A stretch of 35,507 bases of DNA. Origin: a virus. The DNA lies in the IMG/VR virus record IMGVR_UViG_3300027759_000232, positions 1 through 35,507 of that record; one strand, given 5' to 3'. A model generated the notes under the pieces. That model did not search any database. It was not told where the DNA came from and saw only the letters and a program-made list of their open reading frames with translations. Positions 1 through 35,507 of this stretch are shown in pieces. A program made the position numbers and the translations under genes. Numbering within the stretch: the stretch's first letter is position 1; each line of letters starts with the position of its first letter.

Positions 1-1
1 T

Positions 2-823
2 GAACTTTTTCACACTATTGTTGTGGAAAAGAGCAGAGAAGTTTATGAATCTCTCATTGATGAACAAGATCTAGAAGAAATCGGTGGAAACCAAGTTGAA
101 CAAATGGTTGACGAAATCACCATGGACGAACAAGGTGTTTCCGAAGAAGACGAAATGGACATGGAAGTCGGCGATGACGACGAAGAAATGGACATGGAAG
201 TTGACGGCGACGAAATGGACATGGACATGGGCGACGAAGCAGGTAATCTTGAAGACAAAGTAATGAGTCTTGAAGACGAGCTAGAGTCTCTTAAAGCCAA
301 GTTTGCTGAACTAATGGGCGAGCCAGCTGATGGCGAGATGAGCCCAATGGACAGCGGCATGGGTGACGACGAAATGGACATGGACGCTGACATGGGTGAC
401 GATGAAATGGAAGGCACCTACATGGAAGCCAAAGCTGCTGACAAAGCAGCAGTCATGAAAGACGCTAAGAAAGACGCTAAGAAAGACGCTAAGAAAATGA
501 CCGAAGCCGAATGGATTCGCGAATATGTGGAAAAAGTTTCCGCACCTAGCAATCAAGAAGGCGCAGACAACACCAAGTCCGCAGTCGCTGGTAAGAATGA
601 CATGGGTGGTAAAGTTGTTGGCGGCAGTCCAGACAATGCTGATCCAAAAGGCACACCAAGTAACAAGCCAAGCGGTTTGTTAAAAGCTGGTAGTGATCTT
701 ATTGGTAAAACTCAGAACAGTCCTGGTGCTAATGCTGGTAAAACATCATTCACTAGCAAAGCTCCTGCTGCAAAGTCAAGTGAAGAGTCTGGTACCAATG
801 ACAAGAGTCCTTTGGCCAGATAA
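2..823 (+). CDS. Prohead core / internal scaffold protein, 5'-truncated
   Basis: The reading frame is open to the left edge (codon phase from base 2), so the true start lies outside the window. A GTG at 23 is only an internal valine. The N-terminal part around VVEKSREVYESLI looks helical. It is followed by a very acidic, methionine-rich low-complexity stretch (repeats of EMDMD type, roughly residues 50-135), a lysine/alanine repeat (three copies of KKDA), a short WIREYVEKV helix and a Ser/Gly/Lys-rich disordered tail. The position just before gp21 is where T4-like phages keep small prohead-core proteins (gp67/gp68 type), which fill the prohead and are cut by gp21. The assignment rests on this position and on resemblance to aquatic T4-like core proteins, not on a defined domain. 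The stop is 13 bases before gene 21, so the genes are probably co-transcribed. Confidence 0.7.
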   Translation, partial: ELFHTIVVEKSREVYESLIDEQDLEEIGGNQVEQMVDEITMDEQGVSEEDEMDMEVGDDDEEMDMEVDGDEMDMDMGDEAGNLEDKVMSLEDELESLKAKFAELMGEPADGEMSPMDSGMGDDEMDMDADMGDDEMEGTYMEAKAADKAAVMKDAKKDAKKDAKKMTEAEWIREYVEKVSAPSNQEGADNTKSAVAGKNDMGGKVVGGSPDNADPKGTPSNKPSGLLKAGSDLIGKTQNSPGANAGKTSFTSKAPAAKSSEESGTNDKSPLAR

Positions 824-836
824 GGCGTAAACAGCA

Positions 837-1472
837 ATGTCGTTACTGAGAGAGCATTTAACCTTTGACAACGCCAGGATGGAAGTCCTGTCGGAAGAAG
901 CCGCGGACGGCAAAGGTAAAAATCTCTACATGAAAGGGGTATTTGTGCAAGGTGGCGTTAAGAACGCTAACCAGCGTGTATACCCTGTTCAAGAAATTGC
1001 AGCGGCTGTTGAATCAGTTCACAAACAAATTAAAGAAGGTTATAGCGTCTTAGGCGAACTAGACCATCCAGATGATTTAAAAATTAACCTAGACCGTGTG
1101 AGCCATATGATCACAGAAATGTGGATGGATGGCCCCAACGGTTTTGGTAAATTAAAAGTTCTTCCCACTCCAATGGGAAACCTAGTTAAGACTATGCTGG
1201 AAAGCGGAGTCAAGCTAGGGGTGTCGAGCAGAGGTAGCGGAAACGTTAACGAAGGCTCCGGACACGTGAGTGACTTTGAAATAGTCACTGTTGATATTGT
1301 TGCACAACCCAGTGCGCCAAACGCATATCCAAAAGCCGTCTATGAAGGACTTATGAATATGCGCCATGGTCACAGAGTTATCGATATGGCTAAAGATGCC
1401 GGTGCAAATCAAAAGGTCCAAAAGTATTTGCAAGAGGAAGTAAGACGCCTCATCAAAGACTTAAAAATATAA
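837..1472 (+). CDS. 21: Prohead maturation protease (T4 gp21 family)
   Basis: Serine protease that matures the prohead by cutting scaffold, core and capsid proteins after Leu/Ile-x-Glu-type sites. The 211-residue length matches the family. Hallmarks are the GELDHPDD motif carrying the probable catalytic His77, the GVSSRGSG motif carrying the nucleophile (Ser130 or Ser131), and the following DFEIVTVDIVAQPSAP strand-loop. This spacing is typical of the S80/herpes-assemblin-like fold. The N-terminal NANQRVYP motif is also standard. No strong Shine-Dalgarno precedes the ATG, so translation may be coupled to the upstream core gene, whose stop lies 13 bases away. It sits in the classic order core-21-22-23. 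Confidence 0.95.
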   Translation: MSLLREHLTFDNARMEVLSEEAADGKGKNLYMKGVFVQGGVKNANQRVYPVQEIAAAVESVHKQIKEGYSVLGELDHPDDLKINLDRVSHMITEMWMDGPNGFGKLKVLPTPMGNLVKTMLESGVKLGVSSRGSGNVNEGSGHVSDFEIVTVDIVAQPSAPNAYPKAVYEGLMNMRHGHRVIDMAKDAGANQKVQKYLQEEVRRLIKDLKI

Positions 1473-1486
1473 CAGGAGTATGATCC

Positions 1487-2587
1487 ATGTTTGATGCTAT
1501 CAAACCATTAGTAGACAGTGGTATCATTAACGAAGAAACCAAGGCAGCTATCAGCGAAGCTTGGGATTCTAAACTTAATGAAGCCCGCGATCAAATTCGT
1601 GCAGAAATGCGCAACGAATTTGCTGGCCGCTACGAACACGATAAAGGTGTTATGGTCGAAGCTCTAGACAAGATGGTCTCAGAAAGTCTCCAAGCAGAAA
1701 TCCGTGAATTTGCCGACGAAAAGGCACAACTGTCAGCAGACCGTGTACGTTTTAACAAACGCATGGCTGAAAGCGCAGGTAAATTTGATCAATTCCTAGT
1801 TGGAAAACTAGCAGAAGAAATCAAAGAACTGCGCGAAGATCGTAAACAGTATCAAAACTCCATCAAGGGACTAGAGAAGTTTGTGGTTAAATCGTTGGCT
1901 GAAGAAATTCAAGAATTTGCTAAAGACAAACAAGAAGTAGTTGAAACAAAAGTTAAACTTGTTCGCGAAGCTAAACAAAAATTAGCCAGCTTGCAAAAAC
2001 AATTTGTTACCCAATCAGCTAGTCTTGTTAAAGAATCTGTGGCCAAGAATCTAGAGGCAGAAATGACTCAACTAAAAGAGGACATTCAAATTGCTCGCGA
2101 GAACAATTTTGGTCGTCGTCTGTTCGAAGCTTTTGCTAGCGAATTTGCTATTACTCATTTAAATGAGAATACACAAATTGCTAAACTAACACAAGCGTTG
2201 AAAGAAAAAGAACAACTGATCTCAGAAGCCCGTACAGTGGCTGCTGAAAAAGCTGTTTTAGTTGAATCCAAAGACCGTGAGATAAAAATAATTAAAGAAT
2301 CACAAGAGAGAGAAGCTACTCTAAACAAGTTGCTGAAGCCTCTTAACAAAGAGAAGCAGACTGTAATGGTTCAGCTTCTTGAGAATGTGCAGACCGAGAA
2401 ATTGAATTCTGCATTCGAAAAGTATCTACCAGCAGTTTTAAACAACTCCACACCATCAGCAGCGCAAAAACCTGCAATGTTGGCCGAGAGTCGTATGGAA
2501 GTAACTGGCGATAAAACTGCTAAAGTTAATGTTGAGCACGAGTATAATAATGTAGTCGAGATCAAACGTTTAGCAGGGCTTAAATAA
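1487..2587 (+). CDS. 22: Prohead core scaffolding protein (T4 gp22-like)
   Basis: Major internal scaffold around which the capsid assembles; it is degraded by gp21 and leaves the head. The 366 residues are almost entirely charged, heptad-like helix (long runs rich in Glu, Lys, Gln and Ala from about residue 20 to 310), as expected for a coiled-coil core. Several short hydrophobic-x-Glu sites, for example in LAEES/LAEEI and MLAES contexts, are potential gp21 cleavage points. The C-terminus (about 315-366) is less helical. The start is supported by AGGAG at 1474-1478, 8 bases before the ATG. Position between protease and capsid gene makes the call secure even though scaffold sequences diverge quickly. 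Confidence 0.88.
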   Translation: MFDAIKPLVDSGIINEETKAAISEAWDSKLNEARDQIRAEMRNEFAGRYEHDKGVMVEALDKMVSESLQAEIREFADEKAQLSADRVRFNKRMAESAGKFDQFLVGKLAEEIKELREDRKQYQNSIKGLEKFVVKSLAEEIQEFAKDKQEVVETKVKLVREAKQKLASLQKQFVTQSASLVKESVAKNLEAEMTQLKEDIQIARENNFGRRLFEAFASEFAITHLNENTQIAKLTQALKEKEQLISEARTVAAEKAVLVESKDREIKIIKESQEREATLNKLLKPLNKEKQTVMVQLLENVQTEKLNSAFEKYLPAVLNNSTPSAAQKPAMLAESRMEVTGDKTAKVNVEHEYNNVVEIKRLAGLK

Positions 2588-2611
2588 AACCCTAATCAGG
2601 AGTAAAGAGAA

Positions 2612-3796
2612 ATGACACAAGCACTATTAGAAGGCCGTTGGGGCGAGACAAAAGACGCCCTGCTAGAAGGTCTTAACGGTACCCGTAAAACTACAATGGG
2701 TATCATTTTAGAAAACACCCGTAGACACTTGGCTGAGAACGCCACAGCTGGCGCAACATCCGCAGGTAACGTAGCAACACTTAACCGTGTTATTCTACCA
2801 GTTATCCGTCGTGTTATGCCTACAGTTATTGCTAATGAGATCGTTGGCGTTCAGCCAATGACCGGACCTGTTGCACAGATCCACACACTTCGTGTTCGTT
2901 ACGCAGAAACAACCGCTGTGACTGCACCAAGTCCATTCGACACAAGCACAACAGCTGGTGACGAAGCACTTAGCCCATTCAAAATTGCTACAGCATATTC
3001 TGGTAGTTTAACTACTGGTCGTGCTACTAGCACAAGCGCTTTAGAAGGTGTACCAGGTCGTAAGATCAACGTTCAGATTCTAAAGCAAGTTGTTGAAGCT
3101 AAAACTCGTAAATTGTCTGCTCGTTGGACGTTTGAAGCTGCGCAAGATGCACAATCTATGCACGGTTTGGACATCGAAGCAGAAATTATGGCTGCTTTGG
3201 CACAAGAGATTACAGTTGAGATTGACCAAGAAGTACTAGGTTCCCTACGTAGCTTGGCTGCAACTGATTTTGCATACGATCAAGCCAGCGTGTCTGGTAC
3301 TGCTACATTCGTTGGTGACGAACACGCTGCTCTAGCTGTTCTTATCAATCGTGCAGCTAACTTGATCGCTCAGCGTACACGTCGTGGCGCAGGTAATTGG
3401 GCTGTGGTTAGCCCAGCTGCTCTTACAGTTCTACAATCTGCTACTACCAGCGCTTTTGCTCGTACTACAGAAGGTACATTCGAAGCTCCTACAAACACCA
3501 AGTTTGTTGGTACATTGAATGGCGCAATGCGTATCTATGTTGACAGCTATGCCAGCGATTCTACTGCTGTTCTAGTTGGTTACAAAGGTTCGTCAGAGGC
3601 TGATGCAGCGGCATTCTATTGCCCTTACATTCCTCTAATGAGCTCTGGTGTGGTTCTTGACCCATCAACATTTGAACCAGTAGTTGGCTTCATGACAAGA
3701 TATGGCTATGTAGAATTGACAAATACTGCATCTTCTCTAGGAAATGCAGGCGATTATGTCAGCGAAATCTCGGTAGCAAATCTATCGTTCCAATAA
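2612..3796 (+). CDS. 23: Major capsid protein (T4 gp23 family)
   Basis: Forms the hexamers of the head (HK97-like fold). The segment from residue 53 to about 95 (AGNVATLNRVILPVIRRVMP, then IVGVQPMTGP) is the most conserved signature of T4-like capsids. At 394 residues it is shorter than T4 gp23 (521), which is common in marine and freshwater relatives. A probable gp21 cut site is HLAE ending at Glu42, which would release an N-terminal propeptide of about 42 residues. AGGAG at 2598-2602 lies 9 bases before the ATG. It is the last gene of the head operon: two UUCG-capped hairpins follow the stop, so capsid transcription ends here. Confidence 0.97.
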   Translation: MTQALLEGRWGETKDALLEGLNGTRKTTMGIILENTRRHLAENATAGATSAGNVATLNRVILPVIRRVMPTVIANEIVGVQPMTGPVAQIHTLRVRYAETTAVTAPSPFDTSTTAGDEALSPFKIATAYSGSLTTGRATSTSALEGVPGRKINVQILKQVVEAKTRKLSARWTFEAAQDAQSMHGLDIEAEIMAALAQEITVEIDQEVLGSLRSLAATDFAYDQASVSGTATFVGDEHAALAVLINRAANLIAQRTRRGAGNWAVVSPAALTVLQSATTSAFARTTEGTFEAPTNTKFVGTLNGAMRIYVDSYASDSTAVLVGYKGSSEADAAAFYCPYIPLMSSGVVLDPSTFEPVVGFMTRYGYVELTNTASSLGNAGDYVSEISVANLSFQ

Positions 3797-3821
3797 TATT
3801 AAACTTCGGTTTAATTTATAT

Positions 3822-3846
3822 AAAAACCCGCTTCGGCGGGTTTTTT
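3822..3846 (+). terminator. Rho-independent terminator after gene 23
   Basis: A 10-bp stem of five A-T pairs and CCCGC/GCGGG, closed by a UUCG tetraloop (3832-3835), runs into a T tract. A second UUCG hairpin with a 7-bp AT-rich stem lies directly before it (3798-3815) and may add stability or protect the mRNA 3' end. Confidence 0.93.
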
Positions 3847-3890
3847 ATTGACTGTATTAAAATACTATGTTAACATATTAGTAAGCTCGG

Positions 3891-3898
3891 CATAAATA
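3891..3898 (+). promoter_or_regulatory. T4-type late promoter (CATAAATA) for the HNH gene
   Basis: The octamer CATAAATA followed by CT differs by one base from the T4 late consensus TATAAATA. It ends 5 bases before the ATG at 3904. In T4 geometry (octamer at -13 to -6) transcription would begin at the A of that ATG. Confidence 0.7.
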
Positions 3899-3903
3899 CT
3901 TAC

Positions 3904-4665
3904 ATGAACAAATACAACAAATGGTATAACAACATCACTAGCTTGGCGCAAACGAGAACAACTACCGAATACACCGAGACACATCACATCGTGCCTAGAA
4001 GTTTAGGCGGGACAGATGACAAGTCAAATTTAACAAAGCTAACCGCAAGAGAACATTTTATCTGCCATTGGCTATTAGTAAAGATATATCCAGTGGGCGA
4101 TGAACACTGGAAAATGCTTAATGCTTTTCGGATGATGCGTGCCGAAAATCCGGTGCAACAAAGATACAAAACTAAAATTACTGGTAGAGTTTACGCAAAT
4201 TTAAAAGAAGAGTATTCAATATTACAGAGTGAAAAAGTATCCGGAAAAAATAATCCTATGCACGGCGATAAGTTCTATAGAAGTGAAGATGGAAAACGGA
4301 GACAGAGTCAAGCAATAAGTGGTGAAAAAAATGGATCCAAGCAAATAGATGCAAGAGCAAAAATATCTACCAGCAAATTAGGAAAAATCAGAGCACCATT
4401 TAGTAAAGAATGGAAGGCAAAGTTATCTAAATCAGGATCAGGTGAAAATAATAGTCGTTACGGAATCGAAGTAAGTGAAGAAACTCGCAAAAAAATTGGA
4501 GATAAAATTCGCGGCCGAAAACAAACTGATAAGGAAAAAGAAAAGCGTAGAGTGGCTAACTTAGGGAAGACAAGAACTAAGAAACAATGTCCACACTGCC
4601 AACAATCAGTAGCAGTAAACGGCTATGCCCGTTGGCACGGCGACAATTGCAAACAAGCTAAATAA
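3904..4665 (+). CDS. Free-standing HNH homing endonuclease with NUMOD3 motifs
   Basis: Probable selfish DNA endonuclease that spreads by cutting related phage genomes lacking it. The N-terminal HNH module contains ETHHIVPRSLGGTDDKSNL (His27/His28 metal and catalytic site, Asn42) and then TAREHFICHWLL (His51/His55). Two NUMOD3-type DNA-binding motifs follow (GKNNPMHG near 114-121 and GENNSRYG near 180-187), with basic linkers between them, and a C-terminal zinc-knuckle-like CPHC...H...C (Cys229, Cys232, Cys249). It occupies the gap between the capsid terminator and the next structural unit, with its own late promoter and terminator, so it looks like an inserted cassette. No Shine-Dalgarno is visible before the ATG. 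The product could also be a general HNH nuclease, but the NUMOD3 repeats favour homing. Confidence 0.88.
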   Translation: MNKYNKWYNNITSLAQTRTTTEYTETHHIVPRSLGGTDDKSNLTKLTAREHFICHWLLVKIYPVGDEHWKMLNAFRMMRAENPVQQRYKTKITGRVYANLKEEYSILQSEKVSGKNNPMHGDKFYRSEDGKRRQSQAISGEKNGSKQIDARAKISTSKLGKIRAPFSKEWKAKLSKSGSGENNSRYGIEVSEETRKKIGDKIRGRKQTDKEKEKRRVANLGKTRTKKQCPHCQQSVAVNGYARWHGDNCKQAK

Positions 4666-4701
4666 ATTTATCAAAGATCAACCCCGGGATGGGAAGACAC
4701 T

Positions 4702-4724
4702 AAAGCGCCGCAAGGCGCTTTTTT
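4702..4724 (+). terminator. Rho-independent terminator after the HNH gene
   Basis: Perfect 8-bp stem AAAGCGCC/GGCGCTTT closed by a GCAA (GNRA) tetraloop at 4710-4713 and followed by further T residues. Confidence 0.92.
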
Positions 4725-4735
4725 GTTGACTTTGT

Positions 4736-4743
4736 TATAAATA
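4736..4743 (+). promoter_or_regulatory. T4 consensus late promoter (TATAAATA)
   Basis: Exact TATAAATA octamer 11 bases after a terminator. The predicted start near 4749 gives a leader of about 70 nt to the ATG at 4820. This is the longest leader in the window and contains a weak ACTC-TCGT-GAGT hairpin. Confidence 0.8.
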
Positions 4744-4819
4744 TACTTGTTCCAATGAACTCTCGTGAGTCGCCACTCCGGGTAGCCTAGAACGCTAACA
4801 ACATAAAGGAATAAATGAA

Positions 4820-5584
4820 ATGGCAAAACTAAAAATACAACACACCTACACAGGTGCCCCCGGATTCCAAGCCAGTGCAACTATCGTAGAAGATAGTTTT
4901 GTAAGCAATATTCAAATTAACGGTTCACGCATCGGTGGTACTGGTGGTGATACTTCTCAAACTGTGCCCACAATCCGCATTAGCTTTTTGCGTAACACAG
5001 GCGGCGCTGTTGACACAGGCTACATTATCACTCAAAAAGGCAGTCAACAGTTTCAAGTTAACAATTCTGCAAATGCCAACACTACTGTGGTATCATTGGT
5101 AAACTTGCAAGCTTCTGAACTGACAGCAGCCAACACAGCAACAATCGTGGCCAACACCATGATCATCACTGGAGCTAACTTGGCCAACATTGGCACAGGC
5201 GGCGGCGGTTATACAAACAATCGCGCATTTGCTTATATTACTTACGCTACAGCCAATGTAGCGGGCAATAGTAGTCCTGGTATTGGATATCAATTTACTG
5301 GTAATAGCGGCTTCTTGACAGGCAATGTCACAGTGGTTGCAATTAATAGCGCAACCAATGTCACAGTCAGCTGTGCCACACAAACAGTCACAGCCAACAC
5401 TACTGGTCGTTTACAAGTGACCAATCAATTCAATGTCAAACGAATTTCCAACAAATTTGTGTTGGATTGGGACAATTCCAAATGGCGTTACTATTTGGGT
5501 CAACCATACAGCAGTGGCGCAGCTATTCTAAGTTCGCAACCAGAATGGCAAAGTGTCGTTCTTGTTCGTGTTGATAACGCTTAA
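4820..5584 (+). CDS. Putative virion structural protein, unknown role
   Basis: Not assigned to a named family. The 254 residues are rich in Thr, Asn, Val and Gly with alternating beta-strand pattern and no signal peptide or membrane segment, as in surface or fibre proteins. The N-terminus (KIQHTYTGAPGFQASATIVE) and the tryptophan/tyrosine C-terminal part (FVLDWDNSKWRYYLGQPY) look like compact beta domains. A Gly-rich linker sits near residues 125-133. The start is set by AAAGGA at 4805-4810, 9 bases before the ATG; an out-of-frame ATG at 4815 leads to an immediate stop. The gene is monocistronic, with a consensus late promoter before it and a strong terminator after it, so it is probably made late and in quantity. 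A head decoration or fibre-associated protein is possible. Confidence 0.75.
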   Translation: MAKLKIQHTYTGAPGFQASATIVEDSFVSNIQINGSRIGGTGGDTSQTVPTIRISFLRNTGGAVDTGYIITQKGSQQFQVNNSANANTTVVSLVNLQASELTAANTATIVANTMIITGANLANIGTGGGGYTNNRAFAYITYATANVAGNSSPGIGYQFTGNSGFLTGNVTVVAINSATNVTVSCATQTVTANTTGRLQVTNQFNVKRISNKFVLDWDNSKWRYYLGQPYSSGAAILSSQPEWQSVVLVRVDNA

Positions 5585-5603
5585 CCGCAATTCGACAAAT
5601 AAT

Positions 5604-5629
5604 AAAAAATGGGCTTCGGCCCATTTTTT
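5604..5629 (+). terminator. Rho-independent terminator
   Basis: Eleven-base-pair stem AAAAAATGGGC/GCCCATTTTTT with a UUCG loop (5615-5618). It is followed 18 bases later by the next late promoter. Confidence 0.93.
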
Positions 5630-5646
5630 ATCTTTGAATTGTCGAG

Positions 5647-5654
5647 CATAAATA
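5647..5654 (+). promoter_or_regulatory. T4-type late promoter (CATAAATA) for the first fibre operon
   Basis: CATAAATA between the terminator and the ATG at 5675. The predicted start is near 5660, leaving a leader of about 15 nt with only a weak GGGA before the gene. Confidence 0.72.
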
Positions 5655-5674
5655 TCATATAAACGGGATATACA

Positions 5675-6343
5675 ATGAGCGTTACCAAACGAATATCAAC
5701 TGGTGATTATAACTTAACAACTGCCGCAGTGTCTGCCAATGTGGTTGTGACCACAGATACCTTTAAAATATTCGGAAACTTATTTGTTCAAGGTAATTCA
5801 TCAATAATTAATGTGGCCAACATCAGCACTGCTGATCCCACCATCACCCTGGACAGTAATGTGGTTGTGCCATTTCAAGGTAATAGTGGTATTGAAGTTA
5901 ACCGCGGCATTGGTTATTCAAAGCCTGCACTTTTTTGGAACGAAACAGTTCTGGCGTGGCAAACGGTAACTAATATTGCAGATATTAGTACATATGTCAA
6001 CATCAGCGGTGCCGGCTCAGGCGGCTCGGGCACAGTCAGCACCGGTGTAGCCGGACACTTGCCATATTATGCAACTTCATCTACTACAGTAGTAGATGCT
6101 GGCAACAACTTAACATGGAATGGTGCCAACTTATTAACTATAACTGGTAATGTTCAAACTACCGGTCTGCGTTTTGCCAACACCGCAGGCACGCCCGCAG
6201 CAGTCACAGGTAATGTTGTGTTACGCGGCAACACCACAGGCGGCAGCGTGGGTGGCACTGGAATTTATTTCAACAATAATGTTGAGTCAGACGAACTTGT
6301 CAGCAAAACTAAAGCAATTGCCTACAGTATAATTTTTGGATAA
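5675..6343 (+). CDS. Tail-fibre / fibre-shaft protein
   Basis: Beta-rich 222-residue protein that I place with phage tail fibres. The N-terminal module (GNLFVQGNSSIINVANISTA, then a DP-I-L segment and FWNETVLAWQTV) recurs in altered form inside the 1728-residue fibre and in the gene at 15421. The centre has a Gly/Ser hinge (about 111-123). The C-terminus ends in KTKAIAYSIIFG, close to GKVIALSMIFGG at the end of the gene at 15421, so these two are paralogues at both ends. It is the first gene of a tightly packed cluster: the next ATG is 5 bases after this stop. Confidence 0.78.
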   Translation: MSVTKRISTGDYNLTTAAVSANVVVTTDTFKIFGNLFVQGNSSIINVANISTADPTITLDSNVVVPFQGNSGIEVNRGIGYSKPALFWNETVLAWQTVTNIADISTYVNISGAGSGGSGTVSTGVAGHLPYYATSSTTVVDAGNNLTWNGANLLTITGNVQTTGLRFANTAGTPAAVTGNVVLRGNTTGGSVGGTGIYFNNNVESDELVSKTKAIAYSIIFG

Positions 6344-6347
6344 TAAT

Positions 6348-6656
6348 ATGAGTATAACAACAGCAGACATAACAACCGCAGTAGGAAACATTTACACAAG
6401 TAGTGGTAATACTGTGATGAGCGTGGCTTACTTTTGTAATTATAGCAGCAGCCCCGCAAATCTTTCGGTTCACCTGGTACCAAGTGGCGGCAGCGCCAAT
6501 GTATTAAATAAGATCTACAGCAATGTAACTATAACCGCAGGAGACACTTTAGTAGTTGAAACTGAAAAAATTATTTTCTCCTCGGGTGATACTCTAAGAG
6601 CCAATGCAAGCGCCAATAGTGCAATCAATGCAACCGTAAGTTACACAGGTGTATAA
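6348..6656 (+). CDS. Small beta-sandwich virion protein
   Basis: The 102-residue product has the pattern ITTAVGNIYTSSGNTVMS, then YFCNYSSSPANLSVHLVPSGG, then ITAGDTLVVETEKIIFSSGD and a closing NATVSYTGV. I recognise this as a small conserved protein found beside fibre genes in aquatic T4-like phages; its exact role is unknown. The ATG at 6348 is chosen because a TTG 12 bases upstream would overlap the previous stop and is an unlikely start. A divergent paralogue lies at 16277. The stop overlaps the next start (TAATG), indicating coupled translation. Confidence 0.8.
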   Translation: MSITTADITTAVGNIYTSSGNTVMSVAYFCNYSSSPANLSVHLVPSGGSANVLNKIYSNVTITAGDTLVVETEKIIFSSGDTLRANASANSAINATVSYTGV

Positions 6657-7081
6657 TGGCTCGACTACTTAAGAATACACAAATTAGCACGTCCAGTACA
6701 GCGATTCAACTGCCATTGGGCAGCAGTGCAGTGCGTCCCGATCAACCAGTCAACGGTCAGCTACGATTTAACACCAGTCTTAGTAAGATTGAAATGTATT
6801 TCGCCAACGTGTGGAACAGTGTGGCTAAAATCGGCAGTGTCAACATTGTTGAAGATGTATTCACCACAGCAAATGCAACGGTGCAGTATGGCCCAATGAG
6901 CTACAGTTATGATGCAGGGCAAGAAGCCAATGTTAAAGTTTTTGTTGGTGGTGTACATCAACTACCTTCCACCAATTATCAATTTCAAGGCAACACCTAT
7001 GTGTTGATAAATCCGTCAAATGGAACTGCGGGCCAAACAATTTCAGTATTCCACAATTTCAACAGCACTGATGCTGCCTAA
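6656..7081 (+). CDS. Fibre-associated structural protein
   Basis: A 141-residue protein made of two modules that recur in other fibre genes here. Residues about 18-55 (QLPLGSSAVRPDQPVNGQLR plus a following EMYFANVWN) match modules in the fibres at 8944 and 10158 with LPKG or MPIG and RF-N/S-T plus F/Y-NGS-W. Residues about 95-125 (FVGGVHQLPSTNYQF) match the SLNGVIQSPTTAYGV-type module of the same fibres. It is therefore a stand-alone version of the fibre head/shaft joint, perhaps an adaptor. Translation is coupled to the upstream gene by a TAATG overlap. Confidence 0.75.
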   Translation: MARLLKNTQISTSSTAIQLPLGSSAVRPDQPVNGQLRFNTSLSKIEMYFANVWNSVAKIGSVNIVEDVFTTANATVQYGPMSYSYDAGQEANVKVFVGGVHQLPSTNYQFQGNTYVLINPSNGTAGQTISVFHNFNSTDAA

Positions 7082-7091
7082 GGAATAGCAA

Positions 7092-8942
7092 ATGGCCATT
7101 GGCAAAATTTCTGGCCAAATGTTACAAAGCGACTTGGTACGCCAAGGCGTTGATTTGGCAATTGATTCAACATTGGTTTATTTTGATGTGGCCAATCGCA
7201 GAGTTGGTGTCAACAATACTACTCCCAATGTAGAACTAACCATAACAGGTAATTTGTATGCCAATTATCTAACAGGCAATGGCAGAGTATTAACTGGCAT
7301 CTTGGGCAGCAATGTATTGATGGGCGCAAATACTGCTGGGCAGTTGATCAGTAATGCTGTAACTTTAACCAATACCACAACAGTCACTGATGGTATTGCA
7401 CAACTAAATTTTGTATTAGGTAAACTAGTACCACCGTCTCCCCCGACATTTCCTGGCAGTAGTACATTAACTATCAGCACACTGAGCACTTATCGTATGT
7501 GTAATTTTACACAAACGGATAATACCACAGGTGCAAATAAGTCCGTGGCAGGCGGCACCAGTGTTAGTAATGTTAGAAGAGCAACCACCTACACCACCAG
7601 TACAATTGCCAACGTTGGCCCGGGTGACACCGGAACTGTTACAGCTTACAGAAATGGCATAGCTGTTGGTAATGTTGCACTGATAGCAGGCAATGTAAGC
7701 GGTACATATGGTAATTTAGTTATTACCCGCAGTGGTGACTATGCTAATGTGGCAAATGTGACAGCAGGATTTTGGTATTCATTTAGTTCCAGCTTGAGTG
7801 GCAATGTGGCCGCAGGATGGAATGAAGTTTATATTGTACACAGTGCAGCAGGCGGAACCAACACACCATATTGGTATTATGATGCCAGCGCCCCGGGAAC
7901 ACCCGCATTTAGTAATTTAGCAATTAATTTAACTACTAATAGCTCTACATACAGCAGTACAATTCCGCATTTAAATAGTTCAAGCTCATTTACTTTGACT
8001 GGTAATGTCAGCAGACTGAGCGGTGATATGTATCCTACCAGTGATAGTTTTATCACAGGCGTATCGGGCGGAGCATTTGCCACACCTTCTAGCATCACTT
8101 ATGCCACCGCGGGAGTAACAACTCCTTTGGCACAAAATTTATATGTCAGCAGCGGAAGTCAGTATTTCTCAACTACTGCGGCAGTTACAACTGGATTTGG
8201 ATCCAGTGCAACTGGTCCAAGTTTAAGTTCTTCCAATAGTTATAACACAGGTACTGGAACATATACCAGTGCGTTGGGTGTAATAGTGTTATACAAAACT
8301 GGCACTGGCACCAACATTGAAGAAACAAGTATACCTGTAACTAGTGTGGGTACAGGCAGCGGCAATGGATTGCGTGTAATTAATCCGGGTAGTACAGACA
8401 CTCCAGTCATCACGGCAAACACTGCGTTTAACAGCACCAGCAGTACTCTGCAAACTTATGACGCCACTGTGGTTGCAGCAGTGTTAAAACATGACCAAGT
8501 AAATTATTCAACTGGATATTTGCCGGTAGGTCCAAATTTAAGTTTAGGTCGAACCGGAGATCAATATTTTACATTTAGGTTTACTAGAACAGTTGTTAGT
8601 AAATTTAATATCAGTATAACAGGCAACGTGGCGGGACTTTGGGTAGCACTACCAGGCAGCACTATTGATTCAACCAGCACTCTTAACGGTTGGTTAGATA
8701 TGAGAACAGCGTATGCTGGTGCAGGTGTGCCTGGTGCAAACACGGGTGCCGGCGGCAACGGATCCAATGGTGTTGCCCTGGGCGGAACATTCACAGCCAA
8801 CTCCAGCAGCACACAAAGCAAAACTTGTACATTTGGCACAGTGAGTTCGAGTAGCACAGCATCAAATGAAATTTTTGTAAGATTAAAACTATTAGCAGGA
8901 CAAACTGTAACAGCATTAAGTATATTAACGGCAACAAATTAA
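7092..8942 (+). CDS. Tail-fibre / receptor-binding-type structural protein
   Basis: A 616-residue Ser/Thr/Asn/Gly-rich beta protein. The N-terminal part (YFDVANRRVGVNNTTPNVEL, then LTITGNLYANYLTGNGRVLTG) is a fibre attachment/shaft motif seen in many marine phage fibres. The middle (about 120-470) contains serine-rich beta repeats. The C-terminal 150 residues (from about NYSTGYLPVGPNLSLGRTGD through GLWVALPGST, NGWLDMRTAYAGAGVPGANT and SNEIFVRLKLLAGQTVTALS) form a conserved globular domain found at the tips of aquatic phage fibres, probably for surface binding. AGGA at 7081-7084 precedes the ATG. Only one base separates its stop from the next ATG. Confidence 0.8.
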   Translation: MAIGKISGQMLQSDLVRQGVDLAIDSTLVYFDVANRRVGVNNTTPNVELTITGNLYANYLTGNGRVLTGILGSNVLMGANTAGQLISNAVTLTNTTTVTDGIAQLNFVLGKLVPPSPPTFPGSSTLTISTLSTYRMCNFTQTDNTTGANKSVAGGTSVSNVRRATTYTTSTIANVGPGDTGTVTAYRNGIAVGNVALIAGNVSGTYGNLVITRSGDYANVANVTAGFWYSFSSSLSGNVAAGWNEVYIVHSAAGGTNTPYWYYDASAPGTPAFSNLAINLTTNSSTYSSTIPHLNSSSSFTLTGNVSRLSGDMYPTSDSFITGVSGGAFATPSSITYATAGVTTPLAQNLYVSSGSQYFSTTAAVTTGFGSSATGPSLSSSNSYNTGTGTYTSALGVIVLYKTGTGTNIEETSIPVTSVGTGSGNGLRVINPGSTDTPVITANTAFNSTSSTLQTYDATVVAAVLKHDQVNYSTGYLPVGPNLSLGRTGDQYFTFRFTRTVVSKFNISITGNVAGLWVALPGSTIDSTSTLNGWLDMRTAYAGAGVPGANTGAGGNGSNGVALGGTFTANSSSTQSKTCTFGTVSSSSTASNEIFVRLKLLAGQTVTALSILTATN

Positions 8943-8943
8943 T

Positions 8944-10086
8944 ATGGCAGTAACCGACGCACAAAAAGTTGATTATTTATGGAAAAAGGTAGGCTTTGGC
9001 GTGGCCAAAACTGACACCTCTGCCATAAAGAGCGCCAGTAACGAAGCCAACGCTAGTCCGTTATTAATTCGCGGCGACACTCTTTGGGTAAACAGTGACT
9101 TGATACCGGCCACTGCTCCTTCTGCCAATACTGCTATCGTGAGAGTATATTCAGGCACCACGGCAATACAAATGGTCAACGACGCGACTTCGTCAACTAA
9201 TAGAACATGGGTCACGAATCTGCCAGACTGGATTAGCAGTGAATTTGGATCCACATACCAGCCCCGATTATGGGCTGCACCTGCGGCAACAGCCAATGCC
9301 GCCGCAGTTGGCACCCGACTATTTCCGGACGGCAGCGGCAATGCTGATGCTTGGTTCTTTGACCCACAAGCAGGACTGATTAATTTTGATGATACCAATG
9401 TACCAACCGCAGTAGCTGGCAACGTGGTCTTTATTGAAGGCTATAGATATATTGGATTAAAGGGCGTATCTAATATATCCTTTACCACTAATACTGGTAA
9501 TATAACATTTAACAATACTACTATCAGTACCGATATCACAAATGGCAACATTTATCTGGCGCCAACGGGTACTGGCATGGTGCAGATAAATGGAACGAAT
9601 GCATTTAGTATGCCCATTGGTACCACCGCACAGCAGCCAAATTATGTACCGGCTGGCAGTTTTCGATATAATTCAGACTTGACCTCTCCTGAATTTTTCA
9701 ATGGATCAACTTGGGTGTCGGTTACAACCAGTGTAGTAAGTCAGTCTATTACGCCCAATGGAAGCACAAATGCATTTGTACTAACCTCCAGTACCACAAC
9801 CAGTGGCGTTATTGTTAGCTTGAACGGTGTTATCCAAAGCCCCACAACAGCCTACGGTGTAAGTGGAAATGTGATAACTTTTACAGAAACTCCGCTGACC
9901 ACAGACATTATTGATGTGAGATTTATATCCACAGGCCAAGTATTTGGCTTAAACTTTGGCGGAAATGTGCCCACAACCAGTACCAGCACAGGTGCTAAAG
10001 GTCAAGTGGCTTATGACAGTAATTTCATCTATATTTGTGTAGCACAAAACACTTGGATCCGCGCCAACAGTCAAAGTACATTCTAA
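8944..10086 (+). CDS. Tail-fibre protein
   Basis: The 380-residue product starts with a conserved phage domain (about 1-180: YLWKKVGFGVAKTDTSAIKS, then SPLLIRGDTLWV and later DAWFFDPQAGLINF) found at the start of structural genes in several T4-like and other tailed phages. Next come a shaft segment, a GTTAQQPNYVPAGSFRYNS module and a SLNGVIQSPTTAYGVSGNVI module. The last two are duplicated in the 1728-residue fibre downstream and in the 141-residue protein at 6656. It ends with a small GQVAYDSNFIYICVAQNTWI strand cluster. It is the last gene of the first fibre operon. No clear terminator follows; the 71-base gap holds a late-promoter-like element. Confidence 0.8.
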   Translation: MAVTDAQKVDYLWKKVGFGVAKTDTSAIKSASNEANASPLLIRGDTLWVNSDLIPATAPSANTAIVRVYSGTTAIQMVNDATSSTNRTWVTNLPDWISSEFGSTYQPRLWAAPAATANAAAVGTRLFPDGSGNADAWFFDPQAGLINFDDTNVPTAVAGNVVFIEGYRYIGLKGVSNISFTTNTGNITFNNTTISTDITNGNIYLAPTGTGMVQINGTNAFSMPIGTTAQQPNYVPAGSFRYNSDLTSPEFFNGSTWVSVTTSVVSQSITPNGSTNAFVLTSSTTTSGVIVSLNGVIQSPTTAYGVSGNVITFTETPLTTDIIDVRFISTGQVFGLNFGGNVPTTSTSTGAKGQVAYDSNFIYICVAQNTWIRANSQSTF

Positions 10087-10124
10087 GTATTTTTGATCCC
10101 CTGTAGAGCCTTTTTAAAACTTTT

Positions 10125-10132
10125 GGTAAATA
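10125..10132 (+). promoter_or_regulatory. Late-promoter-like element (GGTAAATA) for the giant fibre
   Basis: GGTAAATA shares the TAAATA core of the late octamer. An overlapping alternative, GTATATAAA at 10133-10141, is also possible. AAGGG at 10144-10148 then gives a normal ribosome site for the ATG at 10158. Confidence 0.45.
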
Positions 10133-10157
10133 GTATATAAACCAAGGGTATTTCAGC

Positions 10158-13100
10158 ATGGCCATTACAAGAATTAAAAATAATCAGATCACTGATGCTA
10201 CAATCACCAATGTTAAGATTCTATCACAGACCTTGACTGGCGATTTGATGAATCCCAATTTAACATTCAATAGTAATTTGGTGTTAAATGGTAATTTGAC
10301 GGTGACAGGCAATGTTACCGCGGTACAAAGTACCACAACACAAATCACAGACCCGCTGTTGACTTTGGGTCTCGGCAATGCAGGTACCAGTTATGATCTT
10401 GGTTTAGTATTGATTCGTGGTAGTGGCGGCAACAGATTTATTGGCTTTAAAGAAAATCTAGGCGCATTTGTATTCATTAATACCACTGAAGACGGTTTAA
10501 CCACTGGTAATATTGCCACAACAGCCTACTCCAATGTAATTTTTGGCAATGCCACTACCTTAGGTTCCAGTACATTCGGCGGCATTACACTGAGTGGTAA
10601 TACTATTAGCGCCGCGGGGGTATTGACAGTTCGCAGTGATGCTGGTACCGTAACAATTCCTAATGCTACAATTATTTCCAGCACACTGAGTGTTTCGGGT
10701 GCAACCACAGTTGATAGTTTAAGATCCAATGCAGGTATAATTGCCACCACAGGCAGTTTCTCCAGCAATTTAACAGCCAGCGCACTAACAGTCAACACCA
10801 GTGCAGTAGTAGGCACTACTTTGCAAGCAGTGGCAGGCATACAAGCAACAGCAATTGGTAATGTTACGGCCAGTACTGGTGCATTTACCACATTAGATGC
10901 CACAGGTGCAATCACTGGTGCTACTACTATCACCACAACTGGTACTGCCACATTAAACGCATTAAATGTGAATAATGCAGCAACCGCAGGTACAACATTA
11001 ACTGTTGGCGGAACTGCCACTGTTAACGCACTGGTAAGTAATGGCAGCATACAAGGCACAACATTAAATGGTTCAGGTAATGCCACAGTATCTGCATTAA
11101 CAGTTAATAACTCTGCAACAATTGGCACAACTCTGGGTGTAACTGGCAACACCACTGTTGGCAACTTAAATACTACAGGTAATATAAATGCAGGATATTT
11201 CTTTGGTAATGGTAGCTTACTGACTGGTGTAGCAGCAGCGTCTGCAAGCACTGCTGTCACCGTTACTGGTAACGCACAACCAAACATTACTAGTGTTGGT
11301 GTACTGAGTAGTTTAACAAGTTCTGGAAATATTACTGCCAGTGGATTAACAATTAACAACTCTGCTACAGTCGGAACAACATTGGGAGTCACTGGTAATA
11401 TCAATGGAAGTGGTATTACTTTAACAGGGTCATTGGTAGCAACAGGTTCGGGTGATTTCGATGGCGGCTTGCAAAGCACTCCAATTGGAAATGCCGCTCC
11501 AAGCACAGCATTGTTCACCACAGTTGGCGCTAGCAGTAACGCAACAGTGGCGGCATTAACTGTAAATGGAACCGCAACCTTCGGTAGTACTGTGGGAGTA
11601 ACTGGTACTTTGACTGGCGCTGCTGCACAATTTACTACTATTAACGGCTCCGGAACTGCAACATTAAACGCATTGAATGTGAATAATGCAGCCACTGCAG
11701 GCACAACATTAACTGTTGGCGGCACTGCCACTGTTAATGCTTTGGTTTCTAATACTACTTTTACCGCAGCTTCTGGCACTATACTAGGAAACTTGTTAGT
11801 TGAAGGCAACTTGGCAGTACTGGGTAATCTATCATACATCAATGTGGACAGCTTTACAGTTGAAGATCCGATTATTCAATTGAATACTGGACCCAACGGC
11901 GCACCGTTGAGTGTGGACAATAACTTTGATTCTGGTGTCAGCACAAACTATTATGACGGCGCGGACCGCAGAACATTCTTTGGTCGCAAAGACAGCAGCG
12001 GCTTTTTTGAATACTTTAGTAATGTGGCTAGCGAAACTGGCAATGTGATCACAGGTACCTACGGTACTATAAAATCTGGTAACTTACAACTGGTCAGTGC
12101 AGCCACAATAGGTACTACCGTGGTAGTAGGCGGCAACGCCACAGTGGCTGCATTGACAGTCAATGCTAGTGCAGTAGTTGGCACCACCCTACAAGCAGTA
12201 GCAGGCATACAGGCAACACCAATTGGTAATGTGACAGCCAGTACTGGTAACTTTACTACTGTTGGCGCTACTGGAACTGCCACAGTCAACGCATTGGTCA
12301 GCAATGGTGCTGTGAGCGGAACTACCGCACAGTTTACTACCGTTAACAGCTCTGCTAATGCCACCGTAAACGGTTTAACCGTTAATACCAGTGCAGTAGT
12401 CGGGTCAACCCTACAAGCAGTAGCAGGTATCCAAGCAACACCAATTGGTAATATTACGGCCAGTTCTGGCGCATTTACCACATTGAATGCCACAGGTGCA
12501 ATCACTGGAGCAACAACACTTACCACAACTGGTACTGCCACATTAAATGCTGTAAATGTGAATAATGCTGGCACAGTGGGTACAACATTAACAGTGGGAG
12601 GCACAGCCACAGTCAATGCATTGATCAGCAACGGAGCTATACAAGGCACAACATTAAGTGGTTCTGCTAATGCCACTGTAAACGGTTTAACAGTCAATAC
12701 CAGCGCTGTAGTGGGTACTACACTACAAGCGGTAGCTGGTATACAAGCAACACCAATTGGTAATGTGACTGCGTCTAGTGGTGCATTTACTACACTAAAT
12801 GCTACTGGAGCAATCACTGGCGCAACAACACTTACCACAACTGGCACCGCAACATTAAATGCATTAACAGTCAACAATGCTGGCACAGTGGGCACAACAC
12901 TAACGGTGGGCGGAACAGCCACAGTCAATGCATTGGTCAGCAATGGCGCGATACAAGGCACAACATTAAGTGGATCTGGTAATGCAACAGTTGCAGGTTT
13001 AACAGTCAATGCCAGCGCAGTGATCGGTACTACACTACAAGCAGCAGGAGGCGTACAAGCAACACCAATTGGCAATGCGACAGCCAGTTCTGGTGCATTT

Positions 13101-15344
13101 ACCACACTAACATCAAGTGGCCTAACTACATTTACCAATGCCACTGACAGCACTGGTCCTACCAGTGGTGCGGTTGTGATAACAGGTGGTTTGGGTGTCG
13201 GCAAAGATCTTAATGTAACTACTGAAGCCAACATTGGCAATGTCACATTAAACAACTTGACTATCAGCAGTAACATCACCAACCAAGGATTGAATATCAA
13301 TCCAAACGGTACTGGAGTTACCACTATCAACAGTGGTTTGAACACCAGCCGTACTGTGATCAACGGCACAGCCGCAAACACATTGGTGGTTAGTGGTACA
13401 CAAGTTGGTGTTAACACCAGCAGCTTTATCAGTGGAGCAACATTCCAAGTTAATGCACTGGACAGTATATTACTACCAAAAGGTGCAATCGGTGACAGAC
13501 CGGGTTCGCCAGCTGCTGGTATGCTGCGATTCAGTACCAGCCAAGGCTCAATTGAGTGGTACAACGGCTCCTCTTGGGCCATTCCAACAGGCGACTTTAC
13601 AGTTGTGGTGGCCAACAGTCAAACCGGCAACGGCAGTGCCACATTGTTTACCCTACCAGTGGCCAACGCCAGTACAGCCGGTACAATTGTAAGTATCAAC
13701 GGTGTGGTTCAACAACCAACATCAGCTTATAGTATCACTGGTGCCAATGTAACATTCACAGAAGCTCCGGCCAGCACAGATGTAATTGATTTCCGTGTGT
13801 TCACTACTACAGCGCAGGTAACCGAAGTCACTGATATTGCAGGTACAACTGGCTTATTCTTTGACTTGCCCACAGCAGGCAGTCAGATCACCACAATAAA
13901 GACTGTGGGTACCGAGTCATTTAGTATTCAGGCCAACAGCACAGCTAGATTTACTGGTAATGTTGAACCAAGTGCTAATATTACCTACAGTTTGGGTAGT
14001 ACCACAAATCGTTGGAAAGATTTATGGCTGAGCGGTAGTACAATTTATTTGGGTAACATTCAAATACAGAACACCACTGGTAACACTGTTTCGTTTGTGA
14101 CAAGAACAGGAGCACCTGCTTCATTAGATGTCGACATCAGTGATCCAAGCGGTATACAAGCAACACCAATTGGTAATGCTACTCCGTCAACTGGTAACTT
14201 TACCACAGTGGACGCAACTGGTAATATATCGGCCAGTTACTTTACTGGTAACGGTAGATTATTGTCTGGTATCGATGCAACCAGCATACAAAACGGCACC
14301 AGCAATGTTAAAGTTTATCCTAGTGGCTCAGTGACCACAGGAATAGGCAGCAGCAATGTATTTGTAGTTTCCAGCACTGGTGCTACTGTGATTGGCAACG
14401 TTCTTGTTGGCAGCGGCTCAGCAAGCAGCTCACCTGATTGTGAACTTAATATTTTAGCAAGTCCACAAACTGTGAGTTACAGTCTTTCAGGCCCTAGTAC
14501 AACACTGGGAACAGACTTACACATAAGTGGAGCAGACGCATCACAAACTCGTATTGTTCAAGACTCGTTTGGCACAAGCACATATGTAGCGTTCACTGGA
14601 AGAACTGCCAGAGGCACTGCGGCCACGCCAACACAAACTTTGTCAGGTGACACACTAACACAATTCACAGCTCGTGGATTCAGTAATGGAAGTTTACAGT
14701 TTGGTAATGTGTCAACTGGTCGAATTGATATTATAGCCGCAGAAAACTTTACAGATACCAGTCGTGCTACCAATGTACAGGTATTCACTACAGCAACGGG
14801 ATCCATAACGCCTACGGCAATAGCCACATTTAGTAGCGCAGGCGGTCTAAGTGTAGCTGGTAATGTGACAGTGACTAATAATATCTTTAATGGCGGCACA
14901 ACCGGTACTGGTAATATTGGTGCTACTGGCGCAACATTTAATACGGTGTTTGCCAAAGCAACCACAGCACAATACGCTGACTTGGCAGAAAATTACTCCG
15001 GAGATGCAGTTTACGAACCGGGCACTGTGGTTCACTTTGGTGGATCGCAAGAAGTCACATTGTGCGACGAAGATATGTGTCGTCGAGTTGCAGGTGTAGT
15101 TTCTACGAATCCTGCTTATTTGATGAATAGCCATTTACAAGGTATTGCTACTCCTGTGGCTCTACAAGGTCGAGTGCCATGTAAAGTACAGGGCACAGTA
15201 CGCTTGGGGGATATGATGGTCAGTGCTGGCAACGGATTTGCCCGCGCAGAAGCTGACCCAACATTGGGCAGTGTAATTGGCAAAGCTCTAGCGGACTTTG
15301 ATGGCATCGAAGGTGTAATTGAAGTGGTTGTGGGTCGAGTATAA
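10158..15344 (+). CDS. Giant repetitive tail fibre with C-terminal maturation-like domain
   Basis: A 1728-residue fibre. The N-terminus (NNQITDATITNVKIL, then NGNLTVTGNVTAV and a DPLLTLGLGN segment) is the usual fibre base. Residues about 175-1000 are Thr/Ala/Val/Gly/Asn repeats with signatures such as GIQATPIGNVTAS and GAFTTLNATGAITG, including 104-residue tandem copies. They are interrupted near 575-640 by a globular insert (DPIIQLNTGPNGAPL, FFGRKDSSGFFEYF). A joint module (LPKGAIGDRPGSPAAGMLRF, IVSINGVVQQPTSAY) follows near 1110-1230, and then ITYSLGSTTNRWKDLWLSGS. The last 155 residues (from about 1574) contain YADLAENY, RVAGVVSTNPAYLMNS and GRVPCKVQG, and recur as a separate gene at 20980. 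This end resembles the autoproteolytic chaperone domain of some phage appendages (Peptidase G2 type), which is an inference. No S74-type signature is visible. Probably a host-recognition fibre. Confidence 0.88.
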   Translation: MAITRIKNNQITDATITNVKILSQTLTGDLMNPNLTFNSNLVLNGNLTVTGNVTAVQSTTTQITDPLLTLGLGNAGTSYDLGLVLIRGSGGNRFIGFKENLGAFVFINTTEDGLTTGNIATTAYSNVIFGNATTLGSSTFGGITLSGNTISAAGVLTVRSDAGTVTIPNATIISSTLSVSGATTVDSLRSNAGIIATTGSFSSNLTASALTVNTSAVVGTTLQAVAGIQATAIGNVTASTGAFTTLDATGAITGATTITTTGTATLNALNVNNAATAGTTLTVGGTATVNALVSNGSIQGTTLNGSGNATVSALTVNNSATIGTTLGVTGNTTVGNLNTTGNINAGYFFGNGSLLTGVAAASASTAVTVTGNAQPNITSVGVLSSLTSSGNITASGLTINNSATVGTTLGVTGNINGSGITLTGSLVATGSGDFDGGLQSTPIGNAAPSTALFTTVGASSNATVAALTVNGTATFGSTVGVTGTLTGAAAQFTTINGSGTATLNALNVNNAATAGTTLTVGGTATVNALVSNTTFTAASGTILGNLLVEGNLAVLGNLSYINVDSFTVEDPIIQLNTGPNGAPLSVDNNFDSGVSTNYYDGADRRTFFGRKDSSGFFEYFSNVASETGNVITGTYGTIKSGNLQLVSAATIGTTVVVGGNATVAALTVNASAVVGTTLQAVAGIQATPIGNVTASTGNFTTVGATGTATVNALVSNGAVSGTTAQFTTVNSSANATVNGLTVNTSAVVGSTLQAVAGIQATPIGNITASSGAFTTLNATGAITGATTLTTTGTATLNAVNVNNAGTVGTTLTVGGTATVNALISNGAIQGTTLSGSANATVNGLTVNTSAVVGTTLQAVAGIQATPIGNVTASSGAFTTLNATGAITGATTLTTTGTATLNALTVNNAGTVGTTLTVGGTATVNALVSNGAIQGTTLSGSGNATVAGLTVNASAVIGTTLQAAGGVQATPIGNATASSGAFTTLTSSGLTTFTNATDSTGPTSGAVVITGGLGVGKDLNVTTEANIGNVTLNNLTISSNITNQGLNINPNGTGVTTINSGLNTSRTVINGTAANTLVVSGTQVGVNTSSFISGATFQVNALDSILLPKGAIGDRPGSPAAGMLRFSTSQGSIEWYNGSSWAIPTGDFTVVVANSQTGNGSATLFTLPVANASTAGTIVSINGVVQQPTSAYSITGANVTFTEAPASTDVIDFRVFTTTAQVTEVTDIAGTTGLFFDLPTAGSQITTIKTVGTESFSIQANSTARFTGNVEPSANITYSLGSTTNRWKDLWLSGSTIYLGNIQIQNTTGNTVSFVTRTGAPASLDVDISDPSGIQATPIGNATPSTGNFTTVDATGNISASYFTGNGRLLSGIDATSIQNGTSNVKVYPSGSVTTGIGSSNVFVVSSTGATVIGNVLVGSGSASSSPDCELNILASPQTVSYSLSGPSTTLGTDLHISGADASQTRIVQDSFGTSTYVAFTGRTARGTAATPTQTLSGDTLTQFTARGFSNGSLQFGNVSTGRIDIIAAENFTDTSRATNVQVFTTATGSITPTAIATFSSAGGLSVAGNVTVTNNIFNGGTTGTGNIGATGATFNTVFAKATTAQYADLAENYSGDAVYEPGTVVHFGGSQEVTLCDEDMCRRVAGVVSTNPAYLMNSHLQGIATPVALQGRVPCKVQGTVRLGDMMVSAGNGFARAEADPTLGSVIGKALADFDGIEGVIEVVVGRV
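12357..13112 (+). repeat. 312-bp coding tandem repeats in the giant fibre gene
   Basis: Two full units (12357-12668 and 12669-12980) and a partial third (12981 to about 13112) keep an exact 312-base period. For example the CCAATTGG core occurs at 12441 and 12753, with CCAATTGGC at 13065. Each unit encodes 104 residues (NATVNGLTVN... through GTTLSGS). A related but differently spaced copy lies at 12219, and older degenerate copies reach back to about 10780. The period keeps the reading frame, so units could be gained or lost by recombination. Confidence 0.9.
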
Positions 15345-15362
15345 CCAATCAACTCAAATCTA

Positions 15363-15382
15363 AAAGGGCCTTTGGGCCCTTT
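15363..15382 (+). terminator. Terminator-like hairpin after the giant fibre
   Basis: Eight-base-pair stem AAAGGGCC/GGCCCTTT with TTTG loop (15371-15374). The T tract is weak (CAGTTTTA follows), so termination may be partial. Confidence 0.7.
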
Positions 15383-15389
15383 CAGTTTT

Positions 15390-15397
15390 AATAAATA
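15390..15397 (+). promoter_or_regulatory. T4-type late promoter (AATAAATA)
   Basis: AATAAATA lies directly after the hairpin and 23 bases before the ATG at 15421. The predicted start near 15403 leaves a leader of about 18 nt without a strong ribosome site. Confidence 0.65.
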
Positions 15398-15420
15398 CAC
15401 TATATTCGAGAATTAGATAA

Positions 15421-16275
15421 ATGGCATTAACCAGACCAACGCTGCAAAATATCAACACCAATCTGACCACATTTAGTGATAGTCTGGTGGTGATCAATTT
15501 TGCCAATATAGCTAACAGGGATATTGGCACAGTATATGATCGCAGTCTGAGTAGTGCATCTAATGTAGCACTAGTCTGGCAAGAATCTCGTCAAGCATTT
15601 ACTTTTGCATATACTACCAGCACTGGATTGGCCGTTGGAAACATTGCAGTGACCAGCAATGCTAATATTAGCGCAGGCAATGTGTTTGCTTCCAGCTATT
15701 TCTACTCTAATGGCACTGCTTTTGTCGGAGGGGGCGGTGGCGGCACCGGCATTACTTACACTGCAAATACTGCGCCTCCGGCAAGCGGCAATATTGCCGG
15801 AGATCAATGGTATAGCACCTCCAGCGATGTACTGTATGAATTTCAGTACGATGGTACCAGTTATTATTGGGTAGATATTACCGGAGCAGCATTTGGAAAT
15901 GCGGCCAGCGGCGGCCTACCGGCTGGTAATTTGTCGGTGTCAGGTTACATTGTGCCAAATGCTAATGTTACATATGATTTAGGAACTCCAGGACTAAGAT
16001 GGCGAAGTTTATATCTAAGCGGAAACACCATCGATCTAGCCGGAGCCACAATTAAGACAGATTCGACAACTGGCGCAATTGCATTGGTACCACAACCAAC
16101 AGCGGCAGCACCAAATCCAACAGCATTAGTTATTAGCTCATCGGGTGGACTTTCAACAGCCGCAACTACTGATGGTGCGATCTCGGCAAATGCATTTGCA
16201 AATGCATCGGCCAATGCATCGCCTGCAGTGTCGGCAGGCAAGGTTATAGCATTGTCAATGATATTCGGAGGATAA
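15421..16275 (+). CDS. Tail-fibre protein, paralogue of the gene at 5675
   Basis: A 284-residue beta-rich fibre protein. The N-terminal module (TTFSDSLVVINFANIANRDI then VALVWQESRQAFTFAYTT) corresponds to the label-like module of the 5675 protein. A run of glycines near residues 103-108 acts as a hinge. GDQWYSTSSDVLYEFQYDG and YYWVDITG follow as a small W/Y-rich domain. VTYDLGTPGLRWRSLYLSGN matches the ITYSLGSTTNRWKDLWLSGS motif of the giant fibre. A short alanine/asparagine repeat (FANASANAS) is encoded by AATGCAT-type triplets. The end, GKVIALSMIFGG, matches the end of the 5675 gene. The next ATG begins two bases after the stop. Confidence 0.8.
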   Translation: MALTRPTLQNINTNLTTFSDSLVVINFANIANRDIGTVYDRSLSSASNVALVWQESRQAFTFAYTTSTGLAVGNIAVTSNANISAGNVFASSYFYSNGTAFVGGGGGGTGITYTANTAPPASGNIAGDQWYSTSSDVLYEFQYDGTSYYWVDITGAAFGNAASGGLPAGNLSVSGYIVPNANVTYDLGTPGLRWRSLYLSGNTIDLAGATIKTDSTTGAIALVPQPTAAAPNPTALVISSSGGLSTAATTDGAISANAFANASANASPAVSAGKVIALSMIFGG

Positions 16276-16276
16276 G

Positions 16277-16648
16277 ATGGCACAACCAAATTTAGTAAAC
16301 ACAACAACAATTTATGGCAAAACAACGGGGGCTAACTTAACTAGTATAACTGCAACCACGGTTCTGAATAATCCAGCAAGTTCGGGTAAATGTTTGAAAA
16401 TCAACACAGTTAATGCTTGTAATTACAGCGCAAATAATGCAAACGTAACAATATCTTACTATACTGGTGCAAATGTTGGTGGAGTACAATTTCAAATTGT
16501 AGGTAATGTTGTTGTCCCGGCTAACAGTACACTAAATGTCATTGATAAATCTAGTCAATATTATTTAGAAGAAAATACCAGTTTAGGTGCAACTGCAGGT
16601 ACAGCTAATGCAATTATTGTAACTTGTAGCTATGAGGACATAAGTTAA
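16277..16648 (+). CDS. Small beta-rich virion protein, paralogue of the gene at 6348
   Basis: The 123-residue product has the same order as the 6348 protein: an N-terminal segment with GKTTGANLTS, a CNYSANNANVTISYYTG strand pair, then VPANSTLNVIDKSSQYYLEE and a C-terminal NAIIVTCSYEDIS strand. The context is also the same: it directly follows a fibre whose end matches the one before 6348. A fibre-plus-small-protein pair has therefore been duplicated. Function is unknown, but the role is likely structural. The gene is tightly packed, with one base between stop and start on each side. Confidence 0.75.
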   Translation: MAQPNLVNTTTIYGKTTGANLTSITATTVLNNPASSGKCLKINTVNACNYSANNANVTISYYTGANVGGVQFQIVGNVVVPANSTLNVIDKSSQYYLEENTSLGATAGTANAIIVTCSYEDIS

Positions 16649-16649
16649 C

Positions 16650-17621
16650 ATGGTCAAGAGATATTATGGTGGAATAATATCGGCTACACAGCCGTCGGTT
16701 ACTACTAGTTCAGCATCTGGATTTTTTAACGCAACACAACAGATGCAAGCTGTGAAAGCTGGAATATGGCCGACTACAGTTTTTCCACCTTTAGAATATC
16801 TTGTAGTTGCCGGTGGCGGCGGCGGCGGCGGCAGCAATGGCGGCGGCGGCGGCGCTGGCGGATATAGGACTGCACCAAATTTGGCTGTTGGTTCAGGAAA
16901 TATAACTGTAACAGTAGGGGCTGGAGGTAATGGAGGACCCACATATCTTTCACCTGGTACTAACGGTACTAACTCGTCTATTGAAAGTGCAAGTATAAAT
17001 TCTATAATCTCAATAGGAGGTGGTGTAGGAGGAACAGAATCTGGAGGTGTAGCATCAGTGGGCGGTTCTGGCGGCGGAGGAAACGGGTATCCTCCTGGTA
17101 TTACAGGTGGCGGGGTCGCGGGATTAGGTACTGCTGGTCAAGGTAACGCAGGGGGTTCTGGTATAAACTCAGCTAATGCTAGATTCGCTGCCGGCGGTGG
17201 TGGTGGTGCAGGCAATGTAGGTGTAGCCGGTACTGTGGGTACCAATAATGCAACAACCATTGGTGGTAATGGTGGTGCAGGCAATACATCTGTTATATCT
17301 GGAAATTCTACTGCCTATGCCGGTGGTGGTGGTGGTGGCGTATACCCTACAACTGCTGGTGCTGCAGGTACAGGGGGTACTGGAGGGGGAGGTGCTGGAG
17401 GTAAGACTGGAGCAGGAGTAGCTGGTACTACTAATACAGGTGGCGGCGGTGGCGGCGGAGCAAACACTTTCGCAGGTGGATTAGGTGGGTCTGGTATTGT
17501 AATCCTTCGCTATGCTGATACATATGCAGCAGCCACCTCCACCACAGGTAGTCCAACAATAACAGTTGCTGGTGGATACAGAATATATAAATTTACCAGT
17601 TCCGGTTCAATCACATTTTAA
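16650..17621 (+). CDS. Glycine-rich adhesin (polyglycine-type receptor-binding protein)
   Basis: A 323-residue protein with a short N-terminal segment (about 1-50), then LEYLVVAGGGGGGG and at least ten glycine-rich stretches up to about residue 282, separated by short variable loops. It closes with LGGSGIVILRYADTY and a GYRIYKFTSSGSITF strand. This is the general architecture of glycine-rich phage tip proteins. In the gp38-type adhesin of Salmonella phage S16, polyglycine helices stack in a sandwich and the loops between them bind the receptor. The fold here is inferred from composition, not shown. The position among fibre genes fits a tip adhesin. GGC/GGT codon runs are long and direct, so slippage or recombination between loops is plausible. 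Confidence 0.82.
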   Translation: MVKRYYGGIISATQPSVTTSSASGFFNATQQMQAVKAGIWPTTVFPPLEYLVVAGGGGGGGSNGGGGGAGGYRTAPNLAVGSGNITVTVGAGGNGGPTYLSPGTNGTNSSIESASINSIISIGGGVGGTESGGVASVGGSGGGGNGYPPGITGGGVAGLGTAGQGNAGGSGINSANARFAAGGGGGAGNVGVAGTVGTNNATTIGGNGGAGNTSVISGNSTAYAGGGGGGVYPTTAGAAGTGGTGGGGAGGKTGAGVAGTTNTGGGGGGGANTFAGGLGGSGIVILRYADTYAAATSTTGSPTITVAGGYRIYKFTSSGSITF

Positions 17622-17633
17622 AGGAGACATAAC

Positions 17634-17990
17634 ATGGCACATTTTGCACAAATAGATGAAAACAATATAGTAACTAGAGTACTAGTAATTGAACAAGATG
17701 TTGTCGATTCTGGTCTCTTTGGAGAACCCAACACTTGGATTCAAACAAGCTACAATACTGTAGCCGGAACGCACACTCAAGGTGGAACACCACTACGAAA
17801 GAACTATGCAGGTATTGGATATACATATGATTCTGGCAGAGATGCATTTTATGCTCCCAAACCATTCCCAAGTTGGCTATTAGATGAATTCACTTGTATA
17901 TGGAATCCTCCTGTGCCCATGCCAGTAGATGATAACTTATACAGTTGGAACGAAGATACTCTAACTTGGCAACAGATAAGTAATACATAA
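17634..17990 (+). CDS. Conserved phage protein of fibre cluster, unknown function
   Basis: The 118-residue protein begins MAHFAQIDENNIVTRVLVIE and contains WIQTSYNT, LRKNYAGIGYTYDSGRDAFY and FPSWLLDEFTCIWNPPVPMP, ending with YSWNEDTLTWQQI. I recognise this as a widespread small protein of marine T4-like and SAR11-type phages. It is normally next to fibre genes and sometimes fused to them. The W/Y-rich beta pattern suggests a binding or cap domain, but its function has not been defined to my knowledge. It has the best ribosome site of the cluster (AAGGAG at 17621-17626, 7 bases before the ATG), so it may be made in larger amounts than its neighbours. Confidence 0.85.
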   Translation: MAHFAQIDENNIVTRVLVIEQDVVDSGLFGEPNTWIQTSYNTVAGTHTQGGTPLRKNYAGIGYTYDSGRDAFYAPKPFPSWLLDEFTCIWNPPVPMPVDDNLYSWNEDTLTWQQISNT

Positions 17991-18003
17991 AAGGTAGTAA
18001 TAA

Positions 18004-18750
18004 ATGGCATTTCCCACCAGTCCCACAAATGGACAAACGAGCAGTGTAAACAACATACTGTATACCTATGCCAGTGCTACTAGGTCATGGACTCGTGTTC
18101 TTGCAGGCGCAAATGTCATCACAGCCAACAGTTTAATTTTATCGACCGGTCTTCAAAACACAGCCATTGGTAATGTAACTCCTAGTACGGCACTATTCAC
18201 AACGGTTGGTTCAAGTGGTAACACCACTGTAAGTGCATTAACAGTCAATGCTAATGCTACAGTCGGAACTACCCTTGGAGTAACTGGTAATATCAGTGGA
18301 AGTGGTGTTACTTTAACCGGTTCATTGACTGCTCGTGGCCCAGGCGACTTTGACGGCGGCCTACAAAGCACTCCAATTGGTAATGTGGCACCAAGTACAG
18401 CATTATTCACTACAGTAAGCGCCACGGGTAATATTACTGCCGCAGCTTTGACAAGTAACGGATCAATCACAGCAATTACATCATTGAGTGCCTTGGGTGG
18501 TCTACAAAGCACCCCAATTGGAAATGTAGCGCCAAATACAGCGCTATTCACCACAGTTGGTTCAAGTGGTAACACCACAGTAAGTGCATTGACCGTCAAT
18601 GCCACTGCCACAGTTGGAACTACTCTTGGAGTAACTGGCAATGTCAACATTGGCAATGTTGCTGGTGTAACCTGGGCCAATGCCAGCGGTGTTAGAGCTT
18701 GGACCTATTACAACAACAGCACCACAAGTTTAGACACAGTGTTCTTGTAA
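18004..18750 (+). CDS. Short repetitive tail fibre
   Basis: A 248-residue fibre. After an N-terminal FPTSPTNGQTSSVNNILYTY motif (followed by WTRVL), which is common at fibre starts, the protein consists of repeats GLQSTPIGNVAPSTALFTTV plus VSALTVNATATVGTTLGVTG. These are nearly the same as units in the giant fibre, so repeat cassettes have moved between the two genes. Residues 60-105 and 180-225 are internal copies of each other. The end (VTWANASGVRAWTYYNNST) is a small tip. AAGG at 17991-17994 precedes the ATG. The stop is one base before the next gene. Confidence 0.82.
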   Translation: MAFPTSPTNGQTSSVNNILYTYASATRSWTRVLAGANVITANSLILSTGLQNTAIGNVTPSTALFTTVGSSGNTTVSALTVNANATVGTTLGVTGNISGSGVTLTGSLTARGPGDFDGGLQSTPIGNVAPSTALFTTVSATGNITAAALTSNGSITAITSLSALGGLQSTPIGNVAPNTALFTTVGSSGNTTVSALTVNATATVGTTLGVTGNVNIGNVAGVTWANASGVRAWTYYNNSTTSLDTVFL

Positions 18751-18751
18751 A

Positions 18752-20959
18752 ATGCCAATAGCCACAAGACTTACCAATACTGGAACTCTCCTTGTCAACG
18801 GTTCGTTTGATGAAGTCAGTTTGGCTGCAGGTGCTATAAGTTTTAACGGGTCAACCCAATACTTGACTGGTACAAGTCCAAACTTATCTGGAACTTGGAC
18901 TGTGGAAATGTGGTGTTACTGGACAACTGGGGGAACACAAACCACCATAGTTAGTTTTAATAATGGTAGTAATAGTGGCATCAATTTATGGAAAAACTCG
19001 TCTAATCAATTGGTAGCCGACGATGGAGTAAATGGTGTGGTGGCAATGTCCACAGTTACTCCCACAATAAATGCATGGAACCATATTGCGTTTGTTAGAG
19101 TCGGAACAACTACCAGTGGCTATGTAAATGGAGTATTAGCCGGAACAACTACTTATACTCCGGGAACAACATCCGCGGTCAGTGTAGGCAGATATAATGG
19201 TAGTCCTTTTTATTATTTCCCAGGATATATTTCTAATCTTCGAGTGGTCAACGGCACAGCCGTATACACAGCCGCATTTACTCCACCACAAGCCATACTA
19301 CCTGCTATCACAAACACAAGTTTATTATTAAATGTTACAACCTCCGCTAACTTTATTCGAGATAACAGTACAAATAACTACACTCTAACCAACAACGGCA
19401 CTGCTACTTGGATTGCCACTGGTCCATTTAATCAAGGTTCTACCACATTAAAACAACGAATAGTCAATCCTTCAGTTACTGGTGGTACCGCAGTAGAAGT
19501 CTACAATCAATTTGATGAATTCACAGGAGCACCTATTGTTAACAACAATTTAATGGTCTGGGTAGATGCTGGCCAAACCGCCAGTTACTCAGGATCCGGC
19601 GCCACTTGGACCGATCTCAGCGGTAATAGTAAAAACTATACTCTCACTAACTCTCCAACTTTTAGATCACTCACCGGAGGTGGAGTCATAACGTTCGCGG
19701 GCGCCAGCAGCCAGTATGCTACCACAGCTACCACGCTGTTTAACTCTACCACAACCAATACCTACAGCATAAACATCTGGGTTTATCCTACAGGTGCTGG
19801 GCAGATAGTATCAGTAGACGGACAGTCAACGCCTAACACTGCATATCACTATACCGCCCTGGAAATTACCGCAGCAGGATTGATATATTTTGGGCAATGG
19901 ACAGGTGCAATGACCACAATAATCACAAGTGCTCGAAGTTTAAATGCCTGGTACAACCTGGCAATCACTTATAATGGAACCACAGCCACAGCCTATGTCA
20001 ATGGCGCCAGCGTGGGATCTAGTGCTATTGCATGGAGTGCTCCTGGAGCCAACACATTTTTTGCTTTGATGTCACAGGATGCGACCAATATGAGCGGTAC
20101 AACTGCTTATGCCAGTGGTAGCATTGGTGCATTTTCAGTGTACAATCGTGCTTTAACCGCAGCTGAAATCGTACAAAATTATAATGCATTACGAAACAGG
20201 TACGAATTAGCATCTATAACAGCAACTCAAATGCCAGTGGTTCAACGACAACAAAATTCTGGAACCTTGTTGATTAACAGCGGCATCTTTGATGAATTCA
20301 CAGGAGCCCCTGTAGTAGACACCGGTTTACAACTTTGGTTAGATGCTGCTCAGACAACCAGTTATCCTGGTTCAGGCGCAACCTGGACTGATTTAAGTGG
20401 TGCTGGTAACAACGGCACGCTGACCGCTAGTCCTACATTCAGTTCTACTACCAACGGTGGCACACTTACATTTAACGGATCATCGCAATATGCAACAACA
20501 ACATTAAGTAGTGCCACTATAAGTGATGGAACATTATCTGCCTGGTGTTATCCTATTGCATCACCTAACGCTGCCAACTTTGACGGAATCATAGATGGAG
20601 ATCTGCCCGGAAGTTATGGTACAGGTATTGGCATCAATAATGGAACATATCAGGCAATTTTGAATAATCAATTCTGGACTACTATAGGTCAAAACGTAAC
20701 ATTAAATCAATGGGTTATGGTGTCAATGACATTTACTGCAACTACTGCTATATTTTATCTAAATGGCGTCCAGGTTGCCACTCTTAGTTATACCAGAGGA
20801 GCAGTAAGCCCAGGAACAAATTATTTGGTTGGAAAAAGTGCGGCTAATGCTAGATATTTCAATGGTGGGATAGCCACAGCAATGATCTACAATCGTGCGT
20901 TAACAGCAGATGAAATTACCACAAATTTCAACGCCCTGCGTGGAAGATACGGCATTTAG
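18752..20959 (+). CDS. Triple LamG/concanavalin-like adhesin
   Basis: The 735-residue protein contains three jelly-roll domains of laminin-G/pentraxin type: about 28-195, 262-483 and 522-735. The first shows ISFNGSTQYLTG, TVEMWCYW, WNHIAFVRVG, TSGYVNGVLAG and FPGYISNLRVVNGTAVYTA. The second and third share FDEFTGAP, GSGATWTDLSG, a YNG/YLNG strand and YNRALTA-EI--N-NALR, so they are a recent internal duplication. Such domains usually bind carbohydrate, often with calcium. In this setting a receptor- or surface-sugar-binding role on the virion is likely. Short linkers with QRQQNSGTLLI and TLKQRIVNPS separate the domains. No catalytic motif is visible, so I call it an adhesin, not a glycanase. 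Confidence 0.87.
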   Translation: MPIATRLTNTGTLLVNGSFDEVSLAAGAISFNGSTQYLTGTSPNLSGTWTVEMWCYWTTGGTQTTIVSFNNGSNSGINLWKNSSNQLVADDGVNGVVAMSTVTPTINAWNHIAFVRVGTTTSGYVNGVLAGTTTYTPGTTSAVSVGRYNGSPFYYFPGYISNLRVVNGTAVYTAAFTPPQAILPAITNTSLLLNVTTSANFIRDNSTNNYTLTNNGTATWIATGPFNQGSTTLKQRIVNPSVTGGTAVEVYNQFDEFTGAPIVNNNLMVWVDAGQTASYSGSGATWTDLSGNSKNYTLTNSPTFRSLTGGGVITFAGASSQYATTATTLFNSTTTNTYSINIWVYPTGAGQIVSVDGQSTPNTAYHYTALEITAAGLIYFGQWTGAMTTIITSARSLNAWYNLAITYNGTTATAYVNGASVGSSAIAWSAPGANTFFALMSQDATNMSGTTAYASGSIGAFSVYNRALTAAEIVQNYNALRNRYELASITATQMPVVQRQQNSGTLLINSGIFDEFTGAPVVDTGLQLWLDAAQTTSYPGSGATWTDLSGAGNNGTLTASPTFSSTTNGGTLTFNGSSQYATTTLSSATISDGTLSAWCYPIASPNAANFDGIIDGDLPGSYGTGIGINNGTYQAILNNQFWTTIGQNVTLNQWVMVSMTFTATTAIFYLNGVQVATLSYTRGAVSPGTNYLVGKSAANARYFNGGIATAMIYNRALTADEITTNFNALRGRYGI

Positions 20960-20964
20960 AATAC

Positions 20965-20972
20965 AATAAATA
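20965..20972 (+). promoter_or_regulatory. T4-type late promoter (AATAAATA)
   Basis: AATAAATACT ends 7 bases before the ATG at 20980. The predicted start lies within about two bases of that ATG, and no ribosome site is present. Confidence 0.55.
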
Positions 20973-20979
20973 CTATACT

Positions 20980-21519
20980 ATGGCTAAACTCAACTCCGGA
21001 ACCCGAATTTATGGCAATGCAACAGTAGATACATTTATAACTGTTAGTTCGATAACCAACGGAGGCACAACTGGTACTGGTAATATCGGTGCTACTGGTG
21101 CAACATTCAACACTGTGTTTGCCAAAGCAACAACGGCACAATACGCCGACTTGGCAGAAATTTATATAGCCGATGACGATTATACACCCGGCACAGTGGT
21201 TGTGTTCGGTGGCTCTAAAGAAATCACAGTTACCAGCACAGCGCACGATACCAGAGTAGCAGGAGTTATATCAACTAATCCAGCATACTTGATGAATAGT
21301 GAAGTGCAAGGATTGCCAGTTGCGCTGACAGGTCGTGTTCCGTGTTTGGTGCAAGGCCCGATAAATAAAGGTGAAGTGTTGGTTACTGGCCTTAAACCGG
21401 GAACCGCACAGAAAATTAATCCGGCCAGATTTCAACCTGGATGTGTTATAGGCAAATCAATTGAAAATATTCCTGATGATGAATTAAAACTTATTGAAAT
21501 TGTTGTAGGAAGATTCTAA
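20980..21519 (+). CDS. Stand-alone fibre C-terminal (chaperone/maturation-like) domain
   Basis: The 179-residue protein's last ~155 residues align with the end of the 1728-residue fibre: GGTTGTGNIGATGATFNTVF, AKATTAQYADLAE, then PGTVV-FGGS, RVAGVISTNPAYLMNS, LTGRVPCLVQG, VIGK and IEIVVGRF. The DNA encoding the first ~35 residues is nearly identical in the two genes. The 25-residue N-terminus is unique. Related domains in other phage appendages fold a trimeric fibre and may cut themselves off. That function is inferred from architecture only. A free copy could act in trans or cap another fibre. Translation of the next gene is coupled through a TAATG overlap. Confidence 0.75.
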   Translation: MAKLNSGTRIYGNATVDTFITVSSITNGGTTGTGNIGATGATFNTVFAKATTAQYADLAEIYIADDDYTPGTVVVFGGSKEITVTSTAHDTRVAGVISTNPAYLMNSEVQGLPVALTGRVPCLVQGPINKGEVLVTGLKPGTAQKINPARFQPGCVIGKSIENIPDDELKLIEIVVGRF

Positions 21520-22259
21520 TGGAAAAAAAATTTCGTCGCGATTATACTGGTGAATTTGTTGTACACTTAAATACAAAAATTAAAGGTCAAGCCAGTCAAG
21601 TTCGAGAATGGATACCCAACACCATTGGCGCACAACACACAGGTCATGCGTTGGTATTTGGCAATGGCATTAGCAGATTGTCTTATCCAGTCGACTTTAA
21701 TCTTTTTACCATGCATCGCGGTGGCCTACACGCCAGTAAAAAATTAACAACTTACGGCTGTAATGCACTGCATCGAGAGCATGCAACACATATAATGGTA
21801 GTTAAACATCCGGTAATTGCCAAAGAAGTAGTTGACTCGGCCTACGCTCCAAATAATATTGTGGTCACCGGTTCAAAAAATATATTAAATTATCCTGACA
21901 AATTTCATTTAATTCCATTCGATCCCCAGTGGGGCGCTGGTCCAACAGCATTATATCTTGCGGCATTTGATGGTCATAATCACATTTACTTTATGGGATT
22001 TGATGGTCACGAAAGCACTACTTGGAACAATAATGTTTATGCTGGCACCAATGGTTATGCTGCAAAAACTTCGCATGTGGAATCTACCAAGTGGGAAGAC
22101 CAGTGCATGCAAGTTTTTAATGCTTACCATAATATTGAATTTATCAGAGTAATGCCCGCTGCCGGATCTAGTATGCCAGAACAATGGAAGTATGCCAATA
22201 ATCTTAGACACATTGGCTGGCAACAATTTGTCAGTGAAGTTGATCTGGGATCAACTTAA
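21519..22259 (+). CDS. Rossmann-like DUF115/glycosyltransferase-like protein
   Basis: A 246-residue protein that does not look structural. HALVFGNGISRL (45-54) is a nucleotide-binding-type loop at the end of a first beta strand. LTTYGCNALHREH (76-88) and the strand THIMVVKHPVI follow. GAGPTALYLAAFDGHNHIYF then MGFDG (139-163) form a second Rossmann-like beta-alpha-beta unit. The pattern FGNG...YGCNALxR...MGFDG resembles MAF/DUF115-type proteins involved in sugar transfer and a family seen in cyanophages. The reaction is unknown. Placed at the end of the fibre operon, it may modify fibre, capsid or host surface glycans. It overlaps the last fibre gene by one base and converges on the Nudix gene, overlapping it tail to tail by 9 bases (22251-22259). 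Confidence 0.6.
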   Translation: MEKKFRRDYTGEFVVHLNTKIKGQASQVREWIPNTIGAQHTGHALVFGNGISRLSYPVDFNLFTMHRGGLHASKKLTTYGCNALHREHATHIMVVKHPVIAKEVVDSAYAPNNIVVTGSKNILNYPDKFHLIPFDPQWGAGPTALYLAAFDGHNHIYFMGFDGHESTTWNNNVYAGTNGYAAKTSHVESTKWEDQCMQVFNAYHNIEFIRVMPAAGSSMPEQWKYANNLRHIGWQQFVSEVDLGST

Positions 22260-22682
22260 TTGTTCTAATACTTTAATTTTTTCTCTGGTTGCAGCAAACT
22301 TAAAAGTTCTATACACACCCGGATGCAATGGTTTGGGATAGTCGTCCAACTTGACCCAGCAATAGCCTTTGTGTTCATTATTAAGCTCGGGCGTAAATTC
22401 TTCATCTACTTTAATTAAAAAAGTATGATAGACAAAATTATTGCGTTCGCTGGTGTATTGCTCAATTGGAATTACTCTAGCACCGTTTATTTCCCCACCC
22501 AGCTCTTCTTGAATTTCTCTCTGTAATCCCTCTAGTACAGATTCATCGCGTTCTATCTTTCCACCCACAATACCCCAGGTGTTGGCAAACTTGCTGCCAT
22601 CACGCAATAAAAATAGATATCTATTTGTTTTGGTGCAATAAATTAATGCACCACAACTGCTGTTTAAAGAATTAGCTGCCAT
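22251..22682 (-). CDS. Nudix hydrolase
   Basis: A 143-residue hydrolase of nucleoside-diphosphate-linked compounds. The Nudix box is complete at residues 41-63: Gly41, Glu47, then REIQEELGG with the metal-binding glutamates Glu56, Glu59 and Glu60. The strand before it (TWGIVGGKIE) and the N-terminal CGALIYCTKTNRYLFLLRDG are typical. The substrate cannot be read from the sequence; housekeeping of damaged nucleotides, NADH/ADP-ribose or RNA caps are all known for phage Nudix enzymes. It is the last gene of the minus-strand operon, its start overlapping the end of gene 15 by 19 bases, so it is probably expressed late with the neck proteins. That is unusual for an enzyme. Confidence 0.9.
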   Translation of the reverse strand: MAANSLNSSCGALIYCTKTNRYLFLLRDGSKFANTWGIVGGKIERDESVLEGLQREIQEELGGEINGARVIPIEQYTSERNNFVYHTFLIKVDEEFTPELNNEHKGYCWVKLDDYPKPLHPGVYRTFKFAATREKIKVLEQLS

Positions 22683-24250
22683 TGCCCTGCCTTATAAGGC
22701 CCTTCGTAGCTCTTGACCCAAGTGTCGCCTGTCCATTGATATTGTGTCGAAGTAGTCAAATTAGTAACATACTCTATGGTTGTGGCAGTTTTGCTGTCAA
22801 AACTTACTCTCCAATATGCTCCGTCAAATTCAATAATATCATTGGCATACGCTACTAGCGGCACGCCACCAACACTGCTCCAGTCGTAGGTAGGAGGTGC
22901 ACCTGGTGCAGAAATGTAGTCGTTGACCAACAGATACCTAGTGCCCGCAGTTGGAGCAATCAAGTCTGCATTTGGTCGTGATCTTTCGGGATCAATGATG
23001 GCTGTGATTGCAGTCAGCGTGTTAACAGGTATTGTATCAATATCTGCAGTCCATAACAATACATTTTCGTTTTGCGGGTGATAGGCCACTGTGCCCACTA
23101 CTTCATTACCGTCTGCCATTTCTAATTTGATTTGACTGGATCCATTGGTCAAGTTGCCATATACATTGACTAAATCGCGCCATTTTTCGCTGGTACCAGT
23201 ATAACTGGATACTAGAGTAAATGTTACTCGATTGTTGACATTGGCAGTGATCAGTTTATTGGTAGTAATAGTATTACCAGCAACACTCAATACCACACAA
23301 TTACCTGTGATACCGCTGCCAGATACCACCATGCCTGGTTCAACATATTGGCTACTGGACACAACTATGGTAGTGTTGGCTACAGTATTTGCAGTAATTT
23401 TTTTAACAACTTGTTCACCAATTGGATTAGTAGTGGGCTCGTCATATCTTACCAAACTCAGTTGATTGTTTAATAAAATAACACCGTATTGCAGTGGAGT
23501 TAGATACTGTCTACTTAATAAATTGGCTTCATCGTAGATAGCTTGATCTATGTCACCATTGGCATCATAGATACTGGCAATAATTTTCTGGATAACACCC
23601 ATGCGTTTGACCAACGCAGGACTACTGATGTAAATGGGCAAAGTAAAGCTCAAAGTAGCAACATCTATGGGATTTTCAGTACCAACGGGAACACTTCTAC
23701 TGGTCCATTGAATATCTGAGAGTAACACATAGCTCAAACTGGTCCAATCAATATAATTGTCAGTACTTTGAATTTCTAATGCTGGGTTAAACAATGTACA
23801 GATTTGTTCTAATATCTGTAATTTTTGTTCAGTGTTGCTGGTCCAAATATCTAACTTTAATGTCAGACTATAAGGAACAGGCATTAACCGCTCTACTGTT
23901 AGAGTATCGCCCTGTTGGGTGCTGTAGTCGCCGGAGCTGGGATTGAGATAGCGCTCGCGTATTTGCATCTTATTAACATAAGTTGGATTCTGTACTCGAT
24001 CTCTGTCGTAGGTCAATGCATTGATGTATACTGCCATGGCCGGCACAGTGCGCAAAAAGTTTTCACTATTTTGTGTGAGTATGGCTGCAACTTGTCTACT
24101 ACTGTCGCCATAGACAACCGGCACTCTTTGTAGCGCAGTCACGCCACCGCTGTCTTTGCCAAATTCAACTTGAAAGTTGCTGACCATACGAATAAACTGT
24201 ATGATGAACCTTCTGATTTGTTGGTCATAAAAAAATTGTTGTAGAGCCAT
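22664..24250 (-). CDS. 15: Tail sheath stabiliser / tail completion protein (T4 gp15-like)
   Basis: Caps the finished tail and contacts the neck. The N-terminal ~215 residues follow the T4 gp15 pattern: FFYDQQIRRFIIQFIRMVSN, RVPVVYGDSSRQ, LMPVPYSLTLKLDIWTSNTE and ILEQICTLFNPALEI, ending in a SFTLPIYISSP strand. At 528 residues it is nearly twice T4 gp15 (272). The extra C-terminal half holds an inserted beta module (about 285-348, VEPGMVVSGSGITGNCVVLS) and a terminal domain (DIIEFDGAYWRVSFDSKTA, QYQWTGDTWVKSYEGPYKAG) that I also associate with aquatic T4-like gp15. The start codon overlaps the gp14 stop by one base. It lies on the strand opposite to most of the window. Confidence 0.85.
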   Translation of the reverse strand: MALQQFFYDQQIRRFIIQFIRMVSNFQVEFGKDSGGVTALQRVPVVYGDSSRQVAAILTQNSENFLRTVPAMAVYINALTYDRDRVQNPTYVNKMQIRERYLNPSSGDYSTQQGDTLTVERLMPVPYSLTLKLDIWTSNTEQKLQILEQICTLFNPALEIQSTDNYIDWTSLSYVLLSDIQWTSRSVPVGTENPIDVATLSFTLPIYISSPALVKRMGVIQKIIASIYDANGDIDQAIYDEANLLSRQYLTPLQYGVILLNNQLSLVRYDEPTTNPIGEQVVKKITANTVANTTIVVSSSQYVEPGMVVSGSGITGNCVVLSVAGNTITTNKLITANVNNRVTFTLVSSYTGTSEKWRDLVNVYGNLTNGSSQIKLEMADGNEVVGTVAYHPQNENVLLWTADIDTIPVNTLTAITAIIDPERSRPNADLIAPTAGTRYLLVNDYISAPGAPPTYDWSSVGGVPLVAYANDIIEFDGAYWRVSFDSKTATTIEYVTNLTTSTQYQWTGDTWVKSYEGPYKAGQWQLIL

Positions 24251-25626
24251 TAATTATCTGCCTTGGGTGTCAGTGCCTTGCTAAGGCTTTGTCTTGTTGG
24301 TTGTGTTTTACCTTCGACATCAGTGAATGTAGAAGTATCGTTGACAAAAATACTACGCTGTGTTTGGTTATTTGGACCAGGAGTTAAATTGGTTCTCACT
24401 GCATCTTCAATTTTAGTCCAACGACGGCCATCAAATCTGAACAAACGATTTGGCACATAGTCAGTGCGAAGTACATATGCACCGGTGATTGGTTGCGTTG
24501 GGAAGCTGGTACTGGCAGTCACAGGCCAGCCATCCGGAGCCAAACCGTCCCCACCCAAATAAGCAGGTATAGTGGCGTTGGGAGTTACCAATCCTGAATC
24601 TGTCAATGTAACAGTGCTGTCTGTGGTCAATAAAGTGTTATCAGTTCTGGTACCGATTGGATCGCCTGGTCCTCCATCTGCTCGCAGTGGTTCTACATAC
24701 AAGGGATCAGTGTCATATCCACTGGTGGGCACATCTATTTCTGCTTGTCTAATAATAGCATCATTGATTTCATTCAACTTGGAGAAGTTGGTCATAATTT
24801 CTCCCAGCGGTGTATTTGCCTCGTCGCCTGAACTAATGTTATTAAGAATGTCTTTGTATTCTTGTGCATTAACCATTGGTGTTAATTTTACACGAATTAA
24901 ATGCGGCCACCAAGTCTGACTAAAACCTTCAGCCGCAAAAGTAACATCTTGTACCACATAGAATCTTTTAAGCACAGCAGGAATGTCCGCGTTCAACGGA
25001 TAATAATCTTTCTTGTGCTGCAATTCGATCACATCACCACTCAACAACTTACGACCAATCATGGCCACGCAGTCATTCAGATGGAAGGTCATCACGATGG
25101 TGTCTGTGCTGAGTAGTAATCCAAATTGGCTCAAGTCCCAGTCGTTGTCACTGACTGTATAGACGCCTCGCATGACATATACACTGGTATCGTACTTGCG
25201 ATCTCTGTTCTCCAAAAACAACAGGTCTTGAATATTCAATGCACTTTCGTTGGTGTAATTTGGTTGAGTAGCGTCTTTCCAATAAATGCTGATGGGCATG
25301 CCCGAACTAATCGTAGAAGTTACATTGCTGGTAATGGTAACAGTATTTGCTCGAACATTGGTACTAAAAATTACAGTGTTGGCTTGTATGCCAATTCCGC
25401 CCACGGTCTGACCTACTTCAAAATTCGCAACATTGGCAAAAGTCAAAGTTCTAGTATTGATACTGGTACTGTTGGTAGTGGGATACGCATTTGCCTGAGC
25501 CAAAGGTCCAAGATACTTGTGCAGCAAAATGCCCGTTCCACCAATGGTAAATTGCTCGCTGATGCGTTTATCAAAAAAGTTGTAATCGTTACTGTGGTTT
25601 TCACGCCACATGCTGAGTCTTGGCAT
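24250..25626 (-). CDS. 14: Neck / head completion protein (T4 gp14-like)
   Basis: Together with gp13 it seals the DNA-filled head and makes the tail-joining site. I start it at MPRLSMWRENHSNDYNFFDK (458 residues). An upstream in-frame ATG (25704) would add 26 residues but lies beyond the late promoter and fits no homologue. The core (about 130-262: DLLFLENRDRKYDTSVYVMR, YTVSDNDWDLSQFGL, GDVIELQHKKDYYPL) matches the gp14 family. Residues about 47-118 are an inserted beta module (FEVGQTVGGIGIQANTVIFS). The C-terminus (YVLRTDYVPNRLFRFDGRRW) is typical of aquatic homologues; T4 gp14 is only 256 residues. Its late promoter is at 25647-25654 on the minus strand, and it is followed without a gap by gene 15. 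Confidence 0.85.
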   Translation of the reverse strand: MPRLSMWRENHSNDYNFFDKRISEQFTIGGTGILLHKYLGPLAQANAYPTTNSTSINTRTLTFANVANFEVGQTVGGIGIQANTVIFSTNVRANTVTITSNVTSTISSGMPISIYWKDATQPNYTNESALNIQDLLFLENRDRKYDTSVYVMRGVYTVSDNDWDLSQFGLLLSTDTIVMTFHLNDCVAMIGRKLLSGDVIELQHKKDYYPLNADIPAVLKRFYVVQDVTFAAEGFSQTWWPHLIRVKLTPMVNAQEYKDILNNISSGDEANTPLGEIMTNFSKLNEINDAIIRQAEIDVPTSGYDTDPLYVEPLRADGGPGDPIGTRTDNTLLTTDSTVTLTDSGLVTPNATIPAYLGGDGLAPDGWPVTASTSFPTQPITGAYVLRTDYVPNRLFRFDGRRWTKIEDAVRTNLTPGPNNQTQRSIFVNDTSTFTDVEGKTQPTRQSLSKALTPKADN

Positions 25627-25646
25627 ATATGGTCTCGCTAATGTAG

Positions 25647-25654
25647 TATTTATG
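25647..25654 (-). promoter_or_regulatory. Reverse-strand T4-type late promoter (CATAAATA) for 14-15-Nudix
   Basis: On the minus strand the sequence reads CATAAATACTACATTAGCGA. The octamer ends 20 bases before the gp14 ATG (25626), giving a leader of about 15 nt. It lies only 6 bases from the -35 box of a divergent sigma70-type promoter. Confidence 0.75.
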
Positions 25655-25660
25655 GCAGGA

Positions 25661-25689
25661 TTGACGATAAAATCCAAAGACAGTATAAT
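25661..25689 (+). promoter_or_regulatory. Sigma70-type promoter (TTGACG-17-TATAAT)
   Basis: -35 TTGACG at 25661-25666, exactly 17 bases, and a perfect -10 TATAAT at 25684-25689. The predicted start at 25696-25697 coincides with the ATG of the 83-residue gene. CAGTA-TAAT-TACTG (25681-25694) forms a dyad over the -10 box. Confidence 0.8.
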
Positions 25690-25696
25690 TACTGTA

Positions 25697-25948
25697 ATGG
25701 ACAACTACCAAGCTCAATTGACCGAATTGCTTTCACAAGTGCAGGCCACCAATGACCCGCAGGGTAAAAACGATTTGAACAAATTGCACAAAGCATGCAG
25801 CCAAATACTGACTGAAATAAGTAAAGAGAGCGTCAATTGCCGCAGACTGCAAAAAACAACACCAAAGTATTTAGAATTGGATCAGCAGTTCAAAGAGGCC
25901 ATAAGTAATCTGGAACAATGGATAACTTTTGCTAAACTTTTGTACTAA
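25697..25948 (+). CDS. Small helical protein, unknown function, probably early
   Basis: Not recognised. The 83 residues look mostly helical and amphipathic (MDNYQAQLTELLSQVQ, then a helix around LNKLHKACSQILTEI and a final FKEAISNLEQWITFAKLLY), with two cysteines and no membrane segment. The ATG at 25697 is the only reasonable start downstream of the promoter; extending to 25610 would read through the divergent promoter region. There is no Shine-Dalgarno, and the predicted transcript begins at or one base before the ATG, so it may be translated as a leaderless mRNA. The strong host-type promoter suggests an early or constitutive product, possibly a host-interaction factor. That is a guess from position only. 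Confidence 0.7.
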   Translation: MDNYQAQLTELLSQVQATNDPQGKNDLNKLHKACSQILTEISKESVNCRRLQKTTPKYLELDQQFKEAISNLEQWITFAKLLY

Positions 25949-25977
25949 TTGACTTGATTCGATATCGATGTTATAAT
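25949..25977 (+). promoter_or_regulatory. Sigma70-type promoter (TTGACT-17-TATAAT)
   Basis: -35 TTGACT at 25949-25954, 17-base spacer, and perfect -10 TATAAT at 25972-25977. The predicted start near 25984 gives a leader of about 24 nt with AAGGA at 25997-26001. A perfect palindrome TCGATATCGA (25958-25967) lies inside the spacer. Confidence 0.85.
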
Positions 25978-26007
25978 CAACAAATTACTAATTACTAAGG
26001 ATCTGAC

Positions 26008-27177
26008 ATGGCAACAGTAGCTGGCATCAAGATTAAAATTAAAGCGGCCAAGGTTCGTAATGCAGCATTTGCAGACGAAAAATATACTGGTGGCGAGCCC
26101 GAATGGCCAGAAGAGGCAGCAGAATGGGAAGACAGTGAGTTTGATAACTTCCTTCGCCGTAGCTTCTATTACTACAATTATTACTACAATCAAAAGGATT
26201 GCAAGAAGTATGTGGTAGAGTGGCTTAAAACCATGCCCACTGAGTTTACCAAAGAAGAAGTCAAGGCATTTGATCGTTCAGCAGATCGTGCAATCCCAAT
26301 GACAGCCTGTAGTCTGATTATGGCACGCCGTCAAGGAATGATTTTCCGTACACGACACACTGACTTTCTAAAACAAGTTATCCGTGCGGCAATTTCAGAA
26401 GCAGAACCTGAAGCAGTTGAAATAACTTCCTCGGCTGCGAAAACATACACTCCTACTATTCAAGACCGTCTCAATGAGAAGACCAGCGAGATCATCGGAG
26501 AGCTTGAGGGCATGTACGACGATGTGTGCCTAAATAATAAAACAGCATTCAAGCCCTATGACTTCTTGACCGGCAATAATGTGGTTCAAAACCAATTGGG
26601 CAAGTACGAAATACTGTTTACTGCCCGCCGAACTGAACTTGAGACAGCACAGAGCAAAGAAGATGCCCAATTGACTGAGGGATATAAACACTATAAGGCC
26701 GCTGATTTCAAGCGGATTATTGCGTGGATTGACGCACTGCTGGCCGCAGTCGAACAGTATCGTGATGTAAAGAAAGCCACAAAGAAAGCCAGAGTTAAGA
26801 AAGCACCTAGTAAAGAAAAGGTCATAGCCAAACTCAAGTACTGTAAAACTGACCCTGTGTTGAAACTGGTCAGTATGAATCCTGCTGATATTATTGGAGC
26901 AAATGAGTTGTGGGTGTATAATATCAAAACTCGCAAGCTGGGCAAATATATCGCAGATAATTTGCAAGGTCCACTGGGAGTAAAAGGCACCAGTTTGATG
27001 GGATTCGACGAGGCCAAGTCAGTGTGCAAAACATTGCGTAAACCGGCCGAGACTCTCAAAGATTTTGCAAAATCGGGCAAGATTCAATTGCGTAAATTCC
27101 TTGACGAGATCAAAGCCACAGAAACTAAAATGAACGGTCGAATTAGCGCAGATATTGTGCTACTCAAAGTTGCATAA
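26008..27177 (+). CDS. Conserved T4-like phage protein of unknown function, early-type promoter
   Basis: A 389-residue soluble protein, lysine-rich and largely helical. It resembles a conserved hypothetical family I know from aquatic T4-like phages (core IQDRLNEKTSEIIGELEGMY, then YDFLTGNNVVQNQLGKYEIL). The N-terminus (VAGIKIKIKAAKVRNAAFA) is basic. A tyrosine cluster YYYNYYYN sits at about 53-60. A very basic stretch (KKATKKARVKKAPSKEK, about 254-270) suggests nucleic-acid contact, and the last third is beta/alpha (LWVYNIKTRKLGKYI). No catalytic motif is evident. It has a near-perfect sigma70 promoter and a good ribosome site, so it is probably made early and strongly. A hairpin just after the stop covers the start of gene 13. 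Confidence 0.85.
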   Translation: MATVAGIKIKIKAAKVRNAAFADEKYTGGEPEWPEEAAEWEDSEFDNFLRRSFYYYNYYYNQKDCKKYVVEWLKTMPTEFTKEEVKAFDRSADRAIPMTACSLIMARRQGMIFRTRHTDFLKQVIRAAISEAEPEAVEITSSAAKTYTPTIQDRLNEKTSEIIGELEGMYDDVCLNNKTAFKPYDFLTGNNVVQNQLGKYEILFTARRTELETAQSKEDAQLTEGYKHYKAADFKRIIAWIDALLAAVEQYRDVKKATKKARVKKAPSKEKVIAKLKYCKTDPVLKLVSMNPADIIGANELWVYNIKTRKLGKYIADNLQGPLGVKGTSLMGFDEAKSVCKTLRKPAETLKDFAKSGKIQLRKFLDEIKATETKMNGRISADIVLLKVA

Positions 27178-27180
27178 CAT

Positions 27181-27220
27181 AAAGAGTTCTATTAGCTAAA
27201 TATGGTTAATAGGACTCTTT
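27181..27220 (+). promoter_or_regulatory. RBS-sequestering hairpin with a late promoter in its loop
   Basis: A 14-bp stem pairs 27181-27194 with 27207-27220 (13 Watson-Crick pairs and one G-U) around a 12-base loop. The right arm contains the gp13 ribosome site AGGA (27211-27214). The loop carries GCTAAATA, whose predicted transcript begins inside the right arm and cannot form the hairpin. The stem ends in TTTT, so it may also end the upstream transcript. Confidence 0.75.
27195..27202 (+). promoter_or_regulatory. Late-promoter element (GCTAAATA) for gene 13
   Basis: Keeps the TAAATA core of the late octamer and sits exactly in the hairpin loop. The predicted start near 27208 gives a leader of about 17 nt with AGGA 10 bases before the ATG. 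Confidence 0.6.
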
Positions 27221-27224
27221 TCAT

Positions 27225-28385
27225 ATGTCAACAGTTATTCAACCCGACTTAAAAGGCGACTTTAGCCTTAGAACACAAGACTTAGGCGGCCCGGGCTCGA
27301 TCAGCACCGAGAGTGCGATTGCAGCCAATCCACAAATTCAAACACTCAATCAGCTCAGAAATGATATGATTGATTACATTCGTTTGAGACTGGGCGACCA
27401 AATCGTAGACATCGAGCTGGACAAAGAACACTACGATCTGGCCATCAAGCAAGCATTGATAAAGTATCGTCAAAAGGCACAAAATGCAGTGGAAGAAAGC
27501 TATGCATTCTTAGACTTGATTCCCAATGTACAAGAATATATTTTGCCCAACTACATCATGGAAGTTAGGCAGATTTTCCGCAGAGGCATCGGTGCCTCGC
27601 CCGGATCCACAGCCAGTCAATTTGAACCGTTCTCTTCGGGCTACTTAAACACTTACATGTTGGTGGCCGGTCGTGTTGGTGGCTTGTTGAGCTATGAATT
27701 GTTTGCGCAATATCAAGAGCTGGCCATGACCATGTTTGGCGGCTACATAAACTATACTTGGAATCGTGTTACCAAAAAGTTAACATTGGTGAGGAAAATA
27801 CCTTACGATAACGGAACAGCAGTATCATTGAACTCGTTGACTGCAAGTGGTCTCGCTGCAGGTTCTACAATTACCATAACTCTACAATCACCGCAGACCA
27901 GTGTTCAAACAGATTCCAGCATTTATATTCAAAACTGCCCAGTTCGCGGTTACGGCGCTGAGTATAGAGTTGTGACCATTGACCCTACCAGTACCATAAT
28001 AACAGTGGTAGCCAATCAAGTGTTGGGATCAGTTGCAGTCACTGGCAGCGACCTACAGAAAACCACAGTTTGGATTCCGGATTACGACTCTGGAACCAAC
28101 AATATGGAAAGTGTGTTGCTTTGGATTTTCAATCAGAAACCCGACAGTATGCTGCTAAGTGATCCAATGGTTTATCCGTGGCTACAGGATTACGCACTGG
28201 CATTTGCCAAAAGCATATTGGGACAGGCTCGAGGCAAGTTCAGTACACTGGCTGGCCCACAGAGCGGCACCACACTAAACGGTGCAGCACTGATGGCAGA
28301 GTCTGCGGCAGAAATGGCCCAACTCGAAGATGACCTAAAAAATTATGTCGACGGTTCGCAGCCATTGACCTGGGTTATCGGTTAA
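27225..28385 (+). CDS. 13: Neck / head completion protein (T4 gp13-like)
   Basis: Neck protein that joins the portal side of the head to gp14 and the tail. Family hallmarks are IRLRLGDQIVDIELDKEHYD, LIKYRQKAQNAVEESYAF, EYILPNYIMEVRQIFRRGIG, GGYINYTWNRVTKKLTLVRK and a C-terminal MVYPWLQDYALAFAKSILGQ plus ARGKFSTLAGP. Residues about 205-290 are a beta-rich insert (SGLAAGSTITITLQSPQTS). At 386 residues it is longer than T4 gp13 (309). Genes 13 and 14 are adjacent and co-directional in T4. Here they are separated by two early-type genes and lie on opposite strands. Translation is probably controlled by the upstream hairpin. Confidence 0.9.
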   Translation: MSTVIQPDLKGDFSLRTQDLGGPGSISTESAIAANPQIQTLNQLRNDMIDYIRLRLGDQIVDIELDKEHYDLAIKQALIKYRQKAQNAVEESYAFLDLIPNVQEYILPNYIMEVRQIFRRGIGASPGSTASQFEPFSSGYLNTYMLVAGRVGGLLSYELFAQYQELAMTMFGGYINYTWNRVTKKLTLVRKIPYDNGTAVSLNSLTASGLAAGSTITITLQSPQTSVQTDSSIYIQNCPVRGYGAEYRVVTIDPTSTIITVVANQVLGSVAVTGSDLQKTTVWIPDYDSGTNNMESVLLWIFNQKPDSMLLSDPMVYPWLQDYALAFAKSILGQARGKFSTLAGPQSGTTLNGAALMAESAAEMAQLEDDLKNYVDGSQPLTWVIG

Positions 28386-28392
28386 ACTTTAC

Positions 28393-28421
28393 TTGATTTT
28401 TATCTGTTACTTCTGTATAAT
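28393..28421 (+). promoter_or_regulatory. Sigma70-type promoter (TTGATT-17-TATAAT) for the dNMP kinase
   Basis: TTGATT at 28393-28398, 17-base spacer, and TATAAT at 28416-28421. The predicted start near 28428 falls at the beginning of the AGGAG ribosome site (28429-28433). A dyad CTGTAT-A-ATACAG (28413-28425) covers the -10 box. Confidence 0.75.
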
Positions 28422-28439
28422 ACAGTATAGGAGTAATTT

Positions 28440-29036
28440 ATGATCATAGGTCTATGTGGTTTAATTGGCAGCGGCAAAGACACAGCCGCAGATTATCTGT
28501 GTAATTTTCACGAATTTCGACGGGACAGCTTTGCTTCCACACTCAAAGACGCAGTGGCCTCAGTATTTGGCTGGGATCGTGAACTATTAGAAGGTCGTAC
28601 CAAGCAAGCCCGCGAATGGCGAGAACAAATCGATCCATGGTGGGCCGACCGCATGGACATGCCAAATTTAACTCCTAGATTAATTTTACAATTATGGGGC
28701 ACAGAAGTATGCCGCCGCGGATTCCACGATGATATTTGGATCGCCAGTCTAGAAAATAAACTTCGAAATACCAAAGATAATATTGTTATCAGTGATTGTC
28801 GTTTCCCCAACGAAATTACCAGCATACGCAGGGCAGGCGGCCGAGTGATCAGAATAGCTCGCGGTACAGATCCAGCGTGGTTTAGTTTGGCCAAAGTAGA
28901 TCCGTCTAAAATGCCGTCAGTGTATCCGGATATTCACGCCAGCGAATACAGCTGGGCACAGACTGACTTTGATTTTATCATTGACAACAACGGGTCAATT
29001 GAAGATCTGTACTCGGATCTTAAAAATCTGGTGTAA
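28440..29036 (+). CDS. 1: Deoxynucleoside monophosphate kinase (T4 gp1-like)
   Basis: Phosphorylates dNMPs (in T4: dTMP, dGMP and 5-hydroxymethyl-dCMP) to feed phage DNA synthesis. The 198-residue length is close to the usual for phage dNMP kinases. The P-loop GLIGSGKDT is at residues 7-15. Further family features are FRRDSFASTLKDAVASVFGW, LILQLWGTEVCRRGFHDDIW and the strand IVISDCRFPNEI, followed by the basic GGRVIRIARG. Which nucleotide is used cannot be read from the sequence. It has its own sigma70-type promoter and a strong AGGAG, fitting early expression even though late genes surround it. The 3' end overlaps the convergent zinc-ribbon gene by 17 bases. Confidence 0.92.
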   Translation: MIIGLCGLIGSGKDTAADYLCNFHEFRRDSFASTLKDAVASVFGWDRELLEGRTKQAREWREQIDPWWADRMDMPNLTPRLILQLWGTEVCRRGFHDDIWIASLENKLRNTKDNIVISDCRFPNEITSIRRAGGRVIRIARGTDPAWFSLAKVDPSKMPSVYPDIHASEYSWAQTDFDFIIDNNGSIEDLYSDLKNLV

Positions 29037-29370
29037 TAGGACTTTCTCGCCACGGCAGTTTACTGGCCGCTACTTCGACTCGACAATTGAGGCACACTGA
29101 TCTCAAATTGAGTGGATTGTTATTCTTTAAATTTCCGTCGATGTAAAATACCGCTATTTGTCTATCGGGATATTTTGCTCGCCAGCCACACTTGTCACAG
29201 ATGGCCTGTTTGCGATAACCGGCCCGTAACCAAGCCGGCGGCACAGGCGTAAACTTTTTACCTTTGCGAATACAACCGTCACAGAGTCTTCTGTAATGAT
29301 ATTGTCCTTGGCGGATATAGTTAACTGCAACAAGGGATTGATTACAGGTAGAACATAAGGGTCTAGTCAT
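29020..29370 (-). CDS. Zinc-ribbon protein with degenerate HNH-like core
   Basis: The 116-residue protein has four CxxC pairs: Cys6/Cys9, Cys30/Cys33, Cys58/Cys61 and Cys93/Cys96, enough for two zinc sites. Between the last two pairs, FYIDGNLKNNNPLNLRSVC resembles the HNH-nuclease core HxDGNxxNNxxxNL. The catalytic histidine position is Phe/Tyr (VFYIDGN) and the final NCH-type histidine is Arg, so nuclease activity is doubtful. I recognise relatives in aquatic T4-like phages without known function; a nucleic-acid-binding or transcription role is possible. The start follows a late-like octamer directly and has no ribosome site. Confidence 0.8.
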   Translation of the reverse strand: MTRPLCSTCNQSLVAVNYIRQGQYHYRRLCDGCIRKGKKFTPVPPAWLRAGYRKQAICDKCGWRAKYPDRQIAVFYIDGNLKNNNPLNLRSVCLNCRVEVAASKLPWRESPITPDF

Positions 29371-29375
29371 ACGAG

Positions 29376-29383
29376 TATTTAAT
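29376..29383 (-). promoter_or_regulatory. Reverse-strand late-promoter-like element (ATTAAATA)
   Basis: On the minus strand ATTAAATACTCGT runs directly into the ATG at 29370. Spacing from octamer to ATG is 5 bases, as for the genes at 3904 and 33420. The octamer departs from consensus at its first two bases. Confidence 0.45.
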
Positions 29384-29430
29384 CAAACCTTTGCAAAGGG
29401 CAAGCAAACCACCCATATTTCCTATCTATC

Positions 29431-29438
29431 GATAAATA
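29431..29438 (+). promoter_or_regulatory. T4-type late promoter (GATAAATA) for the sheath-tube operon
   Basis: GATAAATATT followed after about 22 nt by the sheath ATG at 29466, with AGAGGA (29452-29457) as a proper ribosome site in the leader. Confidence 0.72.
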
Positions 29439-29465
29439 TTTGAACAGTTTAAGAGGATATGAAAC

Positions 29466-32400
29466 ATGGCATTAGTTTCTCCAGGCGTACAAGTCACAGT
29501 AATCGATCAGAGTAATTACGCACCTACCGCAATCGGTAGCGTACCTTACATTCTAGTCGCTACAGCGCAAGATAAAGTGGCACCAGGCGGCACTGCTATA
29601 GCAGTGGGCACATTAGCAGAAAATGCAGGAAAAGTTTTTAACATTACCAGTCAACGCGATTTGGTAACTACATTTGGAACTCCTATATTTAAAACAACAG
29701 CAGCAGGAGCTCCGATTAATGCTGATGAACAAAATGAGTACGGCCTATTAGCGGCCTACAGCGCATTGGGAGTAAGTAACACAGTTTATGTCCAACGAGC
29801 CAATGTAGACCTAGGTGGTCTAACCGGCACAACAGTTCGCCCATTGGATGATCCAGCTACTGGAAGTTTTTGGTTAGACACAACTTTAACTAATTGGGGC
29901 ATCTATGAATGGAATGCTGCCACTCAGGAATTTACACAAAAAACAGTCACAGTAGTAAGCGACACAGATCTGTTAGTTGCTAATACTACACCAAATGTCA
30001 GCGTTGGTGCAATTGGCGATTATGCAGTAAATGTGCTGGATGATACGAATCCAATATTTTATAAAATATACAATAACACATGGCAGCTAGTGGGTAACAC
30101 TGGGTGGCAAGCAGGTATTCCTACTATCACAGGCAGTGTTACAAATGCTACTATCAGCGCAAATGCTAATATTAAAATTAACACCACAAACGTAAGAGTT
30201 GCAACTGGAGCAAACCTAACAACGGTGGCGGCAAGTATCAATTCAGCAGCAATTACTGGTATAAGTGCTAGAGTATCGAGCACATCACAGTTAATTTTAA
30301 CTGCTACCACAACAGCAACCAACGGCAGTATTAATATTATCAATGGAAATAATACACCATTGACTGATTTAGGAATCACTGCTGGTACCTATTTAGGCGC
30401 AGCAGTTGCGGCTAGTCCATATTTCACTATTCCAAGTTGGCAAAGTGCCAACTTGGCGGCTAATATCGGAACTCCAACTGGCAGCGTATGGCAAAAGGCC
30501 AGTTCGTTGGGCAATGGTTTAAATCTTTCTGTTAAAAAATACAACGGAGTTACCTCAGCCTGGGAAACACTGACAGCGCCAGACTATGACACTGTGTTTG
30601 CTGCAACATTTGGATTAGATCCAACTGGTGGTGGTCAAAATATCGCGCAAGGGTCGATATTCACTCAGTATGATGCTTATGATACAACTAATTCTACATT
30701 GGGTAATTATCTGTGGTATCGTAAAAATACCGGCTCTACCGTAGTAACAGGTGCAACTACCACTCCAACTGCGGCCAATATTGGTGCAAGTTTTACTCTA
30801 CAGACAAGAGCGAATGCCACACTGGCTAATACAACTACCTACACAGTTTCGATCAGTACTGCTACTGTGACTGGATTTATTAATGCTGTTTCGGCAGCAG
30901 GTATACCTGATGTTACTGCCGCACTAGATTCAACTGGTGCAATGACATTGGTACATGCATTGGGTGGAGACATGATATTAACTGACGGTGCCGGTACCCC
31001 GTTGAGCAATGTTGGACTTACTACCAGCGGCACTAATATATACGCCAGTCCGGCTTCTGCTGGATCGGCGCTGATTGGTTCTAATTGGGAACCGTTGAGT
31101 GTGGAAACTTATACAACCAGCGCCACACAACCATTTGTTGCACCAGTAAATGATACTTACTGGTATTATAATACACCTGCTCGCGTAGATATTATGATTA
31201 GTAATGGCAGTGCTTGGCTTGGTTATAGAAATCTATCATCAGACATCCGCGGATACAATCTAACAACTACCAACAGTACAGGTCCTATCTTAAGTTCAAC
31301 TGCACCAACAGCACAGGACGACGGAACAGTATTGGTTTACGGTGATCTATGGTTAAACAGTTCAGACTTAGAAAATTATCCTAGTCTGTATAGATGGCAA
31401 AGTGTCAGCGGCGTAAATCAATGGGTATTGATTGACAACACCGATAACACAAGTCAAAACGGTATTATTTTTGCAGATGCTCGATGGAGCACAACAGGCA
31501 ACGTTAATCCAGTAACCGGAACTCTGCCAACCATTACAGCATTGGGAGTCAGTAACTATGTTGATCTAGATGCGCCGGATCCTCTTTTCTATCCACGCGG
31601 CGTTTTAATGTTTAACACAAGAGCCAGTGGTTTCAATGTTAAACAATACAAGAGCGCATATTTTACCAGCGCAGCTTATCCAAACGAATCTCTACCTGGA
31701 AGACAAGACACTTGGTTGACAGTGAGTGGATTTGATAGTTCTAACGTTCCAAATTTTGGTCGCAAAGCACAGCGTGGTGTTGTGGTAGCAGCATTGAAAT
31801 CTTCTATAGACAGCAGCACAGCACTGCGTGAAGATCAGAATGTATTCAACTTGATTGCTTGCCCGGGATATCCAGAATTGATGCCTAATATGGTGGTATT
31901 GAACGAAGATCGTGACAACACAGCATTCATCGTTGGTGATACCCCAATGCGTTTGCCGGCCACTGGAACAGCAATTCAAGCGTGGGCAGATAATACAGCT
32001 GGAGCTACCTCCACAGGCGAAGACGGTATAATCACAGTCAGCCCTTATGTTGGTGTTTACTACCCGAGCGGCCAAACAAACGATTTGTCTGGCAACGCAG
32101 TTGCAGTACCGCCAAGCTATGCAGTGCTTCGTGCTATTATCAAGAGTGATAACATCAGCTATCCTTGGTTAGCACCCGCTGGCACACGCAGAGGTTTAAT
32201 TGATAATTTAAATACTATCGGTTATGTTGACGCAGACAGCGGTCAGTTTATCAGCATCGGAGTCACACAAGGTCTACGCGATGTTATGTACACCAATAAG
32301 ATTAATCCCTTGACCAATTTACCTGGTACTGGATTGGTAATTTATGGTCAGAAGACATTGGCCACTGAGCCAAGCAGCTTGGACAGAATTAATGTTGCAA

Positions 32401-32735
32401 GATTGGTAAACTATCTAAGATTGCAACTAAACACATTGGCCCGTCCGTTTATATTTGAACCAAACGATCCAATTACACGAAATGCAATTGCAGCAGTAGT
32501 GTCCAGCTTGTTAAACGATTTAGTTGCCAAGCGTGGTATCACTGACTATCTAGTAGTTTGCGATGGTACCAACAACACAGCAGAGCGTATTGCTAGAAAT
32601 GAATTGTATGTAGATGTTGCAATTCAGCCTACCAAAGATGTTGAATTTATTTACATTCCTATTAGGTTGAAAAATCCAGGAGAAATCCAAGCAGATAACA
32701 TTGCATCAGCATCAGCCGTAGGAACAGGAGCATAA
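29466..32735 (+). CDS. 18: Tail sheath protein (T4 gp18-like), greatly enlarged
   Basis: Contractile sheath subunit. The N-terminus (MALVSPGVQVTVIDQSNYAP, then TAIGSVPYILVATAQDK and NEYGLLAAYSALGVSNTVYV) and the C-terminal third (YPWLAPAGTRRGLIDNL, GQKTLATEPSSLDRINVARL, and later DVEFIYIPIRLKNPGEI) are clear gp18 hallmarks. At 1089 residues it far exceeds T4 gp18 (659). The extra sequence lies between about 120 and 690. It holds two copies of a module like the flagellin hook IN motif (about 218-310 with ITGISARVSSTSQLILTA, and 438-528 with IPDVTAALDSTGAMTLVH, both ending in TPL--LG-T-GT). It also has W/Y-rich beta segments (GSFWLDTTLTNWGIYEWN, YGDLWLNSSDLENYPSLYRW). These would project outward from the sheath. 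The tube gene follows after 4 bases. Confidence 0.93.
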   Translation: MALVSPGVQVTVIDQSNYAPTAIGSVPYILVATAQDKVAPGGTAIAVGTLAENAGKVFNITSQRDLVTTFGTPIFKTTAAGAPINADEQNEYGLLAAYSALGVSNTVYVQRANVDLGGLTGTTVRPLDDPATGSFWLDTTLTNWGIYEWNAATQEFTQKTVTVVSDTDLLVANTTPNVSVGAIGDYAVNVLDDTNPIFYKIYNNTWQLVGNTGWQAGIPTITGSVTNATISANANIKINTTNVRVATGANLTTVAASINSAAITGISARVSSTSQLILTATTTATNGSINIINGNNTPLTDLGITAGTYLGAAVAASPYFTIPSWQSANLAANIGTPTGSVWQKASSLGNGLNLSVKKYNGVTSAWETLTAPDYDTVFAATFGLDPTGGGQNIAQGSIFTQYDAYDTTNSTLGNYLWYRKNTGSTVVTGATTTPTAANIGASFTLQTRANATLANTTTYTVSISTATVTGFINAVSAAGIPDVTAALDSTGAMTLVHALGGDMILTDGAGTPLSNVGLTTSGTNIYASPASAGSALIGSNWEPLSVETYTTSATQPFVAPVNDTYWYYNTPARVDIMISNGSAWLGYRNLSSDIRGYNLTTTNSTGPILSSTAPTAQDDGTVLVYGDLWLNSSDLENYPSLYRWQSVSGVNQWVLIDNTDNTSQNGIIFADARWSTTGNVNPVTGTLPTITALGVSNYVDLDAPDPLFYPRGVLMFNTRASGFNVKQYKSAYFTSAAYPNESLPGRQDTWLTVSGFDSSNVPNFGRKAQRGVVVAALKSSIDSSTALREDQNVFNLIACPGYPELMPNMVVLNEDRDNTAFIVGDTPMRLPATGTAIQAWADNTAGATSTGEDGIITVSPYVGVYYPSGQTNDLSGNAVAVPPSYAVLRAIIKSDNISYPWLAPAGTRRGLIDNLNTIGYVDADSGQFISIGVTQGLRDVMYTNKINPLTNLPGTGLVIYGQKTLATEPSSLDRINVARLVNYLRLQLNTLARPFIFEPNDPITRNAIAAVVSSLLNDLVAKRGITDYLVVCDGTNNTAERIARNELYVDVAIQPTKDVEFIYIPIRLKNPGEIQADNIASASAVGTGA

Positions 32736-32739
32736 CATT

Positions 32740-33357
32740 ATGGCAGTTTCATCATTAACCAGATTTACCGTACCACTGGGCGGTAACCAAAGCGCAACTA
32801 CCCAAGGTTTGCTAATGCCAAAATTAAAGTTTCGCTTTCGCGGAACTTTTGAAAACTTTGGCGTAAGCAATCCCAAGACTGAGCTGACCAAACAGATTAT
32901 GACCTTTGCTCGTCCTCAGGTAACTTTTGATCCAATCGAAATTCCTATCTACAACAGCAAAATCTATATTGCAGGCCGCCCAACTTGGACAGCAGTGGCA
33001 GTTACTCTGCGTGACGATGCAGGCGGCAATGTCAGTAGACTAGTCGGCGAACAGCTACAAAAGCAATTTGACTTCATGGAGCAGGCCAGTGCAGCTTCGG
33101 GTTCAGACTACAAGTTTGTTACCACATTAGAAATGCTGGACGGCGCCAACGGCACCACCGAGCCAACAGTGTTGGAAACATGGCAACTCTACGGTTGCTT
33201 CTTGACTGATGTAAACTATGGCGATGTAGATTATGGCACCAACGAACCAGTAGTAATTACTATGAGTGTTCGTTATGACAATGCACTGCAAACTACTACT
33301 CCGGGCGGAGTAGGTAATCCAGTGCCTCGCACCAACAACGGCGTGGCTACCAGCTAA
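32740..33357 (+). CDS. 19: Tail tube protein (T4 gp19-like)
   Basis: Inner tube subunit through which DNA passes. The 205-residue product shows the family pattern: LLMPKLKFRFRGTFENFG near the N-terminus, QIMTFARPQVTFDPIEIPIY, GRPTWTAVAVTLRDDAGGNV and a C-terminal LYGCFLTDVNYGDVDYGTNE then VVITMSVRYDNAL. T4 gp19 is 163 residues; the extra length here is mostly at both ends. It is co-transcribed with the sheath gene (stop and start are 4 bases apart) and followed by a strong terminator, which matches the need for equal, large amounts of the two proteins. Confidence 0.95.
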   Translation: MAVSSLTRFTVPLGGNQSATTQGLLMPKLKFRFRGTFENFGVSNPKTELTKQIMTFARPQVTFDPIEIPIYNSKIYIAGRPTWTAVAVTLRDDAGGNVSRLVGEQLQKQFDFMEQASAASGSDYKFVTTLEMLDGANGTTEPTVLETWQLYGCFLTDVNYGDVDYGTNEPVVITMSVRYDNALQTTTPGGVGNPVPRTNNGVATS

Positions 33358-33376
33358 ACGGTCAAACAGCACCAAT

Positions 33377-33401
33377 AAACCCACTTTCTAGTGGGTTTTT
33401 T
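33377..33401 (+). terminator. Rho-independent terminator after gene 19
   Basis: Nine-base-pair stem AAACCCACT/AGTGGGTTT with TTCT loop (33386-33389) and a T tract. The next late promoter begins 6 bases later. Confidence 0.93.
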
Positions 33402-33406
33402 AATGA

Positions 33407-33414
33407 CATAAATA
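33407..33414 (+). promoter_or_regulatory. T4-type late promoter (CATAAATA)
   Basis: CATAAATATTAGT runs into the ATG at 33420 with 5 bases between octamer and ATG. The predicted transcript starts at the A of the start codon. Confidence 0.7.
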
Positions 33415-33419
33415 TTAGT

Positions 33420-35507
33420 ATGGCCAGCCTTTATAATGCAGATTTAAAACCTATCGCCTCGGGTGCTACCACATACCCGTACGATCACGCAACTAGATTG
33501 TTTCTATCGGACAATTATAGACTTGCACCCAAGCAAAGTTTTTTATACTATGTTTGTATTAATGTGGATACTGGCACTCTCACTGGGTCGAGCATACTAC
33601 AATCATTGATTGCTCCGGACGGCACCAGTAGCCAGACTCTAATAGAGCAGTATGAAACTGGATTACTGGCAAAACGAGTGGAATTGCCCAAGTTTACTTT
33701 GTCCACCAAAACCATGAATGCGTATAATAGAAAAAATATTATACAAACCAATATTTCATATGACCCAGTTACAATAACATTCCATGATGATGCAGCAGAT
33801 ATTGTAAACACTTTTTGGAATGACTACTATACATATTATTATAGAGATAGTGATTACAATTCCACACTGTATCAGTTGCCGCACAAGTACCAACCCAGAA
33901 ATAGAGATAGTTGGGGTTTTACTCCGCGAAATAATTCATTACGGCCATTTCTAAGAAATATACAAATATTCAGTTTACACAATAAACGATTTACTGAATA
34001 TTTGTTGATTAATCCGTTTATTACCAGCTGGCGGCATGGCGAACATGATGCATCTCGTGGCGACGGAATTATGGAAAATACCATGCAACTGGCCTACGAA
34101 ACTGTAAAGTATAGAACAGGCTATATAAACCCAATTGATGTAAATGGGTTTAGTCTTCTGCACTACGACAATACCGCCAGTCCTATATCCAATGGCGCAT
34201 CGAACGTGTTCACTGATGCAATAATTAGCGGTGCAGTAAATGGTGCAACTAAAGATTTGTCCAGACCCAATGGCACTGGCAGCGGTGTAGGAGTATTGGG
34301 CAGCATACTCAATGCTTACAAATTTTATAACACTGCTAAAAATGTTAACATTGGCGGAGTAGCAAAGCAAGTACTGGGGCAAATAGCGGGACAGGTTATA
34401 AATGGCGCAGTGAACGGCGCTATCAATAATGTATTTTTCCCCACAGTAAATGGCACCGGCGGCTACGGCGGCACCTACGGCAGCAGTCAAGTGTACTCCA
34501 ACGCAGGCATACTTCAAACAAATCCATATGGATCTCCGGCTAATTCATTTTTAGCAACCATTGCAGGATCCGCAGTGGGCGCAGTGACTGGCTCCATTGT
34601 GCAAACAGCAGCCACTCAAATTGATCAGTGGGTACGCGGTGTGGTCAGCGGACAAACAGCGCCATTGCCCGGCTATCAGCAAATATATCAAGCGCAGACC
34701 ACCAGTGGCATCATACAAGTAAATTCACAAGGACAACCTATCACTGGTCAATCTACAGCTTTTGTTCAGAACTCCGACGGAACAAATATTGTAGGCGAAT
34801 TACAAACTATACAAACCGCAACTGGAACATACAATCCGACCAACCTGACAGAAAATTTAAAATATGCCACAGTTACCACCGATGAAAGCGGCAAGCCGGT
34901 AACTGAGTATGTATACCGTGATGGTACCAGAGTTATATACGATGACGAACGGGGCGGGGCGATACAAACTTATCCTGGTACAAATGCTATATCAGGCACA
35001 AATACCATTAATGCTCCAGTGGATGCAAGAAATCAAGTAATTGCAGGTCAACAACTCAATCCAGGTCAGCAACAAACATACACAGATCCAAGAACAGGCA
35101 TCATATACACAACCGGCGGCACCACAGGAGCATATATTATAAATACTATATCGGGCACTGCCGGTGCTGCGGCCGGCGGTCTTCTGGGCTACGGTGCTAA
35201 TCAATTGCTCAATCAAACATTCTTAGGTAAAACTGTTATCGGTCAATCGGTAAGTGGCGCCGCCGCGGGCGCTTTGGGTCTTCTCGTTAGCAGAGAAATC
35301 AGTAATGGCCTTCAGCCTATTTTAAATGGTATTACTGGCAGTATCAGTCAAGGATGGGACAGTGTGGCCGGGTCTATTAAAAATGTAACAGGATCATGGT
35401 TCGGCGACGGAAAATATAATCCAGCCAGTCCGACCAACAATATTTTAAGTAGAGTATACGACGGAGAAGGTGGATATATTATTACTGATAGAGCTGGTGG
35501 TGTGACT
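33420..35507 (+). CDS. Baseplate / tube-initiator-like structural protein, 3'-truncated
   Basis: The frame stays open from this ATG to the right edge (at least 696 residues, no stop). The N-terminus MASLYNADLKPIASGATTYP is followed by a domain (about 75-200: LPKFTLSTKTMNAYNRKNII, then ISYDPVTITFHDDAADIV and WNDYYTYYYRDSDY). This matches the tube-like folds of baseplate proteins such as T4 gp48/gp54, where a V-Y-x-P-(I/V)-x-(I/F)-x-F-x-D pattern precedes the helix. The later part is Gly/Ala/Ser/Asn-rich with hydrophobic helical runs (TIAGSAVGAVTGSIVQTAAT; ISGTAGAAAGGLLGYGANQL; VSGAAAGALGLLVSREI), perhaps tape-measure-like or membrane-active segments. The position after gp19 fits a tail-tube partner. 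There is no ribosome site and the late octamer is 5 bases before the ATG. The exact T4 equivalent is uncertain. Confidence 0.72.
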   Translation, partial: MASLYNADLKPIASGATTYPYDHATRLFLSDNYRLAPKQSFLYYVCINVDTGTLTGSSILQSLIAPDGTSSQTLIEQYETGLLAKRVELPKFTLSTKTMNAYNRKNIIQTNISYDPVTITFHDDAADIVNTFWNDYYTYYYRDSDYNSTLYQLPHKYQPRNRDSWGFTPRNNSLRPFLRNIQIFSLHNKRFTEYLLINPFITSWRHGEHDASRGDGIMENTMQLAYETVKYRTGYINPIDVNGFSLLHYDNTASPISNGASNVFTDAIISGAVNGATKDLSRPNGTGSGVGVLGSILNAYKFYNTAKNVNIGGVAKQVLGQIAGQVINGAVNGAINNVFFPTVNGTGGYGGTYGSSQVYSNAGILQTNPYGSPANSFLATIAGSAVGAVTGSIVQTAATQIDQWVRGVVSGQTAPLPGYQQIYQAQTTSGIIQVNSQGQPITGQSTAFVQNSDGTNIVGELQTIQTATGTYNPTNLTENLKYATVTTDESGKPVTEYVYRDGTRVIYDDERGGAIQTYPGTNAISGTNTINAPVDARNQVIAGQQLNPGQQQTYTDPRTGIIYTTGGTTGAYIINTISGTAGAAAGGLLGYGANQLLNQTFLGKTVIGQSVSGAAAGALGLLVSREISNGLQPILNGITGSISQGWDSVAGSIKNVTGSWFGDGKYNPASPTNNILSRVYDGEGGYIITDRAGGVT

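Follow-up and report, generated by a model that had tools for sequence, protein, structure and literature searches.

The closest described system is that of the lysozyme gene e of bacteriophage T4, in which a hairpin forms on early RNA and late promoters are nested within it (PMC3014915); comparable hairpins are known for T4 soc, 49, I-TevI/II/III and segB and for Aeh1 mobE (PMC3014915, PMC2988022). The T4 cases are all late genes (PMC2988022). When T4 gene e was processed with the method used below, an 11-bp hairpin with TATAAATA in its loop was obtained, in agreement with the published account (PMC3014915), and this proven case showed the same topology as the locus considered here, a likeness to which the original prediction had pointed.

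Our data concern gp13, the gene for a head-tail adaptor (neck) protein, in a 35.5-kb fragment of viral DNA (the window, meaning the whole stretch that was analysed). Between the stop codon of the upstream gene phrog_11903 (27175–27177) and the gp13 ATG (27225) lies an inverted repeat on the + strand, and the hairpin it encodes is very probably a timing switch like those of T4 e, soc and I-TevI, here acting on a neck gene. The features of the locus are as follows.

25949–25977, + strand: sigma70 promoter TTGACT-17-TATAAT of the phrog_11903 gene (11/12 consensus match, TG before the -10)
26008–27177, + strand: upstream gene phrog_11903 (PHROG match, E 1e-69), early-type, proposed source of the read-through RNA
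27181–27198, + strand: hairpin left arm (core 27181–27194), from inverted repeat and fold
27195–27202, + strand: late promoter core GCTAAATA at the hairpin apex (TAAATA invariant in 60/60 aligned relatives)
27203–27220, + strand: hairpin right arm holding the gp13 Shine-Dalgarno (SD) sequence, from fold, alignment and covariation
27211–27214, + strand: gp13 SD AGGA, 10 nt before the ATG
27225–28385, + strand: gp13, head-tail adaptor (neck) (phrog_211, E 3e-29)

The core stem pairs 27181–27194 with 27207–27220 (14 bp) around the 12-base loop GCTAAATATGGT, while weaker apical pairs and G-U pairs lengthen it to 18 bp, the loop then being 27199–27202; TAAATA within the apex occupies 27197–27202. 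The segment 27178–27224 folded at -21.0 kcal/mol against -4.6 ± 1.9 kcal/mol for dinucleotide shuffles (z -8.6), and none of 200 shuffles equalled it. In T4 late promoters the octamer stands at -13 to -6 relative to the start, and application of this spacing gives a predicted late start at 27208, about 3 nt before the SD and inside the right arm. Late RNA from this position is predicted to read 5'-AAUAGGACUCUUUUCAUAUG and, lacking the left arm, could not form the stem. The cost of opening the region from SD to AUG was 22.8 kcal/mol on the read-through RNA and 1.8 kcal/mol on RNA from 27208, with a mean of 4.1 kcal/mol when the 5' segment was shuffled. As in the T4 e/soc/I-TevI type, the SD is thus held in a stable helix on the read-through RNA, and the late promoter is so positioned, judged by sequence only, that late RNA would escape the 5' strand of the helix. 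The original prediction had described a 14-bp stem with a 12-base loop over the AGGA, a late-promoter core in the loop, a late start between 27206 and 27210 in the right arm, a sigma70-driven gene at 26008 and an SD left free on late RNA; every one of these elements was found at the position it had given, the late start being predicted from the T4 spacing and the free SD from the opening costs.

Neither CTAAATA (6 found, 6.8 expected) nor ATAAATA was enriched as a motif in the window; the counts were therefore not used, and the promoter was called from its position and conservation. An Rfam search of the window gave no family match at the gathering score. Among other ATAAATA cores in the window, those at 3892–3904 and 33408–33420 have a predicted start on the A of the ATG (3904 and 33420), and that at 20966–20980 has one 2 nt before the ATG (20980); late messages from the 3904, 33420 and 20980 starts are predicted to be leaderless. 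A further observation concerns 10158–15344, which encodes a 1728-aa repetitive fibre-like protein and carries open frames of 438 and 518 aa on the opposite strand, probably an effect of the repeats.

Like the T4 e/soc/I-TevI type, gp13 has a co-directional early-type gene with a sigma70 promoter directly upstream. Upstream of phrog_11903, a sigma70 match of at least 10/12 was present in 31 of 80 distinct relatives and TAAATA in only 4; many of the remaining relatives seem to have the end of another gene a short way upstream, so that the promoter may be further off. The neighbours of phrog_11903 in several cultured phages are genes for RNase H, DNA ligase, glutaredoxin or glycosyltransferase, and these neighbours together with the sigma70 promoters indicate that phrog_11903 is likely an early-timed gene. 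Nine related large genomes were searched for a gp55-type late sigma factor gene, and 7 of them encode one; the fragment itself lacks a gp55 gene. We propose that, early in infection, sigma70-driven transcription of phrog_11903 would continue into gp13, and that the long read-through RNA would fold the hairpin and bury the gp13 SD, so that no neck protein is made. Late in infection, a gp55-type polymerase would use the TAAATA promoter at the apex, and its RNA, which would have about 3 nt ahead of the SD and no left arm, would be translated. The proposal is based on sequence and comparison, namely on pairing, promoter position, covariation, constant spacing and linkage to gp13, from which we infer the read-through, the late 5' end, the repression and the timing; the T4-style timing control on a neck gene that had been suggested beforehand is to this extent supported at the sequence level.

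A DNA similarity search of phage records with the window found nothing, and relatives had therefore to be sought by protein searches. Two scans of viral contigs gave 160 loci, in each of which both genes were located, and after removal of duplicates the scored set comprised 76 distinct alleles from uncultivated phages with gp13 proteins 54–100% identical. The GG of the SD was paired with the segment preceding the predicted late start in 68 of the 76, and the predicted late start lay 2–6 nt (mostly 3–4) ahead of this GG in all 76. Median opening costs for gp13 in the relatives were 15.3 kcal/mol on read-through RNA, 1.7 kcal/mol on late RNA and 5.2 kcal/mol with the 5' segment shuffled, and the cost exceeded that of all 20 shuffles in 64/76 alleles. 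A few short alleles depart from this: in L119, L139 and perhaps L155 the hairpin close to the SD or AUG is another, shifted one, its left arm still largely ahead of the predicted late start. The gp18 gene of the same phages was tried as a 'no hairpin' control and proved not to be clean, its SD being paired in the MFE structure in 29 of 31 relatives; its opening cost exceeded all shuffles in only 6/29, against 64/76 for gp13, and absence of pairing is not claimed for gp18.

In the 60-sequence alignment the invariant columns were TAAATA, the two Gs of the SD and the ATG. The arms varied widely in sequence with the pairing kept: of the 13 pairs, 11 showed compensatory, both-sided changes, which amounted to 92 cells, whereas shuffles gave 34. 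Paired cells made up 80% of the total and never more than 45% after the arms had been slid against each other. Conserved pairing and compensatory changes in relatives, which the original prediction had named as its own tests, were thus both found, the latter well above the shuffled and slid controls. RNAalifold on the raw alignment returned only 7 pairs because loop lengths differ among alleles, and the named structure was counted instead. The covariation also bears on whether the dyad could instead act as DNA, with no RNA structure involved, as an operator that overlaps the late promoter and binds a repressor or activator. Promoter and dyad do overlap, and I-TevI binds an operator over its own late promoter (PMC2988022); however, a DNA site would conserve its sequence rather than its pairing, the SD is always in the right arm, and G-U pairs are kept frequently across the family, which favours an RNA structure over a DNA site, so that we regard an operator as highly improbable. 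A main role of the stem in RNA processing or stability, for instance as an RNase III site dividing the two messages, is also highly improbable: intergenic stems of such length can serve as processing sites, but this would leave unexplained the TAAATA at the apex and a predicted start 2–6 nt before the SD in every allele.

The alternative that survives best, though we consider it unlikely, is that the hairpin is mainly the intrinsic terminator of phrog_11903, its right arm doubling as SD and its loop as late promoter, so that read-through would be halted at the RNA polymerase rather than at the ribosome. Like an intrinsic terminator, the hairpin follows within a few bases of the phrog_11903 stop codon and in most relatives ends in a tail rich in U (48/68 alleles have 5 or more U in the 8 bases past the last G-C pair), and separate terminators lie ahead of late promoters elsewhere in the window. 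A G+C-rich stem followed directly by a conserved U-tract was nevertheless not found: the stem in the window is low in GC, its tail is CUUUUC, the element was not called by a terminator scan, and in 16/68 alleles (e.g. L107, L070, L038 and L136) at most 3 of the 8 bases are U and the SD pairing is kept. SD masking is therefore the conserved feature and termination an optional extra. A terminator, moreover, has no need of an SD in its right arm or a promoter inside it at its apex, and the hairpin follows gp13 rather than the end of phrog_11903. In four alleles in which other sequence or a gene parts the two (L118, L145, L157 and L159), the hairpin was directly before gp13 and was not found at the phrog_11903 end, so that with upstream insertions it usually appears to remain linked to gp13. 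We accordingly prefer the SD-masking switch; termination, for which the original prediction had allowed, may contribute in part wherever there is a strong U-tract.

The linkage has exceptions. The types represented by L061 and L065, in which a dehydrogenase-like gene is inserted, have a plain late promoter before gp13 and no hairpin; gp13 of L112 likewise has a plain late promoter with the hairpin absent; and in PA5oct phrog_11903 precedes gp13 and the hairpin is absent. In L122 an insertion of about 700 bases (745-nt gap) lies upstream of gp13, and the left arm is seemingly lost, with right arm and promoter kept. As a separate observation, a repeated unit of terminator hairpin, late promoter and gene occurs in the window at 4702–4743, 5602–5654, 15363–15397 and about 33380–33414, its parts lying separately, unlike those of the fused gp13 element.

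Nine cultured jumbo phages have the same gp13 layout: EJP2, GAP32, CBB, XbC2, Munch (a Salmonella phage), K64-1, Hallingskeid, XaC1 and BF (a Serratia phage, L171). By direct folding, the right arm of their hairpins contained the SD, and TAAATA lay either in the loop or in the left arm; the genes upstream of these hairpins were small and of other functions. A covariance model built from the alignment yielded further candidate copies in related large genomes and barely detected the cultured jumbo phages, whose hairpins rest for that reason on direct folding. In the cultured phages the tail sheath gene follows the dNMP kinase gene or a small gene on the same strand. We also observed that the tail sheath gene in most of them has TCCTCC...ATAAATA...GGAGGA directly before its ATG, with a long loop and no U-tract (in BF, before 4378).

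The gene that follows gp13 in the window, for deoxynucleoside monophosphate kinase (dNMP kinase), carries what appears to be a mirror image of the gp13 element, about which the original prediction had made no claim.

28393–28421, + strand: sigma70 promoter TTGATT-17-TATAAT of the dNMP kinase gene (10/12 match), with its -10 at the apex of the second hairpin
28406–28437, + strand: second hairpin, 28406–28418 paired with 28425–28437, SD AGGAG (28429–28433) in the right arm
28440–29036, + strand: dNMP kinase gene (phrog_139, E 2e-53), early-type, next after gp13

The predicted sigma70 start is at about 28428, and the opening cost in the window was 13.5 kcal/mol on read-through RNA against 1.5 kcal/mol on the gene's own RNA, the former above all 20 shuffles. 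Among 66 distinct relatives, 58 had the promoter in place with 9/12 or more of the sigma70 consensus matched. Across 60 relatives the median opening costs were 10.5 kcal/mol on read-through RNA, 1.7 on own RNA and 5.6 after shuffling, and the cost exceeded all shuffles in 29. By the strict SD-pairing measure the shuffles were beaten in only 12/58 relatives, since the loop often takes up some of the SD. Where a gene is inserted behind gp13, the second hairpin mostly remains with the kinase. Support for the mirror element is weaker than that for the gp13 hairpin, and an SD partly in the loop together with a strong U-tract in many relatives makes termination a serious alternative there. If it acts by masking, the second hairpin would mute the dNMP kinase on late read-through RNA, the reverse of the T4 cases.

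Whether promoter-nested hairpins over ribosome-binding sites (RBS) are general read-through insulators, serving both promoter classes, with gp13 muted on early RNA and the dNMP kinase on late RNA, we judge to be evenly balanced. Whole-genome scans found a strong hairpin at only a few of the 40 (G003) and 61 (BF) late-promoter genes, which makes the device selective. Other genes with such arrangements were also noticed. In L185 a late promoter is nested in the RBS hairpin of a GH19-type endolysin gene (match at 1501–1558, reverse strand); an SprT-like gene (L188 and L189, Pfam score slightly below the cut-off) likewise has a late promoter in a hairpin; and in L183, L184 and L186 the hairpin ahead of a gene of about 75 aa has TATAAT in its loop, with TTGACA or TTGACT at a spacing of 17 bases before it, and its right arm contains the SD. 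Were the insulator reading true, same-strand neighbours of opposite timing would each be translated only from their own promoter. If the mirror element holds, the device would not be a peculiarity of late genes: it would be a general means of keeping early and late genes apart where they are interleaved, and would offer a natural model for expression that is proof against read-through. At gp13, a switch known from a handful of T4-type genes very probably forms a deeply conserved regulatory part of a virion neck gene, shared by a large group of T4-like phages, mostly uncultured, and by jumbo phages. Over 70 distinct natural alleles that carry compensatory changes, together with cultured phages, are available for testing it.

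No report of such an element, whether for gene 13 or for an early gene, was found in the literature searched, which is weak evidence as the search covered only a minority of subscription papers. The gp13 locus resembles T4 e in that the SD would be hidden on early read-through RNA, the late promoter lies in the loop and late RNA would lack the 5' arm. It differs in concerning a neck protein with phrog_11903 upstream, in a stem of unrelated sequence, and in a predicted late start as close as about 3 nt to the SD. The L185 endolysin hairpin is the functional counterpart of that of T4 e. With soc, 49, I-TevI/II/III, segB and mobE the locus shares the arrangement of a late gene inside an early or middle unit, its SD or AUG sequestered and late RNA escaping, whereas gene 13 is not among the cases described. 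The dNMP kinase element sets an early-type gene and a sigma70 promoter against the exclusively late genes of T4. The device is very probably one known from T4 lysozyme, and what is new here is its presence on a neck gene, its deep conservation and, apparently, its mirror on the next early gene.
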